A DNA stretch of 63,787 bases, from NCBI GenBank assembly GCA_007693385.1, contig REDR01000046.1, forward strand, positions 1 through 63,787. The letters are read 5' to 3'. Source of the stretch: Anaerolineaceae bacterium (GTDB taxonomy: Bacteria > Chloroflexota > Anaerolineae > Aggregatilineales > Phototrophicaceae). A program made the translations under genes and the position numbers. Position 1 is the stretch's first letter, and the number at the start of each line of letters is the position of its first letter. Positions 1-63,787 of this stretch are shown here, one piece after another. The notes below the pieces were generated by a model. It did no database searches. It saw nothing but the letters and a program-made list of their open reading frames with translations, and had not been told where the DNA came from.

Positions 1-1038
1 TCATCTGATTTTTTATCGCGTATCGCCGGATTGTTTATCTTATCATTGGTCGGCGCTCAATTCGGAGCGAGCATCGCGCCCGCGCTCAATCTGCCGGTGG
101 ATTCCGGCGCTTTATTGTTGGGCATGGTCGGCGCGTTGACCGGCTTGTTGTTCACGCCTTACGTCACGGTGCGCCCCCTGCGGGCGATGCAAACCAGCAT
201 CTACGAGATGCCCGCCGAATCGATCATCAGCATGGTAGCGGGGGCGGCGGTTGGCCTGTTTCTCGGCCTGCTGATGGCTTATCCGTTGTCGTTTTTGCCC
301 GCGCCGTTGAATACGTATCTGCCGCCTGCGGTTTCGGTGGTGGGCGGTTATCTCGGCGTGACGCTGTTTCATGCACGGGCGCGGGAGATATTCGAGCTTT
401 TCCGCAAGGGACGCGGCGGCTTCGGCGGCGTGTCGGCGCAGTCCACGCGCAAGCTACTGGTTGATACCAGCGTATTGATCGACGGGCGAATCGTCGATGT
501 CGCGCTGACCGGCTTTCTGGGCGGCACCCTGCTGATCCCGGAATTCGTCATGCGTGAGTTGCAACAGGTGGCCGATTCGTCGGATAGCATCCGCCGCAAT
601 CGCGGGCGGCGCGGTCTGGAAAAGGTCAAAGACCTGATGCGAAACGATGTGACCCCCGTCCGCGTGGTTGACGACGACATCGACGAAATCGACGAAGTAG
701 ACGATAAGCTGGTGGCGCTGGCGATCCAGATGGAGGCGTATCTGCTGACCAACGATTACCCGCTCGCCAAAATCGCCGAAGCGCAGGGCGTCACCGTGCT
801 GAATATCAACTTGCTGGCGAACGCGGTACGCATGATCTACATTCCGGGCGAGACATTCGCCCTGCACATCATTCAGGAAGGCACGGACGAAGGGCAGGGC
901 GTCGGTTATCTGGAAGATGGCACGATGGTCGTCGTCGAGAATGGGCGGCGTCACATGGATCGCACCGTGCGCGTCGAAGCGACCAAGGTCATCAACCGCG
1001 AAGCCGGACGCATGGTGTTCGCCGTCATCGCCCGTTGA
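1..1038 (+). CDS. PIN-TRAM membrane protein, YacL family (5' end outside window)
   Basis: The reading frame is open from base 1, so the gene starts upstream; a TTG at 31 is only an internal candidate. The visible 345 residues begin with about four hydrophobic segments, the last ending near the motif GGYLGVTLFH. A PIN-type domain follows, opening with LLVDTSVLIDGRIVD and carrying acidic residues in DDKLVALA and LTNDYPLAK, as expected for a metal-dependent PIN fold. The C-terminus, from about GETFALHIIQEG to the end, matches a TRAM-type RNA-binding beta barrel. YacL-family proteins have this order (TM segments, PIN, TRAM) and usually about 350-370 residues, so little is missing. An RNA-related role at the membrane is inferred from the domains; the substrate is unknown. 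The gene converges with mccB, with 2 bases between the stops. Confidence 0.88.
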   Translation, partial: SSDFLSRIAGLFILSLVGAQFGASIAPALNLPVDSGALLLGMVGALTGLLFTPYVTVRPLRAMQTSIYEMPAESIISMVAGAAVGLFLGLLMAYPLSFLPAPLNTYLPPAVSVVGGYLGVTLFHARAREIFELFRKGRGGFGGVSAQSTRKLLVDTSVLIDGRIVDVALTGFLGGTLLIPEFVMRELQQVADSSDSIRRNRGRRGLEKVKDLMRNDVTPVRVVDDDIDEIDEVDDKLVALAIQMEAYLLTNDYPLAKIAEAQGVTVLNINLLANAVRMIYIPGETFALHIIQEGTDEGQGVGYLEDGTMVVVENGRRHMDRTVRVEATKVINREAGRMVFAVIAR

Positions 1039-1040
1039 GC

Positions 1041-2648
1041 CTACATGCGGAACACGCCGAATTGCGTCTCGTCCACCGGCTGATTCAAGCACGCGCTCAG
1101 CGCTAATCCCAGCACGCGCCGCGTCTGCGTCGGGTCGATGATGCCATCATCCCACAGGCGGGCGGTGGCGTAATACGGCTCGCCTTCGCGTTCGTACTTG
1201 TCCAGAATCGGGCGTGTGAACGCTTCCTGTTCCTCCGGCGTCATATCCGGCGCACCGCGTCGCGCTAGCTGATCGCGCTTGACGGTCAATAGCACGTTCG
1301 CCGCCTGCTCACCGCCCATCACGCTGATTCGCGCATTCGGCCACATCCACAGGAAGCGCGGACTGTACGCCCGCCCGCACATGCCGTAGTTGCCCGCGCC
1401 AAAGCTCCCGCCGATGACGACGGTCAGCTTGGGCACGTTGGCGTTCGCCACCGCATGAACCATCTTTGCGCCGTCTTTGGCGATGCCGCCCGCTTCGTAT
1501 GTCTTGCCCACCATGAAGCCGGTGATGTTCTGCAAGAACAGCAACGGGATGCGCCGCGCCGCGCATAGCTCCACGAAATGAGCGCCCTTCAACGCCGATT
1601 CGCTGAACAGCACGCCCTGATTCGCCACGATGCCCACCGGATAGCCGTGAATGCGGGCGAAGCCGGTGACCAGCGTCGTCGCGTAATTCGCCTTGAATTC
1701 ACGGAACGCGCTCCCGTCCACCAGACGAGCGATCACCTCGCGGGCGTCGTAGCTCTCGCGGAACGTGGTGGGGATGATGCCGTATAGCTCGTCGGCGTCA
1801 TAAAGCGGTTCTTGCGGCGGTTGGATGTCCATATCAACGCGCTTGCGCGTGTTCAACGTGGCGACGATGCCGCGCACGATCTCTAAAGCGTGTTCGTCGT
1901 CCTCCGCGTAATGGTCGGCCACGCCGGAAACGCGGGTATGCACATCCGCGCCGCCCAGTTCCTCCGCGCTGACTTCCTCGCCGGTGGCCGCCTTGACCAG
2001 TGGCGGCCCGCCTAAGAAGATCGTGCCCGTGCCTTTGACGATCACCGTCTCATCGCTCATCGCCGGAACGTAAGCGCCGCCCGCCGTGCAACTGCCCATC
2101 ACGCAGGCGATCTGCGGGATTTTGGCCGCGCTCATCCGCGCCTGATTATAGAAGATGCGCCCGAAGTCATCGACATCGGGGAATACTTCATCCTGCAAAG
2201 GCAAGAACGCGCCGCCGCTATCCACCAGATAGATGCACGGCAGATTGTTCTCCAGCGCGATAGCCTGCGCCCGCAGATGCTTCTTGACCGTCATCGGGTA
2301 ATAACTGCCGCCTTTGACGGTGGCATCATTGGCGACGATCAAGCACTCGCGCCCGCTCACCCGCCCGATTCCGGCCACCACACCGGCGCACGGCGTCTCA
2401 TCGCGGTATAAATCCCACGCGGCCAACGGCGCAATTTCCAGAAACGCGGAGCCGGAATCCAGCAGTTTGTCGATGCGATCCCGCACAAATAGCTTGCCCT
2501 GCCCGCGATGGCGTTCTTGATATTTCTCGCCGCCGCCCTGATGTACCCGCGCCAGACGCTCGTGCAGTTCATCGGCCAGCGCTCGATTATGCTCAAAATT
2601 GCGCTGGTAACGCGCATCCTTGCTGATGTGTGTGTCTAAAATGTCCAT
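1041..2648 (-). CDS. mccB: Methylcrotonyl-CoA carboxylase, carboxyltransferase (beta) subunit
   Basis: The 535-residue protein matches the usual bacterial MccB length and shows the acyl-CoA carboxyltransferase fold in two crotonase-like halves. Visible marks are [13 protein letters not shown] near the start, the biotin-side glycine-rich segments [15 protein letters not shown] and [15 protein letters not shown], and the second-half motif [20 protein letters not shown]. The family transfers carboxyl from biotin to 3-methylcrotonyl-CoA in leucine breakdown. A related acyl-CoA such as geranyl-CoA is a possible alternative substrate. An AGGTGA ribosome site precedes the ATG. It lies 33 bases downstream of meaB on the same strand, so the two are probably co-transcribed. 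The biotin-carrying alpha subunit is not in the window. Confidence 0.93.
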
Positions 2649-2681
2649 AATTTCACCTATTTTTGTGGGGATAGCGGCGAT

Positions 2682-3686
2682 TTAGCCGCCGTCTATCTTG
2701 AATAAATCCAGTAAACGCCGCGCCGCGCCCGTCGCCGGCAGATCGCCCGCCATCACCGCCGTTTCGATTTGCGGTATCTGCTCGCGTATCGCCGCCGATC
2801 CGTAGAACAGGCGCGACAAGCCCGCCTCAATCAGATTATGCAACCATTCGCGGTTTTGCTGTCGGCGGCGCTCATCGAATGCGCCATTCTCCCGCGTCAC
2901 CGCCTCGAACTTTTGTGCCACCGCCCATAATTCCGCGATGCCCGCGCCGGTCAGCGCGGAGCAAGTATGCGCCCGCGTTTGCCAGCCCGCCGTCGCCGGT
3001 GCCAGATAATGCAGGGCGCGGTTATATTCAGCGCGGGCGGCCTGTGCCGGAATCTTGTTGTCGCCGTCCGCCTTGTTGATGGCGATGGCGTCGGCCAGTT
3101 CCATCACGCCTTTTTTGATGCCCTGTAGTTCATCGCCCGCGCCGGTGATGAGTACCAGCAGGAAAAAATCGACCATGCCGCGCACCGCCACCTCGCTCTG
3201 GCCGGTGCCCACCGTCTCCACCAGAATCACGTCGAAGCCCGCCGCCTCGCATAGCGTGATGCTCTCCCGCGTCTTACGGGCGACGCCGCCCAGCATCCCG
3301 CCGGTGGGGGATGGCCGGATGAAGGCGTGCGGATCACGCGAGAGCTGATCCATGCGCGTTTTATCGCCCAGAATACTGCCGCCGCTAACGCTACTGGTCG
3401 GATCGACGGCCAGCACCGCCACGCGATGCCCCGCGCCGGTCAGGTGCGTGCCTAGCGCCTCGATCATCGTGGATTTCCCCGCGCCCGGCACGCCGGTTAT
3501 GCCGATCCGCAACGCGCCGCCCGCGTGCGGCAGACAGCCCTGTAACACCGCCTGCGCGGTCTCGAAGTGGCGCTCGGCGTTGCTCTCGATCAACGTGATC
3601 GCCCGCGCCAGTTGTGCGCGATTTCCGCTACGGATTCCGGCGACGTATTCATCGGCGCTGATGGCGTTATTGTGTGTTTGACTCAT
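2682..3686 (-). CDS. meaB: MeaB/ArgK-type GTPase, methylmalonyl-CoA mutase chaperone
   Basis: The 334 residues carry the G3E GTPase motifs: Walker A GVPGAGKST at residues 65-73, the segment AVDPTSSVSGGSILGDKTRM, the switch-type VETVGTGQSE and the base-recognition motif NKAD. The C-terminal dimerisation arm includes ARRLLDLF. Family members gate loading and protection of adenosylcobalamin in methylmalonyl-CoA mutase or related mutases, using GTP hydrolysis. No mutase gene is in this window. Its place directly upstream of mccB suggests a shared role in branched-chain acyl-CoA or propionyl-CoA breakdown. A GAGAG ribosome site lies just before the ATG. Confidence 0.93.
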   Translation of the reverse strand: MSQTHNNAISADEYVAGIRSGNRAQLARAITLIESNAERHFETAQAVLQGCLPHAGGALRIGITGVPGAGKSTMIEALGTHLTGAGHRVAVLAVDPTSSVSGGSILGDKTRMDQLSRDPHAFIRPSPTGGMLGGVARKTRESITLCEAAGFDVILVETVGTGQSEVAVRGMVDFFLLVLITGAGDELQGIKKGVMELADAIAINKADGDNKIPAQAARAEYNRALHYLAPATAGWQTRAHTCSALTGAGIAELWAVAQKFEAVTRENGAFDERRRQQNREWLHNLIEAGLSRLFYGSAAIREQIPQIETAVMAGDLPATGAARRLLDLFKIDGG

Positions 3687-3766
3687 GGTTCTCTCGTGTG
3701 TTGTCGGGTAATAGACGGGACGCCGCAGACGTTGGCCGCCGCCATCATTTTACCGTCCCTGTCGGC

Positions 3767-3821
3767 ATGGCGCTATGGTGTGCGCCCGATATGGCGCTAT
3801 GGTGTGCGCCCGATATGGCGC
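3767..3821. repeat. 24-base tandem repeat, two full copies and a partial third
   Basis: Bases 3767-3790 and 3791-3814 are identical, and 3815-3821 repeats the first seven bases. It lies in the spacer between the divergent meaB and rhodanese genes. It would be coding only if the rhodanese began far upstream of its well-supported ATG at 3907, so it is most likely an intergenic slippage repeat or tandem binding site. Confidence 0.85.
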
Positions 3822-3906
3822 GATTTATCGCGCCCGCCGTTGCCGGAAACCACTTTTTGATCTATGCTTCTGGCTATCATCTGTTAATAGCCAGAAGGGT
3901 GAAATC

Positions 3907-4245
3907 ATGGCTTACGAATCGCTATCTCTGGACGACTACAAAGAGAAATTCTACGACACGACGGCGGCGCATGTACTGATTGATGTGCGGACTGATGAGG
4001 AATACGCCGAATATCACATCCCGGGCGCGGTGCATCTATCGCTGGATGAATTGAGCGAACACATGCCGCAGATCGAGTCGCTGGCCGGTGATGATAACAA
4101 GCCGGTCGTGCTGGCCTGCCGAACCGGTGTGCGTAGCGCGATGGCGGCGGAGATCATCCGCTATCATGGCTTGACCGGCTTGACATTATACAATCTGGAG
4201 AAAGGCTCGCAGGGGTGGAAGAAGCGCGGCTGGCCGACTGAGTGA
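3907..4245 (+). CDS. Single-domain rhodanese (sulfurtransferase)
   Basis: This 112-residue protein is one rhodanese domain: LIDVRTDEEYAEYHIPGAV near the start, then the active-site loop CRTGVRS with the catalytic Cys at residue 71. The family passes sulfane sulfur from donors such as thiosulfate to acceptors, or carries persulfide sulfur. The loop size of six residues after Cys fits sulfurtransferases rather than Cdc25-like phosphatases. An open frame extends upstream to 3775 through the tandem repeat, but the ATG at 3907 is preceded by AGAAGGGTGA and gives a normal domain start. It is divergent from meaB and appears monocistronic, as a small hairpin follows the stop. Confidence 0.9.
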   Translation: MAYESLSLDDYKEKFYDTTAAHVLIDVRTDEEYAEYHIPGAVHLSLDELSEHMPQIESLAGDDNKPVVLACRTGVRSAMAAEIIRYHGLTGLTLYNLEKGSQGWKKRGWPTE

Positions 4246-4260
4246 ACGCCGAAAAATGCA

Positions 4261-4284
4261 GTAGGGCGGCTAATGTCGCCCTTT
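4261..4284 (+). terminator. Hairpin after the rhodanese gene, repeat-like
   Basis: AGGGCG (4263-4268) pairs with CGCCCT (4277-4282), followed by a short T-rich stretch. The left arm GTAGGGCGGC resembles the dispersed GTAGGGGCG palindromes elsewhere in the window, so it may be a copy of that repeat acting as a weak terminator. Confidence 0.45.
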
Positions 4285-4455
4285 GTAACATGAATCTAAC
4301 TGAAATCAACCTCTTTCAAATTTGATTGTTGTTAAATTTTGTCTGATTCATAAAAAATTTTATATTCCTTGTTGTATGTGACGTTTGTCATCGTGTACAC
4401 TTGAATAAAAGCACCTGTATCGTACAGATCAAGTTACTTGAAGAGGGACACCCAA

Positions 4456-5031
4456 ATGAAGACTCGCTATTCACTCATCAGCCTTATGATTATTCTGGCG
4501 CTCGCGCTCATGGCTTTCCCCGCTATGGCACAGCAAGACGCCGATCAGGATGACACCACTGGCGTCATCGCCGTCACATTGGACTTTGGTAGCTCGCTCA
4601 CTTATGCTGAGGATGGCGAGACCATTCTGCTGAATATCATGTCGCCGACTGAATTCGCGCCCAGCGTCTTGATTGTCGGCACGGACTTCCTGACGTTCAA
4701 CTACCCGTTGCTCGACCTACAGAGCGACTGGGACTTCAGCGAAGGGCTGACCGCTAACGCCGTGCTGGACTTCGGCGAAGAAACATTTGAAGTGGTGATC
4801 GGTGCGCCGACATACGACTTCATGACCGACATCCTGACGTATGCCGTGCTGGAATTTGACGGGCTGGAAATCGACAAAGATAACCTGCCGCTACTGCCGG
4901 AATTTGAAATCGGCAGTCTGATGATCCGTCTCGATGGCGCGTTCGTCACCAACATCACCGAAGCCCGTGCCGAGCGTATGGGTAGTATGCGCTTCCAGAT
5001 TTGCCCGGGTTGTGGCGGCGGCTGGGGATAG
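4456..5031 (+). CDS. Small secreted protein of unknown function
   Basis: The 191 residues start with a clear Sec signal peptide: KTR, a hydrophobic core LISLMIILALALMAF, and a likely cut after AMA around residue 25. The ATG at 4456 has GAAGAGGGA upstream, so an in-frame upstream TTG at 4438 is unlikely. The mature part is acidic and beta-rich in character, with no recognised domain, and ends in a Cys/Gly motif, ICPGCGGGWG. Two cysteines in that tail could form a disulfide. It sits just upstream of the two giant C11 proteins but is separated from them by a good terminator, so functional linkage is a guess. Confidence 0.75.
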   Translation: MKTRYSLISLMIILALALMAFPAMAQQDADQDDTTGVIAVTLDFGSSLTYAEDGETILLNIMSPTEFAPSVLIVGTDFLTFNYPLLDLQSDWDFSEGLTANAVLDFGEETFEVVIGAPTYDFMTDILTYAVLEFDGLEIDKDNLPLLPEFEIGSLMIRLDGAFVTNITEARAERMGSMRFQICPGCGGGWG

Positions 5032-5097
5032 GGAGTAACCCTCCCTTTGTCGGGCCGGTTGTGCAACCGGACTTCACCTTGTATTGATTAAGCCTTG

Positions 5098-5133
5098 AAC
5101 TAGGAGTCGGATGCGTTTCCGCTCCTAGTTTTT
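5098..5133 (+). terminator. Rho-independent terminator
   Basis: AACTAGGAG (5098-5106) pairs perfectly with CTCCTAGTT (5122-5130), and the T-run continues to 5133. It ends the transcript of the small secreted protein at 4456-5031. A second perfect palindrome, CCGGTTG/CAACCGG, lies at 5055-5070. Confidence 0.85.
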
Positions 5134-5168
5134 GAATACCATCATGGACAAAAGCGAGCGATAGACTT

Positions 5169-8100
5169 ATGAAACTACGTTATCTACTGGCGGTTTGTTT
5201 GGGGCTTTTCGCCGTTTTCGGCCTGTCGATGATACAGGCGCAAGAAGAAGGCGAAGACACCTTCATCATTACCGAGACCGGTCGCATTGATGACCGCACG
5301 CCCTTCACCGAATACATCATCGAAGTCCCCCGCGATGGCAGTACCATCATCGCCGACATCCGCTCGGCAGACGGCGACATCAACTTCGACACGACGCTTT
5401 TTCTGGTGGACGCCAACGGGCAGATCGTCGCTGAAAACGGTGAGCGTGCGGGCGGTGAACCCGGCGACCTGACATCGCGCATCGAGTTTCCGCAGGCGCT
5501 AGCCGGTGAGTATCGCGTCATTGCGACGCGCTATCGCGTGCTAGATGGCACGGCGGAAGGCGATTACGTGCTGACTATCGAGGTGACACTGCCAGAGCCG
5601 CGTCGCTTTGATTATCGCGTGGACGACGAAGCGCTGGCCGAATCCGGCTTCCCGTCTATTGAGCCGCGCTCGCGTGCGACTTATACCGTATTCGCTTATT
5701 ACGGCGCGGACAACAATCTGGAGCAGGCGCTCATCGAAGACCTGAAGCAGTTTGAACGCGCCGGTGGTAGCGACGACAACGTGCGCGTCATCGTCATGCT
5801 TGACCGCAGTCCGCAACATTCCACCGTTAGCGGCGACTGGTCAGGGGCGCGGGTGTTTGAACTCGGCCCGGATTTTTCCGATGAGGACGACCCGCTACAG
5901 ATCAGCACGACGGAACTCGCCAGCCTCAACGAGGCGGTAGATAGCGGCGATGGTCAATTGCTCGCGCAATTCCTGACATGGGGCATCACCACGTTTCCCG
6001 CCGATAACTACATCCTGACGATGGGCAGTCATGGCGTGGCGTGGCGCGGCGTCATCACCAGCGATAGCGATGAAAGCACGGTCATCACCTTGCCGGAATT
6101 GCGCGAGGCGCTGGAACTGGTACGCCAGACCACCGAGCTAGAGCGTTTTGATCTGCTGGTGAACGACGCCTGCTATATGGCGAGCGTCGAGTACCATAAC
6201 GTGATCGCGGAATACTTCAACTATTCGCTGGCATCGCCGGAAGTGGTGCTGAACCCCAGCCACGACATGACGCTACTCACCGAGCGTCTGCGCGTGCTGG
6301 CACAGACCGGCGTCGATCCCGAGCCGGATGAAGATGTCGCCACTTTCTCGCCGATTCTGGCGCTGTCGTCTGATCTGGCTGACCGCTATATCGACTTCGA
6401 CGTGCAGGCTAGCCCGGGCTCGGATGTGGTGTTCACCACCAGCGCCGTGACCGACCTGCGCGAGTTCGGCAGACTGCGCGACGCCATCGCGGAATTCGCG
6501 CTGTACGTGCAGGAAGACCCGATCAATCGCGGGGCGCTGGTCTGGCAAGCACGGGCGGGCACGTATGTCTATTCCGGCTATAAGGGCGGCGACGAATTGA
6601 TTGATCTGGGCAGTTTGATGAACCGCCTGACCGACTTGCTCGATCCGGTGGACAACGCCGACTATCTGCGCCGCGTGCAGGATGTCCTGCTGGCGCTGGA
6701 TGCTAGCGTGCGCTATGGGCGCGGCGGGCTGGTGGCTGAACGCAGTGTCAGCACTTATCACAACATCTATTTCCCGTCCAATAGTCGCCGCTTCGATAAC
6801 GCCTATTTTGAAGATAGCTTTCTGGGCGAATGGGGCGCGATGCTCCGCGCTCTATACAACAGCGTGACGCCTAATCCGTGGGCACTCGACGCCAGCACGG
6901 TCAATTTCCACGCCGCCAGTTCTCCCGACCTGAACATCGTCAACGTGTTCCCCACAGGGGAGATCAGCACGCTGACCAGCTTCAACGTTACGGCGGAGCT
7001 AGTCGGGCGCAATATCAGCAGTGGCGATTTCGTCATTGATCGTATCGGCGAAGATGGCACGGTGCAACGCATCTTCACCGGACGCATTCTCGCGCCGGAG
7101 CGCGACGCCGAAGGCCGCGAGATTTTCGTCAATCGCTGGGAGCAGGGCGCTTCGACGGTGCCGCTCACATGGGATGTGCAGTTGCCGCTTTTGACCGATG
7201 GTGACGTTAGCCACTTTGAGCGCATCAACATCACGGAGGAGGCCGCCTCGCTGGAAGGTCGCTACCGTCAGCCGGATAGCAACTCATGGTTTAACGTGAC
7301 GCTGATCTTCGACCCGCGCACCGGCGAATACGTGCGGGCGGTGGCGCAATCCGCCGAGACGAACTCCGTCGCCGTCATCGACATTCCCGAAGGCTCGACC
7401 TTCCAATCGTTCCGCTACCGCGTGACCACCGACGGGCGGCAGGTGGCCGAACTGGGCAACGAATACACCTTTTTCGCGGAGGAAATGCGCTGGCGGCGTG
7501 TCCCCGCGCCCTCCGGCGAGTATGCCGCCGGCCTGACCATCAACACGCATGGCGGCACGCAGACCACCAGCACGCTGAACCTGACCGTCAACAATGATGA
7601 CGTGCAGGAAGGGTTAGTCGGCTTTAACCAGACCGGCGTCGGCTTCATCGTGGCGCGGCCTAGCGACTGGACAGCGCCCGATTTCGTCGGCAACATCTTG
7701 CGTACCGAAAGCACCGATTTCGTGCGTAATTACTCCATCTATCCGCTATTCTCGCCAGTGCCGGAAGGCAATGACCCGCTACAGGTCACGCTGGACTCGG
7801 TGATCGTCAATTTCGGCTTGAACCTGACCGACGGCCCGCGCCCCATCACGTTAGCCGATGGCACGCCCTCGCTTGAGTTCGACTACACCACGCGGAATCG
7901 CGGCCTCGACTACATCGGGCGCGGCTTCGTCAGCTATCTGGATACGGTGTTCCCCGCCGGTCTGGTGATGAGCGCTCAGGTCGTCGGCGATCAGGCGCGT
8001 TTGGATGAGCTATACGGCGTGCTATTCGATAGCTTCGTGCGCTACGATCCGGCGGATTTCCGCGCTGTTGATACGTCGCAATGGCGCACGGTCAACACGT

Positions 8101-9056
8101 TGAGCGATGTCGAACACCCGATGAAGCGCGAAGGCTGGGAACTGCGCGAACCGAATGAAGTCGATGCGTGGTATCGCTGGCAATCAACAGAAATGGACGG
8201 CGCGTTCGTCGGCATCACGTCATTCATCACCAACCCGACGCGCCCCCGCGCTGAAATCCGCGACATCTTCTTCGGTCGGGAGGTGGCGACGCGGCGCGGC
8301 GACCTGACGATTACCGCCGCCGACCTGACCTACACCGGCGCGTATGCCACATGGTCGGCGATGGCTTATGAAGCGACGGTCAACGATACACCGGTACGCG
8401 GGCGTTTCTACCTGCGGCTGGGCAATCAACGCGCCTATCTGGTCTGGTTCGAGACTCCGGCCACGTCCGCAGGCGATGACCTGATCGAGTCCGTGATGGA
8501 GACGGTGATCGACGGCTTCCGCATCGTTGATGTGCCGCTAGAGCGTCTGGGCGTGTTGCCCGGCATCGTCAATCTGGGGCCGTCCACCATCGACGCCGCC
8601 GACGATACCGAGCCGCCCCTGCTCCTGCGCTATGATGCGCGTTCGCTGGTGTTGTATAATCGTCTGCCGTATTTCGACATGGATTTGACCGGCCTCGAAT
8701 TGCGTCAGCTAGACGAAGACGGCAATCTGCGCTATATCGTCCCCATCGACTCTTTCGTCGTGGGCGATATATCCAGCGTGCGCCCGTCCGACTGCTATCA
8801 GATGTGGACGGAAGACTTCTTCGACGTGAGCGCGGCGCAGTATCCGGCGGAAATCTGCCGCTTCCGGCAGGGCTTGCTCTCCACGCGCAATACGTTCTGG
8901 ACGAGCGAGCGCTCCGGCGATACGTTCATCGTCTTGCAAGATGGCGAGTTGGTGGCGACTTGCTTGACAGTACGCCCCATTTCGTCTGAAGATTACGATG
9001 TCGATAACCCGAACAACGTCCAGCGTCAATGTCTGGTCGAGTTGCGCGGGCAATAA
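5169..9056 (+). CDS. Large secreted clostripain-family (C11) cysteine peptidase-like protein
   Basis: The 1295-residue protein opens with a signal peptide cut near Ala24. Residues about 30-140 resemble a PPC-type beta domain (TLFLVDANGQIV, AGEYRVIATRY). The peptidase C11 core follows, with YYGADNNLE, the catalytic His288 in MGSHGVAWRG and Cys335 in NDACYMASVEY. The remaining 700 residues are beta-rich and include two stretches with GW-type motifs (ARPSDW, MKREGW) that may be PsbP/Mog1-like modules. Clostripains cut after Arg and mature by internal cleavage; specificity here is not known. It is far longer than classic clostripain (about 530 residues). A paralog of the same layout follows at 9308. 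Extracellular action is inferred from the signal peptide; no cell-wall anchor is seen. Confidence 0.85.
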   Translation: MKLRYLLAVCLGLFAVFGLSMIQAQEEGEDTFIITETGRIDDRTPFTEYIIEVPRDGSTIIADIRSADGDINFDTTLFLVDANGQIVAENGERAGGEPGDLTSRIEFPQALAGEYRVIATRYRVLDGTAEGDYVLTIEVTLPEPRRFDYRVDDEALAESGFPSIEPRSRATYTVFAYYGADNNLEQALIEDLKQFERAGGSDDNVRVIVMLDRSPQHSTVSGDWSGARVFELGPDFSDEDDPLQISTTELASLNEAVDSGDGQLLAQFLTWGITTFPADNYILTMGSHGVAWRGVITSDSDESTVITLPELREALELVRQTTELERFDLLVNDACYMASVEYHNVIAEYFNYSLASPEVVLNPSHDMTLLTERLRVLAQTGVDPEPDEDVATFSPILALSSDLADRYIDFDVQASPGSDVVFTTSAVTDLREFGRLRDAIAEFALYVQEDPINRGALVWQARAGTYVYSGYKGGDELIDLGSLMNRLTDLLDPVDNADYLRRVQDVLLALDASVRYGRGGLVAERSVSTYHNIYFPSNSRRFDNAYFEDSFLGEWGAMLRALYNSVTPNPWALDASTVNFHAASSPDLNIVNVFPTGEISTLTSFNVTAELVGRNISSGDFVIDRIGEDGTVQRIFTGRILAPERDAEGREIFVNRWEQGASTVPLTWDVQLPLLTDGDVSHFERINITEEAASLEGRYRQPDSNSWFNVTLIFDPRTGEYVRAVAQSAETNSVAVIDIPEGSTFQSFRYRVTTDGRQVAELGNEYTFFAEEMRWRRVPAPSGEYAAGLTINTHGGTQTTSTLNLTVNNDDVQEGLVGFNQTGVGFIVARPSDWTAPDFVGNILRTESTDFVRNYSIYPLFSPVPEGNDPLQVTLDSVIVNFGLNLTDGPRPITLADGTPSLEFDYTTRNRGLDYIGRGFVSYLDTVFPAGLVMSAQVVGDQARLDELYGVLFDSFVRYDPADFRAVDTSQWRTVNTLSDVEHPMKREGWELREPNEVDAWYRWQSTEMDGAFVGITSFITNPTRPRAEIRDIFFGREVATRRGDLTITAADLTYTGAYATWSAMAYEATVNDTPVRGRFYLRLGNQRAYLVWFETPATSAGDDLIESVMETVIDGFRIVDVPLERLGVLPGIVNLGPSTIDAADDTEPPLLLRYDARSLVLYNRLPYFDMDLTGLELRQLDEDGNLRYIVPIDSFVVGDISSVRPSDCYQMWTEDFFDVSAAQYPAEICRFRQGLLSTRNTFWTSERSGDTFIVLQDGELVATCLTVRPISSEDYDVDNPNNVQRQCLVELRGQ

Positions 9057-9071
9057 CGCATATAGCGTCCG

Positions 9072-9116
9072 GCACGATCCGCCCCCGTCCGGCTCTCCGG
9101 CGATGGCGGATCGTGC
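9072..9116 (+). terminator. Long GC-rich hairpin after the first C11 gene
   Basis: GCACGATCCGCC (9072-9083) pairs perfectly with GGCGGATCGTGC (9105-9116). There is no long T-run right after it, so it may be a weak terminator or an mRNA 3' stabiliser. Confidence 0.6.
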
Positions 9117-9192
9117 GGCTGGGTAAAAAATCTGCGGATTTTTCGTCACCTTTTTGAAAAAGGGGCTTTCCTTCGGCAAGGGACGCCAAAAA

Positions 9193-9244
9193 CTTTTGAA
9201 AGGATTCAAAGTCTTTTCTGGTTCTTTTTCTACAGAAAAAAGAA
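9193..9244. repeat. AT-rich repeat copy plus adjoining hairpin
   Basis: Bases 9193-9217 closely resemble 23653-23678, sharing the pattern TTTGAA-GGAT-CAAA-GTCTTTT. Directly after it, GTTCTTTTTC (9221-9230) pairs with GAAAAAAGAAC (9234-9244) with one bulged A. It is AT-rich compared with the flanking genes. It separates the two C11 genes and gives no obvious coding sequence. Confidence 0.5.
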
Positions 9245-9307
9245 CGAAGAAAATCACTTGTGAGCCAATCGTACCCATAGATCGCTAGATTGAATTGAGT
9301 TTTCAGT

Positions 9308-12300
9308 ATGCCCCCTCGTATTCACGTCTTATTGATCGCTTCGCTGGCCGTCTTGCTCGGCGTGATGAACGCGCCCGCCCTGCAAGATGTCACGCTAGGT
9401 ACAATCCGCGATAATCGCCCGTTTTACGAAATCCCCATCGTCGTCACGCAGGATAACAGCACCATCGAGATTGAGATGGTACGCATCAACGGCACGCTTG
9501 ATCCGATGCTGTATCTGGTGGACGCGGCGGGTAATATCGTTGATGAGAACGATGACCGCGCACCGGGTGACTTGAACTCGTTCATCCGCTTCTTGCAAGC
9601 GCCCGCCGGTGAATACACCGTCATTGCGACGCGCTTCGGCGTGACGGCGGGCGACACCTCCGGCGATTTCCGGCTGGAATATCAGGTATTGCCGCCGCCC
9701 GTCGAGCAAGAATCCGCCCCCACGCTGTACGATGTCAGCCCGTCCGCGCTGGCGACGGCGGGTTATCCGCCCATCGAACCGCGCCCGCGTGCCGAATGGA
9801 CGATCCTCGCCTATTACGGCGCGAGTAACGATCTTGAAGCCAGCGTGATGAACGATCTGGTACAGTTTGAAGTCGGCGGCGGCAGTACCGATGATGTGCG
9901 CGTGGTCGCCTTTCTGGATCGCAGTCCGCGCTATTCCACCGCCAACGATAATTGGAGTACGGCGCGAGTCTTTGAGGTCGGCCCCGACCAGACCGGCGAC
10001 TTCGGCCAGACCGATGTCGCCACCATCGACACGCCACCGCTTGCCGATCTGGGGCGCGTCAACAGCGCCGAAGGGCAGACGCTCGCCAAGTTCCTGACGT
10101 GGGCGATGCAATCCTATCCGGCGGAGCGCTACGCGCTGGCGTTCGCCAGTCACGGCGCGGGATGGCGCGGCGTGATCGTCGATGATGCGGTGCGCCATAC
10201 GCTGATGCCGGTGCGCGAATTAGAACGCGCCCTGCAAACCGCCAGCGAAGCCACCGGCGTTGAAACGCTGGACTTGCTGATTAACGACGCCTGCTCGATG
10301 GGCAGTCTGGAATACTATAACGCCGTCGCGCCGTTCTTTCATGTGACGTATGCTTCGCCGGAAATCGTGGTTAATCCGGCGCTCGATATGGCGCGGCTGA
10401 TCCGCATGTTGAACGCCGACCCCGACATCGCGCTTGATGAACTGGGCGCGGCGCTGATCGACCAGTATATCGACGTGGACACGCTGACGCGGCGCGGCGC
10501 GGATCGCGTCTTTTTGACGCATTCCGCCATCGACCTCAACGCGATAGACCCCATCACGGAGGCCGTCTCCGCGTTCGTTGACGTTTTCCTGTCCGATCCG
10601 GCGCGGTACAGCACCGCCATCGGGCAGGCGCGAACCAACACCTACGCCTACAGCGCGTTCATCGGCGACGGCTCGACGGTGGATTTAGGCCACTTCATGC
10701 AACAGGTCATCGCCAACAGCACCGACGCCGCGCTGGTGCGTACCGCCCGCGATGTGCTGACCGGCATTGAGGCCGCCGTGCTGTACGGGCGAGCATCACC
10801 CCGCGTCGAGCCAATGGTCACGCATTACAGCGTCTACTTCCCGCAGAACAGCCGCGACTTCAGGCCGGACTACATGGAGGCCACCACGCTCCCGTCGTGG
10901 GGGCGCTTCCTGCGGGCGTATTACAACGCCATCACGCCGCGCCTGTGGGTGGTCGAGGACTCGCTGGTGTCGTATCATCCGCCCATCGCGCCCGATGTCA
11001 CCGTGACGCGGGTTTTCCCCAGCGTCAGCAGTACCGCCTTCCCGCCGACGATCAGCGTCGAAGTGGTCGGGCGGCGCATCGCTAGCGGAGCGCTGACCAT
11101 TGATGAGGTCATGCTGGACGGACGGCGCTATCGTCTGGCGGAGACGCCGATCCTCACCGAAGTCCCCACCGACGAAGGCGCGGCGCTGGTCAATAGCTGG
11201 AAGTCCGGGGTCGATCAGGCGGTGTTTAACTGGCTACCGCCGGAACTGCCGGTCATCACCGACGGCACGACAACCGATGTCGCCTTCTTGCGGCGCGTCG
11301 GTGATACCGCTTCGCTGGAAGGTCGCGTCCGCCTCAACGGTGGCGACGAATGGACGGATGTTAGCTTGATCTTTGATCTGGAAGGCGAATTGCAATCGGT
11401 CATCAGTCGCGGGCGCAGTTCCGCCGGTGCGATCACCGGCACATCGCTAGCCGACATCGACATCGCGCCCGGCACCGAATTTCAAGCCTACCGCTATCTG
11501 GTCACCGAAGACGGCCAATTGCTGGCCGAGCCGGGCACGGCGTTCATCTGGCCGCGTGGCGGCCTGACGTGGCGCAATGAACCGGCGCGTAACGGCACGT
11601 ATGATCTCGGCTTTCTGGTGCGGGCGTTCGGCGGCGCTAGCGGCTTTGACTCGGTGCGGATCGAAGTCGATAACACCGACTACGACGACTCGCTTCTGGG
11701 CTATGCCGACATCAATCTGGGCATCAACTTTCAGCGCCCCGTCGGATGGTCGGAAGTGCTGGATCAGGGGAATTGGCTCACGTCGTCCAGCCCGAGCGGA
11801 GACGCGACGCTCAACGTGTACTATTTCCGCGCACTCGACAATATCTTCCAGATCAAATCCGAAGTTCAGCGCCGCTTTGGTATCCGGCAGGACGGTTGGA
11901 GCGAATACTACATCGACGGCGATACTGTCGGCCTGCGCTTTAACTACAACTATCTGCTGGATGATGGCTCAACGTGGTCGGGGGTGGCCGTCGCGTTCTA
12001 CCGCCAGACCGCGCAGGGCGGGCGCGGCTTGATCTTCGCGCTGGATGCCCGCGACGGTGGCGAGAACGCCGCCCGTCTGGATTCGCTGTTCGATGAATTC
12101 GTGCAGAGCATCACGTTCTTCGACGCGCAACGACTGGCACAGCTCGACGTGGGCGAATGGCGCTATGATTTCCTGACACAGCGCGTATTCTTTCCGGTGC
12201 GGCGCGGTTGGACGGCCACCACCAGCCCCGACGGTAGCCGCACGCTGTATCTACCGCCGATGCGCTCGGCGCGGCAGTTGGCCGAGATAACCGTTCAGCG

Positions 12301-13711
12301 CGGCAACGACGCCTCCGCCGCGCTAGATGCCGCCTTGATCGAACACGACATCGACCCGCAGGCGGCCACCCGTCGCCTGTATAGCGGCGAATATCACAAT
12401 TGGCAGACCGCGCAATACACCGTCACCCGCGATTCCCTGCGCGTGATCGGGCGCATCTACGTGACGGAGATCAACAATCAGCTTTACATCTGGCGCTTCG
12501 AGACGCTCAACAGCGCCAACGCCGCCAACGTATTCCGCGAGACGTTCGAGTTCATGCTGGACGGCTTCGCGCCGCCGGTCACCGCGTCCTATGCCGGTAA
12601 TCGTAACGCTTTCGTCAAGTCGGCGCTGGTCAGCGCGAACGACATTTGCGGCGCGATGCTGTGGGATACCGTGTGCTATGTCGGGCGCGAAGATGCGGTT
12701 CTACGAGCGATTGCGCTACAGGACGGCCAGCCGGTTCTACGCGAAATCGAAGGCACGGAATCGCTGGAAGACATCATCGCGTTGCAGGTTGGCGTCCTGC
12801 CGGATGGCTCATTCGACCCGTTCAGCGTCGCGGTGCTGAATATACAGGCCAACTTGCCGGACTCCAACACATCGGAAGATGTCAAGCTGGTGGTGTTCGG
12901 CGGCGCGACGGTGGTCAACCTATCGCCGCCACAGACCACGCTCATCATGCAGACCCAGCCCGACATCACGGCGGAGCGCATCAACATGCGTGAGCGCCCG
13001 CTATCGGATGCGTTCATCAATGGCGCGATTGCTGTCGGGGAGCCGGTGCGCGTCGTCGGGCGCACCGCCGACGGCGACTGGTTGCGCGTGCAGGTGCCGC
13101 GTGATCCATCGCGTACCGGCTGGGTGCCGCGTACTTTCCTGTTGCCGTTCGGCTACAATCCGCAGGTGTTGACCAATGCCGATTTCAACGCATGGCAACA
13201 ATTGCCGGTCAGCGATCCGGCGCAACCGTACTTCACCAATATGCAATCTATCGAAGTCTCGTTCGCGGAATCAGATCGTGACAGTTTGAACGGCCTGTTG
13301 ATCCAGACATCGCCCAGCCGCATCAGTATCAACGTCGCCATCAACGGCGCATTGTTTGAGGTGGCGGGCGGTTCGCTGTTCTTCTGGCGCGGCTCGTTCA
13401 ACGATCTGGAAGCGGTCAGCGATACCGAGCAGGCCGACGTTTTCGACGACACAATCGCGCGTCGGCGGCCTAGCGGCTGGCAAAGCGAAGTGATAAGCGG
13501 CACGGTGCAGATTCGCCTCGCGCCGTCCGGCGAAGCCATCCAGCAACCGACGGCCATCACCGGCACGGCGGGGACTGCGGTCTCGTTCGACTCCGCGCTG
13601 GATGATCTGGTGCTGGGCGGCTCGGCATTGTCCGGCGGCTCGCTGGGCGCGGTGCTGGCCGAAGCGTTCGAGAACCTCGTGCCAGAAATTGACCTCACCG
13701 TGCAGGATTAG
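9308..13711 (+). CDS. Large secreted C11 (clostripain-type) protein with SH3-like domain
   Basis: At 1467 residues this is a diverged paralog of the gene at 5169. It has a signal peptide (hydrophobic VLLIASLAVLLGV), an N-terminal PPC-like domain, and a C11 core with His282 in ASHGAGWRG and Cys329 in NDACSMGSLEY. Two GW-containing modules follow (FQRPVGW, PVRRGW). It differs from the first by a C-terminal bacterial SH3-type domain around residues 1218-1285 (ERINMRERPL ... GDWLRVQVP ... GWVPRTFL), which in other proteins binds cell-wall peptides or similar ligands. About 145 residues of unknown character follow. The ribosome site is poor. Expected location is the cell surface or medium. Tandem duplication then divergence is inferred from the matching order of domains. 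Confidence 0.85.
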   Translation: MPPRIHVLLIASLAVLLGVMNAPALQDVTLGTIRDNRPFYEIPIVVTQDNSTIEIEMVRINGTLDPMLYLVDAAGNIVDENDDRAPGDLNSFIRFLQAPAGEYTVIATRFGVTAGDTSGDFRLEYQVLPPPVEQESAPTLYDVSPSALATAGYPPIEPRPRAEWTILAYYGASNDLEASVMNDLVQFEVGGGSTDDVRVVAFLDRSPRYSTANDNWSTARVFEVGPDQTGDFGQTDVATIDTPPLADLGRVNSAEGQTLAKFLTWAMQSYPAERYALAFASHGAGWRGVIVDDAVRHTLMPVRELERALQTASEATGVETLDLLINDACSMGSLEYYNAVAPFFHVTYASPEIVVNPALDMARLIRMLNADPDIALDELGAALIDQYIDVDTLTRRGADRVFLTHSAIDLNAIDPITEAVSAFVDVFLSDPARYSTAIGQARTNTYAYSAFIGDGSTVDLGHFMQQVIANSTDAALVRTARDVLTGIEAAVLYGRASPRVEPMVTHYSVYFPQNSRDFRPDYMEATTLPSWGRFLRAYYNAITPRLWVVEDSLVSYHPPIAPDVTVTRVFPSVSSTAFPPTISVEVVGRRIASGALTIDEVMLDGRRYRLAETPILTEVPTDEGAALVNSWKSGVDQAVFNWLPPELPVITDGTTTDVAFLRRVGDTASLEGRVRLNGGDEWTDVSLIFDLEGELQSVISRGRSSAGAITGTSLADIDIAPGTEFQAYRYLVTEDGQLLAEPGTAFIWPRGGLTWRNEPARNGTYDLGFLVRAFGGASGFDSVRIEVDNTDYDDSLLGYADINLGINFQRPVGWSEVLDQGNWLTSSSPSGDATLNVYYFRALDNIFQIKSEVQRRFGIRQDGWSEYYIDGDTVGLRFNYNYLLDDGSTWSGVAVAFYRQTAQGGRGLIFALDARDGGENAARLDSLFDEFVQSITFFDAQRLAQLDVGEWRYDFLTQRVFFPVRRGWTATTSPDGSRTLYLPPMRSARQLAEITVQRGNDASAALDAALIEHDIDPQAATRRLYSGEYHNWQTAQYTVTRDSLRVIGRIYVTEINNQLYIWRFETLNSANAANVFRETFEFMLDGFAPPVTASYAGNRNAFVKSALVSANDICGAMLWDTVCYVGREDAVLRAIALQDGQPVLREIEGTESLEDIIALQVGVLPDGSFDPFSVAVLNIQANLPDSNTSEDVKLVVFGGATVVNLSPPQTTLIMQTQPDITAERINMRERPLSDAFINGAIAVGEPVRVVGRTADGDWLRVQVPRDPSRTGWVPRTFLLPFGYNPQVLTNADFNAWQQLPVSDPAQPYFTNMQSIEVSFAESDRDSLNGLLIQTSPSRISINVAINGALFEVAGGSLFFWRGSFNDLEAVSDTEQADVFDDTIARRRPSGWQSEVISGTVQIRLAPSGEAIQQPTAITGTAGTAVSFDSALDDLVLGGSALSGGSLGAVLAEAFENLVPEIDLTVQD

Positions 13712-13717
13712 ATATAC

Positions 13718-13761
13718 GTAGGGGCGCAATATATTGCGCCTACGCTGAATTGCGCCCCTAC
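13718..13761. repeat. Dispersed GTAGGGGCGCAAT palindrome (double copy)
   Basis: GTAGGGGCGCAAT (13718-13730) is the exact inverse of ATTGCGCCCCTAC (13749-13761), and GGCGCAAT/ATTGCGCC (13723-13740) forms an inner palindrome. It lies between convergent C11 and fbp genes, begins 7 bases after the C11 stop codon, and could terminate both. It is the fullest copy of the family described under findings. Confidence 0.85.
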
Positions 13762-13790
13762 TATCGCGCTAACGTGCCGCGCCGGTTGTG

Positions 13791-14873
13791 TCACGATGTC
13801 TTGTTGGGCTGGTACTTCCTTTCGCGGAACGGCAGATACTTCTCCAGCCATTCCTGATCTTGCTCGCGGATGTATTGCTCCGCCTTCTGCACCAGATCGC
13901 GGTTGCCGATGAATAACGGCGTGCGCTGATGCAGGTCGTGCGGCTCGATGTCGAGAATGTCGCCCACACCGTCCGACGAATAGCCGCCCGCCTGCCGCGC
14001 GATGAAGGCCAGCGCTTGCGCCTCGTACATCAGCCGCAACTTACCGCGATACGATGTCTCGTCGCGCTTATCGGCGGGATACAGGAACACGCCGCCGCGC
14101 AATAGATTGCGGTGGAAATCCGCCACCAGTGAGCCGGTGTAACGATGGCCGATGGCCTTACTGCCCGCCGCGCCGTCCATGCCTTGCAACCACTTCACGT
14201 ATTCGCCGACGCCCGGATACCAGTATTTCTCGTAACCGTGATTCACGCTGTAATACTTCGGCGTGTCCGGGATGCGGATGTCCTCATGACTGAGCAGGAA
14301 CTCGCCGACGCTGTTATCCAGCGTGAAGCCATGCACGCCCTGACCGGTGCTGTAGACCATCATTGTACTTGACCCGTACACGATATAACCCGCCGCCACC
14401 AGCTTATAGCCGGGCTGTATCACGTCTTCGATTGTGCCCTGTGCGCCGGTGGTCACTTTGCGATGGATGGAGAAGATCGTGCCGACGCTCACGTTCACGT
14501 CGATATTCGATGAGCCGTCTAGCGGATCGTACAGCAAGACATATTTGCCGGTGTCATAGTGCGGCGGGATGGCGAGAATTTCGTCATGCTCCTCAGACGC
14601 CATCGCGCATAATCTGCCGGTGTGGTCGTTCATCTTGAAGATGATCTCGTCCGCGAATACGTCCAATTTCTGCTGACGTTCGCCGTGTATGTTGCTCTGA
14701 TCCGCCGCGCCCAGTATATCGACCAATCCGGCGCGGTTGGTCTCCCGCGAGATGATCTTGGCCGCCATCGCTATATCGTATAACATATTGGTAAAGACGC
14801 CGGTTGCGTTGGGGTGACGCAGTTGTTGTTGTAAGATGTGCCGTTCAATCGTGATGATACGCATCTGTGACAT
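13791..14873 (-). CDS. fbp: Fructose-1,6-bisphosphatase, class I
   Basis: The 360-residue protein has the class I FBPase signature, including the metal and substrate motif [10 protein letters not shown] at residues 116-125, the acidic pair EE at 94-95, and the C-terminal segment [20 protein letters not shown]. It removes the 1-phosphate from fructose-1,6-bisphosphate in gluconeogenesis or carbon fixation. The length is slightly above the 330-340 residue norm. AGAGG precedes the ATG by 8 bases. It is monocistronic between a dispersed palindrome and a divergent Cys-cluster gene. Regulation by AMP, known in some class I enzymes, cannot be judged from the sequence. Confidence 0.95.
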
Positions 14874-14960
14874 GCAAAAACCTCTTTCAAAAATAATCTT
14901 TAACTATCGTCACGAGCGCGAACGCCCGCCTATCCTTATTGTAACAGATGTGGGGCATCT

Positions 14961-14984
14961 GTAGGGGCGTCGCGTGTTACGCCC
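14961..14984. repeat. Dispersed GTAGGGGCG palindrome copy
   Basis: The sequence GTAGGGGCGTCGCGTGTTACGCCC fits the 24-base family consensus (GTAGNGGCG at the left, CGCCC at the right). It lies in the divergent spacer between fbp and the Cys-cluster gene. Confidence 0.65.
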
Positions 14985-15028
14985 AATATAACCGGACGCC
15001 CGCACCGCCGGAAAGGACATGATGAAAA

Positions 15029-15547
15029 ATGACCATCATCACCGATCTCGCGCAGATCAAACAACTTGCCGACCAGCGTCAGGACGATTTCGCGGTGATG
15101 GGCTACATGCTCCAGCGCGAGCAGATGACCGACGCCGAACTCGATGCACTGGTGGACGCCATCGCGGCGCCGATCATCGCCGCCATTGATTGCACGGGAT
15201 GCGCCAACTGTTGCCGCGTGCTTGATGTTTACCTGACGCCGGACGACGCCGAGCGCCTACAGCCTGCCGTCGATGTGCCACTCAGCCAGATCATCGAGCA
15301 TGACGCGGCGGCACAGGTCGAAGAATGGGGTATGTTCCGCGCCCGTCCGTGTCGCTTCTTGCGGGGGACGCTGTGCGCGGTGTATCCGCACCGCCCGGAA
15401 ACCTGCCGCACCTATCCGGCGCTGACGCCGGATTTTCGCTGGACGATAGCCGACTCCATCGCGGGGGCGGCGGTCTGCCCGATCATCTACAATGTGCTGG
15501 CGCGGATGGTCGATGAAGCGGAGCGATTATCGCGTCAATCCGGCTAA
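15029..15547 (+). CDS. YkgJ-family Cys-cluster protein
   Basis: The 172-residue protein carries Cys55, Cys58, Cys61 and Cys62 in DCTGCANCC, and later Cys108 (RPCRFL), Cys116 (GTLCAVY) and Cys126 (ETCRTYP). This is the CxxCxxC plus C-x-F/L-x(6)-C-x-x-Y-x-x-R-P-x-x-C pattern of the YkgJ family, thought to bind zinc or an iron-sulfur cluster; the biological role of most members is unknown. GGAAAGGA lies 12 bases before the ATG. An upstream ATG at 15022 is out of frame and stops at once. It starts a plus-strand run with the next small protein, 56 bases downstream. Confidence 0.85.
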   Translation: MTIITDLAQIKQLADQRQDDFAVMGYMLQREQMTDAELDALVDAIAAPIIAAIDCTGCANCCRVLDVYLTPDDAERLQPAVDVPLSQIIEHDAAAQVEEWGMFRARPCRFLRGTLCAVYPHRPETCRTYPALTPDFRWTIADSIAGAAVCPIIYNVLARMVDEAERLSRQSG

Positions 15548-15603
15548 CGTTTGGTAGAATGGGTACAATACATTGGCTGAAAGCCAGTTAAGGAGAAACA
15601 AAC

Positions 15604-15912
15604 GTGAATTTTTTACGCAATCTGTTCGGCGGTGGTTCCGGTTCTTCGCGTGACCGTGACGCGCTGTATATTTTCGTCCAGCCGAAGATGTGCCCGGAGG
15701 TCGTGCGCGTCCGCATCAATCTGTTCAACGACCTCAGCCAGACGGAAGACGGCTACATCGTGCGGAAGATGGTCAGCGCCACGCGATGCCCATTTCAAGC
15801 CGAAGTCGAATTGCATTTCGACAAGAAGCGCAACATCACACAGACTATCGTCACCGACGGCGACATGAAAGAAGAAGCGGACTATATCGCGTGGGTGGAA
15901 CAAAGCCAGTAG
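15604..15912 (+). CDS. Small conserved-looking protein of unknown function
   Basis: This 102-residue protein begins at a GTG with AAGGAG upstream. After a glycine/serine-rich linker (residues 9-16) comes a compact region with two Cys (QPKMCPEVV and SATRCPFQAEVE) and alternating beta-type patterns ending in EADYIAWVEQSQ. The spacing of the Cys with basic and hydrophobic residues could suggest a small metal-binding or thiol fold, but I recognise no family. The TAG stop at 15910-15912 belongs to a dispersed palindrome, which may have set or changed the C-terminus. Confidence 0.7.
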   Translation: MNFLRNLFGGGSGSSRDRDALYIFVQPKMCPEVVRVRINLFNDLSQTEDGYIVRKMVSATRCPFQAEVELHFDKKRNITQTIVTDGDMKEEADYIAWVEQSQ

Positions 15913-15932
15913 CGGCGTAGCGCCCCACGCCC
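15909..15932. repeat. Dispersed palindrome copy supplying a stop codon
   Basis: GTAGCGGCGTAGCGCCCCACGCCC starts inside the last codons of the 102-residue gene, and its TAG is the stop. Compare 63290-63312, where the same overlap occurs. Confidence 0.7.
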
Positions 15933-15971
15933 ACCGCTCAATATCCGCAAATAGAACGAGGAGAGAACACG

Positions 15972-16682
15972 ATGAACGAACTGAACGCATCGGTTGTGAT
16001 GATAACCGGCGCAAGTGGCAACGTCGGGCAGGCAGTGGCGGAGGCTTTCGCCAGAGCAGGGGCGCGGCTGGCGCTGGTTGACCTGAACGCTGACCGCCTG
16101 AAACAGGTGGTCGATTCCCTGCCGGAAGGCGCGGCGGCGCGGCCATTCGCCACCGACCTCAGCGATCCGCAAGCCGTCGATACGCTACTGGTCAACATCG
16201 ATGAAGCCTTCGGCAAGGTCGATCATCTGGTGCATACCGTCGGCGGCTTTGCGATGGGCGATCCGGTACACGCCGGCAATCTCGACGTGTTTGATCGCAT
16301 GATGATGCTGAACGCCCGTCTGGTGTATCTGCTGTGCGGACGGGTGGCCGCCCACATGATCGAGAAAAAGACGGCGGGTAGCATCAGCGTTGTGCTGGCG
16401 CGGGCGGGCAAGAAGGGCGGCAACACCAACGCCGCGTATTCCGCCAGCAAATCAGCCGCTACGCGCATCATGGAGAGCATGGCGCTTGAGTTGAAGCCGC
16501 ACCGCATCCGCGTTAACGGCATTTCGCCGTCCATCGTGGATACACCACCTAACCGCGACTCCATGCCCAAAGCCGACCCCGCCGCGTGGGTAGACCCCGC
16601 CCGCATCGCACAGTTGGCGCTATTTCTGGCGACCAACGACGCGATGACCGGCGCCGATGTCGAGATTAGCGCATGGTCTTAG
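15972..16682 (+). CDS. Short-chain dehydrogenase/reductase-like protein lacking the usual Ser
   Basis: The 236 residues form a classical SDR: dinucleotide motif TGASGNVG at 12-19, a VDLN acidic end of beta2 that favours NAD(H), VHTVGG in place of NNAG, and the active-site pair Tyr156/Lys160 in YSASK. The position about 13 residues before Tyr, where the catalytic Ser normally sits, reads Ala in VVLARAG. It may therefore have changed chemistry or be a non-catalytic member. The C-terminus (ATNDAMTGADVEI) is typical of the family. The last 10 bases overlap the next gene, so translation is probably coupled. Substrate unknown. Confidence 0.85.
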   Translation: MNELNASVVMITGASGNVGQAVAEAFARAGARLALVDLNADRLKQVVDSLPEGAAARPFATDLSDPQAVDTLLVNIDEAFGKVDHLVHTVGGFAMGDPVHAGNLDVFDRMMMLNARLVYLLCGRVAAHMIEKKTAGSISVVLARAGKKGGNTNAAYSASKSAATRIMESMALELKPHRIRVNGISPSIVDTPPNRDSMPKADPAAWVDPARIAQLALFLATNDAMTGADVEISAWS

Positions 16683-17674
16683 CGCCGCATGTGGCGGAAC
16701 GTCTGCGCCAGCTATACGGCGATGTGCTGTACCGTTGGCGCGGCTATACCTATCCGGTGGCGGTCTATCGCGCCGCGCCGACTGCGGCGCCCGATGATGT
16801 GATCGGGGCGCTGTCGCCGTCCGCCGTCACCGCGCCGGATTTCGCCATCTACGACGCCGCGCATCTGCAAGACCGCATCGCTTCGCGCCAGATGTTCAAC
16901 GGGCTGTGTTACGTCGCGGCGGATTTAACGTGCGATCCGTTGCGCCTATCAGCGCGGACGGGCTACTACTTCGACATGATCGCCACCTGTGACGCGCTCG
17001 ACCACGAGATGCGGGCATACGGGCGCGGCGAACGCGCCGACTTGCCCTTGCGCGACGCCCTGCACCGCCACATCCCGCCCGAACAGGCGCTCATCAACGG
17101 TGCGGGGCGCTGTACGGTGGTCGGCGGCGCGGTGTTGACCGTCGTCAATGATGGCGGGGTGTATAAAGCGATCATCGCTCGGCGTAGCCCGCATCTCGCC
17201 ACCGGTGCCGGTTTGTGGCACATTCTACCGGCGTTCATCGTCCAGCCACACGACGACATCGGCGCGGGCTGGAGCTGGCAGGCGCACATCTTACGCGAAT
17301 TCGGCGAGGAGCTTTTCGGCCTGCCAGAGCCGGAGGCGTGGCCGTCCGGTGCGCCGCATGACCACTTTCGGACGTTCCCCCCCATCCGCGAGCTAACAGC
17401 GATGCTCGATGATGGCCGCGCCACGTTGCGGACAACCGGCGTCGCGTTGAATTTGCTGTCGCTCCGCTTCGAGATATGCGCCGCGCTGGTCATCCACGAT
17501 GCGGACTGGTTGCCGCGCCATCGCGCCGCGTTGACCGCCGCGCAAGACGTGGAGCGCATGGCGACGCACACCGTCGCGCTCGACGCATTAGACGATCTAC
17601 CGGCGGGCTGGGAGGCGCATTTCGCCCCGCAGGGCATGGCCGCGCTCGGTCTGGGGGCGGATTTATTCGCATAA
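16673..17674 (+). CDS. Nudix-like domain protein
   Basis: A 333-residue protein whose ATG lies inside the SDR gene (10-base overlap), implying coupled translation. Residues about 145-300 look like a diverged Nudix fold: beta segments around VVGGAVLTVV and YKAIIARRSPHL, then a partial Nudix helix HILREFGEELFGL, with REFGEE at 208-213 matching the REUXEE core that binds Mg2+. The upstream Gly/Glu part of the box is not clear. The first 140 residues have no recognised domain. Nudix enzymes cleave nucleoside diphosphate derivatives, but some are sensors or regulators. Pairing with an SDR could mean the two act on a related nucleotide or sugar; this is speculative. Confidence 0.65.
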   Translation: MVLAPHVAERLRQLYGDVLYRWRGYTYPVAVYRAAPTAAPDDVIGALSPSAVTAPDFAIYDAAHLQDRIASRQMFNGLCYVAADLTCDPLRLSARTGYYFDMIATCDALDHEMRAYGRGERADLPLRDALHRHIPPEQALINGAGRCTVVGGAVLTVVNDGGVYKAIIARRSPHLATGAGLWHILPAFIVQPHDDIGAGWSWQAHILREFGEELFGLPEPEAWPSGAPHDHFRTFPPIRELTAMLDDGRATLRTTGVALNLLSLRFEICAALVIHDADWLPRHRAALTAAQDVERMATHTVALDALDDLPAGWEAHFAPQGMAALGLGADLFA

Positions 17675-17716
17675 TCAGCGAAGAACCCGAAACGCGCCCT
17701 AATAATTGAGAAATGT

Positions 17717-17746
17717 TGCATGTGCGATGTGTGTTGAGATATAGTA
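17717..17746 (+). promoter_or_regulatory. Likely sigma70-type promoter for the Roadblock cassette
   Basis: TTGCAT (17717-17722), an 18-base spacer and TATAGT (17741-17746) precede the TTG start at 17790 by about 44 bases. The stretch is AT-rich compared with its surroundings. Confidence 0.55.
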
Positions 17747-17789
17747 CAATCGCAAAGAGAGCAACCTTACTTTCGATAGGAGAAAACCG

Positions 17790-18161
17790 TTGGCTAAGTC
17801 ACGCACTGAACAACTCGTTGACCGCCTGCGCGAATTACAGGCCAGCAGTGGCGACGTAGAAGCCGCCGCTATCGTCAGCGTAGACGGCTTGAGCATGGCC
17901 TCATCGCTCCCGGCTGACATTGAAGAAGATCGCGTTTCCGCTATGTCTGCCGCCATGCTGTCGCTTGGCGAGCGCATCTCAAGCGAACTGGGACGCGGCG
18001 AATTAGAGCAAGTCATGGTGAGGGGGGAAAACGGCTACGTCATCCTGACCGCCGTCGGTGAGGAGGCCGTCTTGACGGTACTCGCCCGCAAAGACGCCAA
18101 ACTGGGCTTGATCTTTCTGGATGTCAACCGCACCGTTGAGGCGCTATCGGCGCTCGTTTAG
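17790..18161 (+). CDS. Roadblock/LC7-domain protein
   Basis: The 123 residues are one Roadblock/LC7 domain: an N-terminal helix (EQLVDRLRELQAS), the strand AAAIVSVDGLSMASSLP, a helix AMSAAMLSLGERISSELG and the strand pair GYVILTAVGEEAVLTVLA. The start is a TTG with TAGGAG 9 bases before it. In bacteria such proteins (MglB-like) often partner small GTPases or act in signalling; no MglA-like GTPase is present here. It leads a tight trio with the V4R-like and response regulator genes (gaps of 14 and 5 bases). Confidence 0.9.
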   Translation: MAKSRTEQLVDRLRELQASSGDVEAAAIVSVDGLSMASSLPADIEEDRVSAMSAAMLSLGERISSELGRGELEQVMVRGENGYVILTAVGEEAVLTVLARKDAKLGLIFLDVNRTVEALSALV

Positions 18162-18175
18162 GCATCCTGTAACCT

Positions 18176-18826
18176 GTGTTAGAGACAAGTGGCCTATATT
18201 ATCCGAACCGTTTTTTGCGGATGTTGCTAGTCGCTATGCTGGATGTGCTGGGTGAGAATGGCGCTGTCGCCGTCTTGAAGCTGGCCGGTCTGCCGGACTA
18301 TACCCGCACACCTCCCGCCGACACACTGGCGCGGGACATCGACTTCGCGCAGTTGGCCGCCATCAATATCGCGCTTGAAGATGTCTACGGTGTCCGTAGC
18401 GGGCGCGATCTAGCTTTGCGTATCGGGCAATCGTTCGTCAGCGTCGGCGGGCTATCGCGCTTCGGGGCGATGGTCGGCATGTGCGCTCCGGCGTTTCAGG
18501 CGTTGCCGATTCAACAGCGCGTGCGCATGGGGCTAGAAGCATTCGCCGCGATCTTCAATCGCTTCACCGACCAGATCACACAGGTTCGGGAAGATGACGG
18601 CGTTTACGTCCTCACCGTCAAGCCTAGCCCGATGACGTGGGGACGCCCGCCGGACTCCGCCGCGAATGCGATGTTGACCGGCATGATTAACGGGGCGCTT
18701 GACTGGGCGACACAGGGCGCTCAATTTGATGTGCGCGAGAGAACACCGAACGCGGGCGCGGGCGATTCCCTGTCCGCTACCGCCTTTATAATCAACAAAA
18801 ATCCGATAGGGCCGATAGGGGGTTAA
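18176..18826 (+). CDS. V4R-like sensory domain protein without the usual Cys
   Basis: The 216-residue protein starts at a GTG 14 bases after the Roadblock gene. The N-terminal part (residues 1-110) contains LYYPNRFLRMLLVAMLDVLG and an EDVYGVRSGRDLALRIG segment, as in V4R/heme-NO-binding-like proteins. The C-terminal half (SPMTWGRPPDSAANAMLTGMINGAL ... AGAGDSLSATAFII) aligns in pattern with the V4R ligand-binding domain, but the conserved Cys of that domain are replaced by other residues. V4R domains bind small hydrophobic molecules or metals. A role as ligand sensor feeding the Roadblock and response regulator partners is inferred from gene order. Confidence 0.6.
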   Translation: MLETSGLYYPNRFLRMLLVAMLDVLGENGAVAVLKLAGLPDYTRTPPADTLARDIDFAQLAAINIALEDVYGVRSGRDLALRIGQSFVSVGGLSRFGAMVGMCAPAFQALPIQQRVRMGLEAFAAIFNRFTDQITQVREDDGVYVLTVKPSPMTWGRPPDSAANAMLTGMINGALDWATQGAQFDVRERTPNAGAGDSLSATAFIINKNPIGPIGG

Positions 18827-18831
18827 CTGCT

Positions 18832-19689
18832 TTGGATAAGCCGCAGATTCTGATTGTCGAGGACGATCTCGACCTTTCCGAGATGCTCAGCACCTATTTC
18901 CGCGTGCAGAATTACGAAGTGCTGACCGCCGCATGGGGCGAGGAAGCCTTAGCCCTCAGCCGCGAACACGACATTGATCTGTTTGTGCTGGACATCCGCC
19001 TACCCGACATCGACGGCTATGAAGTCTGTCGCCAGCTTCGCATCCAGCGCCGCACGCAGAACACGCCGATCATCTTCCTGACCGAAAAGCGTGACCGCGT
19101 GGACAAGTTGCAGGGGCTAGAGCTGGGCGTGGTGGACTACATCACCAAGCCGTTTGATATTCAGGAGCTACGCCTGCGCGTGCGTAATGCCATCAGCCGC
19201 GTTAACCGGCAAGCGCTGGTCAATCCGGTGACGGACTTGCCCGAAGGCGAAATGGTGGACGAGCGCATCCGCACCGCGATGCTCAACATCACGCGCTGGA
19301 CGGCGCTACAGATCAGCATCACCACGCTCAACACCTTCCGCGAGATGTACGGCTTCGTCGCGGCGGATGACGTGTTGCGGGCGGTCACGCTGATGATCCG
19401 TAACGCGGTGCGCGAACACGGCACGCCCGATGATTACATCGGCCATCTAGGGCCGGAGGATTTCATCATCATGACGCAGGCCGATAACGTCGAAGCGATC
19501 CGCGAGCGCATTCAGCGCCGCGTCGAGCAATCCCGCGAATACTTCTACCCGCTAAAAGATCGTGACCGCGCCCGCGAAGCGATGGAGGCGAATTATCTGC
19601 GCTTGCAGACCGCCATCGTCGATCACACCGACAACATCCCCGATGATGTCGATTTTATACGGTCTTTGCTGGCGGATCGTCTGTCCTGA
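18832..19689 (+). CDS. Response regulator with degenerate GGDEF-like output
   Basis: The 285 residues have a full receiver domain: acidic pair DD at 11-12, phospho-acceptor Asp54 in VLDIRLPD, Thr84 in FLTEK and Lys106 in ITKPFD. Residues 130-260 follow the outline of a GGDEF domain (NPVTDLPEGEMVDERI in place of the LTGLPNR motif), but the catalytic loop is GPEDF at 207-211, not GGDEF. It is therefore unlikely to make cyclic di-GMP and may bind a nucleotide or act by protein contact. It starts at a TTG. No kinase is adjacent; partner kinases could be those at 24384, 54844 or 58691. Confidence 0.85.
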   Translation: MDKPQILIVEDDLDLSEMLSTYFRVQNYEVLTAAWGEEALALSREHDIDLFVLDIRLPDIDGYEVCRQLRIQRRTQNTPIIFLTEKRDRVDKLQGLELGVVDYITKPFDIQELRLRVRNAISRVNRQALVNPVTDLPEGEMVDERIRTAMLNITRWTALQISITTLNTFREMYGFVAADDVLRAVTLMIRNAVREHGTPDDYIGHLGPEDFIIMTQADNVEAIRERIQRRVEQSREYFYPLKDRDRAREAMEANYLRLQTAIVDHTDNIPDDVDFIRSLLADRLS

Positions 19690-19694
19690 TGCCT

Positions 19695-19718
19695 GTAGGG
19701 GCGCAATACATTGCGCCC
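19695..19718. repeat. Dispersed palindrome copy
   Basis: GTAGGGGCGCAATACATTGCGCCC begins 6 bases after the response regulator stop. The arms GGGCGCAAT/ATTGCGCCC are nearly perfect inverses. It lies between convergent genes and may work as a terminator. Confidence 0.75.
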
Positions 19719-19754
19719 GCGTTAGACCATCGTTGATCGGGTTGGATGGCGATT

Positions 19755-20822
19755 TCACCATCCGCCCGTCAGCAGATGCGGCAGGGGACGCCCCTGCACG
19801 ATCTTTAGGAGCACTTCCAGCGTCATCAGCGCTGAAAGATTGTGGACGCTGTGCCCGCGCTGGAACGCGGTAGATTGCGTATAGTCCGGAGGCCGGAAGC
19901 CGGTCATGTGCACGCGATCCGCCGCCAGCCCGCGATTGGGCAACGTCTCCGCCAGCAGGTCATAATCCAGCAACGGCAGATTGAACTCCGCCGCAACCTC
20001 ACGGATGATGCTGTTGTTGGCGTCGTGTGCGCCCTCAAAGCGATCTGCCTTCGTGCCCAGCACCGGCACGACGCCGCGCTCGATGCAATACAACACGATC
20101 AAACGCAGGTTACGCCGCACGGCGGCCACCGCGCCCGCGTCGTTGGAGCCGAGCCGGATGAAGATGAACGCCGGATTGTGCAGGCGAATCTCACACGCGA
20201 GGATATGCTCACCGCCCAGACATCCGCCACCGCTCCACATCGGATCAAGCACCGACCACGTATGCAGGCCGACGCGCACCGCGACGCTCTCCCGTCCGAA
20301 CGAGCCGCGAAAGTAGTCAATCGTCGGCTGTAGATAGTCATACGCGCCCAGATAGTAGCGCCCGCTATCGAAGTCCGCCATGAAATACGGGTGCGCGATA
20401 GTGCTATCGCCCAGCTTGGCGAACGCCTGCGGGTTGCGTCCCTGCGTTTGTCCGCGCCTGTAGATGATGCGTACCTGATCGACTATCGCCGGATTCAGCC
20501 GTAGAAAGTGCCCGATGTGTACGCCGTTGATGTGATCGACGCGGGGGGCGGGCGGCGGCGTCGCCGTCGGCGGGAAGCTAGTCGGGATGTAGCGCGGCGC
20601 TTCGTCTTGATACGGCGCGATGGTTGGCGCGGCGCGGGCGGGAGTCGGCGTGACTTGGCTGACGACGGGCGGCCCGGCGGTGGGCGGGACGGGCGCGGGC
20701 AGGTCATCGGCGGCGGTGTTGTTCAACCGCCACAGCACAACCCCCAGCCCGACGACGCCCAATATCAGCAAGCCGAAGAACAGCGCCCCCCATCTGGCAT
20801 CACGGCGCAAGATGTCGCGCAT
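19755..20822 (-). CDS. Membrane-anchored SGNH-type hydrolase-like protein
   Basis: The 355 residues start with a cytosolic arginine-rich tip, one transmembrane helix (about 11-32) and a Pro/Thr/Ala-rich linker (40-95). The outer domain has SGNH marks: Ser140 in KLGDS, Asn227/Asp228 in RLGSND, and Asp302 and His305 in DRVH. Family members hydrolyse ester or acetyl groups on lipids, glycans or peptides; the substrate here is unknown. It is the last gene of a probable operon with metG and the metallophosphoesterase (15-base gap), which looks like convenience clustering rather than a pathway. Confidence 0.75.
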   Translation of the reverse strand: MRDILRRDARWGALFFGLLILGVVGLGVVLWRLNNTAADDLPAPVPPTAGPPVVSQVTPTPARAAPTIAPYQDEAPRYIPTSFPPTATPPPAPRVDHINGVHIGHFLRLNPAIVDQVRIIYRRGQTQGRNPQAFAKLGDSTIAHPYFMADFDSGRYYLGAYDYLQPTIDYFRGSFGRESVAVRVGLHTWSVLDPMWSGGGCLGGEHILACEIRLHNPAFIFIRLGSNDAGAVAAVRRNLRLIVLYCIERGVVPVLGTKADRFEGAHDANNSIIREVAAEFNLPLLDYDLLAETLPNRGLAADRVHMTGFRPPDYTQSTAFQRGHSVHNLSALMTLEVLLKIVQGRPLPHLLTGGW

Positions 20823-20837
20823 CGCTTTGTCGCCTCA

Positions 20838-21524
20838 TCATTCCATCGGCTGTAGTTTTTGCTGTAAGCGCCGCCAGTGTGGTTGCCGCGCTTTGACCGT
20901 CACAAAGCGAAATTCCGGCAACCAGATGGCGCTCAGCTTGCCGCCATACACGCACCCGCTATCCAGCCCGAACACACGATCACGATAGTGAAACGGGCGA
21001 CCTTTGCCGGACATATCCTTATGCCCGACGATGATCGGCACGCCGCCGTCGTACAATTCCCACCACGGACGGCGATAGCGATTTTTGAGGTAGCTGGATG
21101 CGCCCATCGTGCCGACCAGTACGCGATGTTTCTGTTGCGTCAACGGGATGCCCGGCTCGAAATAGGCGTGCGCCAGTATCGCCTCCGGCAGGCGGATGCA
21201 ATCCGGCAGGCTGTCCATGTAGGCCACCGCGTCATCATAATCCGCGCCGAATTGCCAGCGCGTCATCATCATCGAGACGGTGGGCTGATAATTCTGGTGG
21301 CGGGCGCGGATGTGCTTGTGCTCATGATTGCCCAGCACCGCCCGCACGCGATACTGGGAGTTATACCGGAAGAAATCCAGCACGCGGGCGGAATCCGGGC
21401 CGCGATTGACCATATCGCCTAACGAGATGATCTGGTCGTCGTCGTTCACGCCTGCCTTATCCAGCAATTTCATCATTTCTTTGTAACATCCGTGGATGTC
21501 ACCGATGACCAGTGTCCGGCTCAT
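20838..21524 (-). CDS. Metallophosphoesterase (Ser/Thr phosphatase or ApaH-like)
   Basis: The 228-residue protein carries the calcineurin-type metal motifs GDIHG, GDMVNRG, GNHE, a later GHKD and the C-terminal GLDSGCVYGG. Together these place it in the PrpA/ApaH-like branch, which dephosphorylates phosphoproteins or splits diadenosine tetraphosphate. I chose the ATG at 21524; an in-frame TTG at 21542 would overlap the metG stop by a few bases and is possible. Neither has a strong ribosome site, which suits coupling to metG translation. Linkage to an aminoacyl-tRNA synthetase is notable because synthetases make Ap4A, so an Ap4A-hydrolase role is tempting but unproven. Confidence 0.85.
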   Translation of the reverse strand: MSRTLVIGDIHGCYKEMMKLLDKAGVNDDDQIISLGDMVNRGPDSARVLDFFRYNSQYRVRAVLGNHEHKHIRARHQNYQPTVSMMMTRWQFGADYDDAVAYMDSLPDCIRLPEAILAHAYFEPGIPLTQQKHRVLVGTMGASSYLKNRYRRPWWELYDGGVPIIVGHKDMSGKGRPFHYRDRVFGLDSGCVYGGKLSAIWLPEFRFVTVKARQPHWRRLQQKLQPME

Positions 21525-21538
21525 GCTGTCGCTTTCAC

Positions 21539-23365
21539 TCAATCTTGCTCTAAAATCGGCATCTCTTCGCGTGGCTTGCCCAGAAAACCGCGCTCATATT
21601 CCACCACATCCTCATCGAGTTTGGTGAATAGCGGTGACGGCTTGCGGAGCTTCTGGCCGGACTGTAACGCGCTGACCTCCCAGCGCCCGATGGCGGCGCT
21701 CCCGTCGTAGACCAGCGCCCGATGCGAGCGCATCTCCTCCGCATATTCGACGATGTTCAAATCACCGAACAACTGCCCATCATAGCCCAGATATTCATGG
21801 ACTTCCTGCGAGCTAAACGGCAGATAGGGCGCTAAGGCGGTCTTCAAGTTGTCGATCACGCGCAGGATGGTGTACACCGTCCGCGCCGCGCCCGCCTCAT
21901 CGGTCTTGATCGTCTTCCACGGCTCGGTTTCGTTGAGGTAGGCGTTCGCCTCGCGCACGACGCCCAGCGCCACATCCAGACCTTCCTTCAGGCGCACGCG
22001 CTCAATCAACGCGCCGACGCGCTCGATCGCTTCTTCACTGCGGGCGATGATGGCCTGATCTTGCTCGGTCAGCGTATCATACGCGGGCACGACGCCCGCG
22101 TAGCGCTTATACGCGAAGCCCAGCATCCGATTGACCAGATTGCCCCACGCCGCCACCAGCTCGTTATTCACGCGGGTGACGAAGCCCTCCCAGCTAAAAT
22201 CAGTATCCGATGATTCGGGGAAGGAGCGCGCCACGTAGAAGCGGAGCGCGTCCGCCTGATAGCGGGCGAGTACATCCGGCGCCCAGATCGCCCAATTGCG
22301 GCTCTTGGAGAATTGCTTGCCCTCAATGTTCATGAATTCGTTGGCTGGCACGTTGTAGGGCAGGTTAAGCGGCGTGTCGTCGCCGTCATTGTACAGCCCG
22401 TTAATGCCGATCAACTCCGCCGGCCAGATCACGGTATGGAACGGGATGTTGTCCTTGCCGATGAAGTAATACGTCTCCGCGTCGGGATTATACCACCATT
22501 TTTTCCACTCGTCGGGCTGGCCGATGTTCTTCGCCCATTCGACGCTGGCGGTGAAATAGCCATTGACCGCCTCGAACCACACATAAATCCGCTTATCTTC
22601 CCAGCCTTCAAGCGGCACGCTCACGCCCCAGTCCAGATCGCGGGTGTATGCCCGCCCGCGCAAGCCTTCATCGACGCCCTTTTTAATCAGGTTGCGCGTG
22701 AAATTGACCACGTTTGGCCGCCAACGCTCTTGATTTTGCTTCAGATATTCCAGCAACCCCTGCGCGGTCTGGCTGAGGTCGAGAAAGTAATGCTCGCTCT
22801 CGCGCACGATCAGCCGATCATCGGGGTCGTTGCGGTTGTGCGGGTCGATCAATTTGGTAGCGTCCATCAGATTGCTACAGTTATCACACTGGTCGCCGCG
22901 TGCGCTCTCATAGCCGCAGATGTAGCATGTGCCCTCCACGTAGCGATCCGGCAAAAAGCGGCTTTCGCGCTCGCTATACAGCAGTTTTTGCTTCTCTTTG
23001 TACAGATAATCGCGCTCGTATAGCTTCAAGAAAATATCCTGCGCGATGCGGTGATGGTTCTCGGTGTCGGTGTGCGAGAACAGATCATAGCTGATGCCCA
23101 GCACTTTCTGCGTCTGCAAGAAGCGCTCGTGATAATGCTCGAATACCTCACGCGGGGAGATGCCGCGCCTGTCGGCTTCGAGGCTAATCGGCGTGCCGTG
23201 CGTATCCGAGCCGGACACCATCAGCACCCGGTTCCCCTTCAGGCGATGGTAACGGGCGAAGATGTCGGCGGGTAGATACGCGCCCGCCAGATGGCCGACG
23301 TGTAAATCGCCGTTGGCATACGGCCACGCCACAGAAACATGGATATACTTCGGTTGGTCGGTCAT
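21539..23365 (-). CDS. metG: Methionyl-tRNA synthetase
   Basis: The 608-residue class I synthetase shows HVGH (residues 22-25) for the HIGH motif and KQFSKS (350-355) for KMSKS, with a Met-type zinc knuckle CYICGYESARGDQCDNC. The anticodon-binding helical domain follows, with NRMLGFAYKRY and an ending near residue 608. The C-terminal EMAP-like extension found in some bacterial enzymes is absent. It charges tRNA-Met with methionine in the cytosol. It is the first gene of a three-gene minus-strand unit and is preceded by a long leader with a terminator hairpin between the promoter and the start codon, suggesting transcription attenuation. Confidence 0.96.
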   Translation of the reverse strand: MTDQPKYIHVSVAWPYANGDLHVGHLAGAYLPADIFARYHRLKGNRVLMVSGSDTHGTPISLEADRRGISPREVFEHYHERFLQTQKVLGISYDLFSHTDTENHHRIAQDIFLKLYERDYLYKEKQKLLYSERESRFLPDRYVEGTCYICGYESARGDQCDNCSNLMDATKLIDPHNRNDPDDRLIVRESEHYFLDLSQTAQGLLEYLKQNQERWRPNVVNFTRNLIKKGVDEGLRGRAYTRDLDWGVSVPLEGWEDKRIYVWFEAVNGYFTASVEWAKNIGQPDEWKKWWYNPDAETYYFIGKDNIPFHTVIWPAELIGINGLYNDGDDTPLNLPYNVPANEFMNIEGKQFSKSRNWAIWAPDVLARYQADALRFYVARSFPESSDTDFSWEGFVTRVNNELVAAWGNLVNRMLGFAYKRYAGVVPAYDTLTEQDQAIIARSEEAIERVGALIERVRLKEGLDVALGVVREANAYLNETEPWKTIKTDEAGAARTVYTILRVIDNLKTALAPYLPFSSQEVHEYLGYDGQLFGDLNIVEYAEEMRSHRALVYDGSAAIGRWEVSALQSGQKLRKPSPLFTKLDEDVVEYERGFLGKPREEMPILEQD

Positions 23366-23403
23366 AATGATCCTTTCCTAAAGGTACGCCTGATTCTAAG
23401 CAA

Positions 23404-23443
23404 CAAAAAACCGCCTGCCAATAGCAGACGGTCGGCGGTTTTT
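23404..23443 (-). terminator. Intrinsic terminator inside the metG leader
   Basis: On the minus strand AAAAACCGCC (23443-23434) pairs with GGCGGTTTTT (23415-23406), and the T-run continues to TTTTTTGTTG. It sits about 40 bases before the metG ATG with no minus-strand gene upstream, so it must act on the metG leader transcript itself. The stem would also work on the plus strand. Confidence 0.75.
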
Positions 23444-23596
23444 CAAATATACGCCCTAAACAGCCCTCAGGCCATCGCGCATACAATCAGCCGTCTGCAA
23501 CAACGCAAGCGACGGCCTGACATTCGTCCGTTGATTGATTGCTGACTGCTGTTCATCGCGTGTGTGCGCTCCACAATTCCAGATAATGACGTGTAC
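23404..23596 (-). promoter_or_regulatory. Attenuator-like leader of metG
   Basis: The leader RNA can form a 12-base-pair stem (minus-strand 23520-23509 with 23478-23467, one G-U). The loop of that stem holds GCAGACGG (23498-23491), which is complementary to CCGTCTGC (23431-23424) in the terminator loop. An inner stem GCCGTC/GACGGC competes with that pairing. A 29-codon ORF (ATG at 23556, TGA at 23467) with three Met codons spans the same stem and could be a leader peptide. I see no T-box sequence and no familiar SAM riboswitch core. The exact mechanism is unknown. Confidence 0.5.
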
Positions 23597-23602
23597 ATGC
23601 GG

Positions 23603-23633
23603 ATTATACCACAATTCGAACCTAACTACTCAA
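23603..23633 (-). promoter_or_regulatory. Promoter for metG
   Basis: Reading the minus strand, TTGAGT (23633-23628), a 19-base spacer and a perfect TATAAT (23608-23603) preceded by TGG (extended -10). The predicted start is near 23596, giving a leader of roughly 230 bases before metG. Confidence 0.6.
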
Positions 23634-23652
23634 GCTACTTCTTTTGCATAAG

Positions 23653-23678
23653 CGTTTGAAGGGATGCAAAAGTCTTTT
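23653..23678. repeat. Second copy of the TTTGAA-GGAT-CAAA-GTCTTTT repeat
   Basis: It closely matches 9193-9217 and includes a small inverted repeat. It lies between the divergent metG and TetR promoters. Function unknown; dispersed intergenic repeats of this size can be remnants of mobile elements or protein-binding sites. Confidence 0.5.
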
Positions 23679-23712
23679 AAGAATCTTTCCCCATCTCTCA
23701 TCGCACGTCTAC

Positions 23713-23741
23713 TTGACACGCTATCGCTTACCCCGTAAGCT
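23713..23741 (+). promoter_or_regulatory. TetR gene promoter with candidate operator
   Basis: TTGACA (23713-23718), 17 bases, then TAAGCT (23736-23741). A perfect inverted repeat GCTTAC-CCC-GTAAGC (23726-23740) fills the spacer and overlaps the -10, the usual position for an autoregulatory TetR operator. Confidence 0.5.
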
Positions 23742-23783
23742 AATCGCTAACCTTGCGTTCGATCATAAAAGACGCCTTAACCG

Positions 23784-24374
23784 ATGGCAGACAGACAAAA
23801 CCGGCGCGACCTCATCATTCATACGGCGGCTACATTATTTCTGGAAAACAGCTATAACGCGACATCCGTCCGGCAGATAGCCGAGGCCGTCGGCGTCACC
23901 GAAGCCGCGCTGTATTATCATTTCAAAGATGGCAAGCGCGGGCTATTACAGGCCGTGCTGGAACATTACATGCCGAATCTCATCATCGTCGGGGAGCAAT
24001 GCGCTAGCGCCCCCACGCTGGCCGATTTCGTGCGCCAGTTCATCGCCGGTCAGGATACCGAACACAACCGCCAGAATTTTGACCGCCTGCGCTGGGTTCT
24101 GCTGGAATATCCCAACCTGAGCGCGGAGGAACAGGCCATCTTCCACCATAAAGCGCAAACCACACACGCCAAACTCACCGCGCTAGTCGGTCACTACGTC
24201 AGCGACGCGGCGAAAGCCGACAAACTGGCGTGGCTTTTGATCGCGCTACTTTTCGGCTACGGGCAGATGTTCTTCAACATGGGGTTGATGCAGGTCGCGC
24301 CACAGATGGAAGGTGAGGACGTGATCGCGCTGATCGGCGATCTATTCGGCGGGCAGGCCGACAAACAGACATAA
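23784..24374 (+). CDS. TetR/AcrR-family transcriptional regulator
   Basis: The 196-residue protein has an N-terminal TetR helix-turn-helix at about residues 10-55: RRDLIIHTAATLFLENSYNATSVRQ, then EAVGVTEAALYYHFKDGK. A helical ligand-binding domain follows, with low conservation as usual. It probably represses its own promoter through the inverted repeat at 23726-23740. No efflux pump or other classical TetR target is adjacent; the divergent neighbour is metG and the convergent one is the histidine kinase gene. The inducer is unknown. No strong ribosome site is visible before the ATG. Confidence 0.9.
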   Translation: MADRQNRRDLIIHTAATLFLENSYNATSVRQIAEAVGVTEAALYYHFKDGKRGLLQAVLEHYMPNLIIVGEQCASAPTLADFVRQFIAGQDTEHNRQNFDRLRWVLLEYPNLSAEEQAIFHHKAQTTHAKLTALVGHYVSDAAKADKLAWLLIALLFGYGQMFFNMGLMQVAPQMEGEDVIALIGDLFGGQADKQT

Positions 24375-24383
24375 GCGCCCACC

Positions 24384-25934
24384 CTAGCGCCGGTGATGCT
24401 CGTCGTCGCTGGTTTTCTTGCTATCCACAATTTGCAATTCTTTGGGCGGGCGTGGCTCGCCCCAGATTATCGCACGGCGCGGACGTGACGGCTTGCTGTC
24501 GGCGCGTTTGTGATGATGATTGCCTTCCTGTTCGTCGTAGGCCGGAATCGAGATGGTGAAGGTCGTCCCCTGTCCGTGCCGACTGCTGACGCTGATCGTG
24601 CCGTCGTGCGCCTCTACGATCCATTTTGCGATGGATAGCCCCAGCCCGAAGCCTTCATCGTCCCCGTGATGGCGCGAGCTTTCCGACTGGAAGAAGCGAT
24701 CAAAGACGTGCAACTTGTCCTCTTCGCTCAGGCCGATGCCGGTATCTTTCACCCACATCACCGCATGATGGTTGATGTACTCCAGCCCCAGCGTGATCTC
24801 GCCGCCGTCCGGCGTGAATTTAATTGCGTTGCTGACCAGATTATAGATCACCTGCTTGATGCGATCCGGGTCGCCGTTGATGCGTACCGGCTCAAAATGG
24901 CGGATGTGCAGGCGCAGATCACGGTTTTTCGCCAGCACCGCCACCTGCTCAAACGCTTCGGTCAGCACGCTGTCGAGGTCAATCGGGCACAGGTTGAAGT
25001 TGACGCCGCCATAATCCGCCCGCGCCAGCATCAGCAGATCGTTGACCAGCCGCGACATCCGCACCGCTTCGCTTTCGATAGCTTCCAGCGAGGACTCGTC
25101 CATGCCGTAGCGCCGCATCAGATCGCAGTGACCTTTAATCGCGGTTAATGGCGTGCGTAGCTCGTGGCTGATGTCGGCCACGAAGCGCTTCTGCACCGAG
25201 AATAATTGCTCGATGCGCTCCATCATCTGGTTGAACACGCTGGTTAATCGGCCTAGTTCGTCGTTCGGCCCTTGCCATTCCATGCGCGTTTGCAGGTTGT
25301 TGGTGTTGGCGATGGTGGCGGCGGCTTCTGTAATACCTTTGATCGGCTGTAATGCGCTGTGCGAGAACCACATGCTCAGACCGGCGGTGCCGATGATGGC
25401 GATACCGCACGCTACCAGCATCACCGCCAGCAGGGTGTCCGTCGCCTGATTCAACTGGTCAAGCCGCACCGCCACCTGAATATTGCCGACGACGCGCCCG
25501 CCACCGCTCGCGGTGATCGGCTTGGTCAGCACGCGCACATCCAGACCGGCGACCTGTGTCGTGCGGATGATGTCCTCTTGCGTGCCCAGTGAGGCGGCAT
25601 CCAGTGACGTATCGTTCAGCGCCTGTGCGGTCAGCGACGACTCTTTGAAGATCGCTTCGCCGTCCATGATCTCCCACGCCTGCACGTAGACGCCGGGGGC
25701 GCGGAGCGCGTCCAGCGATGCTAGCTCGATGTTCATGCGGGCGGGTGCGCCGAATGTGGGGTCGGGGTAAACGCGGCTATTGCGTACGATCAGGCTGGCC
25801 GTCTCGGTCAGGCCGTTGTCGATATTGCTGAGCATGGTGAAACGCATAACGCCGTAAGTAGCCGCCGCGAACAGCACAATCACCGCTGTCAGCAGGGCGG
25901 CATACCACAGCGTTAGCCGTTTCCTAATTGTCAT
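24384..25934 (-). CDS. Sensor histidine kinase, two-TM with HAMP domain
   Basis: The 516 residues comprise TM1 (about 10-32), an extracytoplasmic sensor region of about 130 residues, TM2 (about 165-188), a HAMP segment, the dimerisation and phosphotransfer domain with His257 in ADISHELRTPL, and an HATPase with the N, G1 and G2 boxes (NLVSNAIKF, VKDTGIGL, GFGLGLSIAKW). A basic, unstructured tail of about 50 residues ends the protein. It lies 30 bases downstream of an OmpR-type regulator, its expected partner. Sensor input is unknown. Layout is that of CusS/ArlS-like kinases; no metal-binding motif is evident. Confidence 0.93.
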   Translation of the reverse strand: MTIRKRLTLWYAALLTAVIVLFAAATYGVMRFTMLSNIDNGLTETASLIVRNSRVYPDPTFGAPARMNIELASLDALRAPGVYVQAWEIMDGEAIFKESSLTAQALNDTSLDAASLGTQEDIIRTTQVAGLDVRVLTKPITASGGGRVVGNIQVAVRLDQLNQATDTLLAVMLVACGIAIIGTAGLSMWFSHSALQPIKGITEAAATIANTNNLQTRMEWQGPNDELGRLTSVFNQMMERIEQLFSVQKRFVADISHELRTPLTAIKGHCDLMRRYGMDESSLEAIESEAVRMSRLVNDLLMLARADYGGVNFNLCPIDLDSVLTEAFEQVAVLAKNRDLRLHIRHFEPVRINGDPDRIKQVIYNLVSNAIKFTPDGGEITLGLEYINHHAVMWVKDTGIGLSEEDKLHVFDRFFQSESSRHHGDDEGFGLGLSIAKWIVEAHDGTISVSSRHGQGTTFTISIPAYDEQEGNHHHKRADSKPSRPRRAIIWGEPRPPKELQIVDSKKTSDDEHHRR

Positions 25935-25964
25935 AATGCTAAGCCGAACACTCGCTTGATCGCG

Positions 25965-26645
25965 CTATTCCTCACGTAGGACATAGCCAACGCCGCGTAC
26001 TGTATGGATCAGCCGCGCTTCAGATTCTGACTCGGTCTTCTGCCGTAAGTAGCGCACGTAAACTTCAATAATGTTGCTCTCCCCGCCGAAGTCGTAGCCC
26101 CACACGCGATCAAAGATCACATCACGGGTGAGTACCTGTCGCGGGTTACGCATGAATAGCTCGAGCAACTCGTACTCTTTAGCGGTCAGGTCGATGGCGC
26201 GTTCGCCACGATGGGCGCGGTGCGTGCCGGTATCCAGCGTCAGATCAGCAAAGCGCAGGATTTCCGGGCGCGATGTCGGCGTCACCCGCCGGAACAGAGC
26301 GCGTACACGCGCCATCAGTTCATCGACGGAGAACGGCTTGACCAGATAATCATCTGCGCCAGCGTCCAGTCCGGTCACGCGGTCATTGATGTCGTCCTTA
26401 GCGGTCAGCATCAGGATCGGCACATCGCTGGCCGCCCGCAGACGCTTACACACTTCCAGACCATCCAGCCCGGGCAACATCCAGTCCAGCACCACTAAGT
26501 CCGGCGGATTATCACGGGCGATGCTCAAGCCGGTCTGACCATCTCGCGCCACGTTGACGCGATACCCCTCGTAGATCAGCCCACGCTCAATAAATTGTGC
26601 GATTCGTGCCTCGTCTTCGATGACGAGAATTCTTTCACCAGACAT
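25965..26645 (-). CDS. OmpR/PhoB-family response regulator
   Basis: The 226 residues combine a receiver domain (DE at 11-12, phospho-acceptor Asp54 in VVLDWMLPG, Lys103 in LVKPF) and a winged-helix DNA-binding domain ([23 protein letters not shown] ... [11 protein letters not shown] ... [13 protein letters not shown]). GAGGAATG precedes the ATG. It is paired with the histidine kinase that follows by 30 bases, the usual regulator-kinase order. Target genes are unknown; the beta-propeller gene upstream on the same strand is a candidate only by position. Confidence 0.95.
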
Positions 26646-26748
26646 ATTTCACATTCCTCTGAGTTGTGTAGAATTCTAATGTGCCTTCATGAGTAGGTTA
26701 CACACCTTGCATTAAAGCTGGCTAAATCCGATTTTGTCCGCGCAAAAT

Positions 26749-28686
26749 TCACGGTGACGCCCATGTAAAACGCCGCGTATTAACCGGCATTTCCAGCGTT
26801 TGTTCCGTCGCGGAATCATACAATAAACGATTAAAGCCAGCCCCGCCTACCGCCCGCTCTCCGTCGGGCGATAATACCGTATCAATCAGCGCCGGTAATA
26901 CGTCAATCGTGGAGACATCCGCGCCGGTGATCGGTGTATTGATAATCCGCATGAACGTTGGTGCGCGGGCGCCCGCGATGCTGGTCACCAGCCGGATATT
27001 GACCAGATCAACCTGCCGAACCGCTTCGATATGCTCGGACTCCAGCCTCAGCAATCGCGCCATGTTGGGCGGGTTGCTGTTCGGGTCGATCAAATACGCC
27101 TCCGCGCTATCCGCCACGTTGCGCCACGCGATCACGCGCCCGTCAGAAAGCCACGTCGCGCCATCGTAAGCGCCCAACCGGATCAAAGCGCCGGACACCA
27201 CATCATAGAATGCGATTTGCTCATTATCATCTACCACTTGAATGAGCATTGCATTAACGTTCGGCGCGTAGTGTGGATTACGGTAGCTCGCCCGCCCATC
27301 AGGGGGCAGAACCAGCGACGGCTCGCCGGATTCGCCCGCCCATTCCCCGCGCCATAAGCCGCCTTCACTGTGATAGAACAGCGCATCGCCCGCCGCATCG
27401 AACGTCAGGCCGCCCGCGTCGTCAGCCACCGCAAATAACTGTCGCGGCGCGAAATCGCCCGCGCTCATATCCACCGCCCACAGCGCCCCCTCCGCGATGT
27501 AGGCCATCCGCCGCCGGTCACGGCTGACCGCATACGCGACCACATCCTCGAAGCCGTCCGTCAGCATTTGCGGCGCGGCCTCCGGCGTGATGCGCCAGAT
27601 TTGCGTCACGCCCAGCACATCATCGCCCAGCACGAAGCCGTCCACATTCAGCGTCGTGGATGGCTCGCCGCGCTTATTGCCCCAGCCAAACGCGACGGCC
27701 TGCGCGGTGGGCAACGGTAAATTCGCGCCGGTCTGCGGGTTGGTCAGCGCTAGCCCGGAATCGCGGAAGGCGATCAACAATTCGCCACGCGGCGCCCACG
27801 TCTGCCCGCGTAGGTCGATAGCGACTTCGGCGGTGTCGATGATCGTTCCGCGTTCGTCATCCAACGTCAGGCGACGCAAGAACGCTTCATCCTCCGCGAT
27901 GTCGTCCTGACCACTCAGCCGCGTGAACACCGCTATTTCACCATCCGCACGGACGGCGGGCAGGCGATACAGGCGCGGCGGCGCTTGAATCTCGATCTGG
28001 CGATTCTGGTCGGCGAAGTCGATCAAATACAGGCCGCCGTTCTCCGGCGCGAAGATCAAGCGCGTGTTGTCCAGCCACGCCGCGCCAACCGACGACGGCA
28101 ACGCACCGGCCAGCACCATCTCGCGCCCATCGCGGCGGTAAATCCACCACACGTTATCATCAGCGCGGGCGGCCAGAAAAAGCCCATCGGTTGACCATTC
28201 CAGATGTTCCAACGGGCTGACCGCGATATTGGTGAATCCGGCCTCGTTCGATGTCAGGCCGGTGACCACCCGTGCGCCGAATTCCGTCGTGTAGGCGATC
28301 ACCCCGCCACGCGGCGACCACGCGATGGTCTGCCCGCCGCGTCGATAGGGCGGGAAGCTGGCCGTCGCCGCGTCGTCAAGACGGGTGGGGATGTCGTCCG
28401 CCCGCGCCATATCTTGAACGTATAGCCCGTCCTGCGTGCGGAACGCCAGCCAGCGACCATCCGGCGCGACGCCGAAATCAATCACGAACGCATCTTCCGG
28501 CGTGACCTCACTCACACCCCCTGCGCCGACGCCGTAGCGCTCGACGCGGCCTTCGTTGAGCAGGATATACAGCGCGTCAGGCAGGTCGAAGCTGTCGCCG
28601 TCCTCCGCGTTGACCGCCGCCAGCAATCCGGCCAGCGCCATGATACACGCCGCCAGCAGATAGACTCGCCGTGTTAATCCTCGCAT
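26749..28686 (-). CDS. Secreted TolB/WD40-like beta-propeller protein
   Basis: The 645-residue protein has a signal peptide (RRVYLLAACIMALAGLLAAVNA, cut near residue 28). The rest is a chain of about 60-residue repeats rich in W-S/P-R-G patterns such as IAWSPRGGVIAYTT, LEWSTDGLFLAARAD, QTWAPRGELLIAF and VLSPDGERAVGGAG, typical of six- or seven-bladed propellers. No catalytic residues stand out. It could act as a periplasmic or surface binding scaffold. It lies 103 bases upstream of the response regulator and 48 bases downstream of the thioesterase on the same strand. Confidence 0.75.
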   Translation of the reverse strand: MRGLTRRVYLLAACIMALAGLLAAVNAEDGDSFDLPDALYILLNEGRVERYGVGAGGVSEVTPEDAFVIDFGVAPDGRWLAFRTQDGLYVQDMARADDIPTRLDDAATASFPPYRRGGQTIAWSPRGGVIAYTTEFGARVVTGLTSNEAGFTNIAVSPLEHLEWSTDGLFLAARADDNVWWIYRRDGREMVLAGALPSSVGAAWLDNTRLIFAPENGGLYLIDFADQNRQIEIQAPPRLYRLPAVRADGEIAVFTRLSGQDDIAEDEAFLRRLTLDDERGTIIDTAEVAIDLRGQTWAPRGELLIAFRDSGLALTNPQTGANLPLPTAQAVAFGWGNKRGEPSTTLNVDGFVLGDDVLGVTQIWRITPEAAPQMLTDGFEDVVAYAVSRDRRRMAYIAEGALWAVDMSAGDFAPRQLFAVADDAGGLTFDAAGDALFYHSEGGLWRGEWAGESGEPSLVLPPDGRASYRNPHYAPNVNAMLIQVVDDNEQIAFYDVVSGALIRLGAYDGATWLSDGRVIAWRNVADSAEAYLIDPNSNPPNMARLLRLESEHIEAVRQVDLVNIRLVTSIAGARAPTFMRIINTPITGADVSTIDVLPALIDTVLSPDGERAVGGAGFNRLLYDSATEQTLEMPVNTRRFTWASP

Positions 28687-28734
28687 CGCTCACCCCTCTC
28701 CTGATGATCGTCTAACCCGCCGTCTGATCGGTGT

Positions 28735-29235
28735 TTACACGCTGATGAATCCGCAGATCGGCGCTTCCCATGTCAGCGCCTTTTGTTCGTCCAGTAGCGC
28801 ATCCAGTCGTTGCAGGATGAAATCAGGATAGGGCGACGTGCGCCGGATGCTCAAATCGGCGTGACTGCCGACGCCTTCCAGCGTGGCCGATAGCGTCTGC
28901 TTGTCCTCGTTGACCATGAAATACATGAAATGCACGCGCTTGGCGTTGCGGGCGATGATGCGGGCGTAAATGGCGACTGTCTCGCCCTCGCGCACCTCCG
29001 CCAGATAGCGGATGTGCTGTTCCAGCGCGAAGCCGCCGGTGTTGTTCTCGCGGTAATATTCGGCGGTCATGCCGAAGGATTCGAAGAACGTCCACGCCGC
29101 ATCATCGAATAGACCGAGATAGTGGCGGACGTTCATGTGTCCCATCAAATCCAGATGTTGCGCCCCGATGGTGGCGCGGCTCATCAAAGGTAGCTGACTG
29201 ATCGCCTCGACGGGGATCGCGGGGATGCGCGGCAT
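28735..29235 (-). CDS. Hotdog-fold (4HBT-like) acyl-CoA thioesterase
   Basis: The 166 residues show the 4-hydroxybenzoyl-CoA thioesterase pattern: HLDLMGHMNVRHYLGLFDDA with the active-site Asp near the N-terminal end, then GGFALEQHIRYLAEVREGETV and KRVHFMYFMVN. Such enzymes split acyl-CoA thioesters. Specificity cannot be read from the sequence. GGAGAG lies before the ATG. It is 21 bases downstream of the LutB-like gene, so they probably share a transcript. Confidence 0.85.
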   Translation of the reverse strand: MPRIPAIPVEAISQLPLMSRATIGAQHLDLMGHMNVRHYLGLFDDAAWTFFESFGMTAEYYRENNTGGFALEQHIRYLAEVREGETVAIYARIIARNAKRVHFMYFMVNEDKQTLSATLEGVGSHADLSIRRTSPYPDFILQRLDALLDEQKALTWEAPICGFISV

Positions 29236-29256
29236 GGTGGTTGTCTCTCCTGTGGT

Positions 29257-30711
29257 TTATTTCTTGCGTTCGCGGTTCTGCTTCCACCAATCGCGGAATG
29301 GTTGCGCGGCGAACGGCGGGAAGTCCCGCGATTCCGTCCATCCGTCGAATGGTGGCGGTAATTTTCCAATGCTGTCGTGCCCGCTTCCGGCGGTGCGGTC
29401 GTACACGCTTCCAGTGGTGCGGTCGCACACGCTTCCAGCGGTGCGGGCGATGAATCCGGCGGTGCGATACAGTAGCGGGTGGCTGAACGTGTAGCCGAAG
29501 CCGGTCATCGCGCCCTGCCAGATCAGCTCTTGCTCGTCCTGTAGATCGTGCCGCAGTTTCAGCAACATATCCGGGATGTTGATGTTCACCGGACACGCGG
29601 TTTGACACGCGCCACACAGCGAACTGGCGAACGGCAACGGGACGGCGTTCGCTTTGCCTTTGAATAGCGGCGTCAGCACTGCGCCAATCGGCCCCGGATA
29701 CACCCCGCCGTAAGCGTGCCCGCCGACGTTCTGATACACCGGACAGGTATTCAGGCACGCGCCGCACCGGATGCAAGCCAGCGCCTCCGCGTATTCACTG
29801 CCGTAGATGTCGCTTCGGCCATTATCGACCAGTATCAGATACAGATGCTCCGGCCCGTCGTTCTCGTCGGTGCGGGCAGGGCTTCGCACCGCGTTCATGT
29901 AAACCGACATCTGCTGGCCGGACGCGCTACGACAAAGCAACTGGTACAGCGTCAAGAAATCCTCCCATGTCGGGATGACCTTCTCGATGCCGACGACGGC
30001 GATATGCACGGGCGGCAGGCCGGTACACAACCGCCCGTTGCCCTCATTGGTCACGGTGACGATGTGGCCGGTCTCCGCGATGATGAAATTGCCGCCGGAA
30101 ATGCCGAAATCGGCGGCGATGTATTCGCCGCGCAACGCTTCACGGGCGAACGCGGTCATCTGCTCCGGCGTGTCGGCGTGCGGCATTCCGGCCTGTTGCA
30201 TCAGGATGTCGCGCACCGACTCTTTGGTGTGGTGCATGATCGGCATGGTGATATGGCTGGGACGATCTCCCGATAGTTGCACCACGTATTCGCCCAGATC
30301 AGTCTCGATCATGCGGATGTCGTGCGCTTCCAGAAACGGCACCAGCTCGATCTCCTCCGTCACCATGCTCTTGGCTTTCACGCCGCGCCGCAAGTCGTGG
30401 CGTCTGCAGATGTCGAGAACGTGGCGGTTGGCTTCGTCGGCGTCCAGCGCCCATAGCACCGTCCCGCCCTGTGCGCTGATGTGCGCCTCCACCTGTTCCA
30501 GCAATTCGGGCAGGTCGTGCAACCCGCGCAGGCGTGCCGCCTGTGCCTGTTCACGCAGGCGGGCGCGGTCAGTCGTCTGGTTCATGCTGGCTTCCCGCGC
30601 AACGTTGGCGCGTACCGCCCCACGATCCAGCGCCGTTTGCAGTCCAATATCTTCCAGCGCGATCAACGCTGATTGATAAAACTGGTTTGGATCATTAGCT
30701 GGCCGTCCCAT
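29257..30711 (-). CDS. lutB: LutB-like iron-sulfur protein with LUD domain
   Basis: The 484-residue protein has an N-terminal LUD domain and a ferredoxin-type region with Cys313, 316, 319, 323 (CIRCGACLNTCP) and Cys366, 369, 373 (CGACQTACP). This matches LutB, a subunit of the L-lactate-oxidising LutABC complex. The ATG at 30711 has AAAGGGGAT before it; an open frame runs 45 codons further but lacks such a site and enters the repeat at 30741. LutA and LutC are not adjacent, which is unusual. Near the C-terminus three 8-residue repeats (423-446, consensus RTAGSVYD) come from a 24-base DNA repeat and are not typical of the family. Confidence 0.85.
   Translation of the reverse strand: MGRPANDPNQFYQSALIALEDIGLQTALDRGAVRANVAREASMNQTTDRARLREQAQAARLRGLHDLPELLEQVEAHISAQGGTVLWALDADEANRHVLDICRRHDLRRGVKAKSMVTEEIELVPFLEAHDIRMIETDLGEYVVQLSGDRPSHITMPIMHHTKESVRDILMQQAGMPHADTPEQMTAFAREALRGEYIAADFGISGGNFIIAETGHIVTVTNEGNGRLCTGLPPVHIAVVGIEKVIPTWEDFLTLYQLLCRSASGQQMSVYMNAVRSPARTDENDGPEHLYLILVDNGRSDIYGSEYAEALACIRCGACLNTCPVYQNVGGHAYGGVYPGPIGAVLTPLFKGKANAVPLPFASSLCGACQTACPVNINIPDMLLKLRHDLQDEQELIWQGAMTGFGYTFSHPLLYRTAGFIARTAGSVCDRTTGSVYDRTAGSGHDSIGKLPPPFDGWTESRDFPPFAAQPFRDWWKQNRERKK
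29382..29453. repeat. 24-base tandem repeat within the LutB-like gene
   Basis: Three units, 29382-29405, 29406-29429 and 29430-29453, share the core CGCTTCC-G-GGTGCGG-CG, with a partial fourth to 29470. The period is a multiple of three, so it adds 8-residue repeats without breaking the frame. Confidence 0.85.
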
Positions 30712-30740
30712 GACATCCCCTTTCTGCTGATTGTCGTCGG

Positions 30741-30763
30741 GGGGCATAGCACGGCTACGCCCC
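30741..30763. repeat. Dispersed palindrome copy, reverse orientation
   Basis: GGGGCATAGCACGGCTACGCCCC is an imperfect palindrome; read on the minus strand it gives GGGGCGTAGCCGTGCTATGCCCC. It lies in the 70-base gap between the LutB-like gene and the transaldolase/PGI gene on the same strand. Confidence 0.6.
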
Positions 30764-30781
30764 TGTATCGCCCGATGACGC

Positions 30782-33655
30782 CTAACTGCGGCGGTCTTCG
30801 GCCACGTTGATTGAATTAAACATCCGTCCCAGCCCTTCGACGACATCGCCGGTCAGGTGGATGCGGAATACGCGCCGTTTGCGCTTCTGTAGCGCCTCCA
30901 GATCACCGGCGGCCTGTGCGTCGCATAGCACGCCGAACGTGTACGGCTCGCCCGGGATTTGCAGGTCAAGCGGATGGCTGGCCGTGATCTGCACGAAAAC
31001 GCCGTTATTACTGCCGCCCTTGTGCAGTTGGCCGGTGCTGTGCAGATAACGCGGTCCATAGCCGACGGTGACGGCGCGTTTGGTCGCCATCCGCAGACGC
31101 CGCCGCACCTGTTCCAGCACTTCCATGATCTCGCGGCTTTGCGGCAGATAAGCCAGCAGAGCGAAGTAATCGCCCGGACGTGTACCGGCGAATTGCGCCG
31201 CCAATAGCTCCGTGCGGCTCTTCATGTTGTAGCCGTGAGAGTTGCACAGTTCGCGCAACGAGTTCAGCGTGTTATCGCCGACGAACAGATTGACGTTGCC
31301 GCCGGTGATGAACGGCTGTGTCTGTGGCAATGCGCCGTGTTCGACGTAATGCGCGAGTAACTGCTTGGTGTTCTCTTTGCTCTCGGTGACGTTCGGCTCA
31401 TCGAACGGGTTAATGCCGTACATCTTGCCGATAACCGCCGTCGCGTATTCCCACCGGAAGAACTCCGCCGCTACCGCGTATTTATCATCCATCAATAGCG
31501 TGATGCGCGGGTGTCCGGCTTCGCGCAACGTGCGCACACCGGCGTCAATGCTGGCGTTGGCCGGATCGTCATTCACCTTCAGATAGATGAACGTGCGGTC
31601 ACTGTCGTATTCGCCCGGACGCCCGATAGAGTCACCGACGACGGGCACGATCCCCTGATTTTCTTTGCCGATGCTCTCCGCGACCAATTGCTCGATCCAG
31701 TGGCCGAGACTGGCGACGGAAGGGCTGGTGAAGATGGTCAGCTTGTCGCGTCCGGCTTTGCCCAGCGCGGCGATGGCCGCCCCTAGTGTCAGGCCGGGAT
31801 TGGTCTCCTCCGGTACGCCTTCATCACACATCTCGATCATCTCCACCGCCGCGCCCCAGAAGCGATCAATGTCGATGCCGATGCAGGCGGCGGGCACCAT
31901 GCCGAAGTAGCTCAACGCGCTATAACGCCCGCCGATGTCGGATGGGTTGATGAATATATCGCGGAAACCGGCCTGTTGTGCCTGCGCTTGCATGGCGGTG
32001 TCGGCGTCGGTGATGGCGATGAACTGCTCGCCATTTTTGCCGGTCTTGTCGTAGAAATATTGATAGAAAGAGCGCGTCTCCACCGTCGAGCCGGACTTGC
32101 TGGCGACGATGAACAGCGTCTTATCCAGTTCGATCTGGTCTTCCACGCGCTTGACCTGCGCCGGATTGGTGCTATCCAGCACGATCAACGCCGGAAAGCC
32201 TTCCGCGTTGCCGAATGTATCCATCAGCACTTCCGGCGCGAGACTGCTCCCGCCCATGCCCAGCAGGACGACATACCACCAGCCCGCGCCCTTTAGTCCG
32301 GCCTGAAACGCCTTGACCTTCTCGATGTCGATGGTGTCGCGCACGTCCAGCCAGCCCAGCCGGTTCTGAATCTTGTTGATGGTCGGGCCGCCATCTTTCC
32401 AGATACTGCCGTCATGATTCCACAGCCGCCCGTTGAAGCTGGTATCGCGCAGGCGCTTCAGCGTCTTTTCATACGCTTCGGCGTGGATTCCCAGCGCGGC
32501 ACGCTGACGATTCGGCGTGTGGGTGTCTAGCATGGTGCGCTTGGTTTCCACCTGACCGATGAGTTCATCGAAGGACTGCATGAAGGCGTCCACGCCGTCC
32601 GCTTGCAGGCGGTTGGTCACTTCGTTCAGGTCGATGCCGACTTCGGCCAGCGTCCCCAGCAGATACTCCGCGTCGTCGATGCCGTCCAGCATCGTCTCGC
32701 GCTCGGCGGTGCCGTGATCGATGAACGCGGCCAGCGTATCCGGCGGCAGGGTGTTGACGGTATCCTTGCCGATCAGCCCATCGACGTATTTCGTATCGGG
32801 GTAGGTCGGATTCTTGGTGCCGGTGGACGCCCACAACGGACGCTGTACCGTCGCGCCCGCCTCGCGCAAGGCGGCGAAGCGCTCCCCGTAGAACATCTCT
32901 TTGAAGCGCTTATAAGCCAATTTCGCGTTAGCGATGGCGGTCTGGCCGAGTAGCTTGTTGTTGGACTGGATGCGCGTCACGTCGCCTTGCATCTTGGCCG
33001 CGTGGATGTTGTTGTCCAGAATGTTATCGACCATCGTATCAATGCGGCTGAGGAAGAAGCTCGCCACCGATGCCACATGATCCACCGGATCGCCTGCTGA
33101 ATGCCGCTTCTCCAACCCGCGAATGTACGCCTCCGCGACCTGCATGTAATTCTCGACGGAGAAGATCAGCGTCACATTGACGTTGATGCCGTCGGCGATG
33201 CTCTGCTCAATGGCGGGGATGCCCTCCGGCGTGGCCGGAATCTTAATCATCACGTTGGGGCGCTCTACCGTGCGGAATAGGCGCTTAGCCTCCGCGATGG
33301 TGGCGGTGGTATCGTGTGCCAGCGCGGGCGATACTTCCAGACTGACGTAACCGTCGCGGCCATTGGTGCGATCATACACCGGACGGAATAAATCCGCCGC
33401 CGCCTGAATGTCCTGAATCGCCAGCCGCTCGTAGATCGCTTCCGAGTCCATGTCCAGCAGACCACTGATGAGTTCATCATAATCGGATGTGTTACCGATG
33501 GCTTTCTGGAAGATGGACGGGTTCGACGTGACACCGACCACGCCTTCCGCGTCGATCATGCGCTGAAATGTGCCATCCTCTAGTAAACGACGCTGGATGT
33601 TGTCTATCCAGATGCTTTGTCCGTACTGTTGCACGTCAACCGAAGGGTTTGACAT
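30782..33655 (-). CDS. Bifunctional transaldolase / glucose-6-phosphate isomerase
   Basis: A 957-residue fusion. Residues about 1-370 are a transaldolase ([14 protein letters not shown], Schiff-base Lys138 in [22 protein letters not shown]). Residues about 400-957 are a phosphoglucose isomerase-like SIS protein with [29 protein letters not shown] and a C-terminal basic region. The fusion joins the pentose phosphate pathway with glycolysis/gluconeogenesis, interconverting sedoheptulose/erythrose sugars and fructose-/glucose-6-phosphate. TAAGGAG lies 7 bases before the ATG. Such fusions are known in several bacteria including Chloroflexota and cyanobacteria; this is from memory of the family. 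It begins a minus-strand run with lutB and the thioesterase. Confidence 0.94.
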
Positions 33656-33795
33656 ACTGACTCCTTAAAAAGCTCGCAATTTTATAATGTTAGCGTGATT
33701 AACCGGCGTGTATTGCCGGTCAGGTTGTCTCTATTATATCAGCGCACGGCATATTATACCGCACGCATTTTAGCGCGAGTGGTCAGGGGATGCTG

Positions 33796-34233
33796 TTAAT
33801 AGCGCATATCGCGGAAACGTTCGCCGGTGTGTTGTTTGATGACCGCGAACGCCTCCTCATAGTTGCGCCTGCCCGGTGCCGCCGCCACGATGAACGGATC
33901 GCCGAAGCTGAACAGGATGTTGAAGAAGGTCAGGTTGTGCGCGTAGATGCGGGCGCTGGCCGGTGTCTTGCGGACGCGGCGTATTTTGTCCCACGTCACC
34001 AGCGCGGTACGCCACGGGAAATAGATCACCAGCCCATCATCGCGCACCGTGAAATCCGGCGAATAGACCAGCGAATACGGCGTCAAAAATGCCCAGAACA
34101 CCCACACAATCGGATGCACCGGCAGAAGGCCGGTCAGCATCGCCAGCCCGAAGACCGCCATGAAAACCGGAAATGCCGCCTTGCCCAATTTGCTCTGACG
34201 ACATTCAATGTACGTGCCGCGTCGATCATTCAT
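33796..34233 (-). CDS. Small membrane protein with PH-like (bPH) region
   Basis: The 145 residues have two hydrophobic segments in a hairpin (AAFPVFMAVFGLAMLTGLLP and IVWVFWAFLTPYSLVYS), then a beta-rich region FTVRDDGLVIYFPWRTALVTWDKIRRV that resembles bacterial PH domains of YdbT/YvbH type. Function is unknown. Its ATG lies 3 bases upstream of, and overlaps the 3' end of, the S9 peptidase gene (8-base overlap), so translation is coupled. The protein could be a membrane partner of that peptidase; this is speculative. Confidence 0.65.
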   Translation of the reverse strand: MNDRRGTYIECRQSKLGKAAFPVFMAVFGLAMLTGLLPVHPIVWVFWAFLTPYSLVYSPDFTVRDDGLVIYFPWRTALVTWDKIRRVRKTPASARIYAHNLTFFNILFSFGDPFIVAAAPGRRNYEEAFAVIKQHTGERFRDMRY

Positions 34234-36064
34234 GCTTTGCCCCCGTTCGCGTCTGTTCAGCGATCACATCGGCCACCCAGCGCAACGCCAGCGCCATGTG
34301 TTCGACCTTTTGTGCGCCGTCCTGATCGGCAGTCTCGAACCAATGCACGCGGATCGCCTTGCCCGCTTCGCGCATGGCCGCCTCATAGACGCGCATCTGG
34401 CGCGGCGGACAGCGCTCATCATCCGCGCCCTGTATGACCAGCACCGGCACCGCCACATCATCAACGTAGCTGATCGGCGAGCCGTTGCGGTGAATCTCTG
34501 GCTGATCGTCCGGCGTGCCACCCCACAGCGAGCGATGATAGCCGCGCAGGGCTTCCGGCATGTCGGCATACATCAGCCGCCAATCCGCGATAGCCGCCTC
34601 CGCGATGCCGCCCGCCCACAGATCGGCCTGCTTGCCCAGCGCCTGCAACGCCAGATAACCGCCATAACTGCGTCCGGTGATGAACACGCGCTCCGGATGC
34701 GCGATTCCGGCCTCCACCGCCCACCGGCACGCCGCCGCCAGATCGTCCACTTCGCGGTGGCCGGGCATTCCGGCGATGGCGTATTCAAAATCGCGCCCGA
34801 ACGTCACCGAGCCGCGATAGTTGACCGACAACCACGCGAAGCCATGATCGACCCATGCGCCCGCGTCCGGCTGGTAACTCTCGGTCATGACCGCCGTCGG
34901 CCCGCCGTGCGCGTGGACGATCAACGGGAAGCGCCCGTCGCCCTCCGGCGTACACAGCCAGCCCTGCACCGTCGCCCCGCCGCTAGACGTGAAGCGCACC
35001 GACTGCCACGCCCGCCCACGCGGGGCGGATTCCGCGCCGAGCAATACCCGCGCTAACGCGCCGTCCTGCGGATTCAGCGCGACGGCGTATGTCGGATGCG
35101 TCGCGTCCTGCCAGTGGGTGATGATGTGTGCGCCGTCCGGCGTGATGTAGCTGTTGCTATATGTGCCGCCCGCGTGATCGAGCCGCGTCAACGTGCTGGC
35201 GTCCAGATCGTACACGTACAGCCGATAGACCGCCTCGTGCAACTGACACAGCAGAATTCGCCGCCCGTCCGCGAACCACGCTTGCGGCGTCACGCTCCCG
35301 TGCATGTCGTCTAGCGGGATGTCGGTGCGGTCATTCGTGCGTAAATCCCAGATGGCGGGGCGCTCTTCGCCGCTAACATCGGTGCTACACAGCACGCGCC
35401 CATCGCCCGCGATAGGGGCGAAAGCCAACGGTTGCAGACTGCCTTCCGTATCGCGCAGGACGCGCACCGGCGCGGCGCTATCGCGCAGATCAAACGCCAT
35501 CGCGCAGAAGTCGCCGTCGGCGCTCCCTTCTGTCGTGCCGATCACCGCGTATCGCGCATCGTGGCTGAGTACCGGGCCGTATGTCGTCGCGTCCGTCCGG
35601 TACAGCAGGTCGGGCGCGGTGGGGATGGCGTCAGCCTGTAGCGTATACACCGCGAAGCCGTCCGCAGACGCTACCGCGAAGCCGATCAGCGCCCCGTCCA
35701 TGCTCTGGCTGAGGCTGAAAGCGTGATAGGGCGGCAGATCGGGTGTGATGTCCTGACGCGGCGTGTTCACATCCCCCGCGAACGGCACGCGAACCCACTT
35801 GCCCGCGCCATCCGCGCCCGCCTGATGATAGTAGATATATGCACCATCCGGGCTGATGCCGCCGAACGACACGCCGCCCGCCGCGTCAGTGATGGGCCGT
35901 CGTTCGCCGTTCGCCACGTCCCACGCATAAAGCTGATAGACGCCGCTTTCGTCGCTGATGACCAGCCCGTTTCGCGGGTTGGCCTGTGCCATCTGCGTGA
36001 GGAAGTGCGGCGCGGCGAAGCGCTTCCGCCACGTCGCCGACGGCGATAAGTCCGGCTGGTGCAT
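34226..36064 (-). CDS. S9-family serine peptidase (prolyl oligopeptidase-like)
   Basis: The 612 residues contain an N-terminal beta-propeller (repeats such as DESGVYQLYAWDVANGERRPI, ISPDGAYIYYHQ) and a C-terminal alpha/beta-hydrolase. The catalytic triad is Ser466 (GRSYGGY), Asp549 (IQGADDERC) and His589 (VEHM). Enzymes of this type (acylaminoacyl peptidase, POP, DPP-like) cut small peptides; which type this is cannot be told. No signal peptide is seen, so it is probably cytosolic. It is 23 bases downstream of pepF on the same strand, suggesting joint peptide breakdown. Confidence 0.92.
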   Translation of the reverse strand: MHQPDLSPSATWRKRFAAPHFLTQMAQANPRNGLVISDESGVYQLYAWDVANGERRPITDAAGGVSFGGISPDGAYIYYHQAGADGAGKWVRVPFAGDVNTPRQDITPDLPPYHAFSLSQSMDGALIGFAVASADGFAVYTLQADAIPTAPDLLYRTDATTYGPVLSHDARYAVIGTTEGSADGDFCAMAFDLRDSAAPVRVLRDTEGSLQPLAFAPIAGDGRVLCSTDVSGEERPAIWDLRTNDRTDIPLDDMHGSVTPQAWFADGRRILLCQLHEAVYRLYVYDLDASTLTRLDHAGGTYSNSYITPDGAHIITHWQDATHPTYAVALNPQDGALARVLLGAESAPRGRAWQSVRFTSSGGATVQGWLCTPEGDGRFPLIVHAHGGPTAVMTESYQPDAGAWVDHGFAWLSVNYRGSVTFGRDFEYAIAGMPGHREVDDLAAACRWAVEAGIAHPERVFITGRSYGGYLALQALGKQADLWAGGIAEAAIADWRLMYADMPEALRGYHRSLWGGTPDDQPEIHRNGSPISYVDDVAVPVLVIQGADDERCPPRQMRVYEAAMREAGKAIRVHWFETADQDGAQKVEHMALALRWVADVIAEQTRTGAKHE

Positions 36065-36087
36065 GTGATGAATGCCTCTCTCTGTCG

Positions 36088-37896
36088 TTACGCGGTCAGT
36101 TCTTCTAGCCGCGCCACCATATCGGCCAGTACCTTGAACGTGGTTTCCACCGCATCCGGCGCGGTCATATCGACTCCGGCGTGGTTCAGCGCGTCAATCG
36201 GGTAACGACTGCCGCCCATCTTCAGGAAATCCAGATAGCGCTCCGCCGTGCCGTCTTCACCGGCCAGAATGCCCTTTGCCAGTTCGTGCGCGGCGCTGAT
36301 GCCGGTCGCGTAGCTGTAAGTATAGTAAGCGCGGTACAGATGGCTGAACGTCGCCCATGTGATGCCGACGCGCTCGCGGTCAAACGCCATTTCGTCGCCG
36401 TATGCCTCGCCGAATAAGTCGGCGCATAGCTCGATGAGTTCGTCGGCGGTGGGCGTTTCGCCACGCTCGACGCGCTGATGGACTTCATGCTCGAAGCGGG
36501 CGAGAGTCGGCATAATCAGGAAGTAGCGGTGGAAGTTGTCCATCGCTTCCTCGATGATGGCGACCTGAAATTGCGGGTCATCGTTCGTGCCGCGCAGGTA
36601 AGCACGGGTCAACGCTTGATTGAAATTGCTGGCGACTTCCGCCGCGAAAAGCGTATAACCGGCGTTGATCGACGCTTGATTCTGGCGGCTGAAATAGCTG
36701 TGCATACTGTGGCCGAGTTCGTGCGCCAGCGTGGAGAGGGCGCTCATGGTGTCGTCGTAGCTCATCATGATGAACGGCGCGGTGTCATACGTGCCGAACG
36801 AGAACGCGCCCTGTTCTTTGCCGGCGTTCACCGCGCGATCTACCCAGCGCCCGTTCAGCGTGCCCTCGCGCATCGCGCCGACGTATTCCTCGCCGAGTGG
36901 CTTCATGCCCTCGCTGATCCAGTCTACCGCTTTTTCATACGGCACATGCGGCGGCTGTTGGTTGATCGGCGCCCAGATGTCATACGGTTGCACATCGTCC
37001 TGACGCAATGCGCCGCGCCGTGCCGCCCAGTAGCGCCGCCATGTCGGGATGTTGGCTTTGAATGTGTCGATCAAACTGTGGAATACTTCCACCGGCACAT
37101 TGTTTTCAAACAGGCTGGCGTGCAGGCTGGACTCGTAGCCGCGCAAGCGCATCTCGAACACATCCTGCTTCACGCTGGTGATGTAAGCGGCCGCTATCGT
37201 GTGCTTCATCTCCAGATATTTGTCGGTGTAGCTCTCGTAAGCGGTACGCCGCAACTCGCGATCCGGACTCTGTAGCAGGGTGTCATACGTGGCCTGCGCG
37301 ACGGTGTGTTCCTTGCCCTGCGAATCCACCGCCGGGCGGAACGTCATATCCTGACTGACCAGCGCATTATAAATCCCCTGTGCCGCGCTGAACGGCTCGC
37401 GCACCATGCCCAGCACTTGCTCCACTTCGTCGCCGCGCACATGCGCCTGTAGCCGGAACAGGTTGTCGATGTACATGGCGGCGTCACGCAGGCGCGGCTC
37501 CTCCGCGATCCACGCTTCCAGCTTGTCGCGTCCGATGCGTAATAGCTCCGGATTGGTGAACGCGGTTGCACCGGCGAATTGCCCGTATAACGAACCGGCA
37601 CGCCCGACCATGCTATTGGTCTGCGGGTCGCTGGAATCAACCGAGCGTTCCATCAGCGCGTAGAAATATACTTTCATCAGGGCGCGTTGTGCCGCGTCCA
37701 GCTTTTCCATATAATCGGCCAGCACCGCCGGACTCTCGCCCAGTCGCCCCGCGTAGGCGGTCAGTTCCGGGATCATCGTGGGGATGGCTTCGGCGGCGGC
37801 TTTCCACGCGGCGCGGTCGGTGAAGACCGCCTCGCGGTTCCATTTCTGCGCGTCGTCAACCGCCTGACGTGGTGGTAATGTTGCTGTTTGTGACAT
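36088..37896 (-). CDS. pepF: Oligoendopeptidase F (M3 metallopeptidase)
   Basis: The 602-residue M3B peptidase has the zinc motif HELGH at 392-396 and the downstream Glu in TLFAAEVASNF. The N-terminal helical lid and C-terminal HRAYYTYSYATG segment match oligoendopeptidase F, which cuts peptides of roughly 7-17 residues in the cytosol. I chose the ATG at 37896 with GAGGA upstream; the open frame goes 11 codons further to 37929 without support. First gene of the pepF - S9 peptidase - bPH unit. Divergent from the Ca2+/Na+ antiporter gene. Confidence 0.95.
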   Translation of the reverse strand: MSQTATLPPRQAVDDAQKWNREAVFTDRAAWKAAAEAIPTMIPELTAYAGRLGESPAVLADYMEKLDAAQRALMKVYFYALMERSVDSSDPQTNSMVGRAGSLYGQFAGATAFTNPELLRIGRDKLEAWIAEEPRLRDAAMYIDNLFRLQAHVRGDEVEQVLGMVREPFSAAQGIYNALVSQDMTFRPAVDSQGKEHTVAQATYDTLLQSPDRELRRTAYESYTDKYLEMKHTIAAAYITSVKQDVFEMRLRGYESSLHASLFENNVPVEVFHSLIDTFKANIPTWRRYWAARRGALRQDDVQPYDIWAPINQQPPHVPYEKAVDWISEGMKPLGEEYVGAMREGTLNGRWVDRAVNAGKEQGAFSFGTYDTAPFIMMSYDDTMSALSTLAHELGHSMHSYFSRQNQASINAGYTLFAAEVASNFNQALTRAYLRGTNDDPQFQVAIIEEAMDNFHRYFLIMPTLARFEHEVHQRVERGETPTADELIELCADLFGEAYGDEMAFDRERVGITWATFSHLYRAYYTYSYATGISAAHELAKGILAGEDGTAERYLDFLKMGGSRYPIDALNHAGVDMTAPDAVETTFKVLADMVARLEELTA

Positions 37897-38090
37897 AATC
37901 GTTTTTTCCTCATTATTTGAATTGTCCATACGCCGATTTTAACACCGAACAGCGCCCCTCACCACACCGGCGCGGCATCGTAACATCCCGCCCGCATAAA
38001 TCTGTATCCGCTTTCATATCACAAAAAGTTTGGTACACTGTGCGGGTTAAAACATCGGATAAACTTCACACATCGGAAAGAGACGACGGC

Positions 38091-39143
38091 GTGCTAATTG
38101 ACCTATTGTTGCTATCAGGTGGAATTTTGATGCTGTACTACGGCGGTGACTGGCTGGTGATGGGCGCTTCGCGGCTGGCGCTCTCGCTGGGGGTGTCCGC
38201 GCTGGTGGTTGGCTTGACCGTCGTCTCGTTCGGCACATCCATGCCGGAGTTGATGGTCAGCATCAGCGCGGTATTCGGCGGGACGAGCGATATTTCCGTC
38301 GGCAATGTCATCGGCTCTAATATCGCCAACATCGCGCTGATTCTCGGCGTGGCTGGCCTGATCTTTCCGGTCTTCGTGCATCCGATCTTGATTCGCCGCG
38401 AAATCCCGATTCTGGTAGTCATCACCATCTTCACCGCGTTCGCGCTGTCGGATGGCATCATCGGGCAGGTTGACGGCATCATTTTGCTTCTGGGGCTGGT
38501 CGCCTTTAACCTGTTGATGTTCTATCTGGCGGTGCTGGATCGCCGCAACGATAACGAACCTGAAGCGAGTAAAGTCTCGACGCAGGTCATGGTCGCCTAC
38601 AAAGAAAAAGAGGAGCTACGCGAACAGGTCAACAGGCCGCGAGAGTTGGGGCGCTTGCTGGTCGGTCTGGTGGTGCTGGCGGCGGGGGCACAGGCCACCG
38701 TCACCGGCGCGGTGAGCGTTGCGCGGACGTTCGGCATCAGCGAGTTAGTCATCGGCGTGACGATAGTCGCCATCGGGACATCGCTCCCGGAGTTGGCGAC
38801 CACCGTCGCGGCGGCGCTGAAAAAGCAAAGCGACATCGCGCTGGGCAATATCGTCGGCTCGAACGTGTATAATCTGCTGGCGATTCTCGGCGTGACCGCC
38901 TTCCTGCGTCCGATTCCGCTATTCCAGACGATCTCATTTCGCCCTTACAACGAACTGCTGGCCTCGCCCGCGTTGATCGACTACACCACGTTCTATCAGG
39001 TGACGCGGGTCGATGGCCCGGTGATGCTCGGCTTCACATTGCTCTTGATTCCGCTCGCGTTCAACAAGCGCATCGGGCGCGTGGAAGCGGTCATCTTATT
39101 GACGCTTTACGTGCTATTCAACGCTTACGTCATCCTGCGCTGA
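38091..39143 (+). CDS. Ca2+/Na+ antiporter, CaCA superfamily
   Basis: The 350 residues contain about ten transmembrane helices in two homologous halves. Each half holds the alpha-repeat signature: GLTVVSFGTSMPELMVSI near residue 50 and GVTIVAIGTSLPELATTV near 225. The two GSNIAN/GSNVYN segments complete the ion site. A charged cytosolic loop separates the halves (KEKEELREQVNRP). This is the YrbG-like branch that exchanges Ca2+ for Na+ or K+. The start is a GTG at 38091 with GGAAAGAG about 10 bases before it; the frame runs farther upstream, but those residues are not hydrophobic or conserved in type. It converges with the TIR gene (7-base gap). Confidence 0.9.
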   Translation: MLIDLLLLSGGILMLYYGGDWLVMGASRLALSLGVSALVVGLTVVSFGTSMPELMVSISAVFGGTSDISVGNVIGSNIANIALILGVAGLIFPVFVHPILIRREIPILVVITIFTAFALSDGIIGQVDGIILLLGLVAFNLLMFYLAVLDRRNDNEPEASKVSTQVMVAYKEKEELREQVNRPRELGRLLVGLVVLAAGAQATVTGAVSVARTFGISELVIGVTIVAIGTSLPELATTVAAALKKQSDIALGNIVGSNVYNLLAILGVTAFLRPIPLFQTISFRPYNELLASPALIDYTTFYQVTRVDGPVMLGFTLLLIPLAFNKRIGRVEAVILLTLYVLFNAYVILR

Positions 39144-39150
39144 GTTCGCT

Positions 39151-40140
39151 TTAGTCGATGAATTGCTCGACGCGCCCGCGCAGTGCTTCGATGCCGGTAG
39201 GGTAATTCCGCAGGTCAATCATCTCATTGGCGGCCACCGCATACGGCATCGCTGATCCGGTATCACCGGCCACCAGTACCGGCAGGATGGGCTTTTGCGC
39301 CGCGTGCGCTTCTTCGATCTGGCCGTGTATCCAATCCGAATGGCGTCCGTGTGGCGACATCAACACGATGACCAGCACCGCGTCATCCGGTATCTTGTTG
39401 GCGCGTACGCCCACGCCTTGCGCGGTCAGGTCACGCTCCACGCGGAGCGCGATGCCGAAGTCTTCCGGCGCATGACACAGCGCGACAATCGCCCGTACCG
39501 CTTCGGGAGACGCCGTTTCTTCTTCTAGCGATGGGCTGATTAAATCCATCGTGGGCGGCGGTGGCGCGGAAGCGGTGCGCGACATCTGGCGGGCTGGCTC
39601 GTAGAATTGCATCGACTCCATCGGATCGACCATGCGCTCGGCCTCTTGCGGCGTCGCAGTCTGGATGCGGACGTGCTGGTTCAGCGCTTGCGGCAAGGCG
39701 GAGACGATGCGCTCGATATTGTCCAGAAATTGCCGTCCGCCGTCCAATCGCGGCACGTTAGCGCGGAGCATCGGGCGGATGTCTTCCGGTAGCTGGTTGG
39801 CGCGGGGCATCGTCGCCCCATCGACCAGAATCGGCGCGACCAGCTTACCCATCGCCAGCGCTTGCTTGATCTCCAGCCGCACGTAATCCGTCGTGCCGCT
39901 TTTTTCACGTTGTTTTAGATGACTCAGCCATTCTTGACCGATGATGACCAGCATCACGTCGATCTTTTTAATCTGCTCGATGATGAACGCCTCGAAATCG
40001 ACAAAAGGCGGGATGGCGTCGAAGTCCATGAACACGTTTTCGCGCTTGTAAACCAGCATGAACCAGTCACGTATGCGCTCCGCGAAACAGGGATTATCGG
40101 CACGGCGATAGCTGATGAAAATTTTAACGTCTCTGTTCAT
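39151..40140 (-). CDS. Protein with two TIR-type domains
   Basis: The 329 residues hold an N-terminal TIR domain (1-140) that begins VKIFISYRRADNPCFAER, has DVMLVIIGQEW and a conserved Glu90 in the DYVRLEI helix at the place of the NADase catalytic Glu. A Pro-rich linker (155-205) leads to a second, diverged TIR-like domain (215-329) with AIVALCHAPEDFGIALRVERDL, VLVIVLMSPHGRHSDW and Glu276. TIR domains act in antiphage defence and signalling, by NAD+ cleavage or by scaffold assembly. No effector or sensor domain and no obvious defence neighbours are seen. I chose the ATG at 40140, since the 21 codons upstream do not look TIR-like. Confidence 0.8.
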   Translation of the reverse strand: MNRDVKIFISYRRADNPCFAERIRDWFMLVYKRENVFMDFDAIPPFVDFEAFIIEQIKKIDVMLVIIGQEWLSHLKQREKSGTTDYVRLEIKQALAMGKLVAPILVDGATMPRANQLPEDIRPMLRANVPRLDGGRQFLDNIERIVSALPQALNQHVRIQTATPQEAERMVDPMESMQFYEPARQMSRTASAPPPPTMDLISPSLEEETASPEAVRAIVALCHAPEDFGIALRVERDLTAQGVGVRANKIPDDAVLVIVLMSPHGRHSDWIHGQIEEAHAAQKPILPVLVAGDTGSAMPYAVAANEMIDLRNYPTGIEALRGRVEQFID

Positions 40141-40298
40141 TGTGTTCGCTCGGGTATCAAAAGGCGGGTGAACGATGAGGCTCGCCCGCACAGGACAGGA
40201 CAAGAAGATTTAGAACGAGTTTAGCATAGGTTCACGCGGGCGGCAACGATGGCGATTTGTTCGTTTGTTTGGTGTGTGTTAATTCAGCGTGGGCGCGA

Positions 40299-42284
40299 TC
40301 AGGGCACAGCCACCACATCCACGCGAACGCGGAACGCCCCGCCACTCAGATAACCGTTGACGCGCACCTGATACGTGCCATCGGCGGGTAGCGTGTGGAT
40401 GAAACGCGGGTTCAGCGTGCCGTCGCTGTCGTCCACTTCGGCCAGTACCGCGCCATCCGGCGCGATCAACGCCGCCACCGGATCGAATGCGTCGTCTTGC
40501 GCTTCGACGTAGACCTGCACCGTCTGTCCGGCGTGCGCGTAGAACGGGTAGAAATTATACGCGCTGTCCGCCACGCTATCGCGCTGAATCAACAGGGGGT
40601 AGGTGGCCGGTGGCGCGGTGGGCGTCGGCGCGGCGTTGACATAGCGCCAGATCAACCCGTAGCCGCCCGTCGTCGCGGACGCATCCGCCCGCACGCGGAT
40701 CAGGTAAACGCCGTCCGCCGGTACCGCGAAATCGCGTATCAGCGCGGCGCGGTTACTGCCGCCGTCCGCGTCGCTGATGAGGATGCTCTGCTGTGCTGAC
40801 TCCGCGACGATCTCCACCACCGGATCGAGCAGGGAAGTCTCCGCCGGGGTGACGCCCACCGTGATGACATCCCCCGCCCGCAACGTCACCGGCCACACAT
40901 CGCGCTGACCGTGATAGCTCAGTTCCGCCGATTGTCGCGCCCCGAATGGCGGCGACGGCCTCTGGATGCTCAACCAGTTGCCGCCGACCTGATTCGCCGT
41001 GTCATAGCTGATGATGAAGCCGCCGGTCTGCCCTTCATACGCGCTGACCAGCAGGCGATAGCTTCCGCTTTGCGCCGCCTGTAGCCGCCGGATGAGCGCC
41101 GTCGGGCGCGTGTCAAGGCTGGCACTGTTGGCGTTGGCGACCAGTTGCCCGTCTGGATCGCGTAATTCGATTTGCAGGCGGGCGTCGCTTCCGGCGGTGG
41201 GCGACGCGCCCAATGTGATCGTCTGTCCGGCTTGCAGGTTCAGCGTGTAATTCAGCGTTTGCGTCGGCTCGGAGAGGATGCCCAGCGCACTACCGCCGAT
41301 CAATAGCTCGGTGTTGTTGCTGGCGAAGGCGGTTGTCGGTAGCGGGCGATGGGTGGGCAGTGGCGTCATCGTCGGCGCGTCCGGCGCATCGGCCACCACC
41401 GCCGCCCGTTCCGCGTAGCGCATCAACGCCACGCTGTACCCACCGGCCACATCAGACGCGGCGCGGACGGTGTGCAGGCCATTCGCGCTGAGGCGGGCGT
41501 TGAGGATGACGGCGATGCCGTCGCCGCCGCTTTCGCTATCGGTGGCGATGGGCTGACCGTCCGGCGCGTGCAATGTCAGGCGCGGGTAAACGTCCGCGTT
41601 GACCGCCCGCATCTCAATGCGGACATATTCGCCCGCTTCGCCGCCGAACGTGTACAGATGCGGCGCTAGATTCTCGCCGAATGTCTCGCCTATCGTCTGC
41701 CCGTCGATCAATTGCCCGATGAAAGCCCCCTGCGGGGCGCGGTCATAAGTTGGGGTGGGCACGCCGACGCTCAACGGGATGTCCGTCGGCGCGGTGATGT
41801 TGGGGTTGGGCTGGTTGGCATAGCCGACGCCGATCTGGTACGCGCCGGTCATGCCGCTTTCGGCGGGTTGCACGCGCACCGTGTACACCGCGTCCTGCGG
41901 CAAGCTGGCGATGATCGTCTCGCCATCGGCCAACGGCTCGCCGTCAGCGCCGTACAGCGTCAGCATGACCGGCATCCCCACCACGCGCACGATCACCTCA
42001 TCACCGGCGAAGGCGCTGAATTGCCACAGGTCGGGCGCGTCGCCGGATAGCCGTCCGGCTTGCGCTTCCCACAGGCGCAAAGTGCCGGCCACATTGCCGG
42101 ATGGCGCGTTCGCCGTCACCGTCGGCGCGGGTGTCGGCTCGTCACCAATGATGAGATTAACGCGGGTGGGTACGGTGATTTGCTCATCGGCGGCAGGAGC
42201 GCATCCGACAACAATCAGCACCCCCAGCCATAAGCACAGCGTCAGGATTCGGGACACGTCAGCTACTGCGGCGCGTCGCTTCAT
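40299..42284 (-). CDS. Lipoprotein with tandem PPC-type beta domains
   Basis: The 661-residue protein has a lipoprotein signal: basic start, hydrophobic ILTLCLWLGVLIVV and the lipobox VVGC with Cys28. It then repeats a beta-sandwich module of about 110 residues at least four or five times, each with the motifs PDGQ/DGA, AVADD or TDSESGGDG, and a YxVxV end, as in pre-peptidase C-terminal (PPC) domains. No peptidase domain is attached. I chose the ATG at 42284, which gives a normal signal; a longer frame to 42395 would put it inside the preceding gene. It overlaps the small membrane gene upstream by 26 bases, so they are probably co-translated. Likely surface binding function. Confidence 0.75.
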   Translation of the reverse strand: MKRRAAVADVSRILTLCLWLGVLIVVGCAPAADEQITVPTRVNLIIGDEPTPAPTVTANAPSGNVAGTLRLWEAQAGRLSGDAPDLWQFSAFAGDEVIVRVVGMPVMLTLYGADGEPLADGETIIASLPQDAVYTVRVQPAESGMTGAYQIGVGYANQPNPNITAPTDIPLSVGVPTPTYDRAPQGAFIGQLIDGQTIGETFGENLAPHLYTFGGEAGEYVRIEMRAVNADVYPRLTLHAPDGQPIATDSESGGDGIAVILNARLSANGLHTVRAASDVAGGYSVALMRYAERAAVVADAPDAPTMTPLPTHRPLPTTAFASNNTELLIGGSALGILSEPTQTLNYTLNLQAGQTITLGASPTAGSDARLQIELRDPDGQLVANANSASLDTRPTALIRRLQAAQSGSYRLLVSAYEGQTGGFIISYDTANQVGGNWLSIQRPSPPFGARQSAELSYHGQRDVWPVTLRAGDVITVGVTPAETSLLDPVVEIVAESAQQSILISDADGGSNRAALIRDFAVPADGVYLIRVRADASATTGGYGLIWRYVNAAPTPTAPPATYPLLIQRDSVADSAYNFYPFYAHAGQTVQVYVEAQDDAFDPVAALIAPDGAVLAEVDDSDGTLNPRFIHTLPADGTYQVRVNGYLSGGAFRVRVDVVAVP

Positions 42285-42657
42285 CGCCGACGGTGTCATC
42301 GCCGATGGTCTCATCGGGGCACGGTTCGGCGGTGGCCTGTGGCGTGTCGTCAACCCATGTCTGCATCGCCCGCTCACATTCGATTGACGTTTCAATCATG
42401 CGCTGTCCTTCGATCATCACGATGGTGTCCGGTGGCATTAAGCTCCACAGTAACGCATCGTCCGATATTTCCGGCAACTGTACGCGCTCTGATAGCTCCG
42501 CAGATAGCACATAATCGAACGCGCCTTCCGGCGCACAGTCCGCGACGGTTGGCGCGGTGTTGAGCGATGTGTCCGCAGGCAGTAGCGCCAGCGTGATAAT
42601 GCCCATTAATCCGACGCCTAACCCCAGTATCATCATCCACAAAACACGATCTAACAT
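42259..42657 (-). CDS. Small single-TM protein of unknown function
   Basis: The 132 residues begin with a TM helix (about 6-28: LWMMILGLGVGLMGIITLALL) that could be a signal anchor. The outer part has two Cys (ADCAPEGAF and SIECERAM) that may pair, and the C-terminal 25 residues are acidic. No family is recognised. Its 3' end overlaps the lipoprotein gene start by 26 bases; the two are likely expressed together at the cell envelope. Confidence 0.65.
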   Translation of the reverse strand: MLDRVLWMMILGLGVGLMGIITLALLPADTSLNTAPTVADCAPEGAFDYVLSAELSERVQLPEISDDALLWSLMPPDTIVMIEGQRMIETSIECERAMQTWVDDTPQATAEPCPDETIGDDTVGDEATRRSS

Positions 42658-42874
42658 CTATCCGCCCTCAACACAAAATTCTTCGCAATGTCCCCATTAT
42701 AGCAAATAACCTCTTAATCCTGACATTTTAATACGATGAGCTTATCTGCGTTCGCCCGACGGTCACATGACGGGGCGAATGGGGCATTGCATATCAAGAT
42801 TGTAATGTGTACACTCATCAGACATAAAAGCGTCAAACGTAGGTAATTAAATCTTATGCGTGGGAGTTCATACT

Positions 42875-43093
42875 ATGCCTGATAAATCCAAGACCGAAAC
42901 CAAGCGTAGCGCGTCCAAGTCCGGCATGTTCCCGCGTCCCGCCTTCACCGAAGGCGAAGCACGGCGCGAGCCACCACCGCCGCCGCCCAAAGATTTGCCC
43001 GGCCAGTTCGACGGCGGCGCGACCACCGGTAAAATGCCGGTCGTCACCGAAGGCGAAGACCACAGCGCCGAACGCGACAATGACCGCGCCTGA
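42875..43093 (+). CDS. Small Pro-rich protein of unknown function
   Basis: The 72-residue protein is low-complexity: basic at the start (KSKTETKRSASKSG), a stretch of six prolines, then acidic (EGEDHSAERDNDRA), with a repeated FTEGEA / VTEGED motif. It looks disordered. GGGAG lies 8 bases before the ATG. A dispersed palindrome starts just after the TGA. The protein is believable mainly because of the ribosome site and codon usage like its neighbours; function unknown. Confidence 0.55.
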   Translation: MPDKSKTETKRSASKSGMFPRPAFTEGEARREPPPPPPKDLPGQFDGGATTGKMPVVTEGEDHSAERDNDRA

Positions 43094-43117
43094 GTAGCGG
43101 CGTAGCGTGCTACGCCC
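43094..43117. repeat. Dispersed palindrome copy
   Basis: GTAGCGGCGTAGCGTGCTACGCCC starts on the base right after the TGA stop of the 72-residue gene. GGCGTAGC and GCTACGCC are perfect inverses. Confidence 0.75.
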
Positions 43118-43232
43118 AAAAGTCCACGCTATTCTGAACTATTTCAACCGCCGATTAACTGCCAATTGGCAGTCACGCCAAAAAGCGTTATCATGCGAAT
43201 AGCGTTTATTTTTGATGTGAATCGGAGACTTC

Positions 43233-44090
43233 ATGCGGCTGAATATCGGCCTCGCGCAGACCTACCCCAGACTCGGCGATGTGCAGACCAACCTCAAACA
43301 ACATCTTGAGATCGCGCAAGATGCCGCCGCGCAGGGCGTCGATCTGCTGGTCTTTCCCGAATTATCATTGACCGGCTATCAGGTACAGGATTTAGTGCCG
43401 GAAGTCGCCATCCGCGCCACCGCCGATGATCCGGTTTTCGCGCAATTGCTACAGGCCAGCCACCAGCTTGATCTGATCGTCGGCTTCGTGCATCGTGATG
43501 CGCGTGACCGCTTCTTCATCGCGGCGGCCTACCTCAGCGCTGGCGAATGTCTGCACCTGCATCACAAAATCTATCTGCCGACATACACCATGTTTGATGA
43601 AAAACGTTATTTCGATCAAGGCGAATCCATCCGCGCTTTTGATACGCGCTGGGGGCGTGTCGGCCTGCTGATCTGTGAGGATTTCTGGCACATCTCGCCG
43701 CCTTATTTGCTGTGGCTGGATGGCGCCGATGTGCTGTTTCTGCAATCATCCAGCCCCAGTCGCGGGCTGGGGGCGGCGGCGCGGCTGGGCAGTTCGCGCT
43801 GGGTGGAGCTGGTCAATCAGGCTTACGGCAGTATGTTCACCAGCTACATCGTGCATTGTAACCGCGTCGGCTACGAGGACGGCAAGAACTTCTGGGGCGG
43901 CTCGTCGGTGGTTGATCCGAATGGCGAGTTCCTGACGCACGGCCTGTACTTCGATGAGGCGCTCATCACCCAGACTATCGACCTGAACCAACTGCACCGC
44001 ACGCGGGCACGGTTGCCGTTGTTGCGGGATGAACGCCCGCATTTGATCCATCGTGAATTAGCCCGCATCTTGAAAGAAAGTGGAGCGTGA
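43233..44090 (+). CDS. Nitrilase-superfamily amidohydrolase
   Basis: The 285 residues carry the nitrilase triad Glu43 (FPELSLTGY), Lys112 (HHKIYLP) and Cys148 (LLICEDFW). The first part (LNIGLAQTYPRLGDVQTNL, LTGYQVQDL) is close to the glutaminase domain of NAD+ synthetase; however, no synthetase domain is attached. Possible roles are N-carbamoyl-amine or omega-amide hydrolysis, or a stand-alone glutaminase. It is followed after only 4 bases by a 66-residue protein, forming a three-gene unit with the next. Confidence 0.9.
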   Translation: MRLNIGLAQTYPRLGDVQTNLKQHLEIAQDAAAQGVDLLVFPELSLTGYQVQDLVPEVAIRATADDPVFAQLLQASHQLDLIVGFVHRDARDRFFIAAAYLSAGECLHLHHKIYLPTYTMFDEKRYFDQGESIRAFDTRWGRVGLLICEDFWHISPPYLLWLDGADVLFLQSSSPSRGLGAAARLGSSRWVELVNQAYGSMFTSYIVHCNRVGYEDGKNFWGGSSVVDPNGEFLTHGLYFDEALITQTIDLNQLHRTRARLPLLRDERPHLIHRELARILKESGA

Positions 44091-44094
44091 AACA

Positions 44095-44295
44095 ATGATG
44101 AACTATGCCGATTTAGGGCGCGTGTATGGCGAATGTATCCTGTATTGGATGATTGAAAACACCGTCGAGATGCAAGCCATCAACATCATGGCGATGCAGG
44201 ACGGTAGCGGCCTGACCGACATTCAATTTGAGATCGGTATGAACTGGTTGATAAAAAACGAACTGGTCGAGCGCCCGTTGGCGGTCTTGCAGTAG
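44095..44295 (+). CDS. Small helical protein of unknown function
   Basis: The 66-residue product reads like a mostly alpha-helical small subunit: NYADLGRVYGECILYWMIENTVEMQAINIMAM, then a short loop and IQFEIGMNWLIKNELVERPLAVLQ. It is rich in Met and Leu. Two ATGs (44095, 44098) follow GGAG in the nitrilase 3' end. The tight coupling with the nitrilase gene suggests a partner or small regulator. No known family. Confidence 0.6.
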   Translation: MMNYADLGRVYGECILYWMIENTVEMQAINIMAMQDGSGLTDIQFEIGMNWLIKNELVERPLAVLQ

Positions 44296-44318
44296 CCTTT
44301 TCAGCGAATCGAGTGATT

Positions 44319-44663
44319 ATGGATAGCAAACAAGTTTTGACGCGCACCAAAGCCGGACGGCGCTTTATGGGCTTCATGCGGGCGCTGAATCGCGGTTCGG
44401 AGCAAGACGTGCGCGGTCTGGTCGAAAATGACATCACCGATGACGCGCTCAACGCGCACAGCGCTGAAGTCTGGGAAGCACAATTGCAATACATCCGCGC
44501 CATGAGTGGCGGCTTGCGGGTGGTCAACGTGATCGCGGAGGATGAGTACCGCGTGGTGGTGTTGATGCAGGCGCACGATAACGAACGCCTGCACGTCATT
44601 GATATGGCCGTCGAAGAAGATTTCCCGCATCGCGTGGCGCAGTTCATCCAGCGCCTAGCGTAG
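44319..44663 (+). CDS. Small protein, possibly NTF2/cystatin-like fold
   Basis: The 114 residues start at an ATG at 44319; a GTG six bases earlier is also in frame. The pattern is an N-terminal helix, then a helix LNAHSAEVWEAQLQYIRAM and a beta hairpin GLRVVNVIAEDEYRVVVLMQAHDNERLHVIDMAVEED, which fits an NTF2-like or cystatin-like alpha/beta cone. I recognise no catalytic motif. It is the third gene of the nitrilase unit and converges with the aminotransferase gene. Confidence 0.6.
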   Translation: MDSKQVLTRTKAGRRFMGFMRALNRGSEQDVRGLVENDITDDALNAHSAEVWEAQLQYIRAMSGGLRVVNVIAEDEYRVVVLMQAHDNERLHVIDMAVEEDFPHRVAQFIQRLA

Positions 44664-44673
44664 AGACGCATAT

Positions 44674-45873
44674 TTATTCGACGGGCGCGACCATCGGCGC
44701 GGCGCTACTGATGAAGCCGTTACGTTGCATGAAGCCCATCATGCGCTCCAACGCCGCCTCTATCGTCTCATAGCTGGCGGTGTAGCTCGCCCGCACGAAG
44801 CCGCGCCCGCTTTCGCCGAACGCGCCACCCGGGATCACCGCCACGCGGGATTCGCGCAGGAGCATCTCGCAGAATGTCTCGTCGTCCAGTCCGGTTGACT
44901 GCACGCTGGGGAAGGTGTAGAACGCGCCGCGTGGCTCGAAGCAGGTCAGCCCCATGCTGTTGAAGCCATCCACAATCAAGCGCCGTCTGCGGTCATATTG
45001 CTCGCGCATGTAAGCCACGTCGTCCTCACCGTGTATCAGCGCCTGCAACGCGGCGTATTGCCCCATCGTCGGCGCGGACATAATGAGATATTGATGCAGT
45101 TTACGCATCCCGGCCATGATCTCCGCCGGTGCGCTAGCGTAGCCGATGCGCCAGCCGGTCATCGCGTAGGATTTGCTCATGCCACTCAATAGGATGGTGC
45201 GCTCGTACATGCCGGGCAACGTGGCGAAGTTGATATGCTCCACGCCGTACACCAGACGCTCGTAAATCTCATCGGAAATCACCATCAGATCATGACGGCG
45301 GGCGACATCGGCCACCTGCTCCATGTGTTCGCGGGTGAGGATCGCGCCTGTCGGGTTGTTGGGGTAGCTGATGAGTATGGCTTTGGTGCGCTCTGTGACT
45401 TTCGCTTCCAGATCAGCGCCGGTCACCTGAAACTGATTTTCGACATACGTCGGCACGTTGACGGCCACGCCGCCCGCCATCTCGACGGCGGCGGCATTGG
45501 CGACGAAGCACGGCTCCACCACCAGCACCTCATCGCCCGGGTCGAGTATCGCCTTAAACGCCACGTACAGCCCCTCACTGACGCCCACCGTGACTAGCAC
45601 CTCTTTTTCCGCGTCGTAATCCAGCCCGTACAACCGCTTGATGTGGGCGCTGACCGCGCCGCGCAGTTCGATCAGGCCGGAATTATTGGTGTAGCCGGTG
45701 CGTCCGGCGTGCAGGGCGTCCACCCCCGCCTGCATGATGTGTTCTGGCGTGGTGAAATCCGGCTCGCCGATGCCTAGCGTCAGCACATCGTCCATCGTCG
45801 CGGCGATGTCGAAATAGCGGCGGATACCGGAAGGGCGCAGGTTTTGGGTGGCTTGTGATAGAAAACGGCTCAT
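44674..45873 (-). CDS. Class I/II PLP-dependent aminotransferase
   Basis: The 399-residue fold type I enzyme shows GIGEPDF (33-40), SYPNNPTGAI (169-178), the SDEIYERLVYG segment and the Schiff-base Lys234 in SGMSKSYAMTGWRIG. The Arg that binds the substrate carboxylate is in RGFVRASY. Its features fit aspartate/aromatic or PatA-type transaminases with broad amino acid range; an exact substrate cannot be assigned. Minus-strand single gene, divergent from the small Cys protein at 46126. Confidence 0.93.
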   Translation of the reverse strand: MSRFLSQATQNLRPSGIRRYFDIAATMDDVLTLGIGEPDFTTPEHIMQAGVDALHAGRTGYTNNSGLIELRGAVSAHIKRLYGLDYDAEKEVLVTVGVSEGLYVAFKAILDPGDEVLVVEPCFVANAAAVEMAGGVAVNVPTYVENQFQVTGADLEAKVTERTKAILISYPNNPTGAILTREHMEQVADVARRHDLMVISDEIYERLVYGVEHINFATLPGMYERTILLSGMSKSYAMTGWRIGYASAPAEIMAGMRKLHQYLIMSAPTMGQYAALQALIHGEDDVAYMREQYDRRRRLIVDGFNSMGLTCFEPRGAFYTFPSVQSTGLDDETFCEMLLRESRVAVIPGGAFGESGRGFVRASYTASYETIEAALERMMGFMQRNGFISSAAPMVAPVE

Positions 45874-46050
45874 GAGATGACCTTCACTCGTTTATTCAAT
45901 AGGCTGTTAAGTTCAAATTTCGTTCTGGCACGCGCTGATGTTGCGGGCGTCTGCCAACAGTCTCATTTGTATCATAGCCCGCCGTTTCCTGCATCGGGCA
46001 CGGTGCGCTAAAAACGGCGACTTCCGCCGACACAGTGTACGAAACGACGG

Positions 46051-46080
46051 TTACGCCCGCGCTATCAGTGGCGTTATAAT
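46051..46080 (+). promoter_or_regulatory. Promoter for the small Cys protein
   Basis: TTACGC (46051-46056), 18 bases and a perfect TATAAT (46075-46080). Transcription would start near 46087, supporting the ATG at 46126 rather than the GTG at 46087. Confidence 0.5.
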
Positions 46081-46125
46081 CGCCGGGTGACCTTCTACAC
46101 ATCTCAGCGACGAAAGGCCGCGCCG

Positions 46126-46419
46126 ATGATTGCCATTACATTTGACATCCAATTGACCGGAGACGACGCCGACCCCGATTCCGCATGGCTTGACCCTTAC
46201 GAACGCGACATTCTGCTTGACCATACCCGCGCCCAGATCACCGCGCACGTACAACGCGCCCTCACCGGCATGACCTGCGCCACGCACGGTCAACCGCCCG
46301 CCGTGACCATCAGCGGCACATACGACGCCAGCACCGAGACGCTCGACATCAGTTATGATGTGCAAACCTGTTGTCAGATTTTCCTCCTGCATTGCGTCAG
46401 CGCGTTGAACCGACGCTGA
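46126..46419 (+). CDS. Small Cys-containing protein of unknown function
   Basis: The 97-residue protein begins at an ATG with GAAAGG 9 bases before it. It is a beta-strand-rich acidic protein with Cys in MTCATHGQPP and the cluster VQTCCQIFLLHCV. The Cys-x-x-His motif and the CC pair could bind a metal. No family is recognised. It stands alone between the aminotransferase promoter region and the terminator of the convergent gene at 46595. Confidence 0.6.
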   Translation: MIAITFDIQLTGDDADPDSAWLDPYERDILLDHTRAQITAHVQRALTGMTCATHGQPPAVTISGTYDASTETLDISYDVQTCCQIFLLHCVSALNRR

Positions 46420-46439
46420 CACAACCGGCAGATCAGACC

Positions 46440-46473
46440 AACAAAAAACCCCGCACCATGACCGGTACGGGGT
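46440..46473 (-). terminator. Rho-independent terminator of the 108-residue gene
   Basis: On the minus strand ACCCCGTACC (46473-46464) pairs with GGTGCGGGGT (46457-46448) with one wobble, followed by TTTTTTGTT. It fits the end of the transcript from 46921 to 46595 and lies close to the convergent 46419 stop. Confidence 0.8.
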
Positions 46474-46594
46474 GTGTCTCTCAAAACAATCTGTGTAATA
46501 ACACTTTTTGCGTCTTCACAGAAAATTTAACTTAGGCTCATTTTATACCCATTTCCGCGCCCGCGCAAGGGTAACTTTCAAATGAGATTCAGCT

Positions 46595-46921
46595 TTAGCC
46601 CAGTTCGACACCATCACGGGGAATCTGGTTGTAGTCGCCGGTGCGTAGCAGACGGTTGATGTACGGGTTACGCAGGATCGGCATTTCGACTATCTCGCCA
46701 TCGCGCTCTAACACCACGATGTAAACCGAAACCGAGCGCATACCGGCGAAGTCGCGTTTTTCGACGTAGACATCACGTTGCATCTGCCAGCCACGACTAA
46801 TCATCGTCAGCAAAGCATCGCCGCCCGCGTAGGACTCACTGCCCGGATGCCAGTGCTGGGTTACGTCCATATAGTCCATGTGATAATTCGGTGAGGGCTT
46901 GATGTTGTCATCAGTAGCCAT
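46595..46921 (-). CDS. Conserved-looking small protein of unknown function
   Basis: The 108 residues have a short N-terminal tail rich in Asp, Pro, Tyr and His (NYHMDYMDVTQHWHPGSES), then strand/helix patterns GGDALLTMISRGWQMQRDVYVEKRDF and RSVSVYIVVLERDGEIVEMPILRNPYINR. AAAGGAG precedes the ATG by 12 bases and a strong terminator follows, so it is a real monocistronic gene. No motif suggests a function. Confidence 0.7.
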   Translation of the reverse strand: MATDDNIKPSPNYHMDYMDVTQHWHPGSESYAGGDALLTMISRGWQMQRDVYVEKRDFAGMRSVSVYIVVLERDGEIVEMPILRNPYINRLLRTGDYNQIPRDGVELG

Positions 46922-47035
46922 GATTTAAGAAGCTCCTTTTATAACGTTAATTTTCGTATATCGGGGATAAACTATACATATAGGGGTACAGCACCCGCCA
47001 AGCCTATTATAACGCATAACCTTTAGCCTGTGTAT

Positions 47036-47063
47036 TTAACGCCGCGTTAAGCCCTGATACAAT
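47036..47063 (+). promoter_or_regulatory. Possible asnS promoter
   Basis: TTAACG (47036-47041), a 16-base spacer and TACAAT (47058-47063), about 55 bases before the GTG start. Confidence 0.35.
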
Positions 47064-47117
47064 GACCGCCAGATCAAAATAAACAGAGAGTCCATCCCGA
47101 CGAGGAGACAAAACACA

Positions 47118-48455
47118 GTGACACCGATCATCACCATTCAGCAGATGGGGCAATACGAAGGCCAGACCGTCAGCTTACGCGGCTGGGTTTATAATCGCAC
47201 CGGCAAAGGCCGCCTGCACTTCATCAAGCTACGCGACGGCACCGGCATCGCGCAGTGTGTCGCCTTCAAGAAGGAATTGCCGGAAGACCAGTTCGAGGCG
47301 GCTAAAGCGCTCACACAAGAGTCGGCGATCATCGTCACCGGCACCGTCCGCAAGGACGAACGCGCCCCCGGCATCCCCGGCGGCTACGAGCTGGGCTTGT
47401 CGTCTTTGCAGGTTATCCAGCAGGCCGAAGACTACCCGATCACGCCCAAAGAACACGGCACGGAGTTCTTGATGGACAATCGCCATCTGTGGCTACGTTC
47501 CAGCCGTCAATGGGCGATCTTGCGGATACGGGCGACGATCATCCGCGCCATGCGTGGCTGGCTGGATAGCAACGGCTATTTGCTGGTCGATACGCCGATC
47601 ATCACGCCATCGGCGGGTGAAGATACCACCAGCCTATTTGAACTCGATTACCATGACGAGGTGGCCTATCTCGCGCAGACCGGCCAGCTTTACAACGAGG
47701 CCAATGCCGCCGCTTTCGGTAAGGTCTATTGTTTCGGCCCGACGTTCCGCGCCGAGAAATCCAAGACGCGCCGCCACCTGATGGAATTCTGGATGCTAGA
47801 GCCGGAAATGGCGTTCTTCTCGCTGGAAGACCTGATGGAAGTCGAGGAACAACTGGTCGCCCACACCATCCAGACTGTACTGGCCGAACATCGCGCCGAG
47901 CTAGAACTGCTGGAACGCGACACCGCCCGCTTGGAGAAGGCGATCCCGCCTTTCCCGCGCATCAGCTACGATGAGGCCGTCGAGCGTCTGGCGAAATTGC
48001 GCGAAGAAACCGACGATCCAGAGCAAAAAGAGCTTCTCAAGCTGGAATGGGGCGAGGACTTCGGAAGCCCGCACGAGACCGCCATCGCCGAGATGTTCGA
48101 GAAGCCGGTTTTCGTCTATCACTTCCCCAGCGAAGCCAAAGCGTTTTATATGCAACCGGTTGAAGGCCGCCCCGAAGTATGCCGCAGTGTGGACTTACTC
48201 GCGCCGGAAGGCTACGGCGAAGTCACCGGCGGGAGCGAGCGCATCCATGATGAGGCGCTCCTGCTACAGAAGATCGCCGAGCATAAGCTCCCCGTCGAGA
48301 ATTACAAGTGGTATATCGAATTGCGGCGCTTCGGTAGCGTGCCGCATGGCGGCTTCGGGCTGGGGTTGGAGCGCACCGTCGCGTGGATTTGCGGCCTGCA
48401 ACACATCCGCGAGACGATCCCGTACCCGCGTATGCTCAACCGCAAATACCCGTAA
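47118..48455 (+). CDS. asnS: Asparaginyl-tRNA synthetase
   Basis: The 445-residue class IIb synthetase has an N-terminal OB-fold anticodon domain (SLRGWVYNRTGKGRLHFIKLRDGTG), class II motif 2 (TFRAEKSKTRRHLMEFWMLEPEMAF) and motif 3 (GFGLGLERTVAWICG). The HLMEFWMLEPEMAF form is characteristic of AsnRS rather than AspRS. It charges tRNA-Asn in the cytosol. The start is a GTG with GAGGAG 10 bases before it. It has its own promoter region and a large palindrome after the stop. Confidence 0.94.
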   Translation: MTPIITIQQMGQYEGQTVSLRGWVYNRTGKGRLHFIKLRDGTGIAQCVAFKKELPEDQFEAAKALTQESAIIVTGTVRKDERAPGIPGGYELGLSSLQVIQQAEDYPITPKEHGTEFLMDNRHLWLRSSRQWAILRIRATIIRAMRGWLDSNGYLLVDTPIITPSAGEDTTSLFELDYHDEVAYLAQTGQLYNEANAAAFGKVYCFGPTFRAEKSKTRRHLMEFWMLEPEMAFFSLEDLMEVEEQLVAHTIQTVLAEHRAELELLERDTARLEKAIPPFPRISYDEAVERLAKLREETDDPEQKELLKLEWGEDFGSPHETAIAEMFEKPVFVYHFPSEAKAFYMQPVEGRPEVCRSVDLLAPEGYGEVTGGSERIHDEALLLQKIAEHKLPVENYKWYIELRRFGSVPHGGFGLGLERTVAWICGLQHIRETIPYPRMLNRKYP

Positions 48456-48506
48456 TCCTTCACCCTGAACCCCTCCTGTGGAGAGGGACTTTAAAACGTG
48501 GTTATC

Positions 48507-48542
48507 TCCCCTTCTCCCGGCGTAGCGTTTGGGAGAAGGGGA
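48507..48542. repeat. 12-base inverted repeat between convergent genes
   Basis: TCCCCTTCTCCC (48507-48518) is the exact inverse of GGGAGAAGGGGA (48531-48542). It lies between asnS and a convergent GNAT gene and may terminate both. It resembles small dispersed palindromes found in many genomes. Confidence 0.7.
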
Positions 48543-48590
48543 TGAGGGCAGGACGCAACATCAACATTGCGCCCACCGCCCCGATATGTA

Positions 48591-49073
48591 TTAAACAAAC
48601 GTCTTGGTCAACCAGCAGATGGCCGGTGTCGGCTGACGGGCGCGGAAGTCCACCGCCTGCACCGTGCCGGTGATGGCATAGCCCGCGCCGACGAAGTACG
48701 CCACCTGTTTCGCCGTCCGCACCCGCGCCCCGACGCACCCCCGCGCCATCGCTTTTTCTTCCGCCATCTGGAGCAAGCGCCGCCCGATGCCGCGTCCGCG
48801 CAGTGGCTCGCCCACCCACAGCATATCAACCACCAGATGATCCCCCGCGATCCACGCCGAGATACCGGCCACGACATCGCCTTCGATGTCGTCTAAGCTG
48901 ATGTCTAGCGGTTGCGCGTTGGCCGGTGGCCGTTCGATGTGGGGCACGACTTCGCGCAGTTGCCGCGCTAGATATTTGCGATAGTCCGGGTCCGGCTCGT
49001 CCGTCAGGTTGAACTGGTAGCTCCCGCTATATCGCCCTTGCAGTTCCGCGATCCCTACAATTTTGGCACTCAT
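48591..49073 (-). CDS. GNAT-family N-acetyltransferase
   Basis: The 160 residues show the GNAT core: VAGISAWIAGDHLVVDMLWVGEPLRGRGIGRRLLQMAEEKAMARG, with the acetyl-CoA motif GRGIGRR at the start of helix 3, and VAYFVGAGYAITGT at the end. The acceptor substrate is unknown. I chose the ATG at 49073; a TTG two codons upstream is also possible. It converges with asnS. Confidence 0.87.
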   Translation of the reverse strand: MSAKIVGIAELQGRYSGSYQFNLTDEPDPDYRKYLARQLREVVPHIERPPANAQPLDISLDDIEGDVVAGISAWIAGDHLVVDMLWVGEPLRGRGIGRRLLQMAEEKAMARGCVGARVRTAKQVAYFVGAGYAITGTVQAVDFRARQPTPAICWLTKTFV

Positions 49074-49129
49074 AATCAAGTGTTCACCCTCATGTATTTT
49101 AGAACATCATAACGATGTGTGTTGTCCGT

Positions 49130-50140
49130 TTATGATTGCGGCGCGTCAGTTCGCGCCAGATATGCTTTCAACTCCACCATGCGCTCCGCGATGATGCCGC
49201 CTACTTTGTCGCGCAGGTGCGGGTGACGCGCATTACCGGCGATCCACCGGCACGACGCCACATGCCGCGCCATCACGAAAACGTCCAGATAGGGCCGCTG
49301 TGCTTCCGCCTGTGGCCGCGCTTTGACGTAGCCGCGCCACAGCGCCTCGCGGATCGCTTGCGCCCGCGATGTCGTCCGCGCCAGCCAGATGATCGGCGTC
49401 AGGTCGTACAGATAGTAGCCATACGCGCATTCGTCGAAGTCCACAATGCCCACGCCGTCATCGCGCTCACTGAAGATCAGATTCTTAGCGATCAAATCCC
49501 CGTGAATCAGGCCGAACGCCTCCGCCGATTCGCCCAGCGCGTCCATCGTCACCGCGATGCGCTCCGTCGCCCGTTCCATCAGCGCGACGGCCAGCGCGTC
49601 GAAGTGCGCCCGCCCCGCGCCCGGATCGTACATGCCGCCCGCGCCGAATAACCCGCGCCAGTCCAGACGCGGGCGGATGAAGTCCGCATCCGGCGTGAAC
49701 TGCGCTGAGATGTCGTGCAGGCGGGCGATTTGCTCGCCGATGCGCTCGATGTCGGCGATGCTCAGCGCGTCGAGAGGGCGCGTTTCGCCTTCCAGCCACG
49801 TCGTCGCCGTGCAATAGACCGCGCCTTCCATGCCGCGCAATGCGCCGCCGTAGATGTCGCCCACCGGATGCGGCACGCGCACGCCACCCGCCGCCAGCCA
49901 GTTCATCCACGTTTGCGCGCTGGCGATCCACTGCGGCGGACGGTAGCCCGGACGATGCACGCGGATCGCGTAATTGCCGTCCGGCGTCTGTGCCCGGAAT
50001 ACCGCGTTGTTGGTATAGGCGATCAGCCGCAAATCCTGCAAGGTGAAATCCCACACGCCCGCCGCTTCTTCGGCCAATCCGCGCATGGCGGCGACCTGTT
50101 CTTCGTATGTTTGCTGATAGAATGTTGTCGTTCCCGACAT
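49130..50140 (-). CDS. Aminoglycoside phosphotransferase-like kinase
   Basis: The 336-residue protein is an APH/choline-kinase fold. Brenner's motif is IHGDLIAKNLIF with catalytic Asp215, and the metal-binding DFDEC follows. The N-lobe has AIRVHRPGY with a likely ATP Lys/Arg variant. It is closest in type to homoserine kinase II/ethanolamine-kinase-like proteins that act on small metabolites; antibiotic resistance should not be assumed. The ATG at 50140 has GGCGGGG before it. An open frame extends to 50257, but a terminator at 50216-50248 lies inside that extension, which argues against the longer start. Confidence 0.85.
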   Translation of the reverse strand: MSGTTTFYQQTYEEQVAAMRGLAEEAAGVWDFTLQDLRLIAYTNNAVFRAQTPDGNYAIRVHRPGYRPPQWIASAQTWMNWLAAGGVRVPHPVGDIYGGALRGMEGAVYCTATTWLEGETRPLDALSIADIERIGEQIARLHDISAQFTPDADFIRPRLDWRGLFGAGGMYDPGAGRAHFDALAVALMERATERIAVTMDALGESAEAFGLIHGDLIAKNLIFSERDDGVGIVDFDECAYGYYLYDLTPIIWLARTTSRAQAIREALWRGYVKARPQAEAQRPYLDVFVMARHVASCRWIAGNARHPHLRDKVGGIIAERMVELKAYLARTDAPQS

Positions 50141-50215
50141 TTGCCCCGCCTTTATGCGTTTCGCGTTCGTAACGCTTATACGTTTCACGTTCAATCGTCG
50201 TTTCGGCTTCTGCAC

Positions 50216-50248
50216 AAAAAAAGCCACGTCGCTTATCTGCGCGTGGCT
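50216..50248 (-). terminator. Strong terminator of the small transcription unit
   Basis: On the minus strand AGCCACG (50248-50242) pairs with CGTGGCT (50228-50222), followed by seven T. It lies 35 bases after the stop of the small ORF at 50284. Confidence 0.85.
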
Positions 50249-50283
50249 GTTTGTCATTCTCGCTTGTGCGGGACGGCATCATC

Positions 50284-50460
50284 TCATGGAATTGACGCGG
50301 CCTCGATAGTGACGGGAATCACAAGAACAGTCACGCGGAAAGGGTGCTTAGGGTGGCGCACGTCCGCGACTGCCGTATTCCCGATATACATTGAGGGGAG
50401 CGGAGTCGTTCTAACGGTGACGCGAATCGCCCATAACAACCATTGGAAGTCCTGTGCCAT
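50284..50460 (-). CDS. Small ORF of 58 residues in a complete transcription unit
   Basis: The ORF starts MAQDFQWLLWAIRVTV and ends VIPVTIEAASIP. It has the repeated pattern RVTVxxxP and PVTI, which suggests a beta-type fold. It lacks its own ribosome site. It overlaps the preceding 28-residue ORF in another frame. Removing one base from the GGG run at 50430-50432 would join both into a single 70-residue protein with a strong ribosome site. So this may be a frameshifted gene, a programmed frameshift, or two coupled ORFs. Promoter at 50571-50600 and terminator at 50216-50248 frame the unit. I recognise no family. Confidence 0.45.
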   Translation of the reverse strand: MAQDFQWLLWAIRVTVRTTPLPSMYIGNTAVADVRHPKHPFRVTVLVIPVTIEAASIP

Positions 50461-50497
50461 TCAGTTTTGCGCTTGCCAGCCGGATTTGATCGCTCAT
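50411..50497 (-). CDS. Small ORF of 28 residues with strong ribosome site
   Basis: The ATG at 50497 follows TGGAGG by 7 bases, the best ribosome site in the region. The product reads MSDQIRLASAKLNGTG and then LPMVVMGDSRHR. It is probably the N-terminal part of the gene completed by the ORF at 50284 after a frameshift, rather than a peptide in its own right. Confidence 0.45.
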   Translation of the reverse strand: MSDQIRLASAKLNGTGLPMVVMGDSRHR

Positions 50498-50570
50498 CCG
50501 TATACCTCCATTAGTCGTTAGGGTTTTTTCACCGAAATATGACGAAAATATAATATTTTCAACACGCAGA

Positions 50571-50600
50571 ACTATATCACGTAAAACGCGGGATTGTCAA
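50571..50600 (-). promoter_or_regulatory. Strong sigma70-type promoter, minus strand
   Basis: TTGACA (50600-50595), 18 bases and TATAGT (50576-50571). The AT-rich leader contains a perfect palindrome GAAAATAT-A-ATATTTTC (50544-50560) that could bind a regulator. It drives the small ORFs at 50284-50497. Confidence 0.65.
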
Positions 50601-50696
50601 TAACCGGCGCGTTCGGACATTCGAGCGCGTTTCAATGTTTTGGCGATGCGATAAATCGGGCGCGATTCATCGTGAATGCAATGCAAACGAAAATCT

Positions 50697-50720
50697 GTAG
50701 GGGCGTAGCGCCCCACGCTC
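50697..50720. repeat. Dispersed palindrome copy
   Basis: GTAGGGGCGTAGCGCCCCACGCTC fits the family. This copy lies in an intergenic stretch between two divergent promoters, not next to a stop codon. Confidence 0.65.
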
Positions 50721-50746
50721 GTTAATCAGCACAGGTCAGCACAGGA

Positions 50747-50775
50747 TTGAAATGTACCGGCGGGCACGTTATAAT
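50747..50775 (+). promoter_or_regulatory. Strong promoter upstream of the structured leader
   Basis: TTGAAA (50747-50752), a 17-base spacer and perfect TATAAT (50770-50775). GGCAC/GTGCC flanks the -10 as an inverted repeat. Transcription would begin near 50782. Confidence 0.65.
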
Positions 50776-50785
50776 TGTGCCGTAA

Positions 50786-50954
50786 GGGGTCACAAGAGGC
50801 CAGTAATCAAGCTGGTTCATCTGATGACCGTATCATCCGGGAGGATGGCGTGTTATGTACATCAGAATGTATATCAAAAGACCATGACCCCCGCACACGT
50901 TGTCAGCGGAGCGCGAACGGTGCTACAATGAGCTTATCAGGTGGCTTAATGGTA
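50786..50954 (+). ncRNA. Candidate structured 5' leader or small RNA
   Basis: The segment can fold into a row of helices. They are GGTCA/TGACC (50788-50792 with 50825-50829) enclosing CCAG/CTGG, CATCC-GGGA-GGATG with a GNRA-type loop (50834-50847), ATGTACAT-CAGA-ATGTATAT (50855-50874) and CTAC-AAT-GAGC with GCTT-AATG-GTAG (50923-50953). It starts just after a strong promoter and lies about 100 bases before the next gene. No long ORF fits: a 72-codon frame at 50775-50993 would start inside the -10. Known riboswitch cores such as GEMM, SAM or TPP are not recognised. It may be a leader controlling the GNAT-like and ATPase genes. Confidence 0.4.
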
Positions 50955-51056
50955 GCGATTGACGTTGAACGAAAAGCGCGACTCTCAGATTGATAAGGAT
51001 GATCGGTGCGTGTGCGGTGGTCTGTTTGCGAACGCCCGTATGGATGGCAGAGGCTA

Positions 51057-52046
51057 ATGACCATGACGAACCGTGATACCGACACCCGCGCCTGCACGCT
51101 GGTTGATATTCCGTTGATCCGGCGCATCAGCGATGATGTAGCCGTGCTGGATACCGAAGTCGAATACACCCGCGACCTTTACGGCCCGGGCGGGGCGATT
51201 TTGTCCAGCTTGCTACTGCCACATCGCCACGCTTTCACGTTCATCTCGCGTGTCGGTGATGAGCAAGCGGTAGGCCATTTCCGCCTGCGCGAGCCGGAAG
51301 GCGTCGCCCATATCGTCTACATCGCGCCGACCATCCGCCCGCAGGACGATGACACCGCATGGTTGCATGTGTTCGATGCGATGGCGCGGGAGGCCGGACG
51401 CCACGACGCGCAAGTGCTGATCGGCGAAGTCGGTGAAGATGATCCGCTTTTCGAGACGATGCGCCATAGCGGTTTTGCGGTGTACGCCCGTCAACAAATC
51501 TGGCGGCGTCCGCCCGGCGAATACGTCTGTCTGGAGCCGCAGGTGATACTAGCCGCCGCGCAAGAGACCGATCTCGGCGCGATTCAAGGGCTGGTGGCGC
51601 GTGTCGTGCCCAAAATGCTTCATCCGTTCATCGTCCCTACCGGCTTACAACCGGGCTGGGTTTACTATCGAGGCGGGCGCTTGATGGCTTACATCTCCGT
51701 GAGCAAAGGCCGTCATGGGGTGTACCTGACGCCGTTCATCGACCCGCAAGCCATGCCGCAAGCACCGGCGATTTTTCATGATCTAATACAGAACATACAG
51801 GGGAACGGTAAACTACCGTTGTACGTACAGGTTCGCCGCTATCACGAGTGGCTACACACGCCGCTACACGGGCTGGGCTTCGTGCCGGGACCGCCGCAGG
51901 CGTTGATGGTGCGCCACATTAAAGCGATTGTGCGGCAACCGAAATTCGCGCTGGCGAAGAAATCTTTCCGCGTCGTGCCTAATCTGGTCACGATGGGAGA
52001 ACCGCCAGACGATTATGACCGTGATCTAACCCTGCTGAGTAGTTAA
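51057..52046 (+). CDS. GNAT-like protein upstream of the R3H ATPase
   Basis: The 329-residue protein resembles a tandem acetyltransferase: LVDIPLIRRISDDVAVLDTEVEYTRD, then AFTFISRVGDEQAVGHFRLREPEGVAHIVYIAP and a second half VILAAAQETDLGAIQGLVARVV ... GKLPLYVQVRRYHEWLHTPLHGLGF. The acetyl-CoA motif is not well kept, so it may not be catalytic. AGAGG lies before the ATG at 51057 and at better spacing before the in-frame ATG at 51063, so either may be used. It is 9 bases upstream of the ATPase and probably coupled with it. Confidence 0.65.
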   Translation: MTMTNRDTDTRACTLVDIPLIRRISDDVAVLDTEVEYTRDLYGPGGAILSSLLLPHRHAFTFISRVGDEQAVGHFRLREPEGVAHIVYIAPTIRPQDDDTAWLHVFDAMAREAGRHDAQVLIGEVGEDDPLFETMRHSGFAVYARQQIWRRPPGEYVCLEPQVILAAAQETDLGAIQGLVARVVPKMLHPFIVPTGLQPGWVYYRGGRLMAYISVSKGRHGVYLTPFIDPQAMPQAPAIFHDLIQNIQGNGKLPLYVQVRRYHEWLHTPLHGLGFVPGPPQALMVRHIKAIVRQPKFALAKKSFRVVPNLVTMGEPPDDYDRDLTLLSS

Positions 52047-52055
52047 AGGGATTTT

Positions 52056-53681
52056 ATGGAGCGACAGATAACGGACGACATCAACAATCTGAAGGCCGTC
52101 CTACCACCCGTTATCAGCCAATCACTAGACGAGCTGGGTAACAAAGACCAACTGCTAGAAATTGTGCTTGATTTAGGGCGCGTCCCTACCGCCCGCTATG
52201 TCGAAGAAGAAGTCGTCATCGCCCCGCACGAAGTCACCCGTCAGGAAATTGACCATATTGTGGAGCAAATCGGCGATTTTGACGCTGACAATCGCGCTGG
52301 TATGGAGCGCACCCTGCACCGTATCTCCGCGATACGCAACCGGCGCGGCGACATCGTCGGGCTGACGTGCCGCGTCGGGCGGGCGGTTTTCGGCACCATC
52401 AACATCATCGAAGACCTGATTATGTCCGGCCAGAGCGTGTTGATGCTGGGGCCGCCCGGCGTCGGCAAGACCACCATGCTCCGCGAAGCGGCGCGGGTGC
52501 TGGCCGAACACAAGCGCGTGGTCATCGTTGATACATCCAACGAGATCGGCGGCGACGGTGACGTGCCGCATCCCGCCATCGGCAAGGCGCGGCGGATGCA
52601 GGTCAACCATCCGGAACGCCAGCATGAAGTGATGATCGAAGCGGTGGAGAATCACAACCCCGAAGTGATCGTCATTGACGAGATCGGGCGCGAGCTAGAA
52701 GCGCAGGCCGCCCGCACCATCGCCGAGCGCGGCGTGCAGTTGATCGGCACGGCGCACGGTAACACGCTGGAAAACCTGATGCTGAACCCGACGCTGACCG
52801 ACTTGATCGGCGGCATCGAATCCGTCACGCTCAGCGACGACGAAGCGCGGCGGCGCGGCACACAAAAGACCGTGCTAGAGCGTCGTGCGCCGCCGACATT
52901 CGATATGCTGGTCGAAATCCAGACGCGGGATCGCATGGCGGTTCACGCCAGCGTCGCCGATTCCGTCGATAGTGCGCTACGCGGACGCGCCCGCGCTATC
53001 GAGGTGCGCGAGCGGGACGCGGAAGGCGATATTCACGTTGAGGACTACGTGCCCGACATCGGCGGGTTGACCAGCGAGCGCGAACGCAACCGCAAGGGCA
53101 ATCTGCGCGAAAGTGGGCGCAAACGTGGCACGGATGAACCACCGCGTAACGGCTTCTCTAATGCGCCGAAGGCCAAAGATTTCACGCCGACCACCACTGA
53201 CGGCGGCGCGTTGCAACCGTTGACCGTGTACGTGTACGGCGTCGCCCGCAATCGCCTGCAACAGGCCGCCAAGCGCCTGCACGTTCCGCTTGACGTGACC
53301 GACGATCTACGCACCGCGCAGGCCGTCGTCACCATGAAGAACTACTATCGTCAGCGCCCGCGCTTGATCCGCGAAGCGGAATCCGGCGGCCTGCCGATCT
53401 ATGTGTTGCGTGCCAACACCGTCAGCCAGATGGAAAACTTCATCATTGATGTTTTCGAGCTGGAGGTAAACCCGCTTGACCCTTTTGGGGAAGCGCTCCG
53501 CGAGACTGAAGCGGCGATTATGAAAGTGCGGGCGGGCGCGGAGTTCATAGACCTCACGCCGCAAGCCAGCAGTATTCGCCGCCGTCAGCACGAGATCGTC
53601 CGGCAGGCCGATCTATTCTCGCGGAGCATTGGCACCGAGCCACAGCGTTATATCCGCATTTTGCGCCGCGCCGCGCAATGA
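52056..53681 (+). CDS. R3H-domain AAA ATPase, SpoIIIAA/Ycf45-like
   Basis: The 541 residues have Walker A GPPGVGKTT (132-140), Walker B VIVIDEIG (204-211) and a C-terminal R3H-type segment (RRRQHEIVRQADLFSRSIGTEPQRYIRI) for nucleic acid binding. A charged linker (about 330-390) separates the ATPase from two small beta/alpha parts. Relatives include SpoIIIAA in spore formers and Ycf45 in cyanobacteria and plastids, whose function is not clear. Sporulation is not implied. The family is related to twitching/secretion-type ATPases. Ends 7 bases before a dispersed palindrome. Confidence 0.88.
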   Translation: MERQITDDINNLKAVLPPVISQSLDELGNKDQLLEIVLDLGRVPTARYVEEEVVIAPHEVTRQEIDHIVEQIGDFDADNRAGMERTLHRISAIRNRRGDIVGLTCRVGRAVFGTINIIEDLIMSGQSVLMLGPPGVGKTTMLREAARVLAEHKRVVIVDTSNEIGGDGDVPHPAIGKARRMQVNHPERQHEVMIEAVENHNPEVIVIDEIGRELEAQAARTIAERGVQLIGTAHGNTLENLMLNPTLTDLIGGIESVTLSDDEARRRGTQKTVLERRAPPTFDMLVEIQTRDRMAVHASVADSVDSALRGRARAIEVRERDAEGDIHVEDYVPDIGGLTSERERNRKGNLRESGRKRGTDEPPRNGFSNAPKAKDFTPTTTDGGALQPLTVYVYGVARNRLQQAAKRLHVPLDVTDDLRTAQAVVTMKNYYRQRPRLIREAESGGLPIYVLRANTVSQMENFIIDVFELEVNPLDPFGEALRETEAAIMKVRAGAEFIDLTPQASSIRRRQHEIVRQADLFSRSIGTEPQRYIRILRRAAQ

Positions 53682-53687
53682 TGTATT

Positions 53688-53713
53688 GTCGGGGCGCAAT
53701 ATGTTGCGCCCCG
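53688..53713. repeat. Dispersed palindrome copy
   Basis: GGGGCGCAA (53691-53699) and TTGCGCCCC (53704-53712) are perfect inverses. The copy begins 7 bases after the ATPase stop and lies between convergent genes. Confidence 0.75.
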
Positions 53714-53742
53714 TTTGACGCCGTGCGATGAACCGCGCCGCG

Positions 53743-54801
53743 TCAAACCGTGACGACGCGCCCCTCCGCCGCCCGCACCAGACGATCCCACAGCGCCACG
53801 CCCAGACCTTCCGCGCCGAAATCGCGCGTCAGGATGACATCGACGTTTTGCGCGTCCAGTTGACGCAACGCGGCGAATAGATTGCGGCTGATTCCGGCCA
53901 GATCGTCGCGCCGTCCCAGCACATGCACCACGCCCGCGCCGTCGATGTGCGGGCGATCTTCCGCCGCCACTAATAACCCGACGCGCAACCCCTCCGCGCT
54001 CAATTCTTCCGCCGTCCGCCGCATCGCATCCAGTACCGCCGCCACTTCGCCACGATACACCATCATCCGCGCATTCGGCGCGTAATGTTTGAGCATCTGT
54101 CCGGGCGATGGGCTGGGCGTGTCGTCGGTCTGCCAGCGTGACCGCGTGATCGTCGTCGGTGCGATGCGCTGGATGTCGTCCAGCAGGACGCCGCCCGGAC
54201 GCAAGATCGTCGGCGTCTCGCCGGTCAAATCGAGTACGGTGGATTCAATGCCGATGTGTGTCGCGCCGCCATCCAGTACCGCGTCGATGCGCCCGCCCAG
54301 ATCGTGCAGGACGTGGGCGGCGGTGGTGGCGCTGGGTCGCGTGAAGGTGTTGGCGCTGGGCGCGGCGATGGGCACACCGGCGCTAGCGATTAACGCCGCC
54401 GCGATTTTGCCGGAAGGCATCCGCACCGCGACGGTATCCAGTCCGGCGGCGATGTTGTCCGGTACATCCGCGCCGCGCTTCAAGATCATGGTCAATGCGC
54501 CCGGCCACAGCGCCCGCGCCAGATCAAAGGCGATGTCGGGGATGTCCACCGCCAGACGCGGCAGATCGTCAATCGCGGCGATATGGGCGATGATCGGGTC
54601 GTGCGCCGGTCGTTGCTTGGCCGCGTAGATGCGTTCGATAGCGGGCGCGGAAAGCGCGTTCGCCCCCAGTCCGTAGACCGTTTCCGTCGGGAATGCGACC
54701 AGCCGCCCGTCGCGGATTATATCCGCCGCCTGCGCGATGATGTCGGGGTCGGGCGCGTCCGCGTCTAAGCGCCATACACGGGTTTTGATCGGTGAATCCA
54801 A
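53743..54801 (-). CDS. tsaC: Threonylcarbamoyl-AMP synthase (YrdC-Sua5 type)
   Basis: The 352 residues comprise a YrdC domain (residues about 15-210: LVAFPTETVYGLGANALSAPAIERIYAAKQRPAHDPIIAHI, PSANTFTRPSATTAAHVLHDLGG, VLDLTGETPTILRPG) and a C-terminal Sua5 domain (SPGQMLKHYAPNARMMVYRG). It makes L-threonylcarbamoyl-AMP for the t6A37 modification of tRNAs reading ANN codons. The start is a TTG at 54801 with AGAAGG before it. It converges with the ATPase gene and is transcribed from the sensor kinase side. Confidence 0.94.
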   Translation of the reverse strand: MDSPIKTRVWRLDADAPDPDIIAQAADIIRDGRLVAFPTETVYGLGANALSAPAIERIYAAKQRPAHDPIIAHIAAIDDLPRLAVDIPDIAFDLARALWPGALTMILKRGADVPDNIAAGLDTVAVRMPSGKIAAALIASAGVPIAAPSANTFTRPSATTAAHVLHDLGGRIDAVLDGGATHIGIESTVLDLTGETPTILRPGGVLLDDIQRIAPTTITRSRWQTDDTPSPSPGQMLKHYAPNARMMVYRGEVAAVLDAMRRTAEELSAEGLRVGLLVAAEDRPHIDGAGVVHVLGRRDDLAGISRNLFAALRQLDAQNVDVILTRDFGAEGLGVALWDRLVRAAEGRVVTV

Positions 54802-54843
54802 TGCCGTTTGCCTTCTGTGTAGTCGATCTTCTGCGGCGTCACA

Positions 54844-57480
54844 TTATAGCCGCGATGTCTCGACCAATGGCAGGCTGAATCCGAATGTACTGCCCGCGCC
54901 GTATTCACTGCTAAAGACGATCTCTCCGCGATGACGTGCGATGATGTTATTCACCAGATGCAAACCCAGCCCAACGCCGTCTATATCGCTGGTCGCTTCG
55001 CTCTTGGCGCGGAAGAACGGCATGAACAGCTTGTCTTGCTGATTGGCGGGGATGCCGTAGCCGTTATCGCGCACCGTCAGCTGGACGTGATCGTTAACGG
55101 CGGTCAGGCGCACCACGATCTCGCCGCCCGCAGGCGTGTATTTGATCGCGTTGGTCAGGTAGTTGATGACGACTTCGTGCAGTTGGCTCTCGTCGCCTTT
55201 GACGATGTAGGCTTCGTGCGGCTCGTCTACTTGAATTTCCAGCGTCAATGATTTATCGCGGGCGGACGCTATCTGCGTGCTGACCGCATCCACCGTCACC
55301 TGATACAGGTCTACTTCGGCGTCATAACCGGCCTGCGCGATCTGATGAATGCGTTCCAGCGATAAAATATTGGTAGCGATCTCGTCCATGCGCTCCGACG
55401 CGACGCCGATCTGCTCGATGAATTCCAGATGCTCATCTTCGGCCACGTCTTGCAGATCAGCGCGGAGCAGTTGCACGTAGCCGTTGATGATGCCGATAGG
55501 GTTGCGGAGGTCGTGCGACGCCAGCCGGATCATGTCGGTTTTCAGTTGTTCTAGCTTGCTGACCTGTCCATAGAGCGTCTGTAGCTCGTTGAGTTGTTTT
55601 TGCAGGATGCCGTACAGACGGGCGTTGTCGATGGCGGCGGCGATGCGCGATGTCAGGATGGATAGCAGGTCGAACGTCTCCGGCGTGAATTGCCCCGGCT
55701 CTGATGTCTCCACGTTGATGACTCCCAGCCAGCGATCATGCGAGATCAACGGGAAGGCCATCACCTGCGCCGAGTCCGGTAATTCGGTGACGCGCTCCGG
55801 CTCTCGCCGGAGATCGTCGATCTTCTGCGCCTGCTTGCTCCGCAATACGCGCCCGATGATGCCTTCATCCAGCGAATGCGCCTGACCTTTCGCCAGCCGC
55901 CTCTCATAGCGTCCGACGGCGTGCGCGATGACGGCTGTTTGCGCTTCGTCGATCAGCACGATCATGCCCGCGTCCGCGCCACTGATGTTTGATGCCACCA
56001 CCAGCGCCATCTCTAGCACATGGTCAATGTCTAGCGTACTGCTGATTTCGATGTCGGCTTGCCGCAATAGCGCGAGCTGGTTGGCGCGTTTCTGGAGCGC
56101 TTGCTCGGCCTGTACGCGCTTGGTGATGTCGTGGTTGATGCTGACCGTTCCGGCGGGCGTGCCTTCTGGATCGCGCAATAACGAAATAGACGACAACACA
56201 TGCAATTGACTGTGATCGCGCCGCCGTTGCGAGACTTCGTTCTGCCAGTATCCCCGCGCCAGATATTTCTCGCGGATGAAACCGCTTTGACTGCCATCAC
56301 GATGGTTGAATACGGTGGGCACAACATCCGGCAACTTTCGCCCGATCACCTCTTCGGCGTTATAGCCGTAGATGCGTTCGGCGGCTTTGTTCCAGCTTGT
56401 GATGGTCAAATCCATCTGCGTGGCGATGATGGCGTCAAATACCGAATTCAGCAATCCGGCCTGATATTCTAGCTGATATTGCGCTTCTTTTTGCTCGGTC
56501 ACGTCCTGCGCCACACACACCACGCCCTGCACTTTGCCGCCCGCGTCGTACATCACCGCGCTAGATACCGTCACCGGAATTAAACGGCCATCACGGGCGC
56601 GGTAGTTCTGGTCAACGTTGCGATACGTGCCGGTTTCGCGCACGTCGGTCAGGTTATCTGGATCGCACGGTAACGGGTAAGCCGCGCTTTTGGCGTCGAT
56701 GATGACCTCATCGTAGCGCTTGCCGATCAATTCTTGATCGCTCGCATAGCCCAGCGTCGCCAATGTCGAATGATTCACGCGCTGAATCGTGCCGTCCGGC
56801 TTCAACACGATCAGCAAGTTGCTCATTGATTGAATGATGTTGTCCACATAATTCTTGGAAACGGTGGTGCGCTTCAATTCGTCCAGCGATTCGCGGAGCG
56901 CTTTCAGATGGCGGCGTGAACGCCACAAAAAGCGGTTGATGGTGCTGGTGGCGATGTAGATGAACAGCGCGATCAAGACCGAGTGCATCGTCTCGATTGC
57001 CAGCGTGGTTGAGGCTTGCACCTCTTGAAATGGCGGCTGGATGGTGTCGCGCAGGACATAGAAGATCAACAACGTAGCGACGGTCAACGTGGCAATGCCC
57101 GCGCCGCCCCACGGCCCGAGCAGTAACGCGCCCACCACGATCAGCACCAGATACGAACTAAACGCCGGGCCTTCGATGCCGCCCAGTAGATAATTCACCA
57201 GCGTGATGACCACCCACAGAACCGACACCAGCGCCCAACTGACGAAGCGGATGTAACCGGCGTGCATCAGCACATAAAACGGGATGAGCGACAGCGCCAC
57301 CGCCGTATAAATCACGATGGAGACGATTGGTTCCGGGTTGCGGATCGCGCTCAGGATACTGGCGAGCAACAGCCCGCCCATGCTGATGATTAGCACGGCG
57401 TTGAGGACGATGGCCGGCGGGTTCTTGGCCTCGTCGCTGAAGTAGGGCGGGGCGAATATCTGTAAAATTTTGCCTATCAT
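54844..57480 (-). CDS. Membrane sensor histidine kinase with two PAS and a GAF domain
   Basis: The 878 residues contain about six TM helices in the first 190 residues, a PAS at about 215-335 (NLLIVLKPDGTIQRVN), a second PAS at about 340-460 (FDAIIATQMDLTITSWNKAAERIYGYNAEEVIGRKLP), a GAF at about 475-630, and a HisKA/HATPase part with His656 in RLASHDLRNPIGIINGY and the boxes NYLTNAIKYTP, VRDNGYGIP, GVGLGLHLVNNII. The sensed signal is unknown. No receiver gene is adjacent; the response regulator at 18832 or an outside one may be its partner. It ends 42 bases before tsaC. Confidence 0.92.
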   Translation of the reverse strand: MIGKILQIFAPPYFSDEAKNPPAIVLNAVLIISMGGLLLASILSAIRNPEPIVSIVIYTAVALSLIPFYVLMHAGYIRFVSWALVSVLWVVITLVNYLLGGIEGPAFSSYLVLIVVGALLLGPWGGAGIATLTVATLLIFYVLRDTIQPPFQEVQASTTLAIETMHSVLIALFIYIATSTINRFLWRSRRHLKALRESLDELKRTTVSKNYVDNIIQSMSNLLIVLKPDGTIQRVNHSTLATLGYASDQELIGKRYDEVIIDAKSAAYPLPCDPDNLTDVRETGTYRNVDQNYRARDGRLIPVTVSSAVMYDAGGKVQGVVCVAQDVTEQKEAQYQLEYQAGLLNSVFDAIIATQMDLTITSWNKAAERIYGYNAEEVIGRKLPDVVPTVFNHRDGSQSGFIREKYLARGYWQNEVSQRRRDHSQLHVLSSISLLRDPEGTPAGTVSINHDITKRVQAEQALQKRANQLALLRQADIEISSTLDIDHVLEMALVVASNISGADAGMIVLIDEAQTAVIAHAVGRYERRLAKGQAHSLDEGIIGRVLRSKQAQKIDDLRREPERVTELPDSAQVMAFPLISHDRWLGVINVETSEPGQFTPETFDLLSILTSRIAAAIDNARLYGILQKQLNELQTLYGQVSKLEQLKTDMIRLASHDLRNPIGIINGYVQLLRADLQDVAEDEHLEFIEQIGVASERMDEIATNILSLERIHQIAQAGYDAEVDLYQVTVDAVSTQIASARDKSLTLEIQVDEPHEAYIVKGDESQLHEVVINYLTNAIKYTPAGGEIVVRLTAVNDHVQLTVRDNGYGIPANQQDKLFMPFFRAKSEATSDIDGVGLGLHLVNNIIARHRGEIVFSSEYGAGSTFGFSLPLVETSRL

Positions 57481-57612
57481 ACGATACTGTGGCCGTTCCT
57501 CTACTATGTTGTCGGTGGTCGTCGCTTATATTTTGCCTGTTTTTCTGCCGTGCCGTCCAGTGAATGTACAGGTATTTTTGCACTTAAGCCCGCGATTGAG
57601 ATCGCACGATTA

Positions 57613-58128
57613 TCAATCGCCGATGTAATCTCGCCGCACCGCTTCCACCAATCCGATTAACTGCTCTTCGTCGTATGCCGCGCCGTGAATCTCGTACCAT
57701 AGCGTGGCGAAGGCTAGCCCCATGCTGAAATCATAGCGCGGGCCGTGCGCCTCCGCCCCGACGACGACGGCTTGCACGCCGTTCAGGTACAGGCCATCAT
57801 CACACAGGCGGGTGATGACCCCCGCCGGATAACGCGCCCACGCGGGCAACGGGCGGCGGATGTGGGTTTGTTTGGCGCGGGCGCTACGCCGCGTGAATTG
57901 CGCTTGTCGGTCAAAGTCGGCGGCGTAGATGCTGAAGCGTGGCGTCTCGTCAGTGATCGCCGCCACCCACATCTCGCGCCCGACGGCTTGCACGATGAAT
58001 TCCGGCATCTTCCCGACGTAATGACGCTGAAAAGCCGCCAGCAGGCGTAAAGGTGGATTTATGCCGTTATTTGATGGTATGCTCAAGTGATACTTCCCTT
58101 TAGATGGTAACAGGACTTGTTTTAACAT
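57613..58128 (-). CDS. Galactokinase N-domain-like protein lacking catalytic motifs
   Basis: The 171 residues align in order with the N-terminal half of GalK. RLLAAFQRHYVGKMPEFIVQAVGREMWVAA corresponds to the FxxxFG-P...APGRVNLIG region, FSIYAADFDRQAQFT to RVMAADYENQ, and RYPAGVITRLCDDGLYLNGVQAVVVGAEAHGPRYDFSMGLAFA to the NYVRGV...VISGNVPQGAGLSSSA region. EAVRRDYIGD matches the end of that domain. The GHTDYN loop is missing, GLSSSA is changed to DFSMGL, and the C-terminal GHMP domain is absent. It is thus a remnant, a sugar-binding regulator or a new subfamily. The start may be the ATG at 58128 or a TTG at 58086, which has AAGGGAAG before it. Confidence 0.55.
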   Translation of the reverse strand: MLKQVLLPSKGKYHLSIPSNNGINPPLRLLAAFQRHYVGKMPEFIVQAVGREMWVAAITDETPRFSIYAADFDRQAQFTRRSARAKQTHIRRPLPAWARYPAGVITRLCDDGLYLNGVQAVVVGAEAHGPRYDFSMGLAFATLWYEIHGAAYDEEQLIGLVEAVRRDYIGD

Positions 58129-58221
58129 CGGTGAGCGCTTTGGCTGATAGGTTACAGAACTGTGATTTATTATACATGAATCGCGCTGATGGGCGAAATT
58201 TACGGAGGAGCATCTAAAATT

Positions 58222-58584
58222 ATGGTGCAGGCGTTACAGGTGCTTTTGTGGATTTTCTTCTTCGTGCTGTGGTTTTCGCTCAGCGCGTTTATCGTGCGGG
58301 CGGGCTGGCTGGCGATACGCTGGCGCAAGATCACTTATCGCTGGCCGACTCCGCTAGGGCGCATGGTGGTGACGATGGCCGGACGCGGTGTGGTGGTCAT
58401 CGGCGCGTTGCAGATCGCCATTGGTGTGTTGCTGTTCCTGTCGCTGGTGACGGCGGCGCTGGCGCTGACACAGGTCAATATGCTGGTCGGCACGCTGTTC
58501 TGCCTCAGCATCCCGCTTTACGCGCTGACCGCCCGCCTGTTGTCGCGCCGTCTGGATGTCACCAGCCGCCATGCGTGGCATTAG
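58222..58584 (+). CDS. Small membrane protein of unknown function
   Basis: The 120 residues hold three or four hydrophobic helices: ALQVLLWIFFFVLWFSLSAFIVRAGWLAI, VVVIGALQIAIGVLLFLSLVTAALALT and NMLVGTLFCLSIPLYALTARLL. GGAGGAG lies before the ATG. No motif or family is recognised. It is divergent from the galactokinase-like gene and 106 bases before the hybrid kinase. A degenerate copy of the dispersed palindrome follows at about 58581-58604. Confidence 0.65.
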   Translation: MVQALQVLLWIFFFVLWFSLSAFIVRAGWLAIRWRKITYRWPTPLGRMVVTMAGRGVVVIGALQIAIGVLLFLSLVTAALALTQVNMLVGTLFCLSIPLYALTARLLSRRLDVTSRHAWH

Positions 58585-58690
58585 CGGGCGCAATACATCC
58601 CAGCCGGATAAATCATCCGTTCTTCGCTTGTTCTTTAGCGTGAATTACCTGATAATTGAGTCATAACCATCGCAGAACAGGCAAATCAAC

Positions 58691-61201
58691 ATGAGCCGAT
58701 CCCCGACTATTCTGATCATCGACACCGACGACCAACGTCGGGAAGCATTGTGCGCGGTTTTCGCTGACGACGCGGTGCGCTTGTCTTGCGCCGCCGACCA
58801 TGCCGAAGGCGTCGATCTCGCACGCCAGCATGTGCCCTGTTTTATCGCCCTCGACACCGCAGGTCAGTCCACGCCGCAGATTGTCGCCGACCTTAAAGCG
58901 TCCGGCTCGCCTTTCCTGATGGCGCTGACCGATCCGCAAGGCGTTGAGGCGGCGCTGGCGCTCGGTTTTGACGACTGCCTTCTGCCGCCGTATCCACCCG
59001 CGCTGTTGCGTCATGCCGCCCTGCGCCAATTCGAGGCGCGTCTTTCGCGTATCGCTGATGTCGATGACGTGATCGAAGCCGCGCATTGTTTGTTGTGGCA
59101 GGCCGATGTCGTGCAGGTCGAACGCGATGGTCGCCTCACCAGCAGTTGGCACGACTTCCGCATCGTCAGCGAACAGGCCGCCAGCCGCTTCATGCCGCTG
59201 GATACATCCGACGACATCTCTTACACGCAAGCATGGCGCGAGGCGATGCTCGACTACGACGCGGTGAAGCGCCAGTCGGACGCCGCAATTCAAAGCGGCG
59301 CGGGACAATACACCGTAGAATATCGCTGTAAAAGCGCTGGCGGGGCGGTGCGCTGGTTGCGCGAAGAAGTTAGAGTCACCCCCCACGCTTCCGGCCATTG
59401 GCATCTGGTCGGCGTCGTCACCGACATCACCGAGCGCAAAGAGGCCGAATTCACCCTGCAACGCGCCAATGAATTACTGGAACAGCGCGTACAGGCGCGA
59501 ACCACCGAGCTATCGCGTTCCAATGAAATCATGCGCCAGCAGATCGCTGATCGCCATCGCGCCGAACAATCGGAACTAGACCAGCGCAAAATGGCCGAAG
59601 CCTTGCGCGATGCCGCGCTGACGCTGGGCGAGACGCTCAAACTACATGAGGTGCTGGATCGTCTGGTCGCTAGCGCCAATCGCATCCTGCCAAACTATGA
59701 CTCCGCCAACATGATGCTGATTGAAAATGATCTCTACGTGCGGACGATCCGCTATTATCGTCGCATAGATGGCGAGATGCGCCCGCAGGAAAAAGAAGAA
59801 CGTCATCTGCTGGAGATGTTTCCCATTTACGTGCAGGCCAGAGAAACCCGCGAAGCTATCGTCCTGCATGACACCCGCGCCGATCCGCGCTGGGTTTTCG
59901 TTGATACGTCGGGCTGGATACGCGGCTATATGTGTGTGCCGATCTTCACCGAAGGGCGCGTCATCGGCTTCATGAATGTGAACAGCGTCCAGCCCGGCTT
60001 ATTCTCCACCGACGACGCCCTGCGCTTGCAGGCGTTTTCCAGTCAGGCCGGCATCGCCATACAGAACGCGCTCCTGTTCGAGACGGTGCAGAAGCAGGCG
60101 CTTGATCTGCGTCAGCGCGTGGCAGAACGCACCCGCGAGCTAGAGTCCGAACGGGCGCAACTACGCGCCATTCTGGACGCAATGACCGAAGGCGTCGTGT
60201 ATCATAGCATGGATGGCCGCGTGCTTTACGTCAATTCATCGCTGGCGAATATGATCGGCTGGTCATCGACTGAATATCCCGAGCGTGATCTGTGGTCGGG
60301 CATGACGACGCCGGACGATGAGGCCATTGATTTCACAAATTACATCCAGCGCCGATTGATGCGGCGTGGTTTCTGGCGCGGCGAACTCAAGCTACAGCGC
60401 CCGGATAGCATCGCCATTGATCTGAGTGTCAGTTGTACGCTGGTACACAGTCGCGGCCAGACCTTGCCCGGCGTGGTGGCCGTCGTGCGCGACATCAGCG
60501 CCGAGAAACGGCTGGAAGCGCAAAAAGCGCGGTTCATCGCCACCGCCAGCCACGAACTCCGCACGCCGATAGCCAACCTCAAGACGCGGCTGTATCTGCT
60601 ACAAAAACAGCCGGATTCCGTCGAGCGCCACATGCCGGTGCTGGTCTCGGTCACGGAGCGCATGAAGCAGTTGGTTGAGGACTTGCTGGACATCAGCCGC
60701 TTTGAAAATGGCGTCATCTCGTTGCACCGCCAGCCCAGAGCGATTGACGACGTGTTGCAATCGGTCATCGACGTGCAAATGCAGGAAGCCGACAAGCGCG
60801 ACCTGTCGTTAGTCTGGGCACGCTCCGAGCCGCCGTCGGTGATCGCGCTCGATGACCAGCGTATGCAACAGGTCATCACCAATCTTATCACCAATGCCAT
60901 CAACCACACGCCGGAGGGCGGCATGGTGACCGTCAGCGTGCGGCGCATGTACCGCGATGGCGTCGAACATGCCGTCGTCGATGTCAGCGATACCGGCGTC
61001 GGCATCCCGCCGGAGCTATTGCCGCATATTTTCAAGCCGTTCTTTCGCGTCAACGACTACGATCAGGGCGTCGGGTTGGGCTTGAGCATCGCTAAAGAGA
61101 TCGTCGAGATGCACGGCGGAACGATCAGCGTGGTCAGCACCGAAGGCGAAGGCACACGCTTTAGCGTCTGGCTACCTCTGCACGCGGGGGAGGACTCCTA
61201 G
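58691..61201 (+). CDS. Histidine kinase with pseudo-receiver, PAS and GAF domains
   Basis: The 836-residue soluble protein begins with a receiver-like domain (PTILIIDTDDQRREAL, FIALDTAG) that lacks the conserved Lys in the usual place (LPPYPPALL), so it may not be phosphorylated. A PAS follows (150-255), a coiled region, a GAF (about 300-460: VPIFTEGRVIGFMNVNSVQPG), another PAS (475-605) and the kinase core with His621 in FIATASHELRTPIANLK and the boxes NLITNAINHTPEGG, VSDTGVGIP, GVGLGLSIAKEI. No TM segments. Partner regulator unknown; the second large kinase at 54844 has a similar PAS/GAF output. Confidence 0.92.
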   Translation: MSRSPTILIIDTDDQRREALCAVFADDAVRLSCAADHAEGVDLARQHVPCFIALDTAGQSTPQIVADLKASGSPFLMALTDPQGVEAALALGFDDCLLPPYPPALLRHAALRQFEARLSRIADVDDVIEAAHCLLWQADVVQVERDGRLTSSWHDFRIVSEQAASRFMPLDTSDDISYTQAWREAMLDYDAVKRQSDAAIQSGAGQYTVEYRCKSAGGAVRWLREEVRVTPHASGHWHLVGVVTDITERKEAEFTLQRANELLEQRVQARTTELSRSNEIMRQQIADRHRAEQSELDQRKMAEALRDAALTLGETLKLHEVLDRLVASANRILPNYDSANMMLIENDLYVRTIRYYRRIDGEMRPQEKEERHLLEMFPIYVQARETREAIVLHDTRADPRWVFVDTSGWIRGYMCVPIFTEGRVIGFMNVNSVQPGLFSTDDALRLQAFSSQAGIAIQNALLFETVQKQALDLRQRVAERTRELESERAQLRAILDAMTEGVVYHSMDGRVLYVNSSLANMIGWSSTEYPERDLWSGMTTPDDEAIDFTNYIQRRLMRRGFWRGELKLQRPDSIAIDLSVSCTLVHSRGQTLPGVVAVVRDISAEKRLEAQKARFIATASHELRTPIANLKTRLYLLQKQPDSVERHMPVLVSVTERMKQLVEDLLDISRFENGVISLHRQPRAIDDVLQSVIDVQMQEADKRDLSLVWARSEPPSVIALDDQRMQQVITNLITNAINHTPEGGMVTVSVRRMYRDGVEHAVVDVSDTGVGIPPELLPHIFKPFFRVNDYDQGVGLGLSIAKEIVEMHGGTISVVSTEGEGTRFSVWLPLHAGEDS

Positions 61202-61203
61202 AT

Positions 61204-62028
61204 ATGGCACATACCGCGCTGGATATGGCGCAAGCCTTCCTCAAGGCTGGCGAACTGGACGACGCGCTCGACGCGCTCGACGCGCACCTGCAAGCCCAGC
61301 CGGACGACGACGCCGCCCGTCGCCTGCGGGCGCGGCTGTATAATGGCATGGGACGGACGGCGGAAGCGCTAGCCGATTATTCCGCGATTAAAGACCGGAT
61401 GCCGGAAGATTTCATCTCGGAGGCCAACGCGCTGGTCAACGACGGTCAGAGCGTCGCCGCTATTGCGCTATTGCGCGACGCGCACCGCCAGAACCGCGAA
61501 TATGCACGCCTTGCGGATCGCCTGATTCGTCTGCTAATGGACGAAGGCGACATCAGCGAAGCGCGATCTATTGCCAGTTATATGATCGGCGCGACGCTAT
61601 CCGGATATGCTAGTTGGGGCTGGTGGGTGCGGGCGGCTGATCTCGCCATGATGGACGACGACCCCCACGCCGCCGCTAAATATTACAGTCTGGCGATCCG
61701 GCACTTCTTCCGCCCCGCCGCCGACCTATCGCCGATGGCGAAAAACAGGGTGGGCGGCTGGTTCTGTGCGCGGGCGGCGGCACATTCAGCGCTGAATGTG
61801 CCCCGCACCGCGCTGAAAGATTACCGCACCGCCGCCGAACTGATCCCCGATGACGCCTCTATTCGCTTTCAAATCGGCGTGCTGACCTTTCAGCATGGCG
61901 AACCGGCGGAGCGTGAAGGCGGGCGCGAGATGGCGCGGGACGCATGGCGGGCGATGTCGCCCGTCGTTCGCGCTCATGCGCTGGTCGGCCTTGATCCCGC
62001 GATCCGCGATTTATTGGAGTTAGACTGA
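61204..62028 (+). CDS. TPR-repeat protein
   Basis: The 274 residues show TPR helices, e.g. MAQAFLKAGELDDALDALDAHLQAQPDD, ARLYNGMGRTAEALADYSAIKDRMP and AHSALNVPRTALKDYRTAAELIPDD, with a less regular middle part. It is a likely protein-protein adaptor. It starts 3 bases after the kinase stop and its TGA overlaps the next ATG (TGATG), so the three genes are tightly coupled. Confidence 0.8.
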   Translation: MAHTALDMAQAFLKAGELDDALDALDAHLQAQPDDDAARRLRARLYNGMGRTAEALADYSAIKDRMPEDFISEANALVNDGQSVAAIALLRDAHRQNREYARLADRLIRLLMDEGDISEARSIASYMIGATLSGYASWGWWVRAADLAMMDDDPHAAAKYYSLAIRHFFRPAADLSPMAKNRVGGWFCARAAAHSALNVPRTALKDYRTAAELIPDDASIRFQIGVLTFQHGEPAEREGGREMARDAWRAMSPVVRAHALVGLDPAIRDLLELD

Positions 62029-63293
62029 TGCCGATAGAATTCAACAAGATCACCGAGCAAGTGTACAAGATGGGGTCGATGATCGAGCAGGTCGATTTTG
62101 ACTTTGACCGCCACATGCAGATCGCGCTCCGCCGCTTCGCTTCCGCCGGTGACGTGGACGCGGTGCGCCAGCGCATCCAGTGGGTGCGCCAGTCGGATAT
62201 TAGCGGCTATCGCGGTGCGGCTCTGCTGGGCGACGACGACACGCCGCCGAACCTGATCTATCCGCCGCCGCAGGCATCGCCGCAAGCGCTGGTCATCGCC
62301 GCCGACGGCAGTCAGGTTTACCCCAGCGATCAATCGGCCATCCACTATTATCTCATCAACATCGGCCTATTCATGTACTATCAGGGCGCGGCGCACCTGC
62401 CGGAACAGATCACATTGCCCACGCTGTATTTTCACAAGAGCCATGTGCATGACCGCTTCGGCCATCTGGTCAGCAATCGCACGGTGGACGCCCGCCGCAC
62501 CGTCGCCGAGATGCAGGCGATGTCGGCGCTGGCGTGGGAGCGCCGTCACAGCGCACCGGCGGGCGGCATCGTCGCGCTGTACGACAATAGCCTGATGTTC
62601 ACCGCCTCCGCCGATGATGTGACCGACGCCGACGATCTGCAAAAGGACTATCACGCCGCCATGCAACATCTATACGACATACAGGCCAACGGCACGCGAG
62701 TCACGCTGGCCGGTTATGTCGATAACCCGCGTGGCAGTGTGGTCTTGCGCCTGTTGCATCTGCTCAGCCTGCGCGACGAAGCCGAGATCAAATTCAAGCA
62801 GGCGGAGATCGAGCGCGGCGGCGATCTTGAAGGTCTGCGCGATAGGCACCTGTTCCATGCGGTGCTATCGGCAGGCGAGCGTAGCGCGGTGATGGTGCAG
62901 AATTCGCCGCGCAATCTGGACTATAAGCGGCGCAATCCGTCGCAGGAGATCGCTTTCTTCTACGTCAAAGTCGGCGTCGGCGACCACACCGCTATCGCCC
63001 GCGTCGATATTCCGGCGTGGGTGGCGGCAGAACCGGCGGCGGTGGATGATCTGCACGCGGTCTTGCTGGCACAATCCGCCATGCAGGGGCGCAACCCGTA
63101 CCCCTACGCGCTCACCCGCGCTGATGAATTGGCTTATGTCGGCGGGCGCGATAAAGCCAAACTGAATGAACTCATTAACATCGAGTTGCGGCGTAAAGGA
63201 TTAGCGCCCGCGCTGGCCGCGCCGAAGGCACGCGGTAAAGAATTGGCGCGGAGCGAGAAAACACGTTATGAAGTCAAGGGCGACCTGCGGTAG
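62028..63293 (+). CDS. NurA-domain protein
   Basis: The 421 residues contain a NurA-type nuclease core: ALVIAADGSQVYPSD with Asp93, the Asp-bearing strand GIVALYDNSLMF, and VTLAGYVDNPRGSVVLRLLHLLS, then KVGVGDHTAIARVDIPAWV. In archaea and some bacteria NurA is a 5'-3' nuclease that works with the HerA hexameric helicase in DNA end resection. HerA is not seen in this window; it may lie beyond the end. Coupling with a TPR protein and a sensor kinase is unusual. A dispersed palindrome begins within its stop codon. Confidence 0.8.
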   Translation: MPIEFNKITEQVYKMGSMIEQVDFDFDRHMQIALRRFASAGDVDAVRQRIQWVRQSDISGYRGAALLGDDDTPPNLIYPPPQASPQALVIAADGSQVYPSDQSAIHYYLINIGLFMYYQGAAHLPEQITLPTLYFHKSHVHDRFGHLVSNRTVDARRTVAEMQAMSALAWERRHSAPAGGIVALYDNSLMFTASADDVTDADDLQKDYHAAMQHLYDIQANGTRVTLAGYVDNPRGSVVLRLLHLLSLRDEAEIKFKQAEIERGGDLEGLRDRHLFHAVLSAGERSAVMVQNSPRNLDYKRRNPSQEIAFFYVKVGVGDHTAIARVDIPAWVAAEPAAVDDLHAVLLAQSAMQGRNPYPYALTRADELAYVGGRDKAKLNELINIELRRKGLAPALAAPKARGKELARSEKTRYEVKGDLR

Positions 63294-63312
63294 CGGCGCG
63301 ATGCCCGCGTCG
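63290..63312. repeat. Dispersed palindrome copy supplying a stop codon
   Basis: GTAGCGGCGCGATGCCCGCGTCG begins at the last base of the codon before the TAG stop of the NurA gene, as in the copy at 15909. The right arm is degenerate. Confidence 0.55.
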
Positions 63313-63379
63313 CATCTCGTCACTGACTGCATAATGCCCTATAATCAGGGCAAATTATCGAAGGGGGATATGCTGAAAA

Positions 63380-63787
63380 ATGGGAGCAATCGACACCCGC
63401 GAAGCCATCATCAGATTGTACGAAGATTACACGCTGACCGATGGCCTTGACGACGAACAGGCGCAGATCGTCCATAATTGGGGCGAGGCGCAAATCCAAA
63501 TCAAGGCCGGTCAGGTCGAAGACTCAGCCGCGTTCGAGCAGGCGTTCGGCGCGATGCGCCGCGTGCTGAAGATGCTCAACCGCTTCATGAACCGCCGCGC
63601 CGATCTGGATGATGAGCAACAGCGCACCTACATTCGCCGCCTGATCGAGAACGCGCAAAATGCCGGATACCCGCCGGAATTCACCGCCGTCGCGCCGGTG
63701 ACGGAGGCCGTCGCCGTGCTTGACGATACCGCCGCGCTTCGTGCATTGCTGGCGCTGGTCGAAACCGGCGCATCACACGCGCCCGGC
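63380..63787 (+). CDS. Unrecognised gene, cut by the window end
   Basis: An open frame of 136 codons runs from an ATG at 63380 (AGGGGGA about 12 bases before) to the last base. The visible part is MGAIDTREAIIRLYEDYTL, then a helical segment AFGAMRRVLKMLNRFMNRRADLDDEQQRTYIRRLIENAQ and a start of another. It is helical and charged; no family is recognised. An ATG at 63370 opens a different frame that stops soon. It follows NurA, so a HerA-related or DNA-repair partner is possible but not shown. Confidence 0.65.
   Translation, partial: MGAIDTREAIIRLYEDYTLTDGLDDEQAQIVHNWGEAQIQIKAGQVEDSAAFEQAFGAMRRVLKMLNRFMNRRADLDDEQQRTYIRRLIENAQNAGYPPEFTAVAPVTEAVAVLDDTAALRALLALVETGASHAPG

Follow-up and report, generated by a model that had tools for sequence, protein, structure and literature searches.

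Methionine codons in the metG leader of Anaerolineae: a probable ribosome-mediated transcription attenuator

The metG locus and its leader

The DNA examined here is a stretch of 63,787 nucleotides (the window), corresponding to contig C56 within a 3.59-Mb genome. The methionyl-tRNA synthetase gene metG (608 aa; TIGR00398, 487 bits) occupies positions 21539–23365 of the minus strand, with its ATG at 23365. Among the matches listed, the remaining MetG hits in this genome are partial and do not exceed 31% identity, and the closest named records, within the best 80, are from Anaerolineae or Chloroflexi/Chloroflexota MAGs. The neighboring gene at 20838–21542 (minus strand) is ApaH/metallophosphatase-like, with domain matches below the cut-offs; as listed, its first 4 bases are also the last 4 of metG, and the two genes may be co-transcribed. 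A TetR-family regulator gene (23784–24374, plus strand; NCBIfam matches below the cut-offs) lies in divergent orientation to the metG leader. The interval separating this TetR-like gene from the leader promoter contains a perfect 9-nt inverted repeat, CTTTTGCAT...ATGCAAAAG (23672–23664 and 23649–23641, spacer 14), which is operator-like by eye.

The first-pass annotation described a leader of about 230 bases before metG, and the sequence, a terminator scan, and folding bear out the parts that it listed, all on the minus strand. The promoter, as read from the sequence (23603–23633), has a weak -35 element, TTGAGT, at 23633–23628 and the annotated extended -10, TATAAT at 23608–23603, which is preceded by TGG. 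The spacer is 19, and the promoter is absent from the consensus promoter scan, in which the spacer limit was 16–18. The leader-peptide ORF, in its longest in-frame version as read from the sequence and its translation (23467–23598; MYTSLSGIVERTHAMNSSQQSINGRMSGRRLRCCRRLIVCAMA, then stop), comprises 44 codons including the stop from ATG 23598, and the frame is open upstream of the 29-codon, Met-containing version that had been reported to overlap a stem and is present from ATG 23556 to TGA 23467 (23467–23556). The true start is uncertain, as ATG 23598, GTG 23574, and ATG 23556 are all in one frame. This ORF has three internal Met codons in 43 and no Met run, and only one Met codon is at the critical place. 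This is codon 26 (CGA-ATG, 23521–23523), the putative control codon on the basis of the modelled terminator probability described below.

Directly 3' of this Met codon is arm 1 of a protecting stem (TCAGGCCGTCGC, 23509–23520), which pairs with arm 1' (GCGATGGCCTGA, 23467–23478), the latter ending in the stop codon. Sequence and folding identify this as the annotated 12-base-pair stem (23520–23509 with 23478–23467), with one G-U among its 12 pairs. The loop of the stem contains the antiterminator segment GCAGACGG (23491–23498), assigned from the sequence with comparative support. An intrinsic terminator was correctly placed just before metG and consists of a hairpin (23433–23409 in the scan) followed by a U-tract (23405–23433 overall), with support from the terminator scan and from stem covariation in family relatives. 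The loop of the 12-bp stem had been described as complementary to the loop of this terminator. The complementarity holds, in that GCAGACGG matches CCGTCTGC (23424–23431) exactly over 8 nt, but within the terminator CCGTCTGC is the 5' arm of the stem, common to antiterminator and terminator, and not the loop.

The fold of the window leader alone is not exceptional, either for the whole leader (z -1.55, 16/200 shuffles as good) or without the terminator (z -0.65, 50/200), and consequently no conclusion is drawn from folding energy. The complementarity of the window ORF to the terminator arm was matched by 4 of 200 shuffles. The evidence against chance for this leader is comparative, coming from sequences of relatives. 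Comparison did not uphold the particular 12-bp stem of the window, the sequence of which is not conserved in relatives; no clear equivalent was found in the rest of the family, and a candidate equivalent appears only at the order level.

Conservation of the leader among relatives

A MetG match at E 0.001 was found in all 61 genomes searched (own included), a few of which have only fragments or other synthetases as their matches. The upstream regions examined number 120 (57 at the family and order levels, 63 at the class level), and a terminator-like site is present in 69 of these, class level included, where some may be spurious. In the family, 31 of 34 assessable metG genes or operons are preceded by a short Met-containing ORF and, after it, a terminator. 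These 31 comprise 27 leaders without an intervening gene and four leaders (G022, G023, G025, and G036) separated from metG by a gene of the same orientation. Among the family upstream regions examined, those of G010, G018, and G035 have no such leader. At the order level, a leader with a Met ORF and terminator is present in 19 of 21 assessable genomes, and at the class level in 13 of 63 regions, a count that covers leaders adjacent to metG. Three family genomes (G017, G024, G034) and three order-level genomes (G048, G050, G053) were not assessable.

Several choices define these samples. The ORFs of the 59 modelled leaders were hand-picked, guided by Met content and the -10, and 57 of the 59 contain at least two internal Met codons. 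The terminators of L026, L070, and L084 were placed by hand, the G025 leader was spotted by eye and then translated, and the single-Met candidate L055 was left out of the counts. For the family 40-mers, two duplicates were dropped from 27 and 25 were used. Examples of the leader peptides are MNTYSTTFSMMVMRTPRQDRRRALPPA (L005), MNESARNGMMMGMMCCEPCRRGGEALCWHRSRPSA (L039), and MNTLKFAIKLMPMVMPCRTTAV (L071). A very Met-rich leader, MNFKPAFPMVLITMAMRTMRMEMSCCAEWKAR, with strong modelled switching, is found before metG at L104 in a class-level genome of a distant family (G086). The gene between the Met leader and metG in G022, G023, and G025 (L058 3107–3856, L059 1460–2269, L239) encodes a nucleotidyltransferase domain (PF01909) in G023, and the G022 and G025 copies are similar by eye; the intervening gene of G036 encodes 467 residues with a membrane-protein look by eye.

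Two scans address the distribution of the leader more widely. In a loose scan of the best 80 named records, run without a shuffle control, such ORFs were found in many Anaerolineae/Chloroflexi MAGs; the 5 Dehalococcoidia and 9 actinobacterial loci had none. An ORF match in Ktedonobacter, long and promoter-less, was taken as chance. Eight of 41 genomes contain a match to a strict pattern consisting of the family antiterminator, terminator, and U-tract, eight matches in total, and each of these lies at metG or at its operon; the reversed pattern had no match in the 41 genomes. As the strict pattern misses the window and most relatives, it is indicative of specificity and not of frequency.

Methionine codons and their distance from the antiterminator

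Clustering of codons was assessed with no ORF chosen, by scoring any trinucleotide that, in the 200 nt preceding the terminator, occurs at least three times within 6 codons. ATG is the sole strongly clustered codon in the 69 leaders with a terminator, where it is clustered in 34 and the next codon, TGC, in 9; dinucleotide shuffles gave a mean of 1.36 and a maximum of 5 for ATG over 200 sets. Furthermore, of 293 pairs of ATGs separated by no more than 24 nt, 213 share a phase, versus 36% in shuffles. With the same test over 300 nt upstream of the gene, ATG is clustered in 32 of 116 metG regions, versus 1 of 22 trpS regions of the lineage.

In 26 of the 27 family leaders the antiterminator starts 14–29 nt past the last in-frame Met codon before it (2 nt in L056), with a distance of 17 nt in 12 leaders, and in 26 of 27 (all but L016) the antiterminator is in one reading phase. 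At the 14–29 nt spacing, a ribosome paused on the Met codon would leave the antiterminator just beyond its footprint. An attenuator sensing either Met charging or methionine level had been suggested for this leader, and the comparative evidence supports such an attenuator. Of the two signals, charging read by a ribosome on Met codons is favored because the close ATGs share one phase and are located about one ribosome footprint before the antiterminator.

Antiterminator and terminator pairing in the family

At a threshold of no more than 10 equally good shuffles in 200, the antiterminator helix outperforms shuffles in 23 of the 27 family leaders and in 8 of the 32 others. Results from covariation analysis of the family place three of five measures above all shuffles and two within the shuffled range. 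For the antiterminator, the covariation score is 0.243 versus 0.166 in shuffles (0/500 as high) and the number of double-change cells is 15 versus 7.3 in shuffled columns (0/500), while the pairs changed on both sides (4 versus 3.2; 193/500 shuffles as high) and the pair types (14 versus 12.5; 107/500) are the two within the range. The terminator stem also covaries in family relatives, so that the covariation proposed as a check on this leader is found for both helices on most measures. Because the 10-mers used for covariation were chosen as best complements, which favors pairing, a fairer control is to swap arms between leaders; the leaders' own arms fit better than swapped arms (546.6 versus 478.8, 0/1000).

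The two helices differ at pair 4, which is A-U in the antiterminator of 19 of 27 family leaders and G-U in the terminator of 20 of 27, a difference that would favor the antiterminator when both can form. Three leaders depart from the family pattern. L016 has no clear antiterminator within its ORF, and in L010 and L031 the consensus arm fits better than the leader's own arm.

Promoter position and predicted leaderless start

In 25 of the 27 family leaders the leader ATG is located 6–7 nt after the -10 element, compared with 14 of 289 other ATGs in these upstream regions, and 24 of 27 have a -35 element matching at least four of six positions. The distance of 6–7 nt suggests that the transcript probably starts at the ATG, and, judged from promoter position, family transcripts are predicted to begin at the leader ATG and hence to be leaderless. 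The same spacing is found in 11 of 32 leaders outside the family. The window is an exception within its family, with 4 nt between -10 and ATG, and this departure from the leaderless pattern leaves its start codon unsettled. L007 has no -10 at that place and appears to rely on an internal ATG that has an SD-like AGGA.

Modelled ribosome-dependent switching

To model the switch, a ribosome was positioned at every codon in turn and the RNA beyond it was folded, the RNA being treated as free from 12 nt past the beginning of the A-site codon. In the window, the modelled terminator probability is 0.04 with the ribosome at codon 26 (ATG 23523), 0.13 at codon 25, and at least 0.92 at all other codons, stop codon included. 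The value at codon 26 is 0.01–0.21 for assumed footprint edges of 8–12 nt and 0.50 at 13; with an edge of 14 or more the effect at codon 26 is lost (0.96) and the minimum shifts to codons 24–25. For the 27 family leaders, the terminator probability averages 0.589 at Met codons versus 0.771 at random codons (0/2000), and when only codons 5' of the antiterminator are considered it is 0.537 versus 0.639 (1/2000). With a ribosome at the best Met codon the pre-terminator fold favors the antiterminator (family mean 0.82), for which the mean is 0.12 with the ribosome at the stop codon and 0.61 without a ribosome. These results suggest that, in the model, ribosome position at the control codons decides which helices form, both in the window and in the mean of the 27 family leaders.

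The family mean terminator probability is 0.51–0.70 before the Met codons, and together with the antiterminator value of 0.61 without a ribosome this indicates that the family switch is less Met-exact than that of the window. Additionally, equilibrium folding retains the terminator in many relatives despite a ribosome at the Met codon (e.g., L005, L006, L009). As the terminator is the most stable structure in several leaders with a stalled ribosome, read-through in these leaders would require that the antiterminator form first, which is a kinetic effect.

The lowered terminator at pre-Met positions is also what might be expected if the leader peptide served a different signal, such as arginine supply, a general slowing of translation, or an antibiotic, and the peptides are often Arg-rich past the Met codons (RRDRRR, RRWRFGRG). 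The Arg codons of the family, however, are largely the antiterminator sequence itself, and a ribosome stalled there would cover it; the modelled family mean terminator probability is approximately 0.95 from 5 codons past Met. Given also that the one strongly clustered codon is ATG and that the regulated gene is metG, an attenuator for another signal is considered very improbable.

Wiring at the order and class levels

In the window, arm 1 of the 12-bp stem follows the Met codon immediately and the stem encloses the antiterminator. The 32 leaders at the order and class levels exhibit little switching in nested folds, with antiterminator values of 0.40 at the best Met codon, 0.16 at the stop, and 0.41 without a ribosome. 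In 17 order-level leaders (L034–L057), the 5' arm of the best helix begins 3–12 nt after the last clustered Met codon, as in GCCTGCCGTGGTC with GACCACGGCAGGC (L044) and CGAGCCG with CGGCTCG (L034). The 3' arm of this helix starts 10–15 nt before the terminator arm in 10 of the 17 and further upstream in 7. The helix encloses a segment that can pair with the terminator arm or loop, such as GCGGAAC/GTTCCGC in L048 and GCGAGGC/GCCTCGC in L039. This second wiring is a candidate lead that is only sketched here, and nested folding showed no switching by it.

Searches for known RNA families

No Rfam family matches the window leader at gathering score, and the sub-threshold matches include Hrs13 (18.9 bits versus a cut-off of 52), which was rejected as reflecting the shared shape of a GC-rich terminator. 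The T-box (RF00230) and SAM or methionine riboswitches were likewise not found by Rfam at the window and 10 other metG loci, in agreement with the earlier statement that no T-box or known SAM motif is seen. T-boxes are present upstream of trpS in L232, L235, and L237, which belong to order and family relatives (3 of 4 trpS loci scanned; not L234), indicating that the lineage possesses T-boxes even though none was found at the scanned metG loci.

These searches bear on whether the leader could be a ribosome-independent RNA sensor, either T-box-like or a methionine or SAM riboswitch, in which the AUGs would be specifier-like and untranslated. Control of metG by mutually exclusive helices and the occurrence of T-boxes before trpS in the lineage would both be consistent with such a sensor. 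In addition to the Rfam results, though, no conserved aptamer-like core is apparent by eye, and similarity within the family is confined to the terminator and antiterminator segments. The AUGs are mutually in phase, the ORFs stop 19–57 nt before the terminator (59 leaders), and 25 of the 27 family leaders have a start codon where the transcript is predicted to begin, all of which argue against an RNA sensor and make it very improbable. Finally, a constitutive terminator with an sORF product (sRNA or peptide) that acts in trans without control of metG, similar to Sinorhizobium rnTrpL/peTrpL, has a precedent in that attenuator products can work in trans (as described in an excerpt of PMC7298713), but it gives the antiterminator complementarity and covariation no role and is at odds with the fact that, past the Met codons, the family and the other members of the order differ in peptide sequence, and we regard it as very improbable.

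Proposed mechanism and implications

The analyses described above computed the parts of the leader, their conservation, the in-phase Met clusters, the spacing, the covariation, and the modelled switch. Based on these results, it is highly likely that the metG leader is a ribosome-mediated transcription attenuator that senses tRNA-Met charging and controls the methionyl-tRNA synthetase gene. We infer that in cells the ORF is translated, the ribosome stalls on it, transcription terminates before metG, and expression responds to charging. In the proposed mechanism, transcription would start at or near the short leader ORF. When Met-tRNA is plentiful, the ribosome would pass the Met codon(s) and proceed to the stop, covering or removing the antiterminator (GCAGACGG in the window), which would allow the terminator before metG to form. 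When Met-tRNA is scarce, the ribosome would stall at the Met codon and, in the window, cover arm 1 of the 12-bp stem. This would free the antiterminator to take the terminator 5' arm CCGTCTGC, and RNA polymerase would continue into metG. The resulting increase in synthetase would restore charging, and the control would therefore be autogenous.

A broader proposal, which we put forward only tentatively and consider doubtful, is that this is an old, class-wide Met attenuator of the Anaerolineae in which one synthetase limits both leaderless initiation (fMet-tRNA) and elongation (Met-tRNA), such that two charging levels might be read at once and the response might be non-monotonic. A stalled ribosome would then signal mild shortage and an empty leader severe shortage. 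The modelled state without a ribosome varies between leaders, with the terminator favored in the window and the antiterminator in L004, L015, L017, L018, and L029, as if, on this dual-charging proposal, lineages set the response to severe shortage differently.

If the attenuator operates as proposed, methionine would join the amino acids that are read by ribosome-mediated attenuation, the synthetase for the initiator amino acid would be under the control of its own charging, and ribosome-mediated attenuation would extend to the Chloroflexota. It would also become testable how a leader operates when starvation affects initiation as well as elongation.

Comparison with known systems

Ribosome-mediated attenuators that follow the trp, his, and pheST logic are textbook examples of transcriptional control. 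T-boxes control synthetase genes through antitermination in response to tRNA charging, and S-box/SAM riboswitches provide methionine-related control via terminator/antiterminator structures. Similar to the trp, his, leu, thr, ilv, and phe leaders and gammaproteobacterial pheST, the metG leader contains an ORF with cognate codons and an intrinsic terminator, and it shares with the known amino-acid attenuators an overlapping antiterminator and the use of ribosome position as the signal. In contrast to these attenuators, its control codon is Met, its target is metG, and its host belongs to the Chloroflexota. Both T-boxes and the metG leader are found on synthetase genes, although in the metG leader charging would be read by the ribosome. 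S-box/SAM riboswitches differ in that no Rfam match to them was found at the metG leader.

The attenuator specificities named in the excerpted text of PMC3766115 are his, leu, thr, trp, ile/val, and phe, and the section of PMC1262725 on methionine operons describes those of Actinobacteria as lacking conserved upstream RNA structure. According to a passage of PMC2965389 (2010), no leader-peptide system beyond the Proteobacteria and Actinobacteria, ermC apart, was known before the Firmicutes case that it reports. For the Chloroflexota, an extract of PMC2494555 reports T-boxes alone for a synthetase gene, namely that of the Dehalococcoides ile tRNA ligase. Leaderless leader-peptide attenuators are represented by S. 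meliloti trpL (excerpt of PMC7298713) and by C. glutamicum ilvBNC, which is discussed as leaderless in a portion of PMC11857589. In both, the transcript starts at or near the leader ATG, as predicted for 25 of the 27 family leaders; they differ in amino acid and phylum, and the ATG of the window is too near its -10 for a leaderless start to be certain there.

A Met or metG leader-peptide attenuator was not found among the matches listed from the open-access PMC literature, and it is on this basis that the variant is claimed as novel. The kind of mechanism is known; what seem to be new are the Met control codon, the metG target, and the Chloroflexota host.
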